From Opitutia bacterium (GTDB lineage: Bacteria; Verrucomicrobiota; Verrucomicrobiia; Opitutales; Opitutaceae), in assembly GCA_947467625.1 (NCBI GenBank), contig CANIJN010000008.1, positions 1 through 51,528 of the forward strand: a stretch of 51,528 nucleotides of DNA. The letters are read 5' to 3'. The notes under the pieces are model-generated. The model was given only the letters and a program-made list of their open reading frames with translations. It had not been told where the DNA came from and did no database searches. The translations under genes were made by a program, and so were the position numbers. The number at the start of each line of letters is the position of its first letter. Within the stretch, counting starts at the first letter, position 1. Positions 1 to 51,528 of the stretch are shown here, piece after piece.

Positions 1-12
1 AGGCTTAATACC

Positions 13-285
13 ATGTTGGTTCTATCTCGTAGGGTTAACGAATGCGTCGTGATCGGTGGTAATATCGAGGTCTTCATCTCTCGGATCGAAGGCGATCTCG
101 TGAAGCTCGGGATCGCCGCCCCGCGCGAAATTTCCATCGTCCGCAAAGAGGTCTTAAACGATCTCGCCCGCAGTAACCGTGTCGCCGGCCTGGCCGCCGC
201 CCCCAAGTTCACGCTACCGAAATTGGCGATGCCGGTCTTGACGCCCAAACCGGCTCCCTCCGCGACCAGCCCCACCAGCAACTAA
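13..285 (+). CDS. csrA: Carbon storage regulator CsrA, with C-terminal extension
   Basis: This is the small RNA-binding post-transcriptional regulator CsrA (RsmA), which binds GGA motifs in mRNA leaders and changes translation or stability. The protein has 90 residues, against about 60 in the family. The conserved opening MLVLSRRVNE, the IGG turn and the AAPREISIVRKEV segment with its RNA-contacting arginine are all present, so residues 1-55 form the complete family domain. The last 30 residues are rich in Ala and Pro (near residues 60-90) and look disordered. Only 12 bases of upstream sequence are in the window, so operon context is unknown. No fliW is seen nearby. The downstream 270-base gap holds inverted repeats and then a convergent gene. 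Identification is secure; the role of the tail is unknown. Confidence 0.95.
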   Translation: MLVLSRRVNECVVIGGNIEVFISRIEGDLVKLGIAAPREISIVRKEVLNDLARSNRVAGLAAAPKFTLPKLAMPVLTPKPAPSATSPTSN

Positions 286-320
286 AGCCCATCGCTTCAC
301 TCAGGTCGCCTTGCGTCAGA

Positions 321-342
321 GGGGAGCCCGCTTGCGAGCGAT
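321..342 (+). repeat. REP-like extragenic palindrome, left half of an inverted pair
   Basis: The sequence GGAGCCCGCTTGCGAGCGAT ends this element. It aligns with the copies at 396-419 (opposite strand) and 40708-40731. All share a GGAGCC start, a GCTTGC core and a GCGAT end. One stem position is mismatched in this copy. With the element at 396-419 it forms a head-to-head pair with about 53 bases between, the arrangement called a REPIN in Pseudomonas. It lies in the gap between convergent csrA and the phosphoesterase gene. Confidence 0.7.
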
Positions 343-395
343 CTGAGGCGGCGGAGCGCGGGAGATTTGACGGCGGCCCTGTTCACTCGCGTCAT

Positions 396-419
396 ATCGC
401 CCGCAAGCGGGCTCCTACC
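396..419 (-). repeat. REP-like extragenic palindrome, right half of an inverted pair
   Basis: Read on the minus strand it contains GTAGGAGCCCGCTTGCGGGC followed by GAT. The stem GCCCGC/GCGGGC is perfect (6 bp) around a TT loop, preceded by the unpaired GGTAGGA head typical of REP sequences. It differs from the copy at 40708-40731 at only two positions, and these two pair with each other in the stem (C-G here, T-A there). That is good evidence for a real repeat family under structural constraint. Confidence 0.8.
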
Positions 420-490
420 TCAGAAGCCTCCGAGAACCCGAGGACCACGACGATGTGCAGCGTGTCTGGGCGGCGGTAAAGCAAGTCTAA

Positions 491-513
491 GTCGGGCAGG
501 CTTCAGCCCGCCT
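491..513. repeat. GC-rich extragenic hairpin (second repeat type)
   Basis: GTCGGGCAGGCTTCAGCCCG followed by CC folds as a nested hairpin (GGC/GCC outside, GGCT/AGCC inside, TC loop). It lies 44 bases past the stop codon of the leftward phosphoesterase gene, so it could terminate that transcript, but there is no T-tract. A loosely similar GTCGGGC...GCCCGGAGAC hairpin occurs at 8938-8962. Confidence 0.4.
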
Positions 514-556
514 TTGCCCCCAGCACGGCCCTCACGAGTGAGGGCTGAGGTCCGCT

Positions 557-1477
557 CTACTTTCGGAACACACATTCTCGCGACGGCTCGCGACCGTGGC
601 CCGTGATCACCATTCGGTCCGCCATGATGCGAGCAGTCGCAAACGCCGTGGTCGCCGCCGTCTCGACCATGCCCCGCATCGTGACGCAGGGGACGCCGGC
701 GTGTTCGGCGAAATTTCCCGCATGATTGTGGCCGTTGAGCCAAGCCACCACGTGCGAGTGACGTTCGATCAATTTCAAGACGGCCGGTGAATTCCACACG
801 TTATGCTCGTTCTCCGGAGCGACCGGATGGTGCGCGAGGACGATCACTTTTCGACGATCAGTCCGCGCTGCCGTGCACATACGATCAAACCAGGCGAGTT
901 GCGCCGCACCGATCCCGCCATTCCAAGGCTTGGCCTGCCGAACCTTTTCCGCTTCGAGCCGCTGCAACTCTGCGGCGGCAGGGATCCGCTCAGCCGAACC
1001 GGCCGCGTGCGCATAAATGCTGACGTCGTTGGTATCGAGGATCACGAAACGAAATTCACGGTGGTCGAAAAACCGGTAGCGCTGTTCCATCCCGAGCCTT
1101 CCCGGCACCTTGGCTTTCAACTCATCGAGCACGTCGAAGTCATGGTTGCCGAGCAGATGGTGCCAGCGGTGGCGACTGGCTGCGAGCGGCCGAGTGATTT
1201 CATCGAAGCTCCGCCACTCCCGATCGATCAAGTCTCCAAGGTGGGCGCAAAAATCAAGGTTACGCCCATTGAAATGCTCCACGGCTTCACCGAGTTTTTT
1301 GAGTGAGTTTCGATAGAAACGCGTCCCTTTGTCATCGATGTCGGCGAACTGCGCGTCAGCCACGAGGCCAATCTCGAATCCGGCCTGTACCGCACCCCGC
1401 AGGATCGCCGGAGCCGCGGCCGCGAGCAGGGTGGCTTTCAAAAAACCTCGGCGGTTCCACGAGTGAGTGTTCATCAT
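557..1477 (-). CDS. Tat-exported metallophosphoesterase resembling Mn-dependent ADP-ribose/CDP-alcohol diphosphatase
   Basis: A calcineurin-type metallophosphoesterase of about 306 residues. The metal-binding signature is complete: VADAQFAD near the N-terminus, HLGDLID, LLGNHDF, LAHHP and NGHNHAG. The ADAQFADIDDKG opening is typical of the ADPRibase-Mn branch, which hydrolyses ADP-ribose, CDP-alcohols and related diphosphates. The N-terminus carries NRRGFLKATLLAAAAPAIL, a twin-arginine signal, so the product should act outside the cytoplasm; that is unusual for a branch known from cytosolic nucleotides. The chosen ATG overlaps the stop of the upstream esterase gene (ATGA), which indicates translational coupling; ATG at 1474 is also possible. 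It is the last gene of a four-gene leftward operon. The substrate is inferred and may be a phosphorylated sugar or a nucleotide-like compound. Confidence 0.85.
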   Translation of the reverse strand: MMNTHSWNRRGFLKATLLAAAAPAILRGAVQAGFEIGLVADAQFADIDDKGTRFYRNSLKKLGEAVEHFNGRNLDFCAHLGDLIDREWRSFDEITRPLAASRHRWHHLLGNHDFDVLDELKAKVPGRLGMEQRYRFFDHREFRFVILDTNDVSIYAHAAGSAERIPAAAELQRLEAEKVRQAKPWNGGIGAAQLAWFDRMCTAARTDRRKVIVLAHHPVAPENEHNVWNSPAVLKLIERHSHVVAWLNGHNHAGNFAEHAGVPCVTMRGMVETAATTAFATARIMADRMVITGHGREPSRECVFRK

Positions 1478-2400
1478 TTGGCCTTCGGCAGCCAACCGTT
1501 AAAACGCATCCACGATTCGCAGTGCCGCGGCCACTCGGCCGTGGGCCCGAGCTTGGGGTCCATCCCGGCACCGTGCGGTCCCTGCGCGTAGAGATGCAAC
1601 TCGATGGGTGCTTTCGCGCGGCGCATACCTTGATAGAACAGCAGGCTGTTCTCCACCGGCACCGTCGTATCCGCCGACGAATGCACGAGGAAAGTCGGCG
1701 GAGTGTCCTGCGTCGTCTGTTCGTCGACGGAGAGGTGATGCCGCGCATCGTCGGTCGGTTTTTCTCCGAGCAGCGCGCGCCGCGACGTACCGTGAGCGAA
1801 GGGGTCTTGCATCGTGATCACGGGAAACACCAGAACGAGGAAATCGGGACGTCCGCTGACCCGGTCGAGCGCCGCGCCCGTGCGCCCCTCGGGTGCTTCG
1901 AAGAGCGTGCCAGCGCTCGCGGTGAGATGTCCGCCGGCCGAGCCGCCAAGCATGCCGATGCGCTCCGGCTGCACGCCCCACTCCGCCGCGCGCGACCGCA
2001 CGGTCCGGACGGCACGCAACGCATCGCGCAACGGCGCAGGATGGCCGTATTCGACATTCCGATATTTGAGCACGAAGACCGTGATCCCAAGGGAATTCAG
2101 CCAGCGTGTCATCTCGCCGCCCCTCGCACCGATCGCGACACGAATATAGCCGCCGCCGGCCGCGTAAATAACCGCCGTGCCGTTGGCCGTGCCCGCCGCC
2201 GGCGCGTAAACCGTGAGCGTCGGCCGGTGGATGTTCGTGAACCGACCGTTCCCATCGTCTTGCTCAGGACCGGCGTCGGCTTTGATCGCCGGGACACCCT
2301 CGGGCCAGAGCTCGACGACGGGCGCGGCATCCGCCGCGAAAATCGCCGTCGTCACATGAGTCACGAGCAGCGCGGAAAGAAATGCGAGGCGTGGTGTCAT
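1474..2400 (-). CDS. Secreted alpha/beta-hydrolase, acetyl esterase/acetylxylan esterase-like
   Basis: A 308-residue serine esterase of the BD-FAE/acetyl-xylan-esterase-like group. After a Sec signal peptide (MTPRLAFLSALLVTHVTTAIFAADA) comes VVELWPEGVPAI, a hallmark start of these enzymes. An oxyanion segment YAAGGGYIRV follows, then the nucleophile elbow GGSAGGHLTAS and a late PTFLVHSSAD/HGAG region supplying Asp and His. Family members deacetylate plant polysaccharides or sugars. The ATG at 2400 was chosen because the signal peptide starts there and it sits just downstream of the preceding gene's stop. It lies between the unknown 600-aa gene and the phosphoesterase and overlaps the latter by four bases. 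The context suggests it removes ester groups from the substrate of this locus; which substrate is not shown. Confidence 0.85.
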   Translation of the reverse strand: MTPRLAFLSALLVTHVTTAIFAADAAPVVELWPEGVPAIKADAGPEQDDGNGRFTNIHRPTLTVYAPAAGTANGTAVIYAAGGGYIRVAIGARGGEMTRWLNSLGITVFVLKYRNVEYGHPAPLRDALRAVRTVRSRAAEWGVQPERIGMLGGSAGGHLTASAGTLFEAPEGRTGAALDRVSGRPDFLVLVFPVITMQDPFAHGTSRRALLGEKPTDDARHHLSVDEQTTQDTPPTFLVHSSADTTVPVENSLLFYQGMRRAKAPIELHLYAQGPHGAGMDPKLGPTAEWPRHCESWMRFNGWLPKAK

Positions 2401-2408
2401 CGCTAAAA

Positions 2409-4211
2409 TCAGAGCCGGTCCCACGGGAACGCGACCGTCGGCGCATTCGCATAGCGCTTCATTGTCAGCGCGAGTTTTGCGCCCGCGCCGGGTGCGAGCC
2501 GAACCGAGAAAGTCCCCGCCCCTACCCGCGTCGCCACGCCACCCTGCTCCACCGTTTCAATACGATGCTCGCCGTAACCGCCACCTTGCACGATGACCGT
2601 GCGGGTCGCGGTCGCACTGAGGTTCACGAGCGTGACGACCGTCCGGGTAGCGCTCATTTCCGAGACCAAGGCGCCCACGTCGTCGGGCACACCGGCGCGT
2701 TTCTGCTCGGGATCAAAATAACGCAGCCGCGCGTTCAGCAAGCCGCCTTCGCGACCCGGGAGCAGGGCACCCCACATCAGTTGCACGAGGGCCGAGGTCG
2801 CCGCCGGGTTTGAGTCCATCATGTTATCCGCCAACCGCTTTTCCGGCAGAGAATCATCAGCGCGAAATCGCTGCACCTTGCTCCCGATACTGGTGAGGTC
2901 ACGCCGGAGCGCCGTCTCGGCGAAGTCGGCATTTTTCCCTTCCAGATAGTCCACCCATTCATTCCGACCGAGACGCGCGCGATCGTCGCCGCGCTGGGAC
3001 CAATACCACGTCTCGAGCGCGCCGATGTTCCACGGCGTGCGCTGCCAGCCGTACCAACCCTTGGCACCGTACATCGTGGGATACTCTTTTTGACCGTCGA
3101 CGGTGCGTGCGTGCGAGTTGACGGCGGCGGCCATCGTCCGCCAGGCGCTCACGTATTTTTGATCCCCCGTCACGAGCAACGCGTTGTTAAAACCCACGAG
3201 CGCGCGCGAAATGCGGTTACGGTTCTCCGGCCGGCCGTTGACCGGATTCACAGGACTGAAACCCCAACCATAGGCTCCACTCCACCACTTGCCCTCGGCG
3301 CCACCCACCTTGCCATCAAGGGCGACGTGGCTCGGGATCACGCCGCCGTTTTGCTGCATGCGCACGAGCCAAGCGTCCATGTAGTCGACAATCCATGTCT
3401 TGTAGCTGGCCTCGTGCGTGAGGAAGTAGGCGTTGGCCGGAAGCACCGTCGCCACCAAGTTGATGAAATGGTCGCCCACCACCTCGTGGTAGTCGCGATA
3501 GTGATCTAGAAATTCAGAAAACGTGCGCTCGCCGTGGCCGAGCTTGAAGCCCGTCAGGTCGAACGGATCGCCCACCCAATCGAGCGCGGTGGCCGGTCGT
3601 AGCATCGGGCCCTTGCTGCCATTTTGCATCGAACGAATGAGCTTCAGTTTCGTATCATAATTCGGGGCCGCCGGATCCTCGCCCATGTAGAGCCCCGCGA
3701 ATCGCCGCACTCGAGTTTGATAAACGGGGAGCTTGGACATCGAGAGCCCCATGAGGTTGAAACAACGCAGTCCTTCACCGTGATGCATCCAATCGGACTG
3801 CGCGGAAAACTCCTTGAAATACATGCCGTCGCGCCCCGCCGGCACGTCGATCGTTTTCGCTTCGGAATACTGGCGGATCATTCCGTCCCAGGTTTTTGTG
3901 TAAATCCGCGCGATCTCGTCGCTCGCCCCGAGTGCATGCAGCTCAGGCCAACCTACGAAATTCTCAAACGCATCGTCGGGCCCATCGTTCGCTCCCCACC
4001 GAATGAAGCACTGCACATAGCCCCGCGCATCGTAGTATTTTTCGGCAAACTCGCGACACGCCGGCACGTTTTCCGCCAACAACTGCCGCTCCAATTTCGC
4101 CCACTCGGGTGCGACCATGGGGGTCGTGATCGCGAGCGACGTCTCCGCTGCAGTCGCGCACACAGGCACAACGGAGAACAGGATCGGGGCAAGCCAGCAC
4201 GTGATATTCAT
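2409..4211 (-). CDS. Secreted protein of unknown family, possibly an (alpha/alpha)-toroid glycan-active enzyme
   Basis: A 600-residue exported protein that I cannot assign to a named family. The signal peptide is MNITCWLAPILFSVVPVCATAAE. The reading frame stays open upstream into the symporter gene, but the signal peptide fixes the start at 4211. The middle (about residues 90-460) is helix-rich with many Trp, Tyr and His clusters, for example QSDWMHHGEGLR, KWWSGAYGWGF and YGAKGWYGWQRTPWN. This pattern suits an (alpha/alpha)n toroid such as those of polysaccharide lyases or unsaturated glucuronyl hydrolases. The last ~100 residues are Val/Thr/Gly-rich and look like a beta-sandwich. The neighbours (symporter, esterase, phosphoesterase) support a role in breaking down an imported or surface-bound substrate. 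The enzyme class is inference only. Confidence 0.7.
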   Translation of the reverse strand: MNITCWLAPILFSVVPVCATAAETSLAITTPMVAPEWAKLERQLLAENVPACREFAEKYYDARGYVQCFIRWGANDGPDDAFENFVGWPELHALGASDEIARIYTKTWDGMIRQYSEAKTIDVPAGRDGMYFKEFSAQSDWMHHGEGLRCFNLMGLSMSKLPVYQTRVRRFAGLYMGEDPAAPNYDTKLKLIRSMQNGSKGPMLRPATALDWVGDPFDLTGFKLGHGERTFSEFLDHYRDYHEVVGDHFINLVATVLPANAYFLTHEASYKTWIVDYMDAWLVRMQQNGGVIPSHVALDGKVGGAEGKWWSGAYGWGFSPVNPVNGRPENRNRISRALVGFNNALLVTGDQKYVSAWRTMAAAVNSHARTVDGQKEYPTMYGAKGWYGWQRTPWNIGALETWYWSQRGDDRARLGRNEWVDYLEGKNADFAETALRRDLTSIGSKVQRFRADDSLPEKRLADNMMDSNPAATSALVQLMWGALLPGREGGLLNARLRYFDPEQKRAGVPDDVGALVSEMSATRTVVTLVNLSATATRTVIVQGGGYGEHRIETVEQGGVATRVGAGTFSVRLAPGAGAKLALTMKRYANAPTVAFPWDRL

Positions 4212-4281
4212 AGGGTCCCAGCAATGTTTATCCCCAGCGCGACCAACGCACGGAAAATCCAGTCGGACCGTTGCGCCGTGC

Positions 4282-6399
4282 TTAGCCCCCGATCGCCATC
4301 GTCGCTTTGAACACCAAGAGCACGACGACGACCAGCGCGCAACACACCGCAAAGCCGCCGGCATCCGTCCGATTCCATTTCGTGAATTCCCAATCGGATT
4401 TTGGAAATAGCTTAAGGTCATCAAAGCGCGTGGGACTCGCGTAGCTCGCCTCGACGCTTTCGATATCCAACTCCGGCGTAGCCGCCACCGGGGTTTTCAG
4501 CCGCGCGTAGAACCGGGCCACTCGGTCGGGTTCGGTGCGCCGCGTCAGCAAGCTCACGCCAAAGATCAGCGAAATCGGAATCAACGCATCCACGAGGTAG
4601 CGGGTCGTCAGCAACTGCGCCGAATTAAAACCAGCCACGTCGACGCCGAGAATCTTCAACAGATAGACTTCCGTGCGAAACAGCCCTTTGCCAGTCTTCG
4701 GCGAGGCCGGATCTCGGGGATCGACGCGGACGACGCCCTCCTCAAAGAACAACGAAACCGGTTCGATGCGCCGCGTCTTCATGAAACTATCGCCGACCTG
4801 CGCGGCCCGCCCCGCGGCCACATCGGCGGCCGTCGCCACCGAGGCAACCTTGATCGTGCGCTCGCGGGTCGTTTGCGTCAGGGTTTCCGAACGCGCCAGC
4901 GACTCGATGTTGGGCACGATCCAAGGAATCACCGCGATCAACAACAACGTCGCGGCGACCTGCACCACCACCGCCGTCTGCGTCACGCGGCGCCAGAGGA
5001 AGAGCACGGTGATCGGCACACCCCAGACCAATAAAAGCACGATCATGAATTTCAAAATCGCAATGACGCTGTTCAAGTAAAGGCCGACGAGCACGCCCGC
5101 GCCGAGGAGCGCCGGCACCGCCAGTCGTGAGACCACCATGTAGTGTCGGTCCGAACGACCGGGCAGCACCGGTTCATAAAGATTTTTCACGAGTAAACCG
5201 GACAGCACGACCGACTGCGCGCCCAGCAACGCGATCTTTCCGCCCAGAATACCCGTAATCATGATACCGATGAGCCCGACGGGCAGGAGCTCGCGCGTGA
5301 GCAATCCCCACGCTTGATCCGGGTCCGCGATGCCCGGACCGAACAACGCAAAGGCGATGAGGCCGCAATACGCCCAAGCGATTGTCACAAACCGCTTGCC
5401 GAAGCCGCCCGTCACGGCGCCGAGCCGCGCGGCCTTTTCATCTTTCGCCGACCCCGCGATCGTCATGTTGGCCTGCGACCCGGCGATTCCGATAAGTTGC
5501 ACCAAGAGCAGCGCACAGATCGAATACCACGTGTATTCCGAAGCAATGTCGCCGCCGAAAAGGTTGAACATCACGTCCGGCACTTTCTCGTGCAAGGCCG
5601 CCGCTCCGCCGATTCGCCACAAGCCAAACGGAATCAAAATCACTGAAATCAAAACGACCAAAATAGCCTGCACCGCATCCACCACCGCGGATGCCTTGAG
5701 TCCCCCGAGCATGATAAACACCGCCACGAGGCCCGTCGAAACGAGATAGAAAATCACCGGATTAAGATAGGAAACATACGGCTGCAATGCGCCGCGCTGG
5801 TAGTAGTCGCGGAGCGTGGAGTACCGATCCTCTGTCGCGGTGGCCAAGGTTCCGCTCTGCCGCTGCGTGCGCAGCTCGATGAACTCGTGATAGTCTTTTA
5901 CCATGGCCCGCTCGGCGACCGTGTAGATCAGCGGATCTTTCACCATTAGCGGCTGGAGCGTTTTCAATGCCATCACATTTCCGCCCGCGATTACGCCCAC
6001 CACCGCAATCATCAGCATGGTGACCGCATACAGGGTCGAGAGGAAGCGGCTGCCGAAACGATCCGTGAACAAATCCGCCATGGTCGTGAGCCGCACCCGG
6101 CGAAACCACACATTCATGAACCAATAGTAGGGCGTCAAAAACAGCGTGATCAGCGCGAGCCACGCCCCGCCGGCCCCTTGGCGATACACCGAACTGGCGG
6201 TCGTCGTCGCCTGACCGGGATCGGTCATATTGCCGAAGTTGAGGAAGAATTGGAGCCACCGGCCCAACGATCTCCCGCCCAGAAAGAAGTCCTTCTCGCC
6301 CTTTACGCCATGCGAGAAAATCTTTCCGATCACGAGGACCGTGATGATGTACGCGAGAATAATGGAAACATCGATCCAGTGGAGGCCGAAAAATTTCAT
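4282..6399 (-). CDS. Sodium:solute symporter (SSS family)
   Basis: A 705-residue inner-membrane protein of the SSS/SSF family, which imports sugars, organic acids or other solutes with Na+. It begins MKFFGLHWIDVSIILAYIITV (first membrane helix). The family segment GEKDFFLGGRSLGRWLQFFLNF is followed by helices spread to the C-terminus. Two soluble insertions interrupt the helices, one after residue 150 and one near residues 510-590, which is long for the family (usually 500-600 residues). ATG at 6399 is used because the seven codons upstream (MLLRTTP) add nothing recognisable. It is the first gene of the leftward operon with the unknown 600-aa protein, esterase and phosphoesterase. It probably takes up the small products made by that set; the solute cannot be told. 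Confidence 0.9.
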   Translation of the reverse strand: MKFFGLHWIDVSIILAYIITVLVIGKIFSHGVKGEKDFFLGGRSLGRWLQFFLNFGNMTDPGQATTTASSVYRQGAGGAWLALITLFLTPYYWFMNVWFRRVRLTTMADLFTDRFGSRFLSTLYAVTMLMIAVVGVIAGGNVMALKTLQPLMVKDPLIYTVAERAMVKDYHEFIELRTQRQSGTLATATEDRYSTLRDYYQRGALQPYVSYLNPVIFYLVSTGLVAVFIMLGGLKASAVVDAVQAILVVLISVILIPFGLWRIGGAAALHEKVPDVMFNLFGGDIASEYTWYSICALLLVQLIGIAGSQANMTIAGSAKDEKAARLGAVTGGFGKRFVTIAWAYCGLIAFALFGPGIADPDQAWGLLTRELLPVGLIGIMITGILGGKIALLGAQSVVLSGLLVKNLYEPVLPGRSDRHYMVVSRLAVPALLGAGVLVGLYLNSVIAILKFMIVLLLVWGVPITVLFLWRRVTQTAVVVQVAATLLLIAVIPWIVPNIESLARSETLTQTTRERTIKVASVATAADVAAGRAAQVGDSFMKTRRIEPVSLFFEEGVVRVDPRDPASPKTGKGLFRTEVYLLKILGVDVAGFNSAQLLTTRYLVDALIPISLIFGVSLLTRRTEPDRVARFYARLKTPVAATPELDIESVEASYASPTRFDDLKLFPKSDWEFTKWNRTDAGGFAVCCALVVVVLLVFKATMAIGG

Positions 6400-6517
6400 A
6401 GGGGTTGTTCGAAGGAGCAAAAATCGCGAAACGCGGCGGAGCGAGAACTAACCAGCGCGCATCGGAAAGATACGTGGGCATTCACGACAAAATCCATTCG
6501 TGGTGCGGGCGCTCCCC

Positions 6518-6543
6518 CGAGCGCAAGCAAGCTCGCCGCCTAC
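6518..6543 (-). repeat. Degenerate REP-like element
   Basis: On the minus strand it reads GTAGGCGGCGAGCTTGCTTG followed by CGCTCG. It shares the GTAGG head and GAGCTTGC core with the REP-like family at 321-419 and with the common Pseudomonas REP form. The stem is imperfect (GAGC/GCTC). It lies in the 330-base gap ahead of the symporter operon, close to a second palindrome pair. Membership in the family is uncertain. Confidence 0.4.
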
Positions 6544-6573
6544 ATCCGACTCTTCGGAAAAAGGTCCTCGTTC

Positions 6574-6628
6574 GTAGTCCCGACTTTGGGCGGAATCCGT
6601 CACACCTTCCGCCTAGAGGAGGGACTAC
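6574..6628. repeat. Inverted pair of 22-bp repeats (second REP-like family)
   Basis: Two 22-base units face each other across 11 bases. The left unit (6574-6595) starts GTAGTCCCGACTTTGGGCGG and ends AA. The right unit (6607-6628), read on the other strand, starts GTAGTCCCTCCTCTAGGCGG and also ends AA. They agree at 17 of 22 positions, with identical ends, so the pair can fold into one long hairpin with strong outer (GTAGTCCC/GGGACTAC) and inner (GGCGGAA/TTCCGCC) stems. It lies between yqeY and the symporter gene, both leftward, so it would sit in the leader or promoter region of the symporter operon or act as a terminator for yqeY. There is no T-tract. Confidence 0.75.
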
Positions 6629-6729
6629 AAACTCGAGCAATCAGGGTTTCTTCCCGTCACGGGCAAAAGTCACTTTTGCGGGTGGGGCTGACTCGTTACG
6701 GCTTTCAGCTCTCAACGGGATCGACAAGA

Positions 6730-7179
6730 TTACGGCAGCTTGGCCTGCACGAGCTTACTCACGGCACCGAAGTCGATGAGCGCCGCGTCCGGGTGTTGCT
6801 TGAGCGCACCGATAACCTTGCCCATTTCCTTTTTCGACTGCGCGCCGGTCGACGCAATCGCGGCGACAATCAGCGCTTCGACAATCGCGGCATCGAGCCC
6901 TTTCGGAAGATATTTTGAAAGAATGAGGATTTCGCTCTCGTTCGCAGCCACCAGATCGGCGCGCCCGCCCTTCGCAAATTCTACATTGGCATCGGTGAGA
7001 TTTTTCACGGCCTTGCGCATCGTCGCGATCGTCAGTGCCTCGTCGATTTCCTTGTTGGCATCCATGGCCGCTCGCTTGATCCCAGCATCGGCGGTACGCA
7101 ACGCCGTCGTGGTCACGCTGTCGCGCGCTTTCATGGAAACGATAATGTCAGCTCGGAGGGTTTCGTAGGTAGTGGCCAT
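6730..7179 (-). CDS. yqeY: GatB/YqeY domain protein
   Basis: A 149-residue cytoplasmic protein of the YqeY family, related to the tail domain of the tRNA-amidotransferase subunit GatB. It is all-helical. The family pattern is complete: LRADIIVSMKARDSVTTTALR at the start, a central helical pair with KAVKNLTDA, then LSKYLPKGL and the closing SKKEMGKVIGALKQHPDAALIDFGAVSKLVQ. Length is normal (about 150). The physiological role is not established; it is widespread and may help tRNA-dependent amidation or tRNA handling. It stands alone here, with repeats downstream and a 213-base gap upstream. Confidence 0.92.
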   Translation of the reverse strand: MATTYETLRADIIVSMKARDSVTTTALRTADAGIKRAAMDANKEIDEALTIATMRKAVKNLTDANVEFAKGGRADLVAANESEILILSKYLPKGLDAAIVEALIVAAIASTGAQSKKEMGKVIGALKQHPDAALIDFGAVSKLVQAKLP

Positions 7180-7392
7180 CCCGAGAGCCTGCTCACCCGG
7201 ACGGTCGTGTCGAGAATCGAGCGCTCACTCAACATTACGTTCACAGGGAAACCCCGTTTCGCGGCGTGCCGCGGCGTGCGTCCGGTGGAACGAGCGCCGT
7301 CGCAAAACCAGCGAGATTTCCCGCAGATTCGCGACACCGTAGAGTGAGGAATCGACCGAGCAAACCTGTCGCCCTTACCGCAAGCACAGCAC

Positions 7393-8142
7393 TCATCCCG
7401 GATTCCGCAATCTGCGGGGTCCTGAATCGGTGGGAGATATTTTTGACAGCGAATGGGGATCAGCCCCCGCAACTTTATCCGCCACGTAGAGCGTGTAGGC
7501 CGCCCGCTTCGCCGTCGCGTGGACTTTGGCCGCCACCACCTCGACCTTGAATCCCGCCTTCGCCAAGCGCGCTGCGTAGGCGCGGTCAGGCGTCGCCGAC
7601 CACATCACGACGCGGCCGGTCGGCTTGAGCGCGGTGTAGATCCGCTTGAGACCCGCGTCGTCGTAGAGCCGCGCATTTGCGCGGTGCACCAGGGGCGTCG
7701 GACCGTTGTCCGTATCCAGAATGATGGCATCATAGCGCGCCGCCCCCGCCCGCGCGAGCACGCCCCACACATCGCCGACATGGAGCGCGACGCGTTTGTC
7801 GCCCACGAGTGCACCGTTGAGTTTTTTCAGAAACGTGCGGTTCCACTCCACGATCGCTGGCACCAACTCAGCTACTTCGACCACCCCGTGCGGCCCCACG
7901 CCTTCGAGGGCGCTGCGCAGCGTGAAGCCCAAGCCCAGCCCACCAATCAGCACGCGAGATTTTCCGAAACGGGGAAACGTGTCCGTCGCCAGCTCGCCGA
8001 TCTGCCCCTCCGAGGTCGCGACCGTTGAGTCCATCAACGCTTGCCCATTCACGCGCACGCAAAACTCGCCGTCATGCTCGTGCAGAGTGAGCCGGGCCCC
8101 GTCGGGCGTGGTGGTTTCAGCGAGCTTAAGATGCGGTTTCAT
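7393..8142 (-). CDS. Spermidine-synthase-like SAM-binding protein
   Basis: A 249-residue Rossmann-fold protein of the spermidine synthase/methyltransferase-like group. The nucleotide-binding loop VLIGGLGLGFTLRSAL lies near residue 67. An acidic AELVPAIVEWN segment follows, and DAIILDTDNGPTPLVH matches the region that holds the catalytic aspartate in spermidine synthases. The N-terminal beta-domain is short, and several polyamine-site residues cannot be confirmed by eye, so it may use another substrate. The reading frame extends further upstream, but ATG at 8142 begins the conserved MKPHLKLAETTTPDGARL segment. It is divergent from the DUF2237 gene, with 92 bases between them. Confidence 0.8.
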   Translation of the reverse strand: MKPHLKLAETTTPDGARLTLHEHDGEFCVRVNGQALMDSTVATSEGQIGELATDTFPRFGKSRVLIGGLGLGFTLRSALEGVGPHGVVEVAELVPAIVEWNRTFLKKLNGALVGDKRVALHVGDVWGVLARAGAARYDAIILDTDNGPTPLVHRANARLYDDAGLKRIYTALKPTGRVVMWSATPDRAYAARLAKAGFKVEVVAAKVHATAKRAAYTLYVADKVAGADPHSLSKISPTDSGPRRLRNPG

Positions 8143-8234
8143 ACGCGGAGGTGGCGGCGCGGAGTTGTGGCGGACCGCCAACGAATTGCCAGCCCGACGT
8201 TGCACCGCGAAGCGCAGCCACTCAATTTCCGCGC

Positions 8235-8606
8235 ATGATTCCCATGCCCTCCCGCAACGTCCTCGGCGGTCCACTCAAACCGTGCTCCACCGCCCCACTC
8301 ACGGGTTTCTTCCGCAACGGCCACTGCGACACCTGTACGGATGACGAGGGGTGTCACACGGTCTGTGTGGAAGTGACAGCGGAGTTTCTCGTCTTCAGTC
8401 GCGCCTCCGGCAACGACCTCTCCACGCCCGCGCCCGACTATGATTTTCCGGGTCTCCGGCCCGGCGACCGTTGGTGCGTCTGCGCCGCGCGTTGGCTCGA
8501 ATGCGTCGATGCTGGCTATGCCGCTCCGGTCTCTCTGGCGTCCACCCATGAGCGCACGCTCGAAGTGGTCCCCTTGGACATGTTGCAAAAATACGCCACC
8601 GCCTAA
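8235..8606 (+). CDS. DUF2237 family protein
   Basis: A 123-residue protein of the DUF2237 family, which has no established function. Typical features are [21 protein letters not shown] at the start, the cysteine cluster [15 protein letters not shown], then DDRWCVCA-like ([18 protein letters not shown]) and the closing [13 protein letters not shown]. The conserved cysteines suggest a metal or redox site. ATG at 8235 is the first usable start; ATG at 8244 (MPSRNVLGG) is equally reasonable. The VF530-type gene follows 19 bases later and is probably co-transcribed. Confidence 0.88.
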
Positions 8607-8625
8607 TCCCTCGCCCGCGCCCACC

Positions 8626-8886
8626 ATGACGCCATCGCAAAAAAACAATCCGCTTCACGGCATCACGCTGGAGACGCTGCTCACCCAACTGGTCGCCCAC
8701 TACGGCTGGGAGGAACTGGGTAGCCGCATCGATATCCGCTGCTTCACCTTCGACCCGAGCATCAAATCCAGCCTGACCTTCCTCCGCAAAACCCCGTGGG
8801 CGCGCACCAAAGTGGAACATCTTTTTCTGAACACCGATTTCCCGAGCAAGCCCGCAACGACCGATCCCTCGTCACGCGCACCCTAA
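8626..8886 (+). CDS. VF530 family (DUF2132) DNA-binding-like protein
   Basis: An 86-residue protein matching the VF530 family, named after a Vibrio fischeri protein with a small helical DNA-binding-like fold. The conserved core is intact: [20 protein letters not shown], then [20 protein letters not shown] and [20 protein letters not shown]. The last ~15 residues are a loose Pro/Thr/Ser-rich tail. It follows the DUF2237 gene closely on the same strand. Its biological role is unknown. Confidence 0.9.
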
Positions 8887-9336
8887 CGTGATCCGGTGGG
8901 CTTGGCCTTCGGCTTGGCCCGGGCGGAGCGAGGAAGCAGTCGGGCGTGACAGCCCGGAGACTCGGCGGAAGTCCCGCGCGTTGTGGGCCGCTCGGATCGT
9001 TCGCCATGTTCGCCCCGCCCCAGCCCCCAAACTAACCCCGTTGGCTTGCTCGTCGGTTGAACGGTTCGCAACCCGACCCTGTTTTCATCCTTTAATCCCC
9101 TTCCCTCGCAAATCACGCTCCCTAGCAGACCACCTACCCAAACAAGTTTTGGCCACGATGGGAAGAAACAGGAGAGCATGTTCCGAGGGGTTGGTCCGAC
9201 CTGTCTGCGACTTGGAAGATCTGCCTACCAATGAACTCTTCGTCATCTCTACCGACGGGTTGATTAATCGGAAGCTCCCAGCCGTGGCCGTTTCCTGAGG
9301 GGACAAGTAATCGCGGCAGCGAGCGCCGCGCGAAGC
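8887..9336. other. Intergenic region without a supported gene
   Basis: About 450 bases between the VF530-type gene and the convergent pectate lyase gene. It holds a GTCGGGC...GCCCGGAGAC hairpin (8938-8962). From roughly 9040 to 9300 the DNA is visibly richer in A and T than its surroundings. A small GCGGC/GCCGC hairpin occurs near 9312-9328. No reading frame here resembles a protein family. Confidence 0.5.
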
Positions 9337-10683
9337 TCAGTTTCCCGACTCGAACGCACCCAAGTCCGGCGCCTGGCCCTTGAAAGGGCGTCCGACGTCC
9401 ACGCCTCGGTCGATCGCATCACTGCCGGGCGCTAGATGCAGGAAGGCCACGTCAGGCAAATCGCCGTTCGGTTTCCGCGGTTTGCCGAGATCCGCTTCAT
9501 CGAGACCGAGAAAATCTTCCGCGGTGATCGTCACGGGGAGCGTGAAGGCGTTGGCACTCACCTCGCTCGCCGCGGCGTCGAGCTCGGCGACTTCCACGTC
9601 CCCAGCGAACCCAAGGTTGTTTTTCAGCACATGCCCGCGGCCGGGGATCACCGTGCGATTATCCTGCGGATCTCGGCCGCGCAAATTGAAATTCGTGCGA
9701 TTCTTGTAGGAGGTATTGTTGGTCCACTCGAGGCCGCCCGGGTGATGATTGGCGTAGAACCCGTTCACTTTGTTTCGCACCGCGACGCTCCCGACCACCA
9801 CGTGACGGGGGATCGGATTCGGTAATTGCTCCACCCGCCGTCCGGACTCGCCGCCAGCTTTGAAACCGTTGCCGTCGCCGAGCGAGGCGAAGCTCGTCGA
9901 GTAACCGTTGTAGAACGCCCAACAATTTTCGATCCGTGCGACCTCGTCGGAATTGATGAAATCGAAACCGTCGTCGCTGTTGAACCATGCGCGGCACCCG
10001 CGAAAAATATTTCCGATGCTTCCCTTTTTTCCGTGGTAGCCAAAGCCGTCGGTGTTGCCGCCGCGCCCGCCCTCGGAGACGGAGTCGTAGTTGCGATACG
10101 CGTCGCAGTTCACCACGAGCGTGTTCGCGCCGGCGCCGATCCAAAAACCGATCGCCATGCCATCGTGCACGCTCAGGCGCTCGTAGACGTTATGACTCCC
10201 CGCGTTGTCAAAGCCGATCGACTGCGTGTGCGTCTTGATCGTCACCTGCACGCCGATGACTTCGATGCCACGGAGATGCACCCACGAAGCGTCGATGCGA
10301 AAGGCCGTTACGCGCTGCCCCGCTGGTTGCACCTGGGAATAATCGAACACCGGTTGCTCGTCGGCATAGGCCCAATAATTGATCCGTTTCTCCGCCGTGC
10401 CGCTCTTGTCGAGTAACGTCACGCAGGCATACGGCCCCACGCGTCCGGCGATCTGCGCCGCTACCATGCGATACGTGCCGCCGCGAATCAGCACGGTATC
10501 GCCCGGCTCCGCTGACTGCTGCGCGCGCTGGATCGTGGCGAAGGGGGTCGCTTGGGTGCCGAGCGCGGTGTCACTGCCGTTGGGCGCAACGAAATACTCT
10601 TTCGCGTCCATCGGCCGCAAAATCGCGAGGGCAAGAATGACGATTCGAATGAGCTGATTGCAGGGTGCGGAGTCGGTGTGCAT
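9337..10683 (-). CDS. Secreted pectate lyase, polysaccharide lyase family 9
   Basis: A 448-residue right-handed beta-helix enzyme. The N-terminus has a signal peptide (about residues 10-27), then EYFVAPNGSDTALGTQATPFATIQRA, the usual start of the helix. The PL9 calcium and catalytic sites are recognisable: D212 in GGNTDGFGYHG, D237, D238 and D241 in FNSDDGFDF, and the presumed catalytic base K275 in DGNGFKAGG. These fall at nearly the same positions as the known residues of Dickeya Pel9A. It should cleave polygalacturonate by beta-elimination outside the cytoplasm. No other pectin gene lies beside it, and it is divergent from alaS. Family assignment is strong; the exact pectic substrate is inference. 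Confidence 0.9.
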   Translation of the reverse strand: MHTDSAPCNQLIRIVILALAILRPMDAKEYFVAPNGSDTALGTQATPFATIQRAQQSAEPGDTVLIRGGTYRMVAAQIAGRVGPYACVTLLDKSGTAEKRINYWAYADEQPVFDYSQVQPAGQRVTAFRIDASWVHLRGIEVIGVQVTIKTHTQSIGFDNAGSHNVYERLSVHDGMAIGFWIGAGANTLVVNCDAYRNYDSVSEGGRGGNTDGFGYHGKKGSIGNIFRGCRAWFNSDDGFDFINSDEVARIENCWAFYNGYSTSFASLGDGNGFKAGGESGRRVEQLPNPIPRHVVVGSVAVRNKVNGFYANHHPGGLEWTNNTSYKNRTNFNLRGRDPQDNRTVIPGRGHVLKNNLGFAGDVEVAELDAAASEVSANAFTLPVTITAEDFLGLDEADLGKPRKPNGDLPDVAFLHLAPGSDAIDRGVDVGRPFKGQAPDLGAFESGN

Positions 10684-10768
10684 GAAAACAGTTTACGCGC
10701 AATGGCCGGCGCCGAAAGCCCCGTCGTGTCGGACAGACCGGAGGCGCACCGATTCGCAGGGGATAGTC

Positions 10769-10794
10769 GCCGGCTCGAGCGAACGAGCGCCGGC
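10769..10794. other. Hairpin in the alaS leader region
   Basis: GCCGGCTCG and CGAG-CG-CCGGC form an imperfect stem around the loop AGCGAA. It lies in the 277-base gap between the divergent pectate lyase and alaS genes, about 165 bases ahead of alaS. The rest of the gap shows no recognisable promoter or T-box. A regulatory role is possible but unproven. Confidence 0.3.
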
Positions 10795-10960
10795 GAAGAG
10801 CCCCCCACCGGCGCTTCTGCCTCGCACGGTGGCCACCCGCTCCACCCATGAAATTCTCCCTCGCCTTGCGCCGCCGCGGTTCGGTATTTCTCCCGGCTCA
10901 TTTTTCACTTTTCACCGCCTTGATTACGCCTTCCGCCTCCTCTCTGCTGCCCTCCTTCGC

Positions 10961-13657
10961 ATGACCTCCGCGCAAATCCGCCAGTCCTTCCTCGATTTCT
11001 TCGCCTCGCAGGGCCACACGATCGTCCCGTCGTCTTCCCTCCTGCCGGACTCCCCCGGACTGCTCTTCACGAACGCCGGCATGAACCAATTCGTGCCCAT
11101 CTTTCTCGGCGACCGCGCTCCCGACGTTTCCAAATGGGCCGGCGTCCGCCCGTCCAAAGACACCCGCGCCGCCGACACCCAGAAATGCATTCGCGCCGGC
11201 GGCAAACACAACGACCTCGAGGACGTCGGCTTCGATACCTATCACCACACACTCTTCGAGATGCTCGGTAACTGGTCCTTCGGCGACTACTTCAAAAAGG
11301 AGTCCGTCAACTGGGGCTGGGAACTCATCACCACAGTCTGGGGCGTCCCCGCCAAACGCCTCTTCGCCACCGTCTACTCACCCGACAAATCCAAGGGCGA
11401 CCCTTCCGAGTTCGACCAAGAAGCCTACGACATCTGGGCCAAAATTTTTATCGCCGCCGGGCTCGACCCCAAAATCCACATCGTCCACGGCAACAAAAAG
11501 GATAATTTCTGGATGATGGGCGACACCGGCCCCTGCGGACCGTGCTCGGAAATCCACTTTAACCTCTTGCCCGACGACGACGAAATCGAAGGCCGCAAGG
11601 GCGTGAACAGTTCCTCTCCCCGCTGCATCGAAATCTGGAATCACGTCTTCATCCAATTTAACGCCAACGCCGACGGCACCTTTTCCCCGCTCGCCGCCAA
11701 ACACGTCGACACCGGCATGGGCTTCGAACGCGTCGCCGGCATTCACGCCGTCTCAAAAGGCTTCACCGATTTCACCGCCGAGCCCTCGAACTACGAAGCC
11801 GATGTCTTCGCCCCGCTCTTTGCAAGAATCACCGCCCTCTCCGGCAAAACCTACGCCCGCACCGTTCCCACCAAGCGCGAGGGGCTGACCGAGCAGGAGC
11901 AAACCGACGTCGCCTTCCGCGTCCTCGCCGACCACGCGCGCTGCGTCTCCTGCGCCGTCGCCGACGGCATTCTCCCGAGCAACGAAGGCCGCAACTACGT
12001 CATCCGCCGCATCCTCCGCCGCGGGATTCTCTACGGAAAAAAACTCGGCCTTCCGACCGGCTTCTTCGAACAACTCGTCGCACCCGTCGTCGAATCGCTG
12101 GGCAGCGTCTTCCCTGAGCTAAAGGAGCGCCAAGAAATCGTCCGCCGCGTCATCCGCGGCGAAGAGGAGAGCTTCGGCCGCACGCTGGACCGTGGTCTCG
12201 CCATCTTCACTAAAGCCGCGGGCGCAGGCTCCGTCACCGGAGCTACCGCCTTCGAACTCTACGACACCTACGGCTTCCCGCTCGATATGACGCAGCTCCT
12301 CGCGACCGAGCGCGGACTCACGGTCGACGCCGTCGAATTTGAGCGCCTCATGGACGAGCAGCGCAAACGCGGCCAGGCCTCCACCAAAAAAACCATTGTT
12401 GTTGCCGCCACCGAGGGCGATGCCGCGGTCGATCTCCAGCCGACCACGTTCCTCGGATACGAACAGACCCATTCCGCCGCGACGCTCATCGACGTCATCA
12501 CGACCGACACCGACACCTTTATTGTTTTCGACCAGACTCCGTTCTACGCGGAGATGGGCGGCCAGACCGGCGACATCGGCACCGCACTGATCAACGGCCA
12601 GCTCCTTACGATCACCGATTGCGTAAAAGACAAAGCCGGCCGCCACCTGCACAAGATTTCCGCCGAACTTAATGTTCAGCTTCCCGCCGTAAACTCCGCG
12701 TCCACGCTCAGCGTGGACCTAGTCCGCCGCCGCGCCATCAACCGTCATCACTCCGCCGCGCATTTGATCCATTGGGCGCTCCGCAAGGTCCTCGGTACCC
12801 ACGTTCGCCAAGCCGGCACCTCGAAGACCGCCGACCGCATGCGCTTCGATTTCTCGCACTTCGAAGCCGTCACGCACGCCCAGCTCCTCGAGGTCGAGCA
12901 GCTCGTCAACGCCAAGGTCATCGACAACGCCAAGGTCGAATCCTACGAGACTGAATTCGACCAGAAGCCCGAGGGAACCCTCGCGTTCTTCGGCGACAAA
13001 TACGGCAAGTTCGTCCGCGTCGTCGATATCGGCGGCTACAGTCGCGAGCTCTGCGGCGGCACCCACGTCAGCACCGCCGGCGAAATCGGCCTCATCAAAA
13101 TCGTCGCCGAGATGGCCATCGCCGCCGGCACCCGCCGCATCGAAGCCGTCGCCGGTCAGGCCGCCTTCGACTTCGTTGCGCACAAAGAAGCCGCCCTCGC
13201 CGCCGTCAGCGCCCACCTCGGCGGTGGCACGAGCGATGTCGTCAAAAAACTCGAAGCCCTCTTAGCTCACCAAAAAGAAACCGAGAAGCAGCTGAAGATT
13301 TTCCAACAGCGCGCCCTCGCCGGTCTCGCCGACGAACTCGCCGCCAAAGCGACGACCCGCGACGGCCTGAAATTCGTCTCCGCCGTCGTCAGCGTCTCGG
13401 ACCAAGAAATCCTACGCAGCCTCGGATCGCAGGTGCTCGCCAAAGTCGGCGAAGGCGTCGTGCAACTCGGCGCCGCCCTCGGCGAAAAAGCCAGCCTCGT
13501 CGCCTTCTGCTCTCCTGCCGCGATCAAGGCCGGGCACCAAGCCGGAAAAATCATCCAAGGTCTGAGCACCGCCATCGGCGGCAAAGGCGGCGGCAAGCCC
13601 GACTTCGCCATGGGCGGCGGCAAAGACATCGCCAAACTGGCCGAGGTCCTGGGCTGA
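10961..13657 (+). CDS. alaS: Alanyl-tRNA synthetase
   Basis: An 898-residue class II synthetase that charges tRNA-Ala. The start MTSAQIRQSFLDFFASQGH is the family N-terminus; the frame stays open upstream but is not conserved there. The catalytic domain shows FTNAGMNQFVPIFLG and KCIRAGGKHNDLEDVG. The editing domain has both zinc-site motifs, HHSAAHLIHW and LCGGTHVSTAGEIG. The C-terminal oligomerisation part ends in GGGKPDFAMGGGK. Length is normal (about 870-900). The leader is pyrimidine-rich (CCCTCCTTCGC) with no Shine-Dalgarno sequence. A strong hairpin follows the stop. A tRNA-Ala gene is present elsewhere in the window (50622-50697). Confidence 0.97.
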   Translation: MTSAQIRQSFLDFFASQGHTIVPSSSLLPDSPGLLFTNAGMNQFVPIFLGDRAPDVSKWAGVRPSKDTRAADTQKCIRAGGKHNDLEDVGFDTYHHTLFEMLGNWSFGDYFKKESVNWGWELITTVWGVPAKRLFATVYSPDKSKGDPSEFDQEAYDIWAKIFIAAGLDPKIHIVHGNKKDNFWMMGDTGPCGPCSEIHFNLLPDDDEIEGRKGVNSSSPRCIEIWNHVFIQFNANADGTFSPLAAKHVDTGMGFERVAGIHAVSKGFTDFTAEPSNYEADVFAPLFARITALSGKTYARTVPTKREGLTEQEQTDVAFRVLADHARCVSCAVADGILPSNEGRNYVIRRILRRGILYGKKLGLPTGFFEQLVAPVVESLGSVFPELKERQEIVRRVIRGEEESFGRTLDRGLAIFTKAAGAGSVTGATAFELYDTYGFPLDMTQLLATERGLTVDAVEFERLMDEQRKRGQASTKKTIVVAATEGDAAVDLQPTTFLGYEQTHSAATLIDVITTDTDTFIVFDQTPFYAEMGGQTGDIGTALINGQLLTITDCVKDKAGRHLHKISAELNVQLPAVNSASTLSVDLVRRRAINRHHSAAHLIHWALRKVLGTHVRQAGTSKTADRMRFDFSHFEAVTHAQLLEVEQLVNAKVIDNAKVESYETEFDQKPEGTLAFFGDKYGKFVRVVDIGGYSRELCGGTHVSTAGEIGLIKIVAEMAIAAGTRRIEAVAGQAAFDFVAHKEAALAAVSAHLGGGTSDVVKKLEALLAHQKETEKQLKIFQQRALAGLADELAAKATTRDGLKFVSAVVSVSDQEILRSLGSQVLAKVGEGVVQLGAALGEKASLVAFCSPAAIKAGHQAGKIIQGLSTAIGGKGGGKPDFAMGGGKDIAKLAEVLG

Positions 13658-13666
13658 GGCACTCCC

Positions 13667-13698
13667 GCCAAGTGGCAGCAAGACCACTGCCACTTGGC
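13667..13698 (+). terminator. Strong hairpin after alaS
   Basis: GCCAAGTGGCAG and CTGCCACTTGGC form a perfect 12-bp stem with an 8-base loop, starting 10 bases after the alaS stop. Only ATTTA follows, not a real T-tract. It may be a Rho-independent terminator of weak type or an mRNA-stabilising 3' end, and it separates alaS from the toxin-antitoxin pair. Confidence 0.65.
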
Positions 13699-13742
13699 AT
13701 TTACAGCTTGCCGAGGCGGGCCCGGCAGCCACCGTGGGCGGC

Positions 13743-14159
13743 ATGATGAAAAAGTCCGCCGCCAAGCCGAAGCCCTACCCGCTGGCGGACCACAAGGAAA
13801 ACGCCTCCCGCGTCGAGCAAGGCGTGCCGGTGACCGATCTGGTCGCCTTCGGACGCGAGACTGGGTTCACCGTCGATGAGCTGGCGCAACTCGTGCACAT
13901 CCCGCCACGCACCTATGCTCGGCGGGTCGCGAGTAAGGCGCGGCTCAGCTTGCCCGAGGGCGAGCGGGCCGTGCGTGTGATGCGCCTCTACGATCAAGCC
14001 AAGGCCCTCTTCGGCACGCACGAGAACACCCGCGAGTGGCTCAATGCGGAGCTCCCGGCCCTCGGCTGGCGGTCGCCGTTGTCCTTTGCCCGCACAGAGC
14101 AGGGCGCCCGCGAGGTGGAGGATTTGATCGGACGCATCGAGCACGGCATTCCTTCGTGA
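13743..14159 (+). CDS. Antitoxin, Xre/MbcA/ParS family (DUF2384)
   Basis: A 138-residue antitoxin of a RES-type type II toxin-antitoxin module. The N-terminal half carries a helix-turn-helix-like segment (TDLVAFGRETGFTVDELAQL, then VHIPPRTYARR). The C-terminal toxin-binding domain is classical: AVRVMRLYDQAKALFGTHEN, TREWLNAELPALGWRSPLSF, then TEQGAREVEDLIGRIEHGI. Start codons at 13734 (GTG), 13743 and 13746 (ATG) are all possible. The stop overlaps the toxin's GTG start by four bases. Such antitoxins bind and silence the toxin and usually repress their own promoter; the alaS 3' hairpin is just upstream of the expected promoter. Confidence 0.9.
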   Translation: MMKKSAAKPKPYPLADHKENASRVEQGVPVTDLVAFGRETGFTVDELAQLVHIPPRTYARRVASKARLSLPEGERAVRVMRLYDQAKALFGTHENTREWLNAELPALGWRSPLSFARTEQGAREVEDLIGRIEHGIPS

Positions 14160-14623
14160 GCAGTGTCGTCGTCTGGCGCCTCGTCGCCGACCGTCATGCT
14201 GCGACCGCGTTTTCGGGCGAGGGCGCCCGCAAATACGGCGCACGTTGGAGTCCCCTCGGCGTCACGGTAGTCTATTGCTCCGATTCGCGATCACTCGCCG
14301 CACTTGAGATTATCGCGAACGCTCTCAACGGCACCAAACTGGTCGGCGCACCTTGGGCGGTGTTATCGGCGAAAATCCCGGAAAGCCTCATCGAGCGGCC
14401 GTTGCGGGTGCCGGACAACTGGCGGGATCACCCGCATCCCCGCGCCACGCAGGATTTCGGCGCAAAGTGGATGCGCGAGCAGCGCACCGCCGTGCTCCGC
14501 GTGCCGAGTGTCGTCGTCCTCGGCGAATTCAACTACTTGCTCAACCCAGCCCACCCCGATTTCGCGAAGATCACCCTCGGCCAACCCGCGCCCTTCGCCT
14601 TCGACACGCGCCTCAAACGCTAA
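14156..14623 (+). CDS. RES-domain toxin (NAD-degrading)
   Basis: A 155-residue RES toxin. Known RES toxins destroy NAD+ by phosphorolysis or glycohydrolysis and arrest growth. The hallmark positions are present: Arg in VVWRLVA, GEGARKYGARWSPLG, VYCSDSRSLAALEII with the conserved Glu, and Ser in LRVPSVVVLGEFNYLLNPAHPD. The length is typical, so the toxin looks intact. It starts with GTG inside the antitoxin stop (GTGA overlap), chosen because the conserved VVWRL strand follows at once. It is paired with the Xre/MbcA/ParS antitoxin just upstream, the standard order for this family. Confidence 0.92.
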   Translation: MSSVVVWRLVADRHAATAFSGEGARKYGARWSPLGVTVVYCSDSRSLAALEIIANALNGTKLVGAPWAVLSAKIPESLIERPLRVPDNWRDHPHPRATQDFGAKWMREQRTAVLRVPSVVVLGEFNYLLNPAHPDFAKITLGQPAPFAFDTRLKR

Positions 14624-14774
14624 CCGTCGTCGGCGCGTTCGCGCCCTCCCCCTGGCTTTCCCGCAACCTCCCTAGGCTTGGCCACAGCGTGGCAACGGAT
14701 GTTCGCGGCGGCGCCAACATTTGTTCCTCTTCACTCGCCAACGTCGCCCTGCCACCCCTACCGTCTCGGCCCCC

Positions 14775-15032
14775 ATGGAGCTGAATCACATCATCGCAGA
14801 AATCACCGACCAAGCCGATGAATTCCTCGGCGAAAAGCCCCGCCGTGACCACGCACAGTCAGCTGTCGCGGACCTGATCGAGCGCGACTATTTCGAACTC
14901 ACCGCGACCCACCGCACGACTGTGATCGCAGGCGTGTTGGCCGCTCTCGAAGCCGAGGAAAGGTTCGGCATGGAGTTCGTCGGAGATCCGTTCAAGGCCG
15001 AACCGGAGTCCGAAAAAGAAGGCGACGCATGA
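14775..15032 (+). CDS. Small conserved-looking protein of unknown function
   Basis: An 85-residue acidic protein, MELNHIIAEITDQADEFLGE at the start and KAEPESEKEGDA at the end. It is predicted to be helical with no signal peptide, membrane segment or cysteine. I do not recognise the family. Its stop overlaps the start of the ispH-like gene (ATGA), so the two are likely translated together, and it may be a partner or assembly factor for that protein. The upstream gap (14624-14774) holds TTGGCCAC/GTGGCAA and ATGTT/AACAT inverted repeats of unknown use. Confidence 0.65.
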   Translation: MELNHIIAEITDQADEFLGEKPRRDHAQSAVADLIERDYFELTATHRTTVIAGVLAALEAEERFGMEFVGDPFKAEPESEKEGDA

Positions 15033-16792
15033 TCCCGGCGTCCCCAGCGCTCGTCGCCATCCTCGCGTTCAACGCGAGCAACCAACTCGCCGTGCGCAAG
15101 CTTGGCTCGAAGGCAGGCCTCCCGTTCACTGGCACCGATCTCGCAATGGCCACGGCCCGGCTCGAGTCGGCGTTTCTCACCCACACCGCGCCGGCAGAAT
15201 ACTTCTCGGCCGAGGCCGGCGGCCGTAGCTATCGCGTGTTCTTCGCTCAGGTCAGTGGCACGCCGGTCGACCGCGAAATTGATTTCGAATCGCTCGACGA
15301 TCTCGCCGCCAAGCCCACCTCGCTCGCTCCGTCGCTCGCAGTCCTGCTCAACCAGCTCACACCCCATCTGGTCGAAATCCCTTATCTTCACCTCGGCGAA
15401 AACGATTTCATCTACAAGTTTCGCCCAGCCCAGGAGCGAAACACCGCGATCTACGCCCAAGACCCGGCCGCCGATGCCCTCTACCAATCGCAACTCTGCA
15501 CCGCGATCAAATCTCTAGCCCGGCTGCATGAACGCACGGCCACGGCACCCGTGAGCCTCGATTTCGGCGCGGTCAACTACGTCATCCCGAGTCATTTTGG
15601 GTTTTGCCTCGGCGTGAAGAATGCCATCGAACGCGCCTACGAAACGCTCGCTGAAAATCCCGGCAAACGCGTCTTCATGCTCTCGGAGCTAATCCACAAT
15701 CCGTTCGTCAACGAAGACCTCCTTCGTCGTGGGTTGCGCTATCTTCAATCCGATAAAGGCCTTCCGTATACCGTCAACGGTGGCACGGGGGGCTCGCCCG
15801 CGATGCTCGCGGAAAACAGGCCGCCCACGCCGGCCTCTCCCGATCCCGCGCTCTGGGATACGCTCACGTCCGACGACATCGTGATCATCCCCGCCTTCGG
15901 TGCCACCGACGAGGACAAGGGCCGCCTCGTCCGCAAGGGTATCGCCGTTTTCCACTACGACGCCACCTGCATGCTGGTGGAAAAAGTCTGGAAGGCGGCG
16001 CGCGCCTACGGGCGCGACGGCTACACGGTCGTCATCCACGGCAAACATGAACACGAAGAAACTAAAGCCACCTTCTCCAACACCCGCCGCCACGCCCATG
16101 CCGTGATCGTCCGCAATCTAGAGGAGACCCGCCGCCTCGGTGAACTCATCGCCAGCGACGACCCCGCCGTACGCGCAAAATTCTACCAATTGTTCGCCGG
16201 CCGGCACACGCCGGGGTTCGATGTCGCCGTGCACCTCGACCGTGTCGCCGTCGTCAACCAGACGACGCTGTTGATGAATGAAACGCTGGGTATTCTTGAA
16301 CACCTGCGCGCCGTTTATCGCGAAAAATGGGGCGACCCCGAAGCGGGCACACGTGTCGGTGGCAGCGGTCGACGTGACACGCTGTGCTACGCGACGCAGG
16401 TCAACCAAGACGCCCTGAGCCGCGCGCTCGCGGAGCCGCTCGATGCCGCGTTTGTGATCGGCGGAAAAAACTCGTCGAATACCTATCAGCTCTTCCGCCT
16501 CTGCGAAGAACAACTTGGGGAGCGGGCGTTTTTCATCCAATCCGAGGCGAATATCTGCTCCGCAGGATCGGTGGAGCATTACGTTTACATCGGCGGCGGC
16601 TCCGGCCGCACGGAAGCGCGGCCGCTTTGGCCCGACACCACGGAGCTGCACGTGCCCAAGCGGGTACTGGTCACCGGCGGTGCCAGCTGCCCGGATGGCA
16701 TCATTCAGCAAGTGATCACCCGGATAAATTCATTTTTCCCACCTGCGCAGCTGCGCAGCGTGGCCGACGTGCTCCACGACTTGCGCGGGTGA
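15029..16792 (+). CDS. ispH: 4-hydroxy-3-methylbut-2-enyl diphosphate reductase with N-terminal extension
   Basis: IspH (LytB) makes isopentenyl and dimethylallyl diphosphate, the last step of the non-mevalonate isoprenoid pathway, using a 4Fe-4S cluster. The three cluster cysteines are visible: C193 in HFGFCLGVKNAIERAYE, C314 in YDATCMLVEKVW and C554 in VTGGASCPDGIIQ. The protein has 587 residues, against about 310-410 in the family. The first ~180 residues precede the catalytic domain and match nothing I recognise; they contain YRVFFAQVSGTPVDREIDFE. The catalytic part also has extra loops, as in the longer cyanobacterial/plant-type enzymes. The start overlaps the stop of the small upstream gene by four bases, which supports the long form. 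Its isoprenoid products would feed the menaquinone made by the men genes in this window. Confidence 0.92.
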   Translation: MIPASPALVAILAFNASNQLAVRKLGSKAGLPFTGTDLAMATARLESAFLTHTAPAEYFSAEAGGRSYRVFFAQVSGTPVDREIDFESLDDLAAKPTSLAPSLAVLLNQLTPHLVEIPYLHLGENDFIYKFRPAQERNTAIYAQDPAADALYQSQLCTAIKSLARLHERTATAPVSLDFGAVNYVIPSHFGFCLGVKNAIERAYETLAENPGKRVFMLSELIHNPFVNEDLLRRGLRYLQSDKGLPYTVNGGTGGSPAMLAENRPPTPASPDPALWDTLTSDDIVIIPAFGATDEDKGRLVRKGIAVFHYDATCMLVEKVWKAARAYGRDGYTVVIHGKHEHEETKATFSNTRRHAHAVIVRNLEETRRLGELIASDDPAVRAKFYQLFAGRHTPGFDVAVHLDRVAVVNQTTLLMNETLGILEHLRAVYREKWGDPEAGTRVGGSGRRDTLCYATQVNQDALSRALAEPLDAAFVIGGKNSSNTYQLFRLCEEQLGERAFFIQSEANICSAGSVEHYVYIGGGSGRTEARPLWPDTTELHVPKRVLVTGGASCPDGIIQQVITRINSFFPPAQLRSVADVLHDLRG

Positions 16793-16812
16793 GCCCGCTC
16801 TCGCACCGCCGG

Positions 16813-18072
16813 CTAAGACTCCGTCACGGCAGACTTCGGCTTCGTCGCTAGCACGAGCCAGCACCAGAAAAACGCGCTCACCACGAGGGCCACCGGTAAC
16901 ACCGTGACGGTTGCCCGCTGCAAGTCGGACCAGCGGTCCGAAAGGTGCCCCACGATCCTTGGCGACCAAAGATCACCGAACATGTGGATCGCAAAAATCG
17001 AACCCGCCATGGCCGTCGCCCGCATCGCGACCGGCACAGTTTCGAGGATCAGCGTGTTCACCGGCCCAGTGGAAAGGAAAATAAGGAACATCGAAGCCGC
17101 CAACGCGATTTTCGAAGTGAAGGGGTCGGTCGCGGAGAATGCGACGTAGGCGGCGGGCGCCGTCAGAAGCGAACTGAGCGCCAGCATACCGGCGTAGCCG
17201 CGGCCGGTGCGGCGCTGCCAAGCGGTCGCCGCGAAGCCGCCGCCGAGCGTCGCGATCAGGCCAGAAATCACGAGGGCTTTGCCGAAAAAGTCGCCGGCGT
17301 CCTCGTTCTTCATGTGGTGCACGCGGTGCAAGAACGTCGGGGCCCAGAGCGCGAATCCACCCATAGCAAATGTCTGCGCGACGTAGCCCGCGATCACGAG
17401 TCGGTATTCACGGAACTTGAACAGTCCGAGGTAGGCGCTCCACCCGGGCTTCGGCTCCGCGGAAACGGAAGCCGCAGCCTTCGCTTCGGACGCTCCGCGC
17501 GCCGGCTCCCGCAATAAGAACAGGACGAACGCCAAGAGCAGGCCCGGATAGCCCGCCCAGAGAAAAGCCGAGCGCCACCCATACTTTGCGGCGATTGCAC
17601 TGCCGAGGATATAGCCCAGAGCCGAGCCTACGGGGATCGCCAGATAGAAAATCGAAATCGCATTATTGCGCTTCGCCGTCGGAAAGAGGTCGGCGATCCA
17701 GCCGGGACTGATCGTCCCGAAACTGGCCTCGCCGAAACCGACGAGCACACGAAAGAAGATCAGCGCGCCGAGCGCGTTGACGTGGCCCGACATCAACGTC
17801 CCCAGACTCCAGACGAAGACACCTCCCGCGACCAGCCAGCGCCGAGGCAGGCGGTCGCCCAGGTAACCAAAAATCGGTGACGTGAGAAAGTAGCCCCACA
17901 TAAACGCGCTCTGGATCGTCCCGAGTTGTTCGTCGCTTAGACGCAACTCCTGCTTGATCGGCGTCAGGACGGCGGCCAGCAATTGCCGGTCGAGGTAATC
18001 GAGCAGGTTGAGACCGGTGAGCACCAAGAGCGATGCCAAGGGCCAATGCGGTTTTTTCTCGTTGTCACTCAC
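16813..18072 (-). CDS. MFS transporter, spinster-like
   Basis: A 419-residue inner-membrane permease with 12 predicted helices. It shows the spinster-like N-terminus LNLLDYLDRQLLAAVLTPI and the MFS loop GYLGDRLPRRWL. It also has the mid-protein signature RVLVGFGEASFGTISPGWIADLF and a second-half loop WQRRTGRGY. It starts with GTG (GTGAGTGACAAC) at 18072. Related bacterial transporters are assigned to sugars, sugar acids or lipids, and the substrate here cannot be told. It converges with ispH with only 20 bases between the stops. The terminator of the upstream outer-membrane gene lies just ahead. Confidence 0.88.
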   Translation of the reverse strand: MSDNEKKPHWPLASLLVLTGLNLLDYLDRQLLAAVLTPIKQELRLSDEQLGTIQSAFMWGYFLTSPIFGYLGDRLPRRWLVAGGVFVWSLGTLMSGHVNALGALIFFRVLVGFGEASFGTISPGWIADLFPTAKRNNAISIFYLAIPVGSALGYILGSAIAAKYGWRSAFLWAGYPGLLLAFVLFLLREPARGASEAKAAASVSAEPKPGWSAYLGLFKFREYRLVIAGYVAQTFAMGGFALWAPTFLHRVHHMKNEDAGDFFGKALVISGLIATLGGGFAATAWQRRTGRGYAGMLALSSLLTAPAAYVAFSATDPFTSKIALAASMFLIFLSTGPVNTLILETVPVAMRATAMAGSIFAIHMFGDLWSPRIVGHLSDRWSDLQRATVTVLPVALVVSAFFWCWLVLATKPKSAVTES

Positions 18073-18118
18073 GCCGCGCGAGCAAGCGCACGCGGGCCGA
18101 CCTTGAAAAGGAGAAACG

Positions 18119-18145
18119 AAAAAGGCCGAGCGTTGGCCCGGCCTT
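18119..18145 (-). terminator. Rho-independent terminator of the outer-membrane protein gene
   Basis: On the minus strand AAGGCCG and CGGCCTT form a 7-bp stem around a 10-base loop, followed by TTTTTCGTTTCTCC. It starts 27 bases after the stop of the outer-membrane protein gene and before the leftward MFS gene, so the two are probably separate transcripts. Confidence 0.7.
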
Positions 18146-18172
18146 GCAGTGAATTCAGCTGACGGCCGCCAC

Positions 18173-19435
18173 TCAGAAGCGGATCGTCATGCCACCGCGG
18201 AAACCTTGCTGCTTGGCGAGGTCGATCCGCGTGGAGTAATTAGCCACCGAGCCGTTGTCTGACGTGCTATTGAGATTTTGCGTGTAGGCCCCGGCGCCTT
18301 GCATGATAGCACCGGCATAGAACCCAGTGCGTTCGGTCAGGTCGAATTGCAGCGTCGCATCCGCATAATAACCGGGTAACAGACGGCTCGTTAGGCTCGA
18401 ACTTGTTTCGGTAATTTCGGCGCCGGTTTCGGGCGTGTAAGTCTGAGTGACGCTGTAGGTACTTCCCGCGTAGATCAGGGCAGCGCCCACGCCCACGCTC
18501 GCGCGGAGACGGGAGAAGATCGGCACCCAAACGGTCGGGCCGGCTCGGAACGTGTAATAGGCGCCTTTCAACTTCCATCGCGTTTCCACGCTGGTGGCGT
18601 CCGTGGTGACTTTGTTTGACCGATCCGCCGGCTGGTTAGTCAGAAAGATCGTCGTATCCGTCGTGACTGACTGGGCCGTGCCGTCGTCGTTGAGGACGGG
18701 ATTCCCAGCGGAATCGAGGACACTGGCGCTGGCGGAACTCGGCGCACTGTAAGGCGCAATCGGAGCCACCTCGCCATTGAGCGAGTAGAGATCGGTCAAC
18801 GCCGTCAGCCGCGCTTGCATCTTGTCAGCGGTCTTCCCGGAAAGATCGTTCAGCGTCATGCCAGCGATCAATTGCCACGAGGCGCGAGTCCCAAAGAGTT
18901 TCCCCATATCCCGGGAAACGGCGACCTCCATGCCAAAGTTCGAGTTGGCCTCCGCCTTCCGCGTTCCCGTATCGATGACGTCTGCGGTGTAGGTGTGGAA
19001 CGCCATGAATCCGTCGGCCGTGATCTGGCTGGCATTCTGGAAACTCCACGTGTTGGTGCGGCCATCCGGCGCAATCGGATCGAAAATTTGGGAACCGGAA
19101 TCGGGGTCCAAAACGGGATTTCCGCTCGTGTCGGCCCTGGGCGCGAAGCGGCCATCCGTGCCCACGGATCCGTCGTGATAGGTACGATTGAGGCTCCCGG
19201 TCGCAGCGCCCGGGGTGTTGTTGGTGCTCAGGCGACCGGAACCAAAAAACGACAACTTGGCCCCGCTCAGCATGCGAAATCCGAAGCTCAAAATGCTTTT
19301 CGGCTCGTAGATGTAGTCGTCGAGGTTGCTAAAATCAGGAATCTCCGTCGGGGGGCGTTGCTGTTGCTCGTCTTGAGCGCACAAAGAACCGGCGCTGGCA
19401 GCGAAGACGAGTAGGGCGAGACGAAGATGTTTCAT
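18173..19435 (-). CDS. Putative outer-membrane beta-barrel protein
   Basis: A 420-residue exported protein that ends in phenylalanine (GFRGGMTIRF), the usual C-terminal signal for outer-membrane assembly. The signal peptide is MKHLRLALLVFAASAGSLCAQ. The rest alternates hydrophobic and polar residues as in transmembrane beta-strands, with Gly and Tyr rich strands such as YYTFRAGPTVWVPIFSRLRASVGVG and FYAGAIMQGAGAY. Loops contain two related GNPVL segments followed by acidic residues (SGNPVLDPDSG, AGNPVLNDDG). ATG at 19435 is where the signal peptide begins. No family is recognised; a structural or transport role is likely. It is followed by a terminator. Confidence 0.7.
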   Translation of the reverse strand: MKHLRLALLVFAASAGSLCAQDEQQQRPPTEIPDFSNLDDYIYEPKSILSFGFRMLSGAKLSFFGSGRLSTNNTPGAATGSLNRTYHDGSVGTDGRFAPRADTSGNPVLDPDSGSQIFDPIAPDGRTNTWSFQNASQITADGFMAFHTYTADVIDTGTRKAEANSNFGMEVAVSRDMGKLFGTRASWQLIAGMTLNDLSGKTADKMQARLTALTDLYSLNGEVAPIAPYSAPSSASASVLDSAGNPVLNDDGTAQSVTTDTTIFLTNQPADRSNKVTTDATSVETRWKLKGAYYTFRAGPTVWVPIFSRLRASVGVGAALIYAGSTYSVTQTYTPETGAEITETSSSLTSRLLPGYYADATLQFDLTERTGFYAGAIMQGAGAYTQNLNSTSDNGSVANYSTRIDLAKQQGFRGGMTIRF

Positions 19436-19593
19436 TCGGTGATGGAAGGGTGCGGCGTTGGACGCCACGGCAGGGAAAATGTTGCCAAAAGATTCAGGGA
19501 TCGGCCCCGCCGGCGTCAACGAGAGACTTCGGACCGACTTCCCACTCAAGAACCGGCTCCGGAGAAAGCCGTTTTCACCGTGCTTCCGAGGGT

Positions 19594-19938
19594 TCAGTGC
19601 ACTCGTCCCAAGGTGAAGATGAGGAAATTATCGAGCTCGGCCAAACTGTTGAACTGCCGCTTTCCCTCGACCATTTTCTGCACGATTCGTTCGACGGCCA
19701 AAAGTAGTTTTTGATAATACGCCGCGTGCAGGGGATTCGTGAGCGGCCCCAACTCCTCCACGCCCGCCCAGGTGGCTTTGTCCTGTTTGTAGCCGACGGG
19801 ATCTTCGCGGTAGACGGCGAGGGACGCCTGAATCAGATCAGCCGTTTCGCCGCGACTCAGACGGTCCCGACCGATGAGCAGCAAAGCCGTAGTCGCGCCG
19901 CGCACCCGGTCATCGTTCCATTTAATTTTTAGTCCCAT
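19594..19938 (-). CDS. Small cytoplasmic protein of unknown function
   Basis: A 114-residue, mostly helical protein starting MGLKIKWNDDRVRGATTALL, with no signal peptide or membrane helix. The middle, TWAGVEELGPLTNPLHAAYY, and the end, FNSLAELDNFLIFTLGRVH, look like coherent coding sequence with normal composition. I do not recognise a family. Tandem 19-bp repeats sit 35 bases ahead of its start, which suggests regulation by a DNA-binding protein. Confidence 0.6.
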   Translation of the reverse strand: MGLKIKWNDDRVRGATTALLLIGRDRLSRGETADLIQASLAVYREDPVGYKQDKATWAGVEELGPLTNPLHAAYYQKLLLAVERIVQKMVEGKRQFNSLAELDNFLIFTLGRVH

Positions 19939-19972
19939 CGGCTTTTTTCCCGTATTTCCCGACTGCGGTCAA

Positions 19973-20010
19973 TGAGTGTGAGTGCTCTGCGTGAGTGTCA
20001 GTGCTCAGCG
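19973..20010. promoter_or_regulatory. Tandem 19-bp direct repeats ahead of a small gene
   Basis: TGAGTGTGAGTGCTCTGCG (19973-19991) is followed directly by TGAGTGTCAGTGCTCAGCG (19992-20010); 17 of 19 bases agree. They lie 35-72 bases upstream of the leftward gene starting at 19938. Adjacent direct repeats two helical turns apart are a usual layout for an operator. The rest of the 303-base gap (19939-20241) shows no clear gene. Confidence 0.45.
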
Positions 20011-20241
20011 CGTGTCGAACGAACACCCGTAAAGTCCGACGGGCCGACCTTCGCTTTTTTCAGGGGTCATCACAGGCCGCGATGAGCGCGTCCTGGTCCT
20101 TCCGCCATGCCAAGAGCGCCACGCGCGGACCAAGCCGGGGTCTCGGTTCGACGAGCGCCCTAAAATTATTTGCGGCGAGGAGGCGTTCCGCGCGCGGCTC
20201 CCTACGGTTGTAGCGCGATCGAAGCTCGTCGCAGCGGGGCG

Positions 20242-20649
20242 CTAACCGCCACCGCGCAGATAATCGGCGTCGCTCACGAGTTCCTGCCACGTCGCCGTTT
20301 TCCCAGCCTCGTCCGCCCGCTGCACAGCGAGATGGACCATTCGGTTGTTAGGCGCCGCACCGTGCCAATGCCGCTCTCCGGGCTCGAACCAAATCACGTC
20401 GCCCGGCAATACCTCGCGCACCGCTTCGCCGACTGTCTGCACGCGCCCGACGCCCGCTGTGATGTGCAACCATTGCCCGTGCGGATGCGTGTGCCATGCG
20501 GTCCGCGCGCCGGGCTCAAACGTGACCAGCACCACCCGCATGTCCGACGAATACGGGGCGGCGGTGACCTCATCCAACCAGACGACCCCGGTAAAATAAT
20601 CGGCCGGTCCCCGTTTCGTAGCGTTGGTCTGGGGGCGGGTAATGTTCAT
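20242..20649 (-). CDS. Cupin-domain protein
   Basis: A 135-residue single-domain cupin. The metal-binding motif 1 reads ARTAWHTHPHGQWLHITAGVG (His, His, Gln, His), and motif 2 is GDVIWFEPGERHWHGA with its His. It resembles stand-alone cupins found near carboxymuconolactone-decarboxylase-type or alcohol dehydrogenase genes; some act as small dioxygenases or isomerases. ATG at 20649 was chosen because MNITRPQTNATKRGPADYFT is the usual start and the upstream extension is not conserved. It has no signal peptide. Substrate and metal are unknown. Confidence 0.85.
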   Translation of the reverse strand: MNITRPQTNATKRGPADYFTGVVWLDEVTAAPYSSDMRVVLVTFEPGARTAWHTHPHGQWLHITAGVGRVQTVGEAVREVLPGDVIWFEPGERHWHGAAPNNRMVHLAVQRADEAGKTATWQELVSDADYLRGGG

Positions 20650-20865
20650 GGATGGGACTAAGCGGACATCAGGGCTAACCTTCAACGGCGGGCACGCAAG
20701 TGTCGCGGATCCACGAAATATTCCACCCCGCATCGTCGGCCCTACAATCTGCGGTTCGGACGTTGGGCCCAACGGCAAACCCGGGCTCGACTACGGCCCG
20801 ATTACACCCTGAGTCTTGTTTTTCCGCGATCTCTGCACCCTGTTCCGCTGACTTCCGCTACTCTT

Positions 20866-23511
20866 ATGAACCATCCCCTATCGTTTATCGTCCGCGCTTC
20901 TCGCGCACTAATGCTCTTCGTCGCCTGCGCCGCGTTGGCCACCGCCGCGGATGCGCCCAAGGCAGGTAAAGCCGGTAAAGCCGGCAGGGCGCCCGCTTCC
21001 ACGACGGTCGGCCCGGCCATCGGGGAAAATAAGGCGACCCCGGTTAGCCGAATCAAAGCAGCGAAAGATTTCCGCGTGGAGTTGATCTACTCGGTGCCTG
21101 GGGTCGAACAGGGCTCGTGGGTGAATCTCTGTGTCGACCCACAGGGCCGCATCCTCGCGAGCGACCAGTTCGGCGGACTTTATCGTTTCACGCCGCCGCC
21201 GGCAGGCCAGGTCCTCAAGCGCGAGCAAATCGAAAAACTCCCGACCGATATTCGCGCGATCAACGGCATGCTCTGGGCGTTCGGAGCCCTCTACGTCGGC
21301 GTCAACGACTACGAAAACAAGATTCCTTCCGGCCTCTATCGCATCTCGAATTCACCGGGCAGCGATCAACTCGACAAGGTGGAACTCCTGCGGAGCATGG
21401 AGGCCCGCGGCGACCACGGCGTGCACGCCGTCGTGCTCACGCCAGACGGCAAGGGCCTGTATTTGATTTGTGGTAACGGCGCGAAACTGACCACCCCCGC
21501 CGCGAGTTCACCCGTGCCTGCGATTTGGGGAGAAGATCACCTCCTCCCGCGCATGCCTGACGGACGCGGGTTCATGCGCGACGTCCTCGCTCCGGGTGGA
21601 ATCATCTATCGCGTCTCGCCCGACGGAAAAGATTTCGAGGTCTTCTCGTCCGGCTTCCGCAATATCTTCGACGCCGCTCTCAATCGCGATGGCGAGCTCT
21701 TCACCTATGACGCCGACATGGAATACGACTTCAACACGTCGTGGTATCGCCCGACGCGCCTGAATCACGTCGTTAGCGGCTCCGAGTTCGGTTGGCGCAA
21801 CGGAGCCGGCAAACGTCCCGGTTTCTACTCCGACAATCTTCCAGCCGTCATCGACATCGGGCCGGGATCACCCACCGGCACCACCTTCGGCTACGGCGCG
21901 AAATTTCCCGCCCGTTACCAAAACGCACTCTTCATCCTCGATTGGAGCTGGGGCAAGCTCCACGCCGTGCACCTCGAACCCGACGGCTCGACCTACAAGG
22001 CCGTGCGCGAAGAATTTCTCTCGGGCGCTCCCCTGCCGCTCACGGATGCCGTCATCCATCCCGGCGACGGCGCGATGTATTTCTCCATCGGCGGTCGCCG
22101 CGTGCAGTCCGGCCTCTATCGCGTCACCTACACCGGCACGGAGTCCACCGCACTCGTCGCCGCAAAGCCGACCACCAGTCCGGCGCGTGATCTCCGTCAT
22201 CAATTAGAAGCCTTGCACGGTAAAGCCGATCCACAGGCACTCGCCGTCGCTTGGCCGCACTTGGGCCATGCCGACCGCTTCATCCGCTGGGCAGCGCGCA
22301 CCGCCATCGAGCACGTCCCGAGCGCGCAATGGGCCGATCGCGCACTCACCGAAAAGAATCCTTCCGCCCGGATGGAAGCCCTGCTCGGCCTCGCCCGCGT
22401 CGGCGGCATCAGCCCACCTCATCGCACCAAGGAAAGTCCGCCCGTGAACACCGCGCTCGGTAAGAAAATTTTGGGAGCACTCGTTGCCGCGGATTGGCAA
22501 GCCCTCGACGGCGAACGGCGCGCCATGTTAGTGCGCACCGCCGAGATTACCCTCCACCGCTTCGATCTACTGCCCGGCAAAGACACCGCCGCCCTGTTGG
22601 CGAAACTCGACCCGCTGTTTCCCGCCAGCACGCCCGAACTCAATTGGCTGCTTTGCGAAACGCTCGTCTATCTGCGTTCGCCAACGGTCGCGGCAAAGAC
22701 CATGGCGTTGATCGCCGCCGCCCCCACCCAAGAGGAACAGATCGAATACGCCCGCTCGCTCCGCGTGCTCGCCACGGGCTGGACGACCGCCACCCGCACC
22801 GCCTATTTCGAATGGTTTCTCAAAGCCGCCAATTTCCGCGGTGGCTCGAGCTTTTCCAAGTTCATCGAGTTCATTCGCAACGACGCCGTCGCCACCCTCA
22901 CGCCCGAAGAGCGCACCACGTTCGCCGCAGTCCTCGACAAGAAATCTACGCGGCGCAGCGCGATCGAAAACTTCGGCGACGTTTTCGCCGGGCGCACCTT
23001 CAAGAATTGGACGCTCGATGAACTCGCCTCCGCAGCTGATCGCGGGATGAAAGACCGCAACTTCGACAATGGCCGCAAAATGTTTGGCGCCGCTGCCTGC
23101 TTCGCCTGTCACCGCTTCGGCAACGAAGGCGGCATGACCGGACCCGACCTCACGGGCGCCGGCGGTCGCTACAGTCCGCGGGACTTCCTCGACCAGATCA
23201 TTAACCCGAGCAAAGAAATCAACGAACAGTTCGTGCCTTCCGTGCTCACCAAAAATAACGGCGAGACCGTCGTAGGCTCCGTCGTCAATCTCAACGGCGA
23301 CACCGTGACGATCAACACCGACCTGTCCGATCCCGATCAGCGCGTCTCCGTGGATCGCAAAGAAGTGAAAAGCATCGAACCTTCGAAAGTCTCGCCGATG
23401 CCGCCGATGCTGCTCTCGTCGATGAACGAATCTGAAGTACTCGACCTCACCGCCTATGTCCTCAGCGGCGGCAAGCGCGACCACGAGATGTTTCGAGCGC
23501 CGAGCCGCTGA
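20866..23511 (+). CDS. PVC-type beta-propeller/HEAT/cytochrome c protein
   Basis: An 881-residue exported multidomain protein of the kind found mainly in Planctomycetes and Verrucomicrobia. It has a signal peptide (residues 1-28), then a short Lys/Gly/Ala-rich stretch (AGKAGKAGRA). A sorbosone-dehydrogenase-like beta-propeller runs from about residue 60 to 420. A helical repeat region follows to about 690. A C-terminal cytochrome c domain has its heme site CFACH at 745-749 and likely distal Met in SPMPPMLL. The propeller of related proteins oxidises sugars and passes electrons to the heme. The substrate is unknown. The gene stands alone, with an MFS transporter converging downstream (31-base gap), which may import the product. 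Confidence 0.88.
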   Translation: MNHPLSFIVRASRALMLFVACAALATAADAPKAGKAGKAGRAPASTTVGPAIGENKATPVSRIKAAKDFRVELIYSVPGVEQGSWVNLCVDPQGRILASDQFGGLYRFTPPPAGQVLKREQIEKLPTDIRAINGMLWAFGALYVGVNDYENKIPSGLYRISNSPGSDQLDKVELLRSMEARGDHGVHAVVLTPDGKGLYLICGNGAKLTTPAASSPVPAIWGEDHLLPRMPDGRGFMRDVLAPGGIIYRVSPDGKDFEVFSSGFRNIFDAALNRDGELFTYDADMEYDFNTSWYRPTRLNHVVSGSEFGWRNGAGKRPGFYSDNLPAVIDIGPGSPTGTTFGYGAKFPARYQNALFILDWSWGKLHAVHLEPDGSTYKAVREEFLSGAPLPLTDAVIHPGDGAMYFSIGGRRVQSGLYRVTYTGTESTALVAAKPTTSPARDLRHQLEALHGKADPQALAVAWPHLGHADRFIRWAARTAIEHVPSAQWADRALTEKNPSARMEALLGLARVGGISPPHRTKESPPVNTALGKKILGALVAADWQALDGERRAMLVRTAEITLHRFDLLPGKDTAALLAKLDPLFPASTPELNWLLCETLVYLRSPTVAAKTMALIAAAPTQEEQIEYARSLRVLATGWTTATRTAYFEWFLKAANFRGGSSFSKFIEFIRNDAVATLTPEERTTFAAVLDKKSTRRSAIENFGDVFAGRTFKNWTLDELASAADRGMKDRNFDNGRKMFGAAACFACHRFGNEGGMTGPDLTGAGGRYSPRDFLDQIINPSKEINEQFVPSVLTKNNGETVVGSVVNLNGDTVTINTDLSDPDQRVSVDRKEVKSIEPSKVSPMPPMLLSSMNESEVLDLTAYVLSGGKRDHEMFRAPSR

Positions 23512-23542
23512 TCCGTTGCGCGGAAACCGCCCGCGCGGGGGT

Positions 23543-24766
23543 TCACGACAGCGTGCCCTCGCGCCGTCCGCGGCCTTGATACATCGCCAAGAAAAAAACG
23601 AGCACGACGGCTGACGCCGCCGAGAGTCCGCTCCAAAACAGCGTCCAGTGCGTCCGCTCGTTCGTGGTGCAAGCTGCGAACCACGATCCGGTGCCAAGGT
23701 AGCCGATCACGCTCCCCAGCCCGCTGTTCATGAGTGCCATGAGGGCTTGGCCGCGCGCGCGCCACGCGGGATCGACTCGCTGATCGAGGTAAATTTGCGC
23801 GGTGATAATCACCAAAGTAAACGAGGCCCCGTGCAGCACGACACCCGCGACGACGCCCCACTGCGTCCCCATCGCAGCGAGCGCATAGCGCACCATCCCG
23901 AGCGTCAACCCGCATGCCAAAATCCACTTCAGCCGCCACCGCAACAAGAGCGTCCCGAGCGCCAACATCGCGATCACCTCAGTGATTTGCCCCAAACTCA
24001 TCCAGGCCGTCGTATGCACGAGGCCGAGTTCCTTTAAGTTTGGCGGCGTGTAGGGATAGAACGCCGCCAGCGGAATGGTGAAGAACGCCGCGGTGAGAAA
24101 CACCACGCGATGATCGCGATTGCGCAGGAGCGTCAGCGCATCGTAGCCCAGCCGCTGCGTCCACGTGAGCCCCTCCACCGCCTTCGGCGTCTCGAGCGCT
24201 GGCAGCCAAAACGTAAAGACACTCACCGCCAGCCAAGCCACCGCCCCTCCGTATCCAGCTAAGGTGGACTGATCCGCCCCGAGCGCGCTCACCAGCAAAC
24301 AACCACTCATCCAGCCCAGCGTCGCCATGGCCCGAATCGGCCCGAACTCCTTCTTCGCATCCGCCAGACGAGCAAAGACAATCGTCGAAGCGATACTCCA
24401 GGTCGGTGACGAGCAAAACGCGTGCAGCAAAATCAACCCAAGCACGACCCCGGGACCAGCCCCCATGCGGATCGCCGTGCTCGCCAGCGCCATCGCGATC
24501 GCGGTGGCGAGGGCCAACCACCTCAACACCTTCACCGGCGAGGCATGTCGATCGGCCACCGCGCCAAATAACAACGGCGAGACAAACGCCGCCACCCCTG
24601 AGGTCGCGAATGCATACGGTCGGATGTGGGCCAACCCATGGGCAGCGAGCACCGAGCTCAGCGGCACGAACCACATGCTCAGCGCTGCGCCTTGAAGAAG
24701 AAAAAGGCCGATGAGTTCGGCATACTCAGCACGACGGATGGTGGTCAGCACGCGCGGAGAACACAC
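23543..24766 (-). CDS. MFS transporter, nucleoside:H+ symporter-like
   Basis: A 407-residue permease with 12 predicted helices, related to the NupG/LacY-like part of the MFS. Visible features are FLLQGAALSMWFVPLSSVLA in helix 1, the loop FGAVADRHASPVKVLRW, and MATLGWMSGCLL in helix 5. The second-half segment GASFTLVIITAQIYLDQRVDPAWRARGQAL is characteristic of this branch. Substrates in the group include nucleosides and oligosaccharides; none can be assigned here. It converges with the propeller/cytochrome gene and is divergent from the amidohydrolase gene. Confidence 0.85.
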   Translation of the reverse strand: MCSPRVLTTIRRAEYAELIGLFLLQGAALSMWFVPLSSVLAAHGLAHIRPYAFATSGVAAFVSPLLFGAVADRHASPVKVLRWLALATAIAMALASTAIRMGAGPGVVLGLILLHAFCSSPTWSIASTIVFARLADAKKEFGPIRAMATLGWMSGCLLVSALGADQSTLAGYGGAVAWLAVSVFTFWLPALETPKAVEGLTWTQRLGYDALTLLRNRDHRVVFLTAAFFTIPLAAFYPYTPPNLKELGLVHTTAWMSLGQITEVIAMLALGTLLLRWRLKWILACGLTLGMVRYALAAMGTQWGVVAGVVLHGASFTLVIITAQIYLDQRVDPAWRARGQALMALMNSGLGSVIGYLGTGSWFAACTTNERTHWTLFWSGLSAASAVVLVFFLAMYQGRGRREGTLS

Positions 24767-24950
24767 GGCCCCGCGCTGAGTTCAAGCCTCGGAAATTGAA
24801 AACCGGCGCGTACATCTCCCAGGGCACAGGCAACGCACCGACGTTCCGTTGGTTCGCTCGGCGACACATAGATTGACCGGCATCGCCGCGAACGCCCATC
24901 CTACGAGCACGGTTAGCCCTTCACGCCTCGCCCCTCACTCATTTCATCCG

Positions 24951-26027
24951 ATGCACCGTTTCCTGCTCTGGCTCCTCTGCTTGGTCAGCGTCGCTGCTGC
25001 CCAAAGCATCTCCATCGAAGAATTCGAACCCAAATCGACCCTCCGCGTCCCCGAGCACAAACCCACCCGCGCGAAGTTTCCGTTCATCGATGTCCACAAT
25101 CACCAGCGCGACGTAACGCCTGATCGCCTCAAACAGCTGATCGACGATATGGACAGCCTGAACATGGGCATCCTGATCAACTCGCCCGTCAACGGTGGCT
25201 CCGGCAAATGGGTCGCCAATGCCGTGACCGCCATGAAAGCGCACAGTGCGACGCGCTTCGCCGTGATGACCAATATCGACACCTCAAATCTCGACGGCCC
25301 GGATTTCTCGCAGCGCGCGGCGGCCCAATTGGAAACCGACATCAAAGCCGGGGCGATCGGACTCAAGGTTTGGAAGCAGTTCGGCACCACCCTGAGCGAC
25401 AGCCAGGGCCGCATCAAAGTGGACGACCCGCGCTTCGACGCGGTGTGGGCAGTCTGCGCGAAGTATGGTATCCCCGTCCTCATTCATACCGCCGATCCCT
25501 GGGGCCTCTTCCAGCCCATGGATAAAAACAACGAACGCTGGCTCGAGCTCAAGATTCAAACCCGGCGCAACCAATCCGGGCAAACCAACTACACCTGGGA
25601 GCAGTTGATCGCCGAGCAGCACAACCTCTTCACGCGGCATCCCCAGACGACGTTCATTAACGCCCACATGGGTTGGCTCGCGAATAACCTCGATCGGCTC
25701 GCAGAGCTCTTGGACCGCTTGCCCAACGTTTACGTGGAAATCGGCGCAATCACCAGCGACTTGGGCCGGCAGCCCCGCGCGGCGAAACGATTCTTTACCA
25801 AATATCAGGATCGCGTGCTGTTCGGCAAAGACGCGTACAACGTCGTCGAATACCACACCTACTTCCGGCTCCTCGAAACGGATGACGAATACTTCGATCC
25901 GATCCGCAAATACCACGGCATCTGGAAACTCTACGGCTTGGATCTCTCCGACGATGTTCTCAAAAAACTCTACTACAAGAACGCCCTGCGGATCTTTCCC
26001 GGTTTGTCCTCGGCCGGTTTCCCGTAG
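24951..26027 (+). CDS. Secreted amidohydrolase (TIM-barrel, metal-dependent)
   Basis: A 358-residue protein of the amidohydrolase_2 group with a Sec signal peptide (MHRFLLWLLCLVSVAAAQS). Metal and active-site positions are visible: HxH in FIDVHNHQRD, Lys in GLKVWKQFG, His in PVLIHTADPWG, His in TFINAHMGWL and Asp in VLFGKDAYN. The family contains decarboxylases and hydrolases of small aromatic or sugar-lactone compounds, and exported forms are frequent in PVC bacteria. ATG at 24951 begins the signal peptide. The reaction is not predictable from sequence. A secreted hydrolase gene follows on the same strand after 274 bases. Confidence 0.85.
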   Translation: MHRFLLWLLCLVSVAAAQSISIEEFEPKSTLRVPEHKPTRAKFPFIDVHNHQRDVTPDRLKQLIDDMDSLNMGILINSPVNGGSGKWVANAVTAMKAHSATRFAVMTNIDTSNLDGPDFSQRAAAQLETDIKAGAIGLKVWKQFGTTLSDSQGRIKVDDPRFDAVWAVCAKYGIPVLIHTADPWGLFQPMDKNNERWLELKIQTRRNQSGQTNYTWEQLIAEQHNLFTRHPQTTFINAHMGWLANNLDRLAELLDRLPNVYVEIGAITSDLGRQPRAAKRFFTKYQDRVLFGKDAYNVVEYHTYFRLLETDDEYFDPIRKYHGIWKLYGLDLSDDVLKKLYYKNALRIFPGLSSAGFP

Positions 26028-26301
26028 TCCTCGTCGACTGGCAACGCTCCCTTGACCGTCGCATGCCGCGGCCACCGACTCGACCGTTGGTCTCTTGACT
26101 AGGCACGTTCAAGCGTGGACGAACCCCGGTTTTTCGCAGAGCCGCAGCTCGTCGGTGTGCCCTCTCGGCGAACTGGTGAAAAGACTGTGAGTGCCCCGAA
26201 ACGTTAAACACGAACGCGCACCCGCAGAGGAAAAAACCGACGAGACCGCGGCTTCGCTCCGCGAGCTCGTCATAGAAGGGTGCGACGCTCAGCTTCGCCG
26301 C

Positions 26302-27165
26302 ATGAAGTCATGCAGGCACACGATTCTTCTCCTGAGTTTCCTGACTCACGTCGCGATGGCCCAAACGAATCTGAACGACATACCGGCCGATCTGACCGTG
26401 CCACCGACGGAAGCCATCGCACCCGCAGCAGGAAAACGGGTGCGGGCCACCACCCCCGGCTGGGAAGCGACCGCGGTGCACCACACGCTCTATTTGCCCG
26501 AAGATTGGAAACCGCAGTCAACGCCCCTGCCCGTGATCGTCGAATACGCCGGTAACGGCGGCTACGCCAACCGCCTCGGCGATACGAGTGACGGGTCAGT
26601 CGAGGGCTGCCTATTGGGCTACGGACTCAGCGCCGGCCTCGGTTTTCTGTGGATCACGCTACCGTTTGTCGAAAGCCATGACGGGCAGAAACGAAACGCG
26701 ACCAAGTGGTGGGGCGACGTGGCCGAGACGAAGCGCTACTGTCTCGCGACCGTGCGAGACGTGTGTCGTCGTTTCGGCGGCGACCCGCAGCGCGTGGTGC
26801 TCGCCGGCTTCTCCCGCGGAGCCATCGCGTGCAATTACCTCGGGCTGCACGACGAAGAAATCGCGCAGCTCTGGTGCGGTTTCTTCGCTCACAGCCACTA
26901 CGAAGGTGTCTTCAAACATCCCGCCTCCGACGAAAGCGCCTGGCCGCAGCGCTTGCGGCGGTTGGGCACACGGCCACTCTTCATCAGTCACGAACTCAGC
27001 ACCCAAAAAACCGCCGCCCTCCTCGCGGCCAGCGGAGTCACCGGTGATTTCACGTTTGTCGATTTACCCTATCCCAACCACTCAGCGCGGTGGGTCCTGT
27101 GCGACGTGCCTGCACGCCAACGGGCGCGAGAGTGGCTGCAGCGGGTGGTGCGGGCGGCACCATAG
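26302..27165 (+). CDS. Secreted alpha/beta-hydrolase-fold protein
   Basis: A 287-residue exported hydrolase. The signal peptide is MKSCRHTILLLSFLTHVAMAQ. The substrate-side strand reads LPVIVEYAGNGGYANRLGDT, and the nucleophile elbow is VVLAGFSRGAIACNYLGL (Gly-Phe-Ser-Arg-Gly). The family's acid and base can be placed near SHYEGVF and DLPYPNHS (His). It resembles esterases of the PHB-depolymerase/dienelactone-hydrolase type, but no precise family is recognised. The start at 26302 coincides with the signal peptide. A clear terminator lies 66 bases after the stop. Confidence 0.75.
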   Translation: MKSCRHTILLLSFLTHVAMAQTNLNDIPADLTVPPTEAIAPAAGKRVRATTPGWEATAVHHTLYLPEDWKPQSTPLPVIVEYAGNGGYANRLGDTSDGSVEGCLLGYGLSAGLGFLWITLPFVESHDGQKRNATKWWGDVAETKRYCLATVRDVCRRFGGDPQRVVLAGFSRGAIACNYLGLHDEEIAQLWCGFFAHSHYEGVFKHPASDESAWPQRLRRLGTRPLFISHELSTQKTAALLAASGVTGDFTFVDLPYPNHSARWVLCDVPARQRAREWLQRVVRAAP

Positions 27166-27231
27166 CCAAAGGCTCGCCTCCGAGTATTCTCTAGGTACTT
27201 CGTAATCAGAAAAACCTTACTTCTCCAGAGC

Positions 27232-27262
27232 AAGTGTCACGTAATACGTGACACTTTTTTTC
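27232..27262 (+). terminator. Rho-independent terminator
   Basis: AAGTGTCACGTA, one A, and TACGTGACACTT make a perfect 12-bp inverted repeat, followed by TTTTTT. It closes the transcript of the secreted hydrolase gene ending at 27165. It is the clearest terminator in the window and works in the plus direction only (no T-tract on the other strand). Confidence 0.9.
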
Positions 27263-27701
27263 ACTCATTTTTTCGTCCGGAGACGGCAACTCCGTTAGCC
27301 AGCAAGGCCCACGCGGGCGCGCTGTGCTGCGCGGCGCGCTCATGGCATTCTTCGACGTCCGTGAGGGTGAGGTCGGAGCGCACCAGGGTTTTTCATTTTT
27401 CACGCCATCGTTCTCAGCGGAGAGGGCGACGACCCGACTAAGCAGAAGGGCCGCTCGTGCTTTTCCGAATTCTTAGCCAAAGCGGGCGTCAACCGACGAT
27501 CGCCGGCCGCGCACACCACCGGAGCGAACCCCTAGGGGAAACGCAACGACGCCCGCCTCAGCGAAACCTCCACCCGCCCGCATCTGTTCGAGCCGGGCTG
27601 GTAGCGCGCAAGCGCTCCCTCCGCGCGCGAGGCCATCACTCATTTGCGTTTGCCCAAACCATGCCGCTCGCTCGCCTCGCCAGGCGATCCAGGGTGCGCG
27701 C
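27263..27701. other. Intergenic region with a degenerate REP-like element
   Basis: About 440 bases between the terminator and the leftward diheme cytochrome gene. It contains the perfect palindrome CCCCTAGGGG near 27530 and a degenerate REP-like element (27601-27622; minus strand GGAGGGAGCGCTTGCGCGCT). No protein family is recognisable. A 40-codon GTG frame on the minus strand (27261-27383) has protein-like wording but no other support. Confidence 0.45.
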
Positions 27702-28850
27702 TCACTTGGCCGGAAGGGACGGCGCAAGCGAGGTCACGTAGGCGGCAATCGCCACGAAGTCTTCCCCGGTCAGATTAGCCACAACCGGTTGCATCAACGG
27801 TGACGACGCGCCTCTTCGTTTCCCCTGCTGCAGATCATACATCTGCCGCACCAAATAACTGGGCGAGCGTCCGGCGATGCCCGGCACATCCGCCAAGCCC
27901 ATCAAGTCAGGCCCGTGACAGGTGCCACACGCCACCGTCTTGCCGGGGACAATCTTCCCTTCCACCACGCTCATCCCTCCCGTCGTTACCAGATGCTCGC
28001 CCCGCTTGATGCTGCCGACGGGCACGTAGGCGACAAAGCCGGACCGCGGATTCCGCAAGACCTCGGACTGCTCTGGGTCCTCCGGCGTCTCGATGATTCG
28101 TCCCGCAATGGGCTCGGTGCGGGCGCTGGAGAGTGTCAGAAACAGATTTCCCTCGATCCGCGTCTTTGGCACGAGGTCGGTCTCGACCACGCGTGTCCAC
28201 GGCGTCCATTTCATCGCGCCAAAATAGTCCGCCGCCGTCCTCATCTCGGCGGCAGTCATCGCCTTCGCCAGCAACATCATCATCGGCGTATTCGGTTTTC
28301 TTGGATCAGACGAAACGCGCAGGCCGTCGCGGAAATCCTCCATCTGTCGGATGAAATACGCGACGGGCAAGCCAGCAACCGACGCATTCTCCGGACGGCC
28401 CTTCCCGGTCGGCAAGTGACACGACGCGCAGCCGCGCGCCGCGTTGCCCAAGCTGGGGGAACCGTGCGCGATGATCTGGGGCATTGGCGGATGATCACCG
28501 GGAAACCAATCGATCACGTTGCCGAGGTCGCGAATATCCACCCGAGAATACATCGCGCTGCTTCCCGCGACGCGCCGGAGCCTGGTTTGCTCCACTGGAT
28601 CCTCGTTGGGACGGAGCGCTCGACTGGGCGGACTTTGCGGGACCGCCTTGTCGCCGGGGGCCGGTGGAGTGCTAAAGCCATACGCCCATAACGGCTCGGG
28701 TTCGCCCGCCGCACGCGCCGGCGTATCACCCCAACCGCTCCCGAGCGCGGCGAGGAGCATGGCAACCGAAAGTCGTCGTATCCTGCGGGCGGGCGGGACG
28801 CTATTTTTTGAGAGCAGTAGGGGTAAATACATCTGCGCATTGCAGCGCAA
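27702..28850 (-). CDS. Exported diheme cytochrome c
   Basis: An up to 382-residue electron carrier with two class I cytochrome c domains. Heme-binding motifs are CASCH (141-145) and CGTCH (308-312). Each is followed by family features (GRPENASVAGLPVAYFIRQM and GIAGRSPSYLVRQMYDLQQG) typical of tandem cytochrome c4/c553-like proteins. The N-terminus has an arginine-rich start and hydrophobic core (RRIRRLSVAMLLAALGSG), a Sec signal, although the exact start is unclear (28850 or 28832). It likely carries electrons in the periplasm, for example from dehydrogenases such as the propeller/cytochrome protein upstream. It is divergent from the M20 peptidase gene. Confidence 0.88.
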   Translation of the reverse strand: MRCNAQMYLPLLLSKNSVPPARRIRRLSVAMLLAALGSGWGDTPARAAGEPEPLWAYGFSTPPAPGDKAVPQSPPSRALRPNEDPVEQTRLRRVAGSSAMYSRVDIRDLGNVIDWFPGDHPPMPQIIAHGSPSLGNAARGCASCHLPTGKGRPENASVAGLPVAYFIRQMEDFRDGLRVSSDPRKPNTPMMMLLAKAMTAAEMRTAADYFGAMKWTPWTRVVETDLVPKTRIEGNLFLTLSSARTEPIAGRIIETPEDPEQSEVLRNPRSGFVAYVPVGSIKRGEHLVTTGGMSVVEGKIVPGKTVACGTCHGPDLMGLADVPGIAGRSPSYLVRQMYDLQQGKRRGASSPLMQPVVANLTGEDFVAIAAYVTSLAPSLPAK

Positions 28851-29208
28851 ACGAGTTCGGGAAAGCGAGGATGTTTCCCTCGCGACCGATTGCAGGGACG
28901 CATTACGGTCTCGCCATCGCCGACCGTGGATGAGCGGTCGGTATCACGGGCCACGCCTCATCCGGACGAAGGTGACGGCCTCTCACGAGGGAAAAGAGCT
29001 GCTCCACGGGGTCATCCTCGGAGGCCGCCTCGGCCCGGCCCGCTCGCGGCGAAACGCGACCGCCCGCGTCGTTCGTCTTCAAATGCCCGACCTCCGCGGC
29101 TATCGGCGCCCACTCCGCTGGCTCACTCGGTTTCTAGTCCGCCGATCGATTCGAGTTCGAAGGCTACCTCGGCTCGACTCGCACCCCACCGTCTGCTCAG
29201 CTGCGCTA
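28851..29208. other. Divergent intergenic region
   Basis: About 360 bases between the leftward cytochrome and the rightward five-gene run. It contains a CCGACCG/CGGTCGG hairpin with an 8-base loop (28920-28941) but no T-tract. No gene or clear promoter boxes were recognised, though promoters for both directions must lie here. Confidence 0.4.
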
Positions 29209-30477
29209 ATGCTACTCCGTTGCTTATTCGGCTGGACCACTCTCATCGCATTCGCCGCACCGGTCTTCGCGGCGCTCTCGCCCGTGGAAGAAAAAATCGT
29301 CGCCGCCGTCCACGCGCAGGCCGGCAACTTCGCCCGCGACCTTGAGCAGGCCGTCCAAATCGACAGCGCCACCGAGAATCTCGCCGGCGTCCGCAAAATG
29401 GCCGACGTCTTCAACGCTCAGCTCTCGGCGCTCGGCCTCGTCACAAAATTCATTGAATCTCCCGCGCCGAATGGTCGCACCGGTCATCTCGTCGCCGAAC
29501 ACCGTGGCACCAAGGGCCAACGCCTGCTCCTCATCGGCCATCTCGACACGGTCTTGCCCGGCGGAAACGTTCGGCGCGACGGCGACCAAGCCTTCGGCTC
29601 TGGCACCAGCGACATCAAGGGCGGCGACCTCGTGATCATCTACGCGTTGCGCGCACTCCACGCCGTCGGTGCCTTGGCCGACACCCAGATAATCGTTGTG
29701 ATGACGGGTGACGAAGAGGCGGTGGGCCGCCCCGTGGAAGTCGCTCGCCAAGCCCTCTTCGACGCCGCCAAGCGCAGCGACCTCGCTCTCGCTTTCGAGG
29801 GCGCCATCGCGAAAACGGGTACCATCGCCCGTCGCGGCAGCACGTCGTGGGAGATCGAAGTGCAAGGAGCCACAGGCCACTCGTCAGGGATTTTCTCCTC
29901 CGCAATGGGCGCCGGCTCCGTCTACGAAGCCGCGCGCATTCTCCAAGAATTTTACACTGAACTCCGCAAACTCGACGGGCTCACTCTCAATCCCGCCCTC
30001 ATTGTCGGGGGCACCGAGACGGCGCTAAACCGCACCGGCGGCACGACATCCGGGAAGACCAACATCACCGCGCAGAGCACGCTCATCCGCGGTGACCTCC
30101 GTACCGTGAGCGCCGAACAACTCGCGACCGCCAGGGAAAAAATGACCGCGATCGTCGCGAAGAATCTTCCGCGCACGTCGGCGAAGATCACGTTCAGCGA
30201 TGGCTATCCCGCCATGCCCGACTCCGCCGTCAATCGGGGGCTCCTCGCCCAGCTCGACCAAGCCAGTCGCGACCTCGGCTTCGGAGAAATCACCGCCTAC
30301 GACCCGCGTGCACGCGGCGCGGGCGACATCGCCTTCGTCTCTCCTCCCCTGCCCGCCCTCGATGGCCTCGGCATCCGCGGCGGCGGTGCCCATGCTCCCA
30401 CCGAATGGGCCGACCTCAAGAGCGTCCCCGAGCTCGTGCAGCGCACCGCCCTCCTCATCTATCGCCTCACCCGTTGA
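29209..30477 (+). CDS. Secreted M20 metallopeptidase, carboxypeptidase G2-like
   Basis: A 422-residue zinc peptidase. It has a Sec signal peptide (MLLRCLFGWTTLIAFAAPVFA). Metal and catalytic positions are present: His in LLLIGHLDTVLPGG, Asp in GSGTSDIKGGDL, the Glu pair in VMTGDEEAVG, Glu in LALAFEGA, and the late His in GGGAHAPTEW. The dimerisation domain starts at GHSSGIFSSAMG. Related enzymes release C-terminal glutamate or split small amides. ATG at 29209 was chosen because the signal peptide begins there; the long upstream open frame is not conserved. It leads a run of five same-strand genes for exported proteins, 17 bases from the next. Confidence 0.9.
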   Translation: MLLRCLFGWTTLIAFAAPVFAALSPVEEKIVAAVHAQAGNFARDLEQAVQIDSATENLAGVRKMADVFNAQLSALGLVTKFIESPAPNGRTGHLVAEHRGTKGQRLLLIGHLDTVLPGGNVRRDGDQAFGSGTSDIKGGDLVIIYALRALHAVGALADTQIIVVMTGDEEAVGRPVEVARQALFDAAKRSDLALAFEGAIAKTGTIARRGSTSWEIEVQGATGHSSGIFSSAMGAGSVYEAARILQEFYTELRKLDGLTLNPALIVGGTETALNRTGGTTSGKTNITAQSTLIRGDLRTVSAEQLATAREKMTAIVAKNLPRTSAKITFSDGYPAMPDSAVNRGLLAQLDQASRDLGFGEITAYDPRARGAGDIAFVSPPLPALDGLGIRGGGAHAPTEWADLKSVPELVQRTALLIYRLTR

Positions 30478-30494
30478 GGCCGAAACTCTTTCCC

Positions 30495-31523
30495 ATGCTT
30501 ACCTCACCTCCCCCTCAATCGTCGCGTCGCCAATTCCTCACTACGTCCGTCGGCGCCGCGCTCGCCACCGCCGCGCTGCCGCATCCCGTTTTCTCTGGTG
30601 AGTCTATCGTCGCGCCCGCCGCTTCTTCCCGACCACCAATCCGCAACGCTTTCGCTTACCGTTTTGCCATCGGCGAAATCGAGGCCTGGTCGATCAGCGA
30701 CGCCAACTTAGCCTTGAAGGAGGGCCTCGGGTTGATGGAGCCTGCGGCGGATCGCCCCGCCATGCAGGCCGATCTTATGGCCCGCGGCGAGCGGACCGAC
30801 GTGCTCCCGCTCTACGTGAACATCCTCGTTGCCAAGCTCGGCCGTGAGATCGCCATTTTTGACGCGGGGTTCGGCGCCGGCAAAAACCCCGAAAGCGGTT
30901 GGCTCCACGCCTCGCTCGCCGCCATCGGCATCGCCCCCGAAAAAGTCACGCACGCCTTTCTCAGCCACGCCCACGGGGATCACATCAACGGTTTCGTCAC
31001 CGGTAACCAACCCACCTTCCCCAACGCCGCCCTCCACTGCCTGCGCGACGAGCTCGATTTCTGGCGTTCGCCCGAACCCGACTTCTCCCGTTCCTTGCGA
31101 GCCAAGGGCCCCCTCCCCGGCATGATCAAGAGCAACCGCGCCAAATTCGACATCCTCCAGCCCAACCTCCAGCTCCACCGCGACGGAGACGCCCTCCTCG
31201 GTGGGGCGGTCACGTTCGTTCCCGGTCGTGGTCACACCGCCGGCCACGCGCTCTTCCGCCTCCGCTCCGGCAAGGAATCGCTCCTGCACTTCATGGACGC
31301 CGCGCACCACCACACGCTCATGTTCACGAACCCGTCATGGGCAATCAACTACGACCACGAGCCGGCGCAAGCCGTCGACACGCGCAAGAAACTTTTCGCC
31401 GAACTCGCGACCACCCACGAACGCTCCTACGGCTTTCATCTCCCGTGGCCCGGGCTCGGTCGCGTCGCCCGCGCGGACGCCGGTTACACCTGGCAATCCG
31501 AGCGTTGGAGCTGGGGCATCTGA
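30495..31523 (+). CDS. Tat-exported metallo-beta-lactamase-fold hydrolase
   Basis: A 342-residue MBL-fold enzyme. The twin-arginine signal SSRRQFLTTSVGAALATAAL shows export in folded form. Metal ligands are in FLSHAHGDHINGF (HxHxDH), in GRGHTAGHALF and in LLHFMDAAHHH. The overall layout resembles organophosphorus hydrolase/quorum-quenching lactonase-like MBL proteins (methyl parathion hydrolase group). The substrate is unknown. It follows the M20 gene by 17 bases and precedes the first ThuA gene by 76. Confidence 0.88.
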   Translation: MLTSPPPQSSRRQFLTTSVGAALATAALPHPVFSGESIVAPAASSRPPIRNAFAYRFAIGEIEAWSISDANLALKEGLGLMEPAADRPAMQADLMARGERTDVLPLYVNILVAKLGREIAIFDAGFGAGKNPESGWLHASLAAIGIAPEKVTHAFLSHAHGDHINGFVTGNQPTFPNAALHCLRDELDFWRSPEPDFSRSLRAKGPLPGMIKSNRAKFDILQPNLQLHRDGDALLGGAVTFVPGRGHTAGHALFRLRSGKESLLHFMDAAHHHTLMFTNPSWAINYDHEPAQAVDTRKKLFAELATTHERSYGFHLPWPGLGRVARADAGYTWQSERWSWGI

Positions 31524-31599
31524 GGAATCGACGATTTCCAAGCGTCGTATTTCCATCAGCTCCCCGTCCGCCACGCCTCGCCTTTAGCCGACCCCAGCC

Positions 31600-32670
31600 A
31601 TGAAACTGTCCCGTGTCCTCGCCGGCCTGCTCGTCTGCACCTGCGCTCTCTTTCCACCCCTGCATGCCGCCTCCGCCTCGATCGCCTACCCGGCCGCCCC
31701 CAACGGCCCGGGTGCCGGTCGCCACCTCGTGTTCCTCGCGGGCGACGAGGAGTATCGTTCCGAGGAAGGCCTGCCAATGCTCGCGAAAATTCTCAGTCAA
31801 CGTCACGGCTTCCGCTGCACGGTCCTCTTCGCGCTCAATCCCGACGGCACAATTAATCCCGACAACAACCAGAGCGTCCCCAACTCCGAGGCCCTCGATT
31901 CCGCCGACGGGATCGTCCTCGGCCTTCGTTTTCGGCAATGGCCAGACGCCGCCATGGCGCGCTTCGCCGCCGCCGTCGCCCGTGGCATTCCCATCGTCGC
32001 CCTCCGCACCAGCACCCATGCCTTTCGTTTTCCCACCGACAGCCCGAGCAGTTACAAATCGTTTAATAATTTCGGCCGTGCAGTCCTCGGAGAAAACTGG
32101 GTCAGCCACTGGGGTGCCAACCGGCGCGGCGCCACGCGCGGAGTGATCGAATCCGGCTCCGAGAGCGACCCGATCCTTCGCGGTGTCAGCGACATCTTCG
32201 GCGACTCCGGTGCCTACGAAACGCATCCGGTCGCCGGCTCCAAGATTCTCGCCCGCGGCCAGGTGCTCGCCGGAATGAAGCCCACCGACGCCCCCGACAC
32301 CCAGCAGCGCAAGAAACGCCACGTCGACGGCATCGAACAGGGTATCAACGATCCCATGATGCCCGTCGCCTGGACACGCATTAACCGGAACCCCGACGGC
32401 AAAACCAACCGCGTGTTCTGCACCACCATGGGAGCCGCCACCGACCTCTCCAACGAGGGGCTCCGCCGGATGGTCATCAACGCCGTCCTCTGGGGCTTTT
32501 CACTCGAGATCCCTGCCAAAACCGACGTTCGTTTCGTCGATGAATACGCGCCGGCCCCCTACTCCTTCAAGGGCTACCGTCGCGGCCTTAATCCCGATGA
32601 TCATGCCCTCGGAAAAGTCCTGCCGCCCGGCACACCGCCGCCCCTCTCGACTCCGAATAAAAAGTCCTAA
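31600..32670 (+). CDS. Secreted ThuA-domain protein (first copy)
   Basis: A 356-residue exported protein of the ThuA-like group (class I glutamine-amidotransferase-like fold, named after a trehalose-utilisation gene). The signal peptide is MKLSRVLAGLLVCTCALFPPLHAA. The ThuA start LVFLAGDEEYRSEEGLPMLA and the central GIVLGLRFRQWPD and GIPIVALRTSTHAF stretches are clear. It ends in a Pro-rich, Lys-containing tail (TPPPLSTPNKKS). ThuA proteins in PVC bacteria accompany sugar oxidoreduction genes, but no catalytic activity is firmly established. A second, shorter ThuA gene follows 17 bases later. Confidence 0.85.
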   Translation: MKLSRVLAGLLVCTCALFPPLHAASASIAYPAAPNGPGAGRHLVFLAGDEEYRSEEGLPMLAKILSQRHGFRCTVLFALNPDGTINPDNNQSVPNSEALDSADGIVLGLRFRQWPDAAMARFAAAVARGIPIVALRTSTHAFRFPTDSPSSYKSFNNFGRAVLGENWVSHWGANRRGATRGVIESGSESDPILRGVSDIFGDSGAYETHPVAGSKILARGQVLAGMKPTDAPDTQQRKKRHVDGIEQGINDPMMPVAWTRINRNPDGKTNRVFCTTMGAATDLSNEGLRRMVINAVLWGFSLEIPAKTDVRFVDEYAPAPYSFKGYRRGLNPDDHALGKVLPPGTPPPLSTPNKKS

Positions 32671-32687
32671 CGCTCCCGCTCCTCCCT

Positions 32688-33443
32688 ATGAAAATCCACC
32701 TCACCTCCCTGTTCCTATTCTCGGCAGTTGCTTTCTCCGCACCCGTCTCTGCCGCCGAGCCCAAGCCCATTCGCGCCCTGCTCATCACCGGCGGCTGCTG
32801 CCACGACTACGGCCTCCAAGCCAAAGCGCTCACGGGGGCCACCGAGAAACTCGGGCCCATCACCTGGACCATCGTCAACGAAGGCGGCTCAACCAAGAAC
32901 GCGAAGATCAAACTCTACGAAGACCCCAACTGGGCCAAGCCCTACGATGTCGTTGTCCACAACGAGTGTTTCGCCGACCTCGCCGATGCTGACTACACCC
33001 GCAAGATCACCCAAGCGCACCGCGGTGGCACGCCCGCCGTGGTGATTCACTGCGCGATGCACACCTATCGCACCCTCGCGATCGATGATTGGCGCGAATT
33101 CCTCGGCGTCACGAGCCGCAAGCACGACCACCAAGCCCACTACGCCGTCACGCCGACCGCCGCCGCTAAGAACCATCCCGCCATGCGCGGGTTTCCCGAG
33201 CAATGGGTCACGCCCATGGACGAACTTTACATCATCGAAAAAACGTGGCCGAAGACCACCGTCCTCGCGACCGCCGTCAGCGAAGCCGATGGCAAGACCT
33301 ACCCGTCGATCTGGACCAACGATTTCGCCGGCACGCGCGTCTTCGGCACCACTTGGGGCCACGGCAACGTCACCTGGCACGATCCCGTGTTTCTCACCAT
33401 GATCGCCCGCGGCGTACGCTGGGCCGCGGGCCAGGAGAACTGA
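32688..33443 (+). CDS. Secreted ThuA-domain protein (second copy)
   Basis: A 251-residue exported ThuA protein. It has a signal peptide MKIHLTSLFLFSAVAFSAPVSA, the strand RALLITGGCCHDYGLQAKAL and VVVHNECFADLAD. The conserved segment AVVIHCAMHTYR and HPAMRGFPEQWVTPMDELYI complete the classical ThuA domain. It differs clearly from the first copy in length and sequence and is closer to the canonical family form, so the two are not a recent duplication. It is in the same operon as the MBL and NHL proteins, which suggests joint action on an extracytoplasmic sugar derivative; that is inference. Confidence 0.88.
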   Translation: MKIHLTSLFLFSAVAFSAPVSAAEPKPIRALLITGGCCHDYGLQAKALTGATEKLGPITWTIVNEGGSTKNAKIKLYEDPNWAKPYDVVVHNECFADLADADYTRKITQAHRGGTPAVVIHCAMHTYRTLAIDDWREFLGVTSRKHDHQAHYAVTPTAAAKNHPAMRGFPEQWVTPMDELYIIEKTWPKTTVLATAVSEADGKTYPSIWTNDFAGTRVFGTTWGHGNVTWHDPVFLTMIARGVRWAAGQEN

Positions 33444-33469
33444 CCCTCGCGGTTTCCAACGTCATCCCC

Positions 33470-34519
33470 ATGCCCCGCCTAACCCGTCGGAATTTCCTCG
33501 GCTCTGCCGCCGCCCTCGCCAGCTGCTCCCTCGTGAGGACGTCCGCGCAATCAGCACCAGCCATCACCAGTACGGGCCCCATCCTCGGCCAAGGCGACTT
33601 CCGTTACCGCGTCGTGCCCGGCTGGGGTATCCTCGATTCCACGACGCCCGTCAAAGATTGCCACGGCCTCGCCCGTGATCGCGCCGGCCACATCATTCTG
33701 CTGACGAATCATCCGGCCAATAACGTGATCGTCTACGACCGGCAGGGGAAACTCGTGCACAAGTGGGGCACTCGATTCCCCGGCGCGCACGGCCTCTCCC
33801 TCGTCACCGAAGGCACGCGCGAGGTTTTGTTTATCACCGACCTCGCCACCCACCGCGTCGAGAAAACGACGCTCGATGGCACCACGCTCGATGAGTGGCT
33901 CTGGCCCGAAGCGACGGGGAAATACGATAAAGCAGACCAGTATCGCCCTTCGTGGACGCTCCACCTGCCGAATGGCGAGTTCTACGTCCTCGATGGTTAC
34001 GGTCGCGACTATATCGTCCACTACGGTGCGGACGGAAAATTCCGCCGCATCTTCGGGGGCGCCGAGGGCGGCATCACTCACTGGGGCCCGCACGCCGGCA
34101 TGATCGATCTGCGCCGCCCCGCCGCCCCTTCGCTGCTCATCGCTATGAGCGACCAACAGTATTTACTCAGCCTGAGTCTCGACGGCCAGAAACTCGCACG
34201 CGTTGACCTACCCGGCGGCAATCCCCGCCAAATCCGCCAGCACGGCAAAAACTTCTTCGTCGCCCACCTCGCCGACAATTGGCCCAAAGACCGCGCCAGT
34301 CGCGGGTTTCTTTCCGTGCTCGACGAACATCTGCGCGTCGTTGCCAACATCGCCGGCACCGCGCCCGTCTACGACGACACCGGAAAACTCCAGCCGATGC
34401 GCCACCAAGAGGACATTTTCATTCACCCCCACGACGTGCTCGTCGACGATGATGGCAGTATCTACGTCGCCCAGTTCGCCTCGAACCAGACCTACCCCAT
34501 CAAGCTCGAGCGCGTGTGA
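33470..34519 (+). CDS. Tat-exported NHL-repeat beta-propeller protein
   Basis: A 349-residue beta-propeller. The twin-arginine signal is LTRRNFLGSAAALASCSL. NHL-type blades recur as HGLARDRAGHIILLT, NVIVYDRQGKLVHKWG, RPSWTLHLPNGEFYVLDGYG, YIVHYGADGKFRRIFGG and HDVLVDDDGSIYVAQF. Such propellers are exported ligand-binding or lyase-like proteins; no catalytic residues are obvious. Its start, 26 bases after the second ThuA gene, is preceded by a C/T-rich leader and no Shine-Dalgarno sequence. It is the last gene of the run and is followed by palindromes before convergent menB. Confidence 0.85.
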   Translation: MPRLTRRNFLGSAAALASCSLVRTSAQSAPAITSTGPILGQGDFRYRVVPGWGILDSTTPVKDCHGLARDRAGHIILLTNHPANNVIVYDRQGKLVHKWGTRFPGAHGLSLVTEGTREVLFITDLATHRVEKTTLDGTTLDEWLWPEATGKYDKADQYRPSWTLHLPNGEFYVLDGYGRDYIVHYGADGKFRRIFGGAEGGITHWGPHAGMIDLRRPAAPSLLIAMSDQQYLLSLSLDGQKLARVDLPGGNPRQIRQHGKNFFVAHLADNWPKDRASRGFLSVLDEHLRVVANIAGTAPVYDDTGKLQPMRHQEDIFIHPHDVLVDDDGSIYVAQFASNQTYPIKLERV

Positions 34520-34521
34520 TC

Positions 34522-34608
34522 GGGCGGGCCGGCACGTCCCCGTGCCCGCATTCCGAATCCACTACTGTGCACTCACCACCCAGTCGGCGCGGGCAGGGGC
34601 GCGCCCGC
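34522..34608. terminator. Pair of GC-rich hairpins between convergent genes
   Basis: Hairpin one (34531-34546) is GGCACG/CGTGCC with loop TCCC. Hairpin two (34589-34608) is GCGGGC/GCCCGC. Their flanks (GGCGGGCC... and ...GCGCCCGCC) are inverted relatives, so they look like one repeat type facing itself. The position between the NHL gene and convergent menB suggests a bidirectional transcription end, but T-tracts are missing. Confidence 0.45.
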
Positions 34609-34634
34609 CTATCGCGAACGACGAAGGCACTCCC

Positions 34635-35468
34635 TCACGGCAACCACGGATACTTCCTCGCGTCAGGTTTCCGCTTTTCGCGTTGCGCCGAGTGAAACTC
34701 CTTCGCCTCCTCGCTCATGTAATAGAGCAGCGTCGCATTACCCGCGAGTTCCTGAATGCCCGCCTGCCCGTCGAGCTCGGCGTTGAATCCGCTCTTCAGC
34801 AGCCGAATCGCCAGAGGGCTATGCCCGAGAATTTCATGGGCCCATTTCACGCCTTCGGCCTCGAGCTCCGCCACGGGCACGACCTTATTAACCAGCCCCA
34901 TGTCGAGCGCTTCGGCGGCGTTATACTGCCGACACAGATACCAGATTTCTCGCGCCTTTTTCTGGCCGACCACTCGCGCCAAGTAGCTCGACCCAAAACC
35001 GCCGTCGAAGCTGCCCATCTTCGGACCCACTTGGCCGAAGATCGCGTTATCTGCCGCGAGGCTCAGATCGCACACGACGTGCAGCACGTGACCACCCCCG
35101 ATCGCGTAACCCGCCACCAGCGCGATCACGACCTTGGGCATCGAGCGGATGAGCTTCTGCAGATCTAGCACATTCAGCCGCGGAACCCCGTCGTCACCGA
35201 TGTAACCGGCGTGACCGCGGACGCTTTGATCCCCGCCCGCGCAAAACGCGTACTTCCCATCCGTATGCGGTCCGGCTCCGGTGAGCAGGACGACGCCAAT
35301 GTCCGGATCTTCGCGTGCGTCGCTGAACGCAGCAAACATCTGCGTGACCGTCTCCGGCCGAAACGCATTGCGCTTCTCCGGCCGGTTAATCGTCACCTTG
35401 GCGATGCCGCCAGCTTTGTGGTAAAGAATATCGGTATAAGTCTTCGCAACTTTCCAATCGGGAGTCAT
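34635..35468 (-). CDS. menB: 1,4-dihydroxy-2-naphthoyl-CoA synthase
   Basis: MenB closes the naphthoquinone ring in menaquinone synthesis by an intramolecular Claisen condensation of o-succinylbenzoyl-CoA. The 277-residue crotonase-fold protein shows [17 protein letters not shown]-like [23 protein letters not shown] with the oxyanion glycines, and [21 protein letters not shown]. It also has the MenB signature [22 protein letters not shown] and the conserved end [11 protein letters not shown] at 35468 ([16 protein letters not shown]) is the family start. It is divergent from kup and separate from menD-menF (37.5-40.7 kb). menA, menC and menE are not in the window. Confidence 0.95.
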
Positions 35469-35598
35469 GGCGAGGAGCGTGGAGTTTTTAGGTGAATTGT
35501 CCACCGACCAGAGCAGTATCCTCCATAGCAAGCTGATTTTGGCCGACCCATAAAACTGCTTGGAGCCGCCCTCCTCTTACGGGATGCTCCGCCTTCCT

Positions 35599-37494
35599 AT
35601 GAGTGCTCCCTCGACTACGCCCATCAAGACTGGGGCACAAGCTGCGCTCTGCGTGGGTGCGCTCGGCGTCGTCTTTGGCGACATTGGCACGAGCCCTCTC
35701 TACGCCATGAAGGAGTGCCTCGCGCAGCTCGCACCCGGCGAACGCGCCGAGGGCGTACTCGGCATCCTCTCGCTTATGACGTGGGCACTCCTCCTCGTCG
35801 TGTGTCTCAAATACATCGGCTTCGTCATGCGCGCCGACAACCGCGGCGAGGGCGGGGTTTTTGCCCTCCTCGCCCTGAGTCACTCCAAAACCGACTCGAG
35901 CAAACCCAACAGCAAGATCGGCTTCACGGTGCTGGTTATCCTGATCGGTGCCGCGCTGCTCTATGGCGATAGCGTCATCACCCCCGCCATTTCTGTGCTG
36001 AGCGCCGCCGAAGGCCTGAAGGGCTTCAGTCCCGCCTTCACCCCTTACATCACGACCCTTGCGTCCATCATTCTCGCCGGTCTTTTTTGGTTTCAACGCA
36101 AAGGCTCCAAAACCATCGGAGGTATTTTCGGCCCTGTGATGGTCCTCTGGTTCCTCACCCTCGGGCTGCTCGGGCTCTGGCAAATCAAGGACGCCCCGCA
36201 GGTCTTTGCTGCGCTGAACCCGCTCCTTGGCCTCAAGCTCCTCATTTCACATCCCGGCGGGGCCATTATCATCCTCGGTTCCGTCGTGCTGTGCGTGACC
36301 GGGGCCGAAGCGCTCTACGCCGACATGGGCCATTTCGGGCGCCGCGCGATTGGTCAGGCTTGGTATTTTTTCGCTTTCCCTGGCCTCCTGCTGAACTACT
36401 ACGGCCAAGGTGCCTACGTCATCGGCCACCCTGATTCGACCGCGAATCCTTTTTTTGCCCTCGCCCCGCCCGGCTGGGGCCAGCTCGCACTCACCCTGCT
36501 TTCGATCGCCGCCGCCATCATCGCGAGCCAGGCCGTCATCTCCGGCGCGTATTCCCTGACTCGCTCAGCGATTCAACTCGGCTACTTTCCCCGTCTGACG
36601 GTCACCCACACCAATGCCGACCAAGTCGGTCAAATTTATGTGCCGTTGATCAACACCGCCCTCGCGCTCGCCTCGATTGCCGTCGTCCTCAATTTTGGTT
36701 CTAGCGACCGCCTCGCCTCCGCCTACGGCATCGCTGTCACCGGTACGATGATCGTCACAACCTACGCGTTTTACATCGTGATGCGCCATTCGTGGAAATG
36801 GCCCCTCTGGCGCGCCCTCGCCCTCTGCACGGTCTTTATGTGCATCGATGCGGTCTTCTTCGTCGCCACGTTGCACAAATTCATGGACGGCGGCTGGCTC
36901 CCGATCGCCATCGCTGCAGCGGTCATCGCCATCATGCACACGTGGAAATCCGGGAAGACGGAGATTTTTCGCAAAGTCTACGCTAACGAAATCACCGAGG
37001 CCGAGCTGTGCAACATCGCCGCCAGCAAGCACGTCATCCGCGTCCGTGGCACAGGTGTTTTCATGGCCGGAAATCCTCGCGGCACTCCCCTCGTCCTGCT
37101 CCATCACGTCAAAGCCAACAAGGTCCTCCACGAAATCGTCGTGCTCCTCAGCGTCACCGCCAAGGAAGTGCCCCAGGTGGCCGCGAGCGACCGCCTCGAA
37201 GTCCGCGAAATCGGCGAGGGCGTGTGGCGCGCCATCGCCCACTACGGCTACATGGAATCACCCGACGTCGCGTCGCTGATCGAACGCATTCGTGACGCCG
37301 GCGTGCCGCTAAAGCCCAACGAGGCGACCTATTATTTCAATCGCGAGATGATCATCACCGGTGGCGAAGCCGACATGTGGGAGTGGCAAAAACACTTCTA
37401 CGGCTTCCTTAGCCGCAACGCCCGCCAAGCCCGCGACTACTACAACCTCCCTCCGATGCAGATCATCGAGGTCGGCCTCCCCATCCAATTGTAG
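35599..37494 (+). CDS. kup: Low-affinity potassium transporter Kup
   Basis: A 631-residue K+/H+ symporter of the KUP/HAK/KT family, about the usual length. The N-terminus has the family motif GALGVVFGDIGTSPLYAMKE. The middle has LLYGDSVITPAISVLSAAEG, with a membrane region of about 12 helices to residue 440. A soluble C-terminal domain follows (FMAGNPRGTPLVLLHHVKAN onwards). The chosen ATG (MSAPSTTPIKTG) is the likely start; an ATG 15 bases upstream is possible. The gene is monocistronic and sits between menB (divergent, 130 bases) and menD (convergent), with no obvious functional link. Confidence 0.95.
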   Translation: MSAPSTTPIKTGAQAALCVGALGVVFGDIGTSPLYAMKECLAQLAPGERAEGVLGILSLMTWALLLVVCLKYIGFVMRADNRGEGGVFALLALSHSKTDSSKPNSKIGFTVLVILIGAALLYGDSVITPAISVLSAAEGLKGFSPAFTPYITTLASIILAGLFWFQRKGSKTIGGIFGPVMVLWFLTLGLLGLWQIKDAPQVFAALNPLLGLKLLISHPGGAIIILGSVVLCVTGAEALYADMGHFGRRAIGQAWYFFAFPGLLLNYYGQGAYVIGHPDSTANPFFALAPPGWGQLALTLLSIAAAIIASQAVISGAYSLTRSAIQLGYFPRLTVTHTNADQVGQIYVPLINTALALASIAVVLNFGSSDRLASAYGIAVTGTMIVTTYAFYIVMRHSWKWPLWRALALCTVFMCIDAVFFVATLHKFMDGGWLPIAIAAAVIAIMHTWKSGKTEIFRKVYANEITEAELCNIAASKHVIRVRGTGVFMAGNPRGTPLVLLHHVKANKVLHEIVVLLSVTAKEVPQVAASDRLEVREIGEGVWRAIAHYGYMESPDVASLIERIRDAGVPLKPNEATYYFNREMIITGGEADMWEWQKHFYGFLSRNARQARDYYNLPPMQIIEVGLPIQL

Positions 37495-37539
37495 GCGCTA
37501 GCCGACCGCCGACTGCAGCCGCGCGTCTCCCTATCCGCC

Positions 37540-39285
37540 CTACCCCAGCACCGCCGCGACGTCGGCAAACAGCTGCTTCCGCATCGCCGCATCGGCCCGG
37601 CGATCCGTCGGTACCTCCAGCACGCGAATCCCACTCGCCGGCAGCGTCGTCACCAGTTCCGTAAAATGCGCCCAGTCACGCACCGCGACGTGCTCCCCAC
37701 CGTAAGCCGAAACTAATTTCGCAAAGTCGACTTCTTGCGGCGTCGCAAAATATTCCTCAAAGGGCGGATCAAACTGCGCGACCGGCAGATGCCCGAAAAT
37801 TCCGCCGCCGTGATTGTTGATCAACACAATCGTCAGCGCCCCGCGCAACTTCGGCCGAATCAAGAAGCCGTTCGTGTCGTGCAACAGCGCAAGATCGCCC
37901 GTGAGCAACACCGCCGCCCGCTCGGCACCATGCGCCACACCCAGCGCCGTAGACAGCGTGCCATCGATCCCATTAGCCCCGCGATTGCAGAGCGGACGCA
38001 GCCCGCGACTCCCCGCCGGCACCACATACTCCACATCCCGCACCGGCATCGAATTTGAAACCATCCACGGCGTTCCCGCCGGCAAGTGCTGCGCAAGCAA
38101 CCACGCCGCCTTCGCTTCAAACATCGCGCTCGTCCCCGCCAACCGTGTATCGAGCGCCAGCCGCACCTTGCGCTCATACGACGCCCACATGCGCTCGTAG
38201 CCATTAGGATCCGTCGCCACCGGCAACTGCGTCACGAGCCCAGCCAAGGACACGGCCACGTGCCGCGTGCGGCCGTGTAATGCGTCGCGGTTATCGCCCC
38301 GCTCGCTGACCAGCAGCGTCGGCACATCCGCCGTCTGCAACCACTCGCGCAACACCTTGCTCGTCGGCCAGCCCCCCAAGCACAGCACACTCTCCGGTCG
38401 CAGCCGCTCGGCCGTGTGGGCGTTCCGCAAGATCGCGTCATAGGTCGTCACCAACTGCGGCACGACGTTCGCATAATGTCGCAACGGCGACAGACCGTCT
38501 GCCAACACCGGCCACCCGAGGCGGCGGGCAACGTCTCCTACCGCCGCCGCATACGCCGCCGGATCGGCGGGCTGCGCCGGCCCGACGACAATCACGCCGT
38601 GTCCGTCCGCCATCAACCGCGGCACATCCGTATGCAGCGCACGCTCGCCCGGCGGTCCGACGTGCCTAAAAAACCGCTCCCAATCGATTCCCGCAACCGA
38701 CCTCGCTGTGATCCCGCCATCGTCGATCGGCGTCAGCGGATCGCGAAACGGCGCATTCAAATGCACCGGACCGCCCCCCGCACCCATCGTCCGCCCCACG
38801 GCGTGCGCCACCGTCTGCCGCAAGTAACTCAACCGCGCCTCGCTCGCTTCCGGCACCGCGAATTCATGGAAAAAATTCACGTGCCCGCCGAACAACTGCT
38901 GCTGATCGATCGTCTGCCCCGACGCACACGCCCGCATCTCGGGAGGACGATCCGCCGTGATCACGAGTAACGGCACCCCACTTTCCTGCGCCTCGATCAC
39001 AGCCGGAAAGTAATTCGCCCCCGCCGTGCCGCTCGTGCACACCAGCACCGTCGGCCGCCCCTCCCGCTTCGCGATCCCCAGCGCAAAAAACGCCGCCGAC
39101 CGCTCGTCGAGTACCGCCACCGTCGCAATCTCCGGCTGACGCACCAGGGCAAACGTCAGCGGCGTCGACCGCGACCCCGGAGAAATCACCGCCTGCCGCA
39201 CGCCGAGCCGCCTCAACGTCTCCGCGAGCACACTACACCAGAGAGAATTCACATTACTGAAGTCGAAATGAGTCGGAGCGTTCAT
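37540..39285 (-). CDS. menD: 2-succinyl-5-enolpyruvyl-6-hydroxy-3-cyclohexene-1-carboxylate synthase
   Basis: MenD is a thiamine-diphosphate enzyme that joins isochorismate and 2-oxoglutarate, an early step of menaquinone synthesis. The 581-residue protein has the N-terminal AVISPGSRSTPLTFAL, the VCTSGTAGANYFPAVIEA segment, and the ThDP/Mg region LLTGDLALLHDTNGFLI. Length is close to the family norm (about 560-590). The start overlaps the stop of menF by four bases, so the two are translationally coupled and supply successive steps of the same pathway. Confidence 0.95.
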   Translation of the reverse strand: MNAPTHFDFSNVNSLWCSVLAETLRRLGVRQAVISPGSRSTPLTFALVRQPEIATVAVLDERSAAFFALGIAKREGRPTVLVCTSGTAGANYFPAVIEAQESGVPLLVITADRPPEMRACASGQTIDQQQLFGGHVNFFHEFAVPEASEARLSYLRQTVAHAVGRTMGAGGGPVHLNAPFRDPLTPIDDGGITARSVAGIDWERFFRHVGPPGERALHTDVPRLMADGHGVIVVGPAQPADPAAYAAAVGDVARRLGWPVLADGLSPLRHYANVVPQLVTTYDAILRNAHTAERLRPESVLCLGGWPTSKVLREWLQTADVPTLLVSERGDNRDALHGRTRHVAVSLAGLVTQLPVATDPNGYERMWASYERKVRLALDTRLAGTSAMFEAKAAWLLAQHLPAGTPWMVSNSMPVRDVEYVVPAGSRGLRPLCNRGANGIDGTLSTALGVAHGAERAAVLLTGDLALLHDTNGFLIRPKLRGALTIVLINNHGGGIFGHLPVAQFDPPFEEYFATPQEVDFAKLVSAYGGEHVAVRDWAHFTELVTTLPASGIRVLEVPTDRRADAAMRKQLFADVAAVLG

Positions 39286-40706
39286 GGTGTAAGCAAGGCG
39301 TCGCGCATGGCCTTAAACTTCAGCTCGGTTTCCGCAAACTCCTTCTCCGGCGTCGATCCCGCGACGATCCCCGCGCCGGCGTAAACCCGGGCCGTCGATC
39401 CCTCCACCAACGCTGATCGGATGCCCACAAAAAACTCCCCCCCTCCCCGGGCGTTGAGCCAACCCAGCGCCCCCGCATAGAGCCCCCGAGGAAATCCCTC
39501 CAATTCCCGGATACACCCGACCGCTGCCTCCCGCGGACTCCCCCCGACCGCCGGCGTCGGATGCAGCGCCGCGAGCACGTCGAGCAAACGCACCGCCTCC
39601 GGCAGCACCGCGCGCACCGGTGTATTCAAGTGCTGGACATTCGCCAGTCGCCGCAACTGTGGTTCCGGTAAAAACTCCAGCTCCAGTCCCAGCGGCGTGA
39701 GCCGTGCCACGATGTCATCGAGCACGTCGCGCTGTTCCCGCAAATCCTTCTCGCTCCCGCGCAACACCGCCGCGAGCGCCGCATCCTCACTCGCGCCCGC
39801 GCCGCGGCGGATCGATCCCGCCAGCGCCTCCGTCTCCAGCACGCCCTTACTCACCCGCACCAAACGTTCCGGACTCGCCCCGATAAAACTCGGCCCGTGC
39901 CCATTCGCGAACGAGAACGAATAACAGTCGGGAAAACGCTGCCGCAGCCCGTTCAGCACTCGCAGTGGATGCAGCGGCTGATCCGCCTGCAAATCCAGCG
40001 CCCGCGCCAATACGATTTTTTTGAATTCCCCGTTGCCGATTCGCTCCAAGGCGCGCGCCACCACCGCGCGATAATCACCGGCCTCCGCTTTCGTGAAACA
40101 GGGGGCCGCTTGCTCCCCACTCTCCATCCCATTGGCCTCACGATACCGGAAGCCCTTAAACTTCGCATGGGCCCGCCACACCCGGTCCGCCAACGCGGTG
40201 AGATCCACCTCCGGAGCGACCAGAACATTCGCCACCGCCGTCGTCGTCGTTCCCGCCTTGGCCACCTGCCAGCGCGGCACAAATACCCGCGCCGCCGGAA
40301 AGCGCTCGCCCGCCTCAACCTCATCACGGAACGCGAACCCTGCAAAAAAATGCGGACCGCCAAACGGCGCGTTCACATCGCCCACCGCGATTGTCTGCGC
40401 GAGCGTCGCGTCGACGAAGCGTTGCACGGCTGCAAATCGATCCGGCCCTTTAGCCTCAAACGCCACCGCCACTTCCGCTCCGGCAATCGCGGTCTCAATC
40501 CCCGGTCGTTCCGTATAAAAATGCGGCTCACCCGGCTCAAAAATCGACTCGAGCACCGCGAGCGGATCCAGCGCGTCGACCGCCAGCGAGATGCTCACCA
40601 ACTTGGCCTGGCCCGCGCGCACCGCCGCATCTCGGCATTGCGTCAAAAATGCGCGTAACGCATCCGGTGACGCGTTCTGAGCGGGATGGATCGGAAGTAT
40701 CGTCAT
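39282..40706 (-). CDS. menF: Isochorismate synthase
   Basis: A 474-residue chorismate-using enzyme of the MenF/EntC group. It converts chorismate to isochorismate for MenD. The conserved C-terminal catalytic half is complete: FKKIVLARALDL, FSFANGHGPSFIGASPERLV, LAGSIRRGAG, TPAVGGSPREAAVGCIRELE, LYAGALGWLNARGGGEFFVGIR and VYAGAGIVAGSTPEKEFAETE. The start at 40706 (MTILPIHPAQNASPD) was chosen because upstream frame sequence is Arg-rich and not conserved. The ATG begins one base after a REP-like hairpin, and no Shine-Dalgarno is visible, so the leader may form a structure at the ribosome site. Confidence 0.93.
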   Translation of the reverse strand: MTILPIHPAQNASPDALRAFLTQCRDAAVRAGQAKLVSISLAVDALDPLAVLESIFEPGEPHFYTERPGIETAIAGAEVAVAFEAKGPDRFAAVQRFVDATLAQTIAVGDVNAPFGGPHFFAGFAFRDEVEAGERFPAARVFVPRWQVAKAGTTTTAVANVLVAPEVDLTALADRVWRAHAKFKGFRYREANGMESGEQAAPCFTKAEAGDYRAVVARALERIGNGEFKKIVLARALDLQADQPLHPLRVLNGLRQRFPDCYSFSFANGHGPSFIGASPERLVRVSKGVLETEALAGSIRRGAGASEDAALAAVLRGSEKDLREQRDVLDDIVARLTPLGLELEFLPEPQLRRLANVQHLNTPVRAVLPEAVRLLDVLAALHPTPAVGGSPREAAVGCIRELEGFPRGLYAGALGWLNARGGGEFFVGIRSALVEGSTARVYAGAGIVAGSTPEKEFAETELKFKAMRDALLTP

Positions 40707-40707
40707 A

Positions 40708-40731
40708 GGTAGGAGCCTGCTTGCAGGCGAT
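40708..40731 (+). repeat. REP-like palindrome at the start of menF
   Basis: The element contains GTAGGAGCCTGCTTGCAGGC and ends GAT. The stem GCCTGC/GCAGGC is perfect around TT. Against the copy at 396-419, only two bases differ, and they pair with each other. On the minus strand the hairpin ends about 10 bases before the menF ATG, so it occupies the usual ribosome-binding site. Confidence 0.8.
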
Positions 40732-40770
40732 TCCGCCACCACGCGTTTTCCATTGCCGACGCGCGCGCCC

Positions 40771-42324
40771 CTACGCCTTGGCCACCGGTACCGTTGCCTT
40801 CTCCGGCGGTGCCGGCCGCGGAAACAGCACCAACGCACCCGCGACCTTGGCGCCCGTAAGTTTGCCACCCCAATTCAATTCGTCACGCCACACGGCACCC
40901 GGCGTGTAGCCGAGCACCGCGTTGATTTTCTCCGTCGTGGATGGCATTACATGTTGCACGGCGGCGACCACCAGCCGCAAGGCTTCTGCGATGGTGGCCA
41001 GCACCGTGCGCAGGAGCGCCTGATCGTTCGCTTCGGTCGACTTGCCGAGCTTCCAGGGCGCCCGCTTTTCAATGTAGGCATTCGTCTCGGTCAGAAACAC
41101 CATCGCCCGCTCGAGCGCCGTGTGAAACTGATAGCCTTCGCACTGTGGGATAAACTCGTCGCGAGTCTGGGTCCAGAGGTCCCGCAGACTCTTCTCGAGC
41201 GCTTCTTCGACTTCCGCCGCCGGCACGACGCCCGCCGAAAAACGCGTCGTCATGTTCAGCGTGCGATTCACCAGATTCCCCAAATTATTCGCGAGTTCGC
41301 TGTTGTAGCGCACCAAAAACTGCTCCCGCGTGAAGTCGCTGTCTTGCCCAACGTTCATTTCACGAATGAGAAAATACCGGAAGGCGTCGGCCCCAAACTC
41401 GGCCACGAGGTCGAGGGGATTGAGTGCATTACCCGTACTCTTCGACATTTTCGATCCGCGCGTCATCCACCAACCATGGGCGATGATTCCCTTCGGCAGA
41501 GAAATCCCCGCCGCCTTGAGCATGATCGGCCAATAGACCGCATGCGGCGGCACCAGAATATCTTTACCGATCACATGGTGCGCCTCCGCCCAAATCTCGG
41601 GCCGATCGACCACCGCTGAATAGTAATTCAGCAGCGCATCGAACCACACGTAGGTCACGTAGCCGTCGTCGAACGGCAGGGAAATACCCCACTCCAACCG
41701 CTCCCGCGGACGCGAGATGCACAGATCGTTCAGCGGCTCCTTCAAAAATTCCTGCACCTGCTTCTGCCGATATTGTGGGAAAATAAAATGCTCGTTCTTC
41801 GCTAGGAAGTCCACGAGCCACTCCTGATACTGCTTCAGCTTAAAGAAGTAGTTCGACTCCGCTATCTCGGTTACTTCACCGAAGAGCTCCGGCCACGTGC
41901 CGTCCGGCAACCGGTCCTTGTCCTGCAAGAATTGCTCCTGCCGGGCCGAGTAAAACCCCGTGTATTCCGCTTTGTAGATTTCGCCCTTGTCGAAGAGTTG
42001 CTGGAGAACCGCCCGCACGACTTGCTGGTGCCGCTCTTCGGTCGTACGAATGAAATCGTCGTTCGAAATATTCAGCTTCGGTAAGAGCGCCCGAAACTCC
42101 GCGCTCACTTCGTCGCAAAATTGTTGGGGAGGTATCCCCTTCTTCTTGGCACTCGCCTGCACTTTTTGGCCGTGTTCGTCGACCCCAGTCAGGAAATGCA
42201 CCCGGTCCCCCATTTGCCGGCGGAAACGCGCAATGGTGTCCGTCAGGACTTTTTCATAGGCGTGGCCCAAGTGCGGCGAACCATTCACATAGTCGATGGC
42301 GGTCGTGATGTAGAAGGACTTCAT
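40771..42324 (-). CDS. metG: Methionyl-tRNA synthetase, short form without zinc cysteines
   Basis: A 517-residue class I synthetase that charges tRNA-Met. The HIGH motif is GSPHLGHAYEKVLTDT, and the KMSKS motif is RGSKMSKSTGNALNP. The connecting region GFYSARQEQFLQDKD and the following loop lack the CxxC knuckles of the zinc-binding forms, as in Bacillus-type enzymes. The C-terminal tRNA-binding dimerisation domain of longer forms is absent. The start MKSFYITTAIDYVNG is typical. It is followed downstream by the menF/REP region and preceded by a 166-base gap before rdgB. Confidence 0.96.
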   Translation of the reverse strand: MKSFYITTAIDYVNGSPHLGHAYEKVLTDTIARFRRQMGDRVHFLTGVDEHGQKVQASAKKKGIPPQQFCDEVSAEFRALLPKLNISNDDFIRTTEERHQQVVRAVLQQLFDKGEIYKAEYTGFYSARQEQFLQDKDRLPDGTWPELFGEVTEIAESNYFFKLKQYQEWLVDFLAKNEHFIFPQYRQKQVQEFLKEPLNDLCISRPRERLEWGISLPFDDGYVTYVWFDALLNYYSAVVDRPEIWAEAHHVIGKDILVPPHAVYWPIMLKAAGISLPKGIIAHGWWMTRGSKMSKSTGNALNPLDLVAEFGADAFRYFLIREMNVGQDSDFTREQFLVRYNSELANNLGNLVNRTLNMTTRFSAGVVPAAEVEEALEKSLRDLWTQTRDEFIPQCEGYQFHTALERAMVFLTETNAYIEKRAPWKLGKSTEANDQALLRTVLATIAEALRLVVAAVQHVMPSTTEKINAVLGYTPGAVWRDELNWGGKLTGAKVAGALVLFPRPAPPEKATVPVAKA

Positions 42325-42490
42325 GTCAATTCGGTCAGCCAATCGCGCCCACCGCTCAATGTCGAAAGTTTTGACGCACCCCGCTCTCCGCGGCAGGGCC
42401 CGACGCGATCACCTGCCTCCACCGGCGAGCATTTTTTGGCACGCCCTCCACGTCGTCCTCGCCGTCGCGCCGCCCTGACCACCATCCGTC

Positions 42491-43093
42491 TTACCGCATA
42501 CGGCGTATCCACTCCGCCAACTGCGTCCACGCTCGGGCCCGGTGACTGATCGCGTTTTTCACAGCGTCACCCAACTCCGCGAAACTCGCAGTGTACCCCT
42601 CCGGCATGAAGAGCGGATCATAGCCAAAGCCTGCCCCACCTCGCGGCTCCTCGCTCAGCCTTCCGAGACATTTTCCTTCGAAAATATGCTCAACCCCAGC
42701 CGGTCCGGCGATGAAAAGCACGCACACAAAAGACGCTCCGCGCCGTTCGGCCGGCACTCCCCTCATCGTCGCAATCAACTTCGCCAGATTGGCCGCACCG
42801 TCGCCCTGCGATCCAGCATAGTAGGCCGACTCCACTCCGGGACCACCGTCCAGGGCATCCACACACAGTCCGCTGTCGTCCGCGAGCACCCACGCGTCCG
42901 CCGGCAATTTGATCCGTAACGCGAGTGCCTTCTTACGCGCATTGCCGATAAACGTCCCGGTGTCCTCGGCGACGTCCGGCATGCCGCCCACTGCCCGCGC
43001 GGAGATCATCTCGATTGGCAAATTTTCCGCAAACGCGAGCGCTTGCAGCTCGACCGCCTTGTGCGCGTTACCGGACGCCAAAAAAATTTTCAT
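42491..43093 (-). CDS. rdgB: XTP/dITP pyrophosphatase (HAM1/RdgB family)
   Basis: A 200-residue house-cleaning enzyme that removes non-canonical purine nucleotides (XTP, ITP, dITP) to protect DNA and RNA. It shows the substrate loop IFLASGNAHKAVEL, WVLADDSGLCVDALDGGPGVESAYYAG with the metal-binding acids, the mid-part GGAGFGYDPLFMPEGY, and the closing KNAISHRARA. Length is normal. Its first ~26 bases overlap the end of ribD, so the two genes are likely co-transcribed and coupled. Confidence 0.95.
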   Translation of the reverse strand: MKIFLASGNAHKAVELQALAFAENLPIEMISARAVGGMPDVAEDTGTFIGNARKKALALRIKLPADAWVLADDSGLCVDALDGGPGVESAYYAGSQGDGAANLAKLIATMRGVPAERRGASFVCVLFIAGPAGVEHIFEGKCLGRLSEEPRGGAGFGYDPLFMPEGYTASFAELGDAVKNAISHRARAWTQLAEWIRRMR

Positions 43094-44249
43094 CGATCAA
43101 CATCTTCTCCGGAAACACCACGCGCCCTCGCATCAAGGCATCCTCACCAAAAGACTCGTGGCACACATCCACCAACCGCACCCCCTGATCCAGCCGCTCC
43201 GGACGCAGTCCGCCAAAAACGCTCTTGGCCTTGTCATCCGCAAAAAATAACGGCGCTCGATAATTGAACAGGTAATCCAGCTGCCGCGCCCGCACTAATT
43301 CACTGAGGAGTTGCGCGCCGCCTTCGAAATACACCCCCGCGATCCGTTCTTCCGCACACTTCTTCCGAAAATCGGTGAACGAGACCCGCTGCGTCGCGGA
43401 TTCGAAACACCACACCTTAATCCCCATATCGCGCAGTTTGCGCACATAGCCCAAGCCGCCATGCGGAGTCGTCACCACGATGGTGCGTTCGCGAAATTCA
43501 TCCGTGAAGACCGCCGGGAGACTTTTGTCGACGACCGTCCGCAACAGTCCGTCGAATACAAAGCGCCATGGACACCATTCCGCCTCCCCAGCCCGCCGCG
43601 CCGTGAGCCGTGGGTTATCCTTCAAAACCGTCAGCGCCCCGACGGCGATGCCGGGGAAGAGCCGACGCCAGCGGTGCACATCCGCCCGCGAAGCCTCATT
43701 CGTGATCCACTGCGAATCACCCGTGCGGCTCGCAATTTTCCCATCCAACGTAGACGCCGACTTCGCAGCTAACATCGGCCCACCCGAGGTGATCCAGTGG
43801 TTAAAAATGAGGTTCAGATCCGTGCACTCACCCGCGAGCACTCCAGCGATCACCTCAATCCCCGCCGCCCGCAGCACTTCGTAACCCTTGCCGGCATGCG
43901 CTGGATTCGGATCGGTCGCTCCGATCACCACGCGTTTGATTCCCGACGCGATGATCGCATCGGTGCACGCACCGGTGCGACCCTGCGTCGAGCACGGCTC
44001 CATCGTCACATAGAGCGTCGCTCCGGGCTGCGGCGGTTTGCCGCGCGCCAGCAGAGCCAAACGCTCCGCGTGGGGCCCGCCATCCGGCGCCGTCGCCCCT
44101 TCCGCCACGACCTGTCCGTCCTCGACGATCAACGCCCCGACCATCGGATTCGGATGCGTCGTCCCCCACACGCCGCGCGCCAGGCCGAGCGCACGCCGCA
44201 TCAAGACTTCGTGTTCAGCCGCGGACATAAGGGTTGGAAGCACGTTCAT
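43068..44249 (-). CDS. ribD: Bifunctional riboflavin deaminase/reductase
   Basis: RibD carries out two consecutive steps of riboflavin synthesis. The 393-residue protein has an N-terminal zinc deaminase domain (THPNPMVGALIV, GGPHAERLALL with HAE, YVTMEPCSTQGRTGACTDAI) and a C-terminal reductase domain (RGDSQWITNEASR-like TGDSQWITNEASRADVHRWR, YFEGGAQLLSELV). The deaminase cysteine loop reads CSTQGRTGAC where many enzymes have CSHHGRTPPC, a mild variation. Starts at 44249 or 44228 are both possible; each overlaps the upstream hydrolase gene. It sits in a probable operon with that gene and rdgB. No riboflavin riboswitch was seen. Confidence 0.94.
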   Translation of the reverse strand: MNVLPTLMSAAEHEVLMRRALGLARGVWGTTHPNPMVGALIVEDGQVVAEGATAPDGGPHAERLALLARGKPPQPGATLYVTMEPCSTQGRTGACTDAIIASGIKRVVIGATDPNPAHAGKGYEVLRAAGIEVIAGVLAGECTDLNLIFNHWITSGGPMLAAKSASTLDGKIASRTGDSQWITNEASRADVHRWRRLFPGIAVGALTVLKDNPRLTARRAGEAEWCPWRFVFDGLLRTVVDKSLPAVFTDEFRERTIVVTTPHGGLGYVRKLRDMGIKVWCFESATQRVSFTDFRKKCAEERIAGVYFEGGAQLLSELVRARQLDYLFNYRAPLFFADDKAKSVFGGLRPERLDQGVRLVDVCHESFGEDALMRGRVVFPEKMLIDENFFGVR

Positions 44250-44850
44250 GGGCAACCGTCGTCTTAGGTCCGTGTCCGGGAAACACGACTGTCTTTTCCG
44301 GCAACGTGTAAATTTGACCGCGAATGGATTGCGCCAGCACCTCGAAATCTCCGCCCGGCAAATCCGACCGACCGACACTGCCACTGAACAACGCGTCGCC
44401 TACGAACACCGAGCCCGTCGCCGCGAAATAGAACAACACGTTGCCGGGACAATGTCCGGGCACATGCCGCACCTCGACGTCACATCCGAGCGCCGTCAGC
44501 CGCTCGCCCTGCACGACCCAGTGGTCCACGGGCACCGGCTCGAGCCCCAGCTTCTCACCCATAAACCGCTCCATAATTTCCGGCGTCTCGATCAAGTTCC
44601 GATCCTCCCGATGCGCGCGCACCCTGGCCCCGGTCGCCCGCACCACGGCCGCCCCACCCTGCGTGTGATCCCAGTGCCCATGCGTCAGCCACAGCTCCGT
44701 CAACGTGCACTTCTCCTTTTTCAAAATCGGTTCAACATCCGCCCAGACTTCTCCCGGCGCATCGATGAGCACGGCCTCGCCGCGTTCCGGCGCGGTCAGT
44801 AAGTAGGCATTGGTTTGGATCGCCCCGGCGGGCAGCACATAAAGATTCAC
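44215..44850 (-). CDS. Metallo-beta-lactamase-fold hydrolase, glyoxalase II-like
   Basis: A 211-residue cytoplasmic hydrolase. Metal ligands are in LWLTHGHWDHTQGG, VRHVPGHCPGNVLF, VFVGDALFSGSVGRSDLPGG and VVFPGHGPKTTVAHE, a full glyoxalase II-like set. Many such short proteins act on thioesters or are of unknown function. It starts with GTG at 44850 (GTGAATCTTTATGTGCTG), the usual family opening NLYVLPAGAIQTNAYLL. The frame stays open upstream for another 80 codons without conservation. It is the first gene of the operon with ribD and rdgB; the overlap with ribD is 14-35 bases. Confidence 0.9.
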   Translation of the reverse strand: MNLYVLPAGAIQTNAYLLTAPERGEAVLIDAPGEVWADVEPILKKEKCTLTELWLTHGHWDHTQGGAAVVRATGARVRAHREDRNLIETPEIMERFMGEKLGLEPVPVDHWVVQGERLTALGCDVEVRHVPGHCPGNVLFYFAATGSVFVGDALFSGSVGRSDLPGGDFEVLAQSIRGQIYTLPEKTVVFPGHGPKTTVAHERASNPYVRG

Positions 44851-45212
44851 GCTGCCAAGAGAGGGCGTTTTATAGGCCGCGCAACCGCGAAAATGCCGAG
44901 CCCTTCCCCCATCCGACCGCGTATCCACTCCCCTGACCCAGGCTTGCCCATCCGCGCGTTCCGAATGCGGAAACCCCGCCGATCCCGGTCGCGCCACTCC
45001 GTCCCCTCCTTGGCTCGGACCGCAAAACCCACCTGCATTTCGGCCACTACGCGGCAATACCGGCAGGTTATCAGAAACGCGGGTCCGCGATGCTCTGCCC
45101 AACCGCCACATTGAGCGACGGTTTTTACGAGCTGCTCGACGCGGCGAATCTCGACGAAGCAGCGCAGGAGAAAATCGCGCGACCCCGGCGGCAGCGCGGA
45201 TTCAGAGTGGTC
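44851..45212. other. Intergenic region without a recognised gene
   Basis: About 360 bases upstream of the leftward hydrolase operon and downstream of the sulfatase operon. No conserved reading frame, tRNA or riboswitch-like structure was recognised. It probably holds the promoter of the hydrolase-ribD-rdgB operon and the end of the sulfatase transcript. Confidence 0.4.
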
Positions 45213-46652
45213 TTATTTCTTATTTTTGCCCGGCGGCTGATCAGTGCCGGAGTTGGCGCCGGGACGCGTCGAAGCAGGATCAGCGAGCATGCGAGGTTCG
45301 TTGAAAACGGTTTCACGGTCACCCTGTTGCTGCATCCATGCGGTGAGCTGGGCGCGCATTTCGCTGACACGGGCAGCGTGCGCCGGGAGCGCTGCGAGGT
45401 TGCGTTGCTCGAAGGGATCGGCGCGCAAGTCGTAGAGCTCGACAGCGGGACGCTCGTGATAACGGCGAACAATGGCTGCGGCGGCCGGATCGGTCTGGGC
45501 CTTTTCAAACCACGAGAGCCAGTAGCGGCCACCATCGCGCGCAAGGGCTTTGTCGATGTGCGTCGTGTGGGCAAACTCGGGGTGCAGGTTCACAATGAGT
45601 TTCCACTCTGCGGTGCGGACGGAGCGGATCGGGTAAACGTTCATGCGTCCGTCGCCACTATGCGTGGTGTAGATCGTCTCGCGGTGGGCGGTTGCGTGAC
45701 CGCGCAACACGGAGAGAAAAGAGCGGCCGTCGAGAGCGGGCGGAACGGTCCCCGCAGCAGCCTCAATCAAGGTCGGGAGCAGATCGATCCACTGCACCAT
45801 TGCCGCGGTGCGTGAGCCGGGCGCAATCACGCTCGGCCACGCGACGAGGAGCGGCACGCGGATGCCGGCATCGTAGAGATTCCACTTACCGAAGGGCCAC
45901 TGCGCGCCGTGGTCACTGGTATAAACGAAGAGCGTGCGCGACGCGTCGAGATGAGTGCGGGTCAGCGCGCGTAGTTCGCCGAGCTGGGTATCGGCTTTGG
46001 TGATATCCGTATAGTAACGGGCCCGGAAAGCACGGGTCTCCGGCGTGTCAATGTGCGCGGGCGGCAGGTTGATTTTGGTCGGGTCGTAGCCGTCGAGATC
46101 AGGCCAAGGCACATGCGGCTCATGCGTGCCGACGAAGAGACAGAGCGGTTTGGAGCGATCGCGCTCGGCGAGGAATTCCCCAACGACGGCGGCGGCGTGG
46201 CTCGGAGCAGTGACGTCAAAACCGTGGCGCGTGATGTCATGGGGACCGTGAGCGACCTTGCCGAAAGCGGCGGTCTGGTAACCGAGGGCGCGGAGTTTTT
46301 CCGGGAGCGACGTGATGTCGTCGCGTTTGTAAGTGTGGTTATTCTCGGCCCCGTTGCGTGCGGGCATCAGGCCGGTGAGCATTGCGGAACGGCTCGGCGC
46401 ACAGGAGGGCGAAGCGATGAAGGCGTGCGTGAACACGAGGCCGTCGCGGGCGAGTTGCTGCATGTGGGGCGTGCGCACGTCGGTCGCGCCGTAGGGCGTG
46501 GCGTCGAGCTGGGCGTGATCATCGGAGAGGAAGACGACGATGTCGGGGCGCGGCGCGGGCGCCGCGCTCAGCGGCGCTTTAGCCGCGAGGCACAAAAAGA
46601 AACCGCACAACGCGAGCGGTGAAACCAGCGAGCGAGTAAGTACTAAGCGCAT
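45213..46652 (-). CDS. Secreted sulfatase (third gene of a tandem)
   Basis: A 479-residue type I (formylglycine) sulfatase that removes sulfate from carbohydrate or other esters. The signal peptide is MRLVLTRSLVSPLALCGFFL followed by CLAAKAPLSA. Metal residues lie in DIVVFLSDDHAQLD. The active-site motif is SCAPSRSAML, with C84 to be converted to formylglycine, and later TSDHGAQWPFGKW provides Asp and His. The C-terminal subdomain contains AVELYDLRADPFEQRNLAA. It ends in KNKK. It resembles iduronate-2-sulfatase-like members (HEPHVPWPDLDGYDPTKI). The start lies 71 bases after the second sulfatase. The maturation enzyme is not in the window. Confidence 0.92.
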   Translation of the reverse strand: MRLVLTRSLVSPLALCGFFLCLAAKAPLSAAPAPRPDIVVFLSDDHAQLDATPYGATDVRTPHMQQLARDGLVFTHAFIASPSCAPSRSAMLTGLMPARNGAENNHTYKRDDITSLPEKLRALGYQTAAFGKVAHGPHDITRHGFDVTAPSHAAAVVGEFLAERDRSKPLCLFVGTHEPHVPWPDLDGYDPTKINLPPAHIDTPETRAFRARYYTDITKADTQLGELRALTRTHLDASRTLFVYTSDHGAQWPFGKWNLYDAGIRVPLLVAWPSVIAPGSRTAAMVQWIDLLPTLIEAAAGTVPPALDGRSFLSVLRGHATAHRETIYTTHSGDGRMNVYPIRSVRTAEWKLIVNLHPEFAHTTHIDKALARDGGRYWLSWFEKAQTDPAAAAIVRRYHERPAVELYDLRADPFEQRNLAALPAHAARVSEMRAQLTAWMQQQGDRETVFNEPRMLADPASTRPGANSGTDQPPGKNKK

Positions 46653-46723
46653 AGAAAAAACATGGGGCGAGCGATCGACAGAGGTCGTTGGAACGGGAAA
46701 CGGCGGAGGGAGGAACGCCGCGG

Positions 46724-48175
46724 TTACGATTTCTTTTTCGTCGCCCGGGGGCGGTAGGTCGCCCCGTTGTCGGCGGGGAGCGAGCGATGCCACGCGACGA
46801 CGGCGGCGGCGAGGCGGGCGGTCTCGGCGGGTTGAGACGCGGCGAGATTTCTCTTCTCCCCGGGATCGGCGTCGAGGTCGTAGAGCTGTAGGGCCGAACC
46901 GTCGTAGGTGCAGAGGAGTTTCCAGCGACCGTCGCGTACCGCGAGATCGGGGAGTTTTTCGTCGCCGGCGAAAGCCGCGCGGTCGGGGGGACGACGAAAA
47001 AAGAGCGGTCGGCTGCGCGAAGCTTCGGATCGGCCGAGCAACGTTTCGCGCATGGAAACACCATCGAAGGTCGTCCCCGAAGGAGCCGAGACGCCCGCGA
47101 TCGCCAGCAGCGTCGGCGCCACATCGATCGCGGAAAAATGCGACGCGCGATTGGCGGTGCCGACTTTTTTCGTATTCGTGAAACCGGGACCCCAGACGAC
47201 GAGGGGCGAACGGACGCCACCTTCATAGAGCATGCCTTTGGTGCCCCGGAACGCACCCGCAGAACCGGCGCCGACTTCGGGCCCGTTGTCGGAGCAGACG
47301 AGAATCAGCGTGTTATCGCGCAACGCAGGATCAGAGCGGATCCGGTCGAAGAGTTTGCCGAGCTGACGATCCATCGACTCGAGGACGGCGTGGTAGAGAC
47401 CGCGCTTGCCGTCGCGCCACTGCTCCACCGGCGGCCAAAATGGACTGTGCACATCATCCGGCCAGAGATTAACGTAGAACGGTTTTTGGTCGCGCGCGGA
47501 CGCGTCGATGAACGCGAGCGCGGCATCGGCAAAGCCGGTCGTGATTTGGGAACGTTGCATCCAGGTCACCGGTTGACCAAGCCGCTCGGCGTCGGCCCAA
47601 ATGCGCTCAGGCTTGTCATCGCCAGGCTTGAGGGTGAGCGGCAGGAGCTTGGGCCCCATGCCTTCGAAGTTCGTCAACGAGGTGTCGAAACCGTAGGCCG
47701 TGATCGGCGGAGCATCGTCGACATCGCGCTGGCCGCCCATGTGCCATTTGCCGAAATGGCCCGTGGCGTAGCCGGCGTCGTGCAACATCCGCGCGAGCAC
47801 CGGTGCCTTCGGATCGAGCCACTGGGCCATGCCGCGCGCGTTGTTCTCAGCTCGGTTATTGAGGAAGGACGTGATGCGCCAGCGTTGTGGATACTGACCC
47901 GTCGAGAGGCCGACGCGCGAGGGCGAACAGATCGGCGAGGCGACGTAGAACTGTTCGAAGCGGAGGCCCTCGGCGGCGAGGCGATCAATCTGGGGAGTCT
48001 TCGCGTCCTGGTTACCGAAACAGGAAAAGTCGCCCCACCCCATATCGTCGACGAGGACCATAATGAGATTGGGACGGCGCGCAGGAGCCGGCTCGGCCGC
48101 GGCAACCCAGAGAGTGCTGCTCAGGAGTAACCAGACGGCGAAGAACGCGGAGAGCAAACGGACGGGCGATGGCAT
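46724..48175 (-). CDS. Secreted sulfatase (second gene of a tandem)
   Basis: A 483-residue arylsulfatase-type enzyme. It has a signal peptide (MPSPVRLLSAFFAVWLLLSS onwards), the metal-binding start NLIMVLVDDMGWGD, and the formylglycine motif PICSPSRVGLSTGQYP (C83). It also has the helper Lys/His in TGHFGKWHMGG, VCSDNGPEVG and the tail strand LQLYDLDADPGEKRNLAA. It ends in ATKKKS. ATG at 48175 begins the signal peptide; the long upstream frame is a shadow of the first sulfatase gene. It starts only 16 bases after that gene's stop, so the three sulfatases are almost certainly one transcript. Substrate unknown, likely a sulfated glycan. Confidence 0.93.
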   Translation of the reverse strand: MPSPVRLLSAFFAVWLLLSSTLWVAAAEPAPARRPNLIMVLVDDMGWGDFSCFGNQDAKTPQIDRLAAEGLRFEQFYVASPICSPSRVGLSTGQYPQRWRITSFLNNRAENNARGMAQWLDPKAPVLARMLHDAGYATGHFGKWHMGGQRDVDDAPPITAYGFDTSLTNFEGMGPKLLPLTLKPGDDKPERIWADAERLGQPVTWMQRSQITTGFADAALAFIDASARDQKPFYVNLWPDDVHSPFWPPVEQWRDGKRGLYHAVLESMDRQLGKLFDRIRSDPALRDNTLILVCSDNGPEVGAGSAGAFRGTKGMLYEGGVRSPLVVWGPGFTNTKKVGTANRASHFSAIDVAPTLLAIAGVSAPSGTTFDGVSMRETLLGRSEASRSRPLFFRRPPDRAAFAGDEKLPDLAVRDGRWKLLCTYDGSALQLYDLDADPGEKRNLAASQPAETARLAAAVVAWHRSLPADNGATYRPRATKKKS

Positions 48176-48191
48176 GGACGAAAGGAAGGAT

Positions 48192-49640
48192 TCAGTTGGG
48201 GGACGCGGATTTCTTCTTTTTTCCGGCCTTGGGCGCGGGGGGGTCGCCCCGAGCGGCGGGCGGTCCGCCAACGATCCAATCTTTCGGAGGCACAAATCCG
48301 GCGCGGCCTTCGCTGTAGGCGCTAACGCCGGATTTTTGCCACGTCCCGAACTCGCGCAGCCCGGCATGCAGGCGCGCGACGATCTCGGGCTGTTGCGCGG
48401 CGAGGTCGGATTTTTCGGCGGGATCGGTGGCGAGGTCGTAGAGTTCGAGTGCGGGTTGGGTCGCCGGGCGATCCGGGAAAAAATCCCCGTGAGCAACCAA
48501 CTTCCAGTTCCCCACATGCACGGAGGCATGGGCGTCGGCACTTTGATGCATGTAAGTAAACCACGGGCGTTCGGGCAACGGCGTGCCGCTGCGGAGGGCA
48601 GGCAGGAAATTTATGCCGTCGACGTCTTTCGCGGCGGAAGCGCCAGCAGCGGCGAGCACGGTAGGCAAAACGTCGATGTAGCCGATGCGTTGGTCGAAGC
48701 GTTTGCCGCCACTCACGCCACCGGCGGGCCAACGCATCGCGGCGCAGACGCGCGTGCCGCCTTCGTAGACGGTCAGCTTCGCGCCACGATACGGGCCGTT
48801 GCTCGAGCCGACGTTGAGAATCCCGCCGTTGTCGCTGAAGAAGAGTACCCACGTATTGGCAGCATCAGCACGCGCCTCGACGGCGGCGAGGATCCGGCCG
48901 ATGGCTTGATCCATCGAGTCGACCATCGCCGCGTAGGTGCGTCGATCGCCGGTCAACAGGGGGTACTTCTGGAGATCCTCCTCTTTGGCCTCGTAAGGCG
49001 CGTGCGGGGCGTTGAAGGGAACGTAGAGGAGCCACGGCTGCCCGGCCGCGGCTTCGCGCACGAAGCGGGCGGCGGCGTTGCCGATCAGGTCGGTGGAGTA
49101 ACCCGTCTCGCGCACCGTGCGGTCGTTCTCGTGCCAGTCGACTTCCCCGTCGCGCTCGTGCGTGCCGTAGCTGATCGCGCCGTTGTAGTGACCGTAAAAG
49201 CGCGTAAAACCGTGGGCCAACGGGAGGAACTCACGTTGTCCGTGGCCGAGGTGCCACTTGCCCATAATAACGCGTTCGCCATAGCCGGCAGCGCCGAGTA
49301 ATTCCGGCAGGGTGTTCTCACTCGCGGGCAGACCGTAGCGCGACCACGGCGGAACGACCGCGCGCATGAGTCCAAAGCGGGCCGGCCAGCGACCAGTCAT
49401 GAGTCCGGCACGCGTCGGCGAACACATGGGGCACGCCCGAAAATCGGTCAAGTTTACCCCGGTCGCGGCGAGGCGGTCGAGATTCGGCGTGGCGATGACT
49501 TTGCCGCCATTGAAGCCGACGTCGGCAAAACCAAGATCATCAGCGACGATAATGAGAACATTGGGCTGGCCAGCCTCCGCACCCGCGACAGACACGAGGG
49601 CGACGCCCAGCAGGAAAATGACACCAAGGATAAAATGCAC
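48192..49640 (-). CDS. Secreted sulfatase (first gene of a tandem)
   Basis: A 482-residue arylsulfatase-type enzyme. It starts with GTG at 49640, chosen because the signal peptide HFILGVIFLLGVALVSVAG follows at once and no ATG is available in the right place. It shows NVLIIVADDLGFADVG, the formylglycine motif CPMCSPTRAGLMTGR (C73), VIMGKWHLGHG, FFSDNGGILNVGS and the end LELYDLATDPAEKSDLAAQ. It closes with a Lys-rich tail (KAGKKKKSASPN), as do the two following sulfatases. A possible promoter and an inverted repeat lie upstream. Confidence 0.92.
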   Translation of the reverse strand: MHFILGVIFLLGVALVSVAGAEAGQPNVLIIVADDLGFADVGFNGGKVIATPNLDRLAATGVNLTDFRACPMCSPTRAGLMTGRWPARFGLMRAVVPPWSRYGLPASENTLPELLGAAGYGERVIMGKWHLGHGQREFLPLAHGFTRFYGHYNGAISYGTHERDGEVDWHENDRTVRETGYSTDLIGNAAARFVREAAAGQPWLLYVPFNAPHAPYEAKEEDLQKYPLLTGDRRTYAAMVDSMDQAIGRILAAVEARADAANTWVLFFSDNGGILNVGSSNGPYRGAKLTVYEGGTRVCAAMRWPAGGVSGGKRFDQRIGYIDVLPTVLAAAGASAAKDVDGINFLPALRSGTPLPERPWFTYMHQSADAHASVHVGNWKLVAHGDFFPDRPATQPALELYDLATDPAEKSDLAAQQPEIVARLHAGLREFGTWQKSGVSAYSEGRAGFVPPKDWIVGGPPAARGDPPAPKAGKKKKSASPN

Positions 49641-49686
49641 GGGGATGAGGTGGATCGAACGTAAAAACCAAAAACTGACGAGAGCT

Positions 49687-49716
49687 ATCTTATCAGCGGA
49701 AGGACGCCGAATACAA
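49687..49716 (-). promoter_or_regulatory. Weak candidate promoter of the sulfatase operon
   Basis: On the minus strand TTGTAT (49716-49711) and TAAGAT (49692-49687) are 18 bases apart. They match the sigma-70 boxes only partly (3 and 4 of 6). The position would give a leader of about 40 bases before the GTG of the first sulfatase. The inverted repeat just upstream makes it more plausible. Not proven. Confidence 0.25.
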
Positions 49717-49733
49717 CCGCGGAGCCACCCATT

Positions 49734-49754
49734 GGTCTGACGTATTTCCAGACC
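49734..49754. promoter_or_regulatory. Inverted repeat upstream of the sulfatase operon
   Basis: GGTCTG-N9-CAGACC lies 94 bases upstream of the sulfatase GTG and 18 bases upstream of the candidate -35 box. The half-site spacing (15 bases centre to centre) fits a dimeric regulator, placed where an activator would bind. The rest of the gap 49641-49922 shows nothing recognisable. Confidence 0.4.
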
Positions 49755-49922
49755 GAAGCCGGACCCAGTGACCAACGTTTCGCTTTGCGCTGGGCCGAGC
49801 GGAGTCTCCACCGGGCTCAGCCAAAAGCCATCGAGCCGGACCACCTCCGACGAACGAGATCACAGAAACGGATCGATGTCGCAGGCATCTCCGTCGCCCA
49901 CGGAAAAGCGCACCACCGGCGC

Positions 49923-50360
49923 TCAGAACGTCGGAGAGAGAGTCACGTTTGTGCCCGCCGCCACCGTGAAATCTTCGCCCGTGCTCCAGCTTAGGTCGTT
50001 GACGAGAAACTTGAAGACGATGGGGCGCGCGGACTCGCCGAGGACACATTGCCATTCGCTGTTGCTCACACAGTTCATCAGGAGGCCTTGGTCCCAGCTC
50101 AACCCCGCACCTTCGCCACGCACGTAGAGCGCGTTGCCGAAGCCGATGTCGATCTGCGCCGTGATCGTCGCCACGACGGGCTTGGCTGCCACGACTTTGA
50201 CCGCCGGTGCCGCGGCGCTCTTCTTCTTGGCCACAGGCTTGGCCGGCTTGAGAGCCGGCACAGTTTTACGAGCCGCGACGCCCACTTTCGCCCTAACCGG
50301 AGCAACCTTCGTCTCCGGAGCGGGCGATTTGGCGGCAGATTTAGAGGTATTTTTTTTCAT
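49923..50360 (-). CDS. Protein with lysine/alanine-rich tail and starch-binding-like domain
   Basis: A 145-residue two-part protein. Residues 1-60 are rich in Lys, Ala, Pro and Val (MKKNTSKSAAKSPAPETKV at the start), like histone-H1-type tails, with no signal peptide. Residues 62-145 look like a small beta-sandwich of the CBM20/CBM48 (starch/glycogen-binding) kind: ITAQIDIGFGNALYVRGEG, LSWDQGLLMNCVSNSEWQCV, then PIVFKFLVNDLSWSTGEDFT and a closing VTLSPTF. The Trp residues fit sugar contact. A role in binding glycogen or another internal polymer is inferred; a nucleic-acid role for the tail is also possible. ATG at 50360 was chosen; the upstream frame is not conserved. It lies alone, between the sulfatases and a tRNA gene. 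Confidence 0.7.
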   Translation of the reverse strand: MKKNTSKSAAKSPAPETKVAPVRAKVGVAARKTVPALKPAKPVAKKKSAAAPAVKVVAAKPVVATITAQIDIGFGNALYVRGEGAGLSWDQGLLMNCVSNSEWQCVLGESARPIVFKFLVNDLSWSTGEDFTVAAGTNVTLSPTF

Positions 50361-50621
50361 TCCAGTGATGTTGTGATGAGAGATCGGACTAGCCCAGGTT
50401 CTCGTGACAGAGTAGCAAATGCTGCGCCAATGCACCAGTCGGCTCTTGGGGAAGTTACCCGGTCGTAACATTGGGCGTCAATAGGTGGGAGCAACCAAGC
50501 GTCTTCCCTGAACGCGCCGTTTCACGCAAGTGCGAGCATGCGCCTCATCGTTTACTCGAAATGATCTCCGCAGGGGATGCGGTCTTCCTCCGTTCTGCCG
50601 TGCTCGGCCATGGAGACGAAG

Positions 50622-50697
50622 TGGTGGACCGGAGCGGGATCAAACCGCTGACCTCGTCGTTGCGAACGACGCGCTCTATCAACTGAGCTACCGGCCC
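50622..50697 (-). tRNA. tRNA-Ala (anticodon CGC)
   Basis: A complete 76-base cloverleaf with encoded CCA. The acceptor stem GGGCCGG/CCGGTCC includes a G3-U70 pair, the identity mark of tRNA-Ala. The D-stem is GCTC/GAGC, the anticodon stem CGTCG/CGACG with loop TTCGCAA gives anticodon CGC (codon GCG), and the T-stem AGCGG/CCGCT has loop TTTGATC. It is transcribed leftward. A decayed PIN-TRAM gene runs almost up to it on the same strand. Confidence 0.95.
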
Positions 50698-50743
50698 CCA
50701 AGAGGTGTTGGTATTGGGAAAACGCGGCACGCAAGTAAACACC

Positions 50744-51170
50744 AATATTTCCGCCCGCGGTCGGTAACACGCGGATAATTTCCGCCTGGACGAGCCGAAC
50801 GATGTGCACGCGTCCCCTTCTCACGAACACCACTGCGCCATCCGCCAGAAATCCCCCACGCTGCATGTCCTCTTTGCCGGTTTCACCGGATCGATCCCCA
50901 GGCGCTTGCCGATCATCAACTCCTGGCGCAACGACTCCGCCCGCAGGTTGAGATTCAACCGAGTCGCTCCAGGTAACTCCGCCTCCTTAGCGAGCTTGGA
51001 GGCTGTCGCCAGCAGCTGCGCGCGGGTCGATTACGCAAGAAACACCCGCTTAGCCGCGGAAGCACCCCCACGCTGCTCACGAACCCGGACTCGCACACCC
51101 TCGCGATTCGTCCATTGATCACCACACTCGTGTCCACGACGACGAGCGGCCCATCCGGGTCGTGCGCCAC
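50744..51170 (-). pseudogene. Decayed PIN-TRAM (YacL-like) gene
   Basis: Three pieces in different frames recall the YacL-type PIN-TRAM ATPase/nuclease-like family. The first, from GTG at 51170, gives LVVVDTSVVINGRIARVCES, the start of a PIN domain with its first Asp. About 100 codons of the PIN domain are then missing. The second piece (about 51021-50873) gives LATASKLAKEAELPGATRLN then RAESLRQELMIGKRLGIDPV. A one-base frame change near 50872-50880 leads to the third piece, GGFLADGAVVFVRRGRVHIV and EIIRVLPTAGG, a TRAM domain. The full gene normally has N-terminal membrane helices, which are not seen in frame. Loss of PIN acids means no nuclease activity. The remains end about 50 bases before the tRNA-Ala gene. 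Confidence 0.75.
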
Positions 51171-51180
51171 GCAGCGCGGC

Positions 51181-51297
51181 CTAGAGATGACGAAACAGAT
51201 AGACGATCATGGGAGCCCCGATCATGACCACCATCAGGCAATAGAGCAGCTGTTGAACCCGTCGGGCGCTCGCTTTTTCGGCTTCGGTTGCATCCAT
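51181..51297 (-). CDS. Possible 38-residue single-span membrane protein
   Basis: A short frame encoding MDATEAEKASARRVQQLLYC followed by a hydrophobic run LMVVMIGAPMIVYLF and a basic end RHL. The layout, an acidic/basic helical head and one membrane span, is typical of small bacterial membrane proteins. No Shine-Dalgarno is present, like other genes here. It stops 10 bases before the PIN-TRAM remnant, in a different frame. Confidence is moderate because short frames are easily found by chance. Confidence 0.45.
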   Translation of the reverse strand: MDATEAEKASARRVQQLLYCLMVVMIGAPMIVYLFRHL

Positions 51298-51528
51298 TTC
51301 GTCAGCGCACCAAAGGTGCCTACGCATGACAACGTAATACTACCAGCCGCACGGATCCTTTCGCTCGTTGGAAATTTATGGGCGCCCCCCTCCGCCTTGC
51401 TGAGTGCCCCCGCCAGCACCAAACTCGCCACGGCCTCTCATGGTAACGTTCTATTCCGCCACTCCTTTTTCATTACATCACTGCCCTTTCTGGTGCAGCC
51501 GATGTTCGCGCGCCTCATGCTTCCTCGG
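51298..51528. other. Right end of the window, no supported gene
   Basis: About 230 bases. A 65-codon frame on the minus strand (51234-51431) overlaps the small membrane ORF and resembles no family. Nothing else is recognisable. Confidence 0.4.

Follow-up and report, generated by a model that had tools for sequence, protein, structure and literature searches.

Two published descriptions of REP sequences come closest to the element analysed here. REPINs (PMC3116915, 2011) are hairpin-forming inverted REP doublets, marked by over-represented pairs and preferred spacings. The GTAG-1 family of Pseudomonas and other proteobacteria (PMC3733652, 2013) combines the tetranucleotide GTAG with an unpaired dinucleotide, a 6 bp stem, a short loop and a 3-base tail; its members are extragenic, form dimers and are linked to RAYT genes. 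According to the available text of the latter study, GTAG-1 units joined to unrelated stem-loops surround RAYTs of P. putida and P. fluorescens in hundreds of copies, REP-RAYT units may be lost through deletion, and GTAG families 17, 19 and 20 are named for Opitutus terrae. GTAG repeats in a verrucomicrobium are thus already published. A literature search for REPs in Opitutaceae or Opitutus terrae found no papers (subscription journals lie mostly outside its coverage); for Verrucomicrobia and RAYT, PMC3733652 was by title the only paper on REPs among the matches listed. With respect to the history of the enzymes, horizontal transfer is favoured for the RAYT gene class in general (PMC6006769), and RAYT and species trees were largely congruent in the set of the REPIN paper (PMC3116915), as far as the accessible sections of these two papers go.

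The DNA studied here, referred to as the window, is a stretch of 51,528 nucleotides from an Opitutia bacterium of the family Opitutaceae. It is contig C8 of an assembly (G000) of 5.59 Mb in 362 contigs, which is 96.1% complete. Downstream of csrA, exactly where the original prediction had located them, two inverted palindromes of the form GTAGGAGC..GCTTGC..GCGAT lie 53 bases apart. This pair is very probably one member, somewhat decayed, of a REPIN family, that is, of non-autonomous hairpins moved by a RAYT in trans. The features of the window are listed in Table 1.

Table 1. Position and state of the REP elements in the window and of the genes next to the csrA pair.
Feature	Position	Strand	Remarks
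csrA (context)	13..285	+	PF02599
REPIN, two inverted REPs and spacer	319..419	.	convergent intergenic region between csrA and metallophosphoesterase gene
Left REP, decayed	320..342	+	AGGG (320-323) replaces GTAG; one stem mismatch (C.A); core GGAGCCCGCTTGCGAGCGA at 323-341 intact
REPIN spacer, 53 bases	343..395	.	
Right REP, intact	396..418	-	GTAGGAGCCCGCTTGCGGGCGAT; GTAG + GA + GCCCGC + TT + GCGGGC + GAT
Calcineurin-like phosphoesterase gene (context)	557..1495	-	PF00149
Third REP copy	40709..40731	+	directly upstream of likely ATG of chorismate-binding-enzyme gene
Worn partner of third copy	40752..40774	-	3 mismatches to loop-free pattern; overlaps last bases of methionyl-tRNA-synthetase-like ORF

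The 19-base core matched the window three times at up to two mismatches, compared to 0.38 +/- 0.62 matches in shuffled sequences, of which 1 in 100 reached three. The full 23-mer, at up to three mismatches, matched twice (the right REP and the third copy) versus 0.00 in shuffles; the left copy is too worn for this test. The GTAG tetranucleotide is accordingly present in the right copy and in the family consensus and absent from the left copy. Both copies together constitute a 28-base inverted repeat that is 89% complementary and can form one long hairpin. Folded as single-stranded DNA, positions 319-420 gave z = -4.2 for the plus and -4.9 for the minus strand, whereas many shuffles folded at least as well as the single REPs alone (z -0.6 to -1.5). 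On the 3' side of the REPIN, positions 486-550 hold two small inverted repeats, one of them GGGCAGGCTTCAGCCCGCC (494-512). Both are similar to the GTCGGGCTTCAGCCCGAC REP type that accompanies other RAYTs; there is one copy in the window, a count also attained by 7 of 100 shuffles.

The third copy and its worn partner lie between a methionyl-tRNA-synthetase-like gene and a chorismate-binding-enzyme gene and are probably a decayed REPIN as well. The ATG of the latter gene was picked by eye, and the listed ORF starts further upstream.

The element is dispersed over the whole genome far above chance. The pattern GTAGGAGCNNGCTTGCNNGCGAT has 79 copies at up to two mismatches versus none for the reversed control, and the 19-base core has 72 at up to one mismatch versus two. 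The gene context was determined for 81 fetched copies of the pattern with a free loop, and 74 of them were extragenic according to a crude gene prediction (a simple home-made codon-usage script) that called 80% of the same loci coding. Five of the 79 genomic copies, on contigs C18, C163, C174 (twice) and C322, lie outside this test, and the overlapping loci L006, L010, L015 and L028 were excluded from the gene-context, pairing, consensus and arm counts. For the 66 extragenic copies whose two neighbours could both be predicted, the neighbouring genes were in tandem in 42 cases, convergent in 17 and divergent in 7.

Copies were paired when a partner with at most four mismatches was found within 130 bases; matches of this kind occurred seven times in 169,666 bases of shuffled loci. 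This yielded 61 units, 35 of which are head-to-head (GTAG outside), two head-to-tail and none tail-to-tail, with 24 copies remaining alone. The commonest start-to-start distances within units are 53 and 35-36 bases. Over 91 copies, the tetranucleotide consensus is G.93, T.71, A.86, G.98, and the family layout is GTAG-GA-stem-TT-stem-GAT, with the unpaired dinucleotide and the 3-base tail of GTAG-1. The REP forms given for the Opitutaceae element are GTAGGAGCC and GTAGGAGCCTGCTTGCAGGCGAT. The element is therefore a REPIN family of Opitutaceae whose architecture is that published for GTAG-1. On these points the original prediction is supported: it had called the pair REPIN-like, with a layout closely resembling the best-known Pseudomonas REP class, and had named genomic copy number, extragenic location and pairing as checks.

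Among relatives, the 23-mer at up to one mismatch was detected in 15 of 57 genomes including the own one, and the reversed control gave no match throughout. The carriers comprise seven of nine genomes of the same genus, own included, and eight of 28 genomes belonging to other genera of the family; two of these eight have a single copy. None of 20 genomes from other families of the order contained it. G025, a genome of the same family that is 97% complete, has 46 copies; it gave no Pfam match to a Y1 transposase and no match to the RAYT clade described below, and is a candidate for a second orphan REPIN population.

Genes for RAYTs flanked by the element exist in three of these relatives. In G004 and G007, which belong to the same genus, a RAYT of 176 amino acids has inverted element pairs on both sides; in G004 a longer frame of 208 amino acids starts inside the upstream REP. 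Both occupy the identical site, with a GFO_IDH_MocA gene on one side and an ABC-transporter ATPase gene on the other. In G024, from another genus, a RAYT with 55% identity is likewise accompanied by an element pair on each side. Eight same-genus loci contain the oxidoreductase gene of this site. G004 and G007 have 765-773 bases with the RAYT between the neighbours, whereas the site is empty in G000, G002 and G006 (113-127 bases, no element); the ABC gene was not found adjacent in G003 and G005, and the contig ends in G001. A RAYT of this clade was thus found only in G004 and G007 among the seven element-bearing genomes of the genus, and the other five lack a close one.

The three proteins pass the Pfam cut-off for Y1_Tnp (PF01797) narrowly, with 23.8-24.6 bits against 23. 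A RAYT profile matched E. coli TnpA-REP (PDB 4er8) with an E-value of 3e-17 and aligned the catalytic tyrosine, which is Y115 in the E. coli protein according to the available part of PMC8266576. The HUH motif reads PDHLH in all three, and the tyrosine is present in G004 and G024. The RAYT of G007 (L163 1986-2513, G007:C102) is element-flanked and carries a Ser at this position; judged from this substitution, it is possibly inactive while its REPs remain.

As originally stated, the window contains no RAYT gene: searches of the own genome matched only C319 (329 aa), C249 (268 aa) and C5 (a 215 aa ORF). None of these three Y1/RAYT homologues is flanked by the window element, and the own genome yielded no close match to the element-flanked RAYT clade (best E 1.1e-4). 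The proteins on C319 and C249, which match PF01797, were rejected as the cognate RAYT: their flanks lack the element and they are far from the element-flanked clade, their exact place in the tree being unsure due to long branches. The expectation of a RAYT system in the lineage thus held for genomes of the same genus and the same family, where the gene stands between palindromes of the same class; in the own genome no such arrangement was found. Genes flanked by repeats are easily lost from MAGs, so that the absence of a RAYT from this assembly is no proof of its loss.

A second, unrelated REP family, GTAGCGGACGANGTNANGAGGCCG, has 20 copies in the own genome versus none for the control, and none in the window. 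Its repeats flank the C5 homologue (L155 1953-2600 (-), G000:C5:6892-7890), with an array on one side; apparently, the two make up a complete REPtron. A further pair of this family is located at G000:C319:2912-2984, about 0.2 kb from another RAYT homologue. The RAYT-like protein on C249 (L032 1108-1914) has repeated peptide stretches of the SAGVPAGI...GDVGAP type at its ends, which may be a third repeat family overlapping the gene.

Part of the family is embedded in a longer unit. Sequence outside the GTAG ends is shared by 34 of 109 copies (24 of 60 loci), compared to 8 of 2180 random 60-mers from the same loci. These outer arms, about 30-45 bp long, form an imperfect inverted repeat around GCGTTCAAGATKRG...ACCGG, and, with the REPIN enclosed between them, a near-palindromic unit that measures about 140 bp or more. 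Armed units were observed at L016, L025, L065, L013, L038, L027 and L005 and at L301-L304 and L309. L301, L309 and L316 of the own genome have only 139-145 bp in common, with 85-93% identity. L301 and L303, the latter in G003, match with 94% identity over 138 bp and have no further similarity in about 3 kb at E 1e-5; L303 and L304 are orthologous places. Homology between unrelated places ends at about 138-145 bp, spacer and arms included. Since about a third of the copies belong to this longer unit, what moves is not in every case limited to the plain REP doublet.

The armed units might instead be a separate MITE family with another transposase, in which the REPs are passengers. The excess of arms over the control, their inverted-repeat form and the limited length of the homology fit such a family. 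It is nevertheless unlikely, because no arms were detected in 75 of the 109 copies, the window pair among them, while 9 of 12 matches to the arm pattern adjoin a REP. Moreover, no arm-flanked gene was seen among the fetched loci, and inspection of four full-length armed units by eye revealed no consistent target-site duplication (a possible 7-base repeat in one, none in three). The GTAG-1 units of P. putida and P. fluorescens to which unrelated stem-loops are attached (PMC3733652) provide a precedent for the armed unit. A host task, with the palindromes being kept as terminator, mRNA end protection, or gyrase or IHF site and not spread by transposition, would suit the mostly extragenic copies with the neighbour orientations given above and the position of the window copy between convergent genes. 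We consider it highly improbable: units at unrelated places have about 140 bp in common, the element is absent from two genomes of the same genus, and RAYT genes are flanked by elements on both sides. An interpretation of the window REPs as intrinsic terminators was abandoned, as no terminator-like site was found in positions 1-1000; positions 1-1500 gave no Rfam match. Host use after spreading is possible.

The original prediction had left it open whether the REP/RAYT system was parallel to that of Pseudomonas or transferred from it. A scan of named genomes gave at least 487 confirmed RAYT loci, the best 80 of which were analysed. The REP class was present on both sides within 450 bases in 10 of these 80 loci, compared to a single match anywhere in 2 of 80 for the reversed-sequence control. 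The ten are L204-L208 and L219 (Opitutaceae/Opitutales; L219 has a variant) and loci from Sideroxydans, Pseudomonas khazarica, Alcanivorax and Thiocapsa. The five closest loci among the best 80 of 487 are all class-flanked and are titled Opitutaceae, Opitutae or Opitutia. The Pseudomonas form of the REP is GTAGGAGCGAGCTTGCTCGCGAT.

Trees were quick calculations with about 145 columns and were unrooted; the three own-genome RAYTs belong to no tested clade. In the first tree (84 rows), the verrucomicrobial L218, L219, L231 and L280 fell outside the 14-row verrucomicrobial group (support 82) and shared an unresolved fork with the rows from the own genome. Omission of the long or short rows L217, L219, L221, L231 and L280 gave a 76-row tree, for which a verrucomicrobial clade is easier to obtain; it comprised 14 rows with support 97, and a clade of the class-flanked RAYTs was rejected (p 0.0004). 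In a tree of 81 RAYTs (the best 80 of 487 and one from a Pseudomonas plasmid), these five rows were restored and the three own-genome rows left out. All 18 verrucomicrobial RAYTs then grouped together as one clade (support 97.8), and holding the 11 class-flanked RAYTs in a clade of their own was rejected with p-AU 5.7e-5. A clade of the five class-flanked Opitutaceae RAYTs is absent from the free tree and was not rejected (p-AU 0.69, 76-row analysis).

A recent import of the family and its RAYT from Pseudomonas or another proteobacterium could explain why the flanks of the P. khazarica and Thiocapsa RAYTs include GTAGGAGCCCGCTTGCGGGCGA, letter-identical to the intact window copy, why the Pseudomonas plasmid RAYT is flanked by GTGGGAGCGAGCTTGCTCGCGA, and why the element is distributed patchily within Opitutaceae. 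It is very unlikely and was dropped in view of the one verrucomicrobial clade and the rejected class-flanked clade. Furthermore, the G007 RAYT is 53-57% identical to element-flanked members outside the genus and merely 30-38% to the class-flanked proteobacterial RAYTs. In a looser search, the layout GTRG-GA-6 bp stem-GA was common around the scanned RAYT set in several phyla, with differing loops; likeness of the REPs alone is therefore weak evidence for transfer. Around other RAYTs, including ones near the verrucomicrobial members, the stems begin directly after GTAG. When the layouts were sorted by hand (46 GTAG-GA, 16 GTAG-0, 14 unassigned), they required 5 changes on the 76-row tree versus 14 for shuffled labels. 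A parallel REP/RAYT system is thus supported, and recent transfer from Pseudomonas is not. The resemblance to Pseudomonas is best understood as a common recognition format, old or re-evolved, and not as a recent import; with unrooted trees, a transfer long ago, basal to the verrucomicrobial clade, is possible.

Most likely, the family was spread by a RAYT that is kept in relatives and seemingly lost from the own genome. The enzyme acting in trans on the REPIN would be a single-strand transposase of the Y1/HUH type from the RAYT (TnpA-REP) group. By analogy with the published biochemistry of other RAYTs, it would recognise GTAG and the hairpin on single-stranded DNA and cut next to the REP, and the doublet would then move to new, mostly intergenic, places; the RAYTs of G004, G007 and G024 would likewise be expected to cut their REP as single-stranded DNA. 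The sequences directly show that the element is dispersed, paired and biased towards extragenic places, that copies have a replicated unit in common, and that REP-RAYT-REP units occur in same-genus and same-family genomes. Counting against this mode of spread are the cognate RAYT not found in the own genome, the lack of a close RAYT in five of the seven element-bearing genomes of the genus, the Ser of G007, the 24 lone units out of 61, the degraded left REP of the window and the longer unit to which about a third of copies belong. Since the cognate RAYT was not found, the own copies look like the population left by a lost (or unassembled) enzyme.

It is conceivable, and put forward tentatively, that the same REP class, identical 22-base sequences included, has been kept in two phyla by long-split RAYT lineages with only about one residue in three in common. 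In that case, recognition by the RAYT would keep the REP nearly constant, or restore it time and again, on the time scale of phyla, and the REPINs of Opitutaceae would persist after loss of the RAYT. In any case, the best-known Pseudomonas REP class is now placed in Opitutaceae together with element-flanked RAYTs, and likeness of REPs between phyla does not in itself imply transfer. The lineage offers a natural test of RAYT-REP co-evolution, with the same REP, distant enzymes and some genomes without a detectable enzyme.

Compared to the REPINs of PMC3116915, the Opitutaceae family shares the hairpin-forming inverted doublets, the over-representation of pairs and the preferred spacings. It differs in that no cognate RAYT was found in the same genome and in that a subset has outer arms; its 79 copies stand against the hundreds to thousands of REPs reported there, in the accessible text, for E. 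coli and some Pseudomonas. The element-flanked RAYTs resemble E. coli TnpA-REP (4er8) in the HUH and Tyr motifs and as short Y1 proteins flanked by their own REPs; the Opitutaceae clade differs by its length of 176 amino acids with a C-terminal stretch of its own. The closest match is GTAG-1, with which the family has in common GTAG, the unpaired dinucleotide (here GA), the 6 bp stem, the short loop (TT), the 3-base tail (GAT), dimers, extragenic location and the link to RAYTs. The differences are the host phylum, the predominant GCCYGC/GCRGGC stems, the separate verrucomicrobial RAYT clade and the orientation of the dimers: these are head-to-head only in the Opitutaceae family, whereas in family 1, as described in the available part of PMC3733652, tail-to-tail dimers outnumber head-to-head ones.
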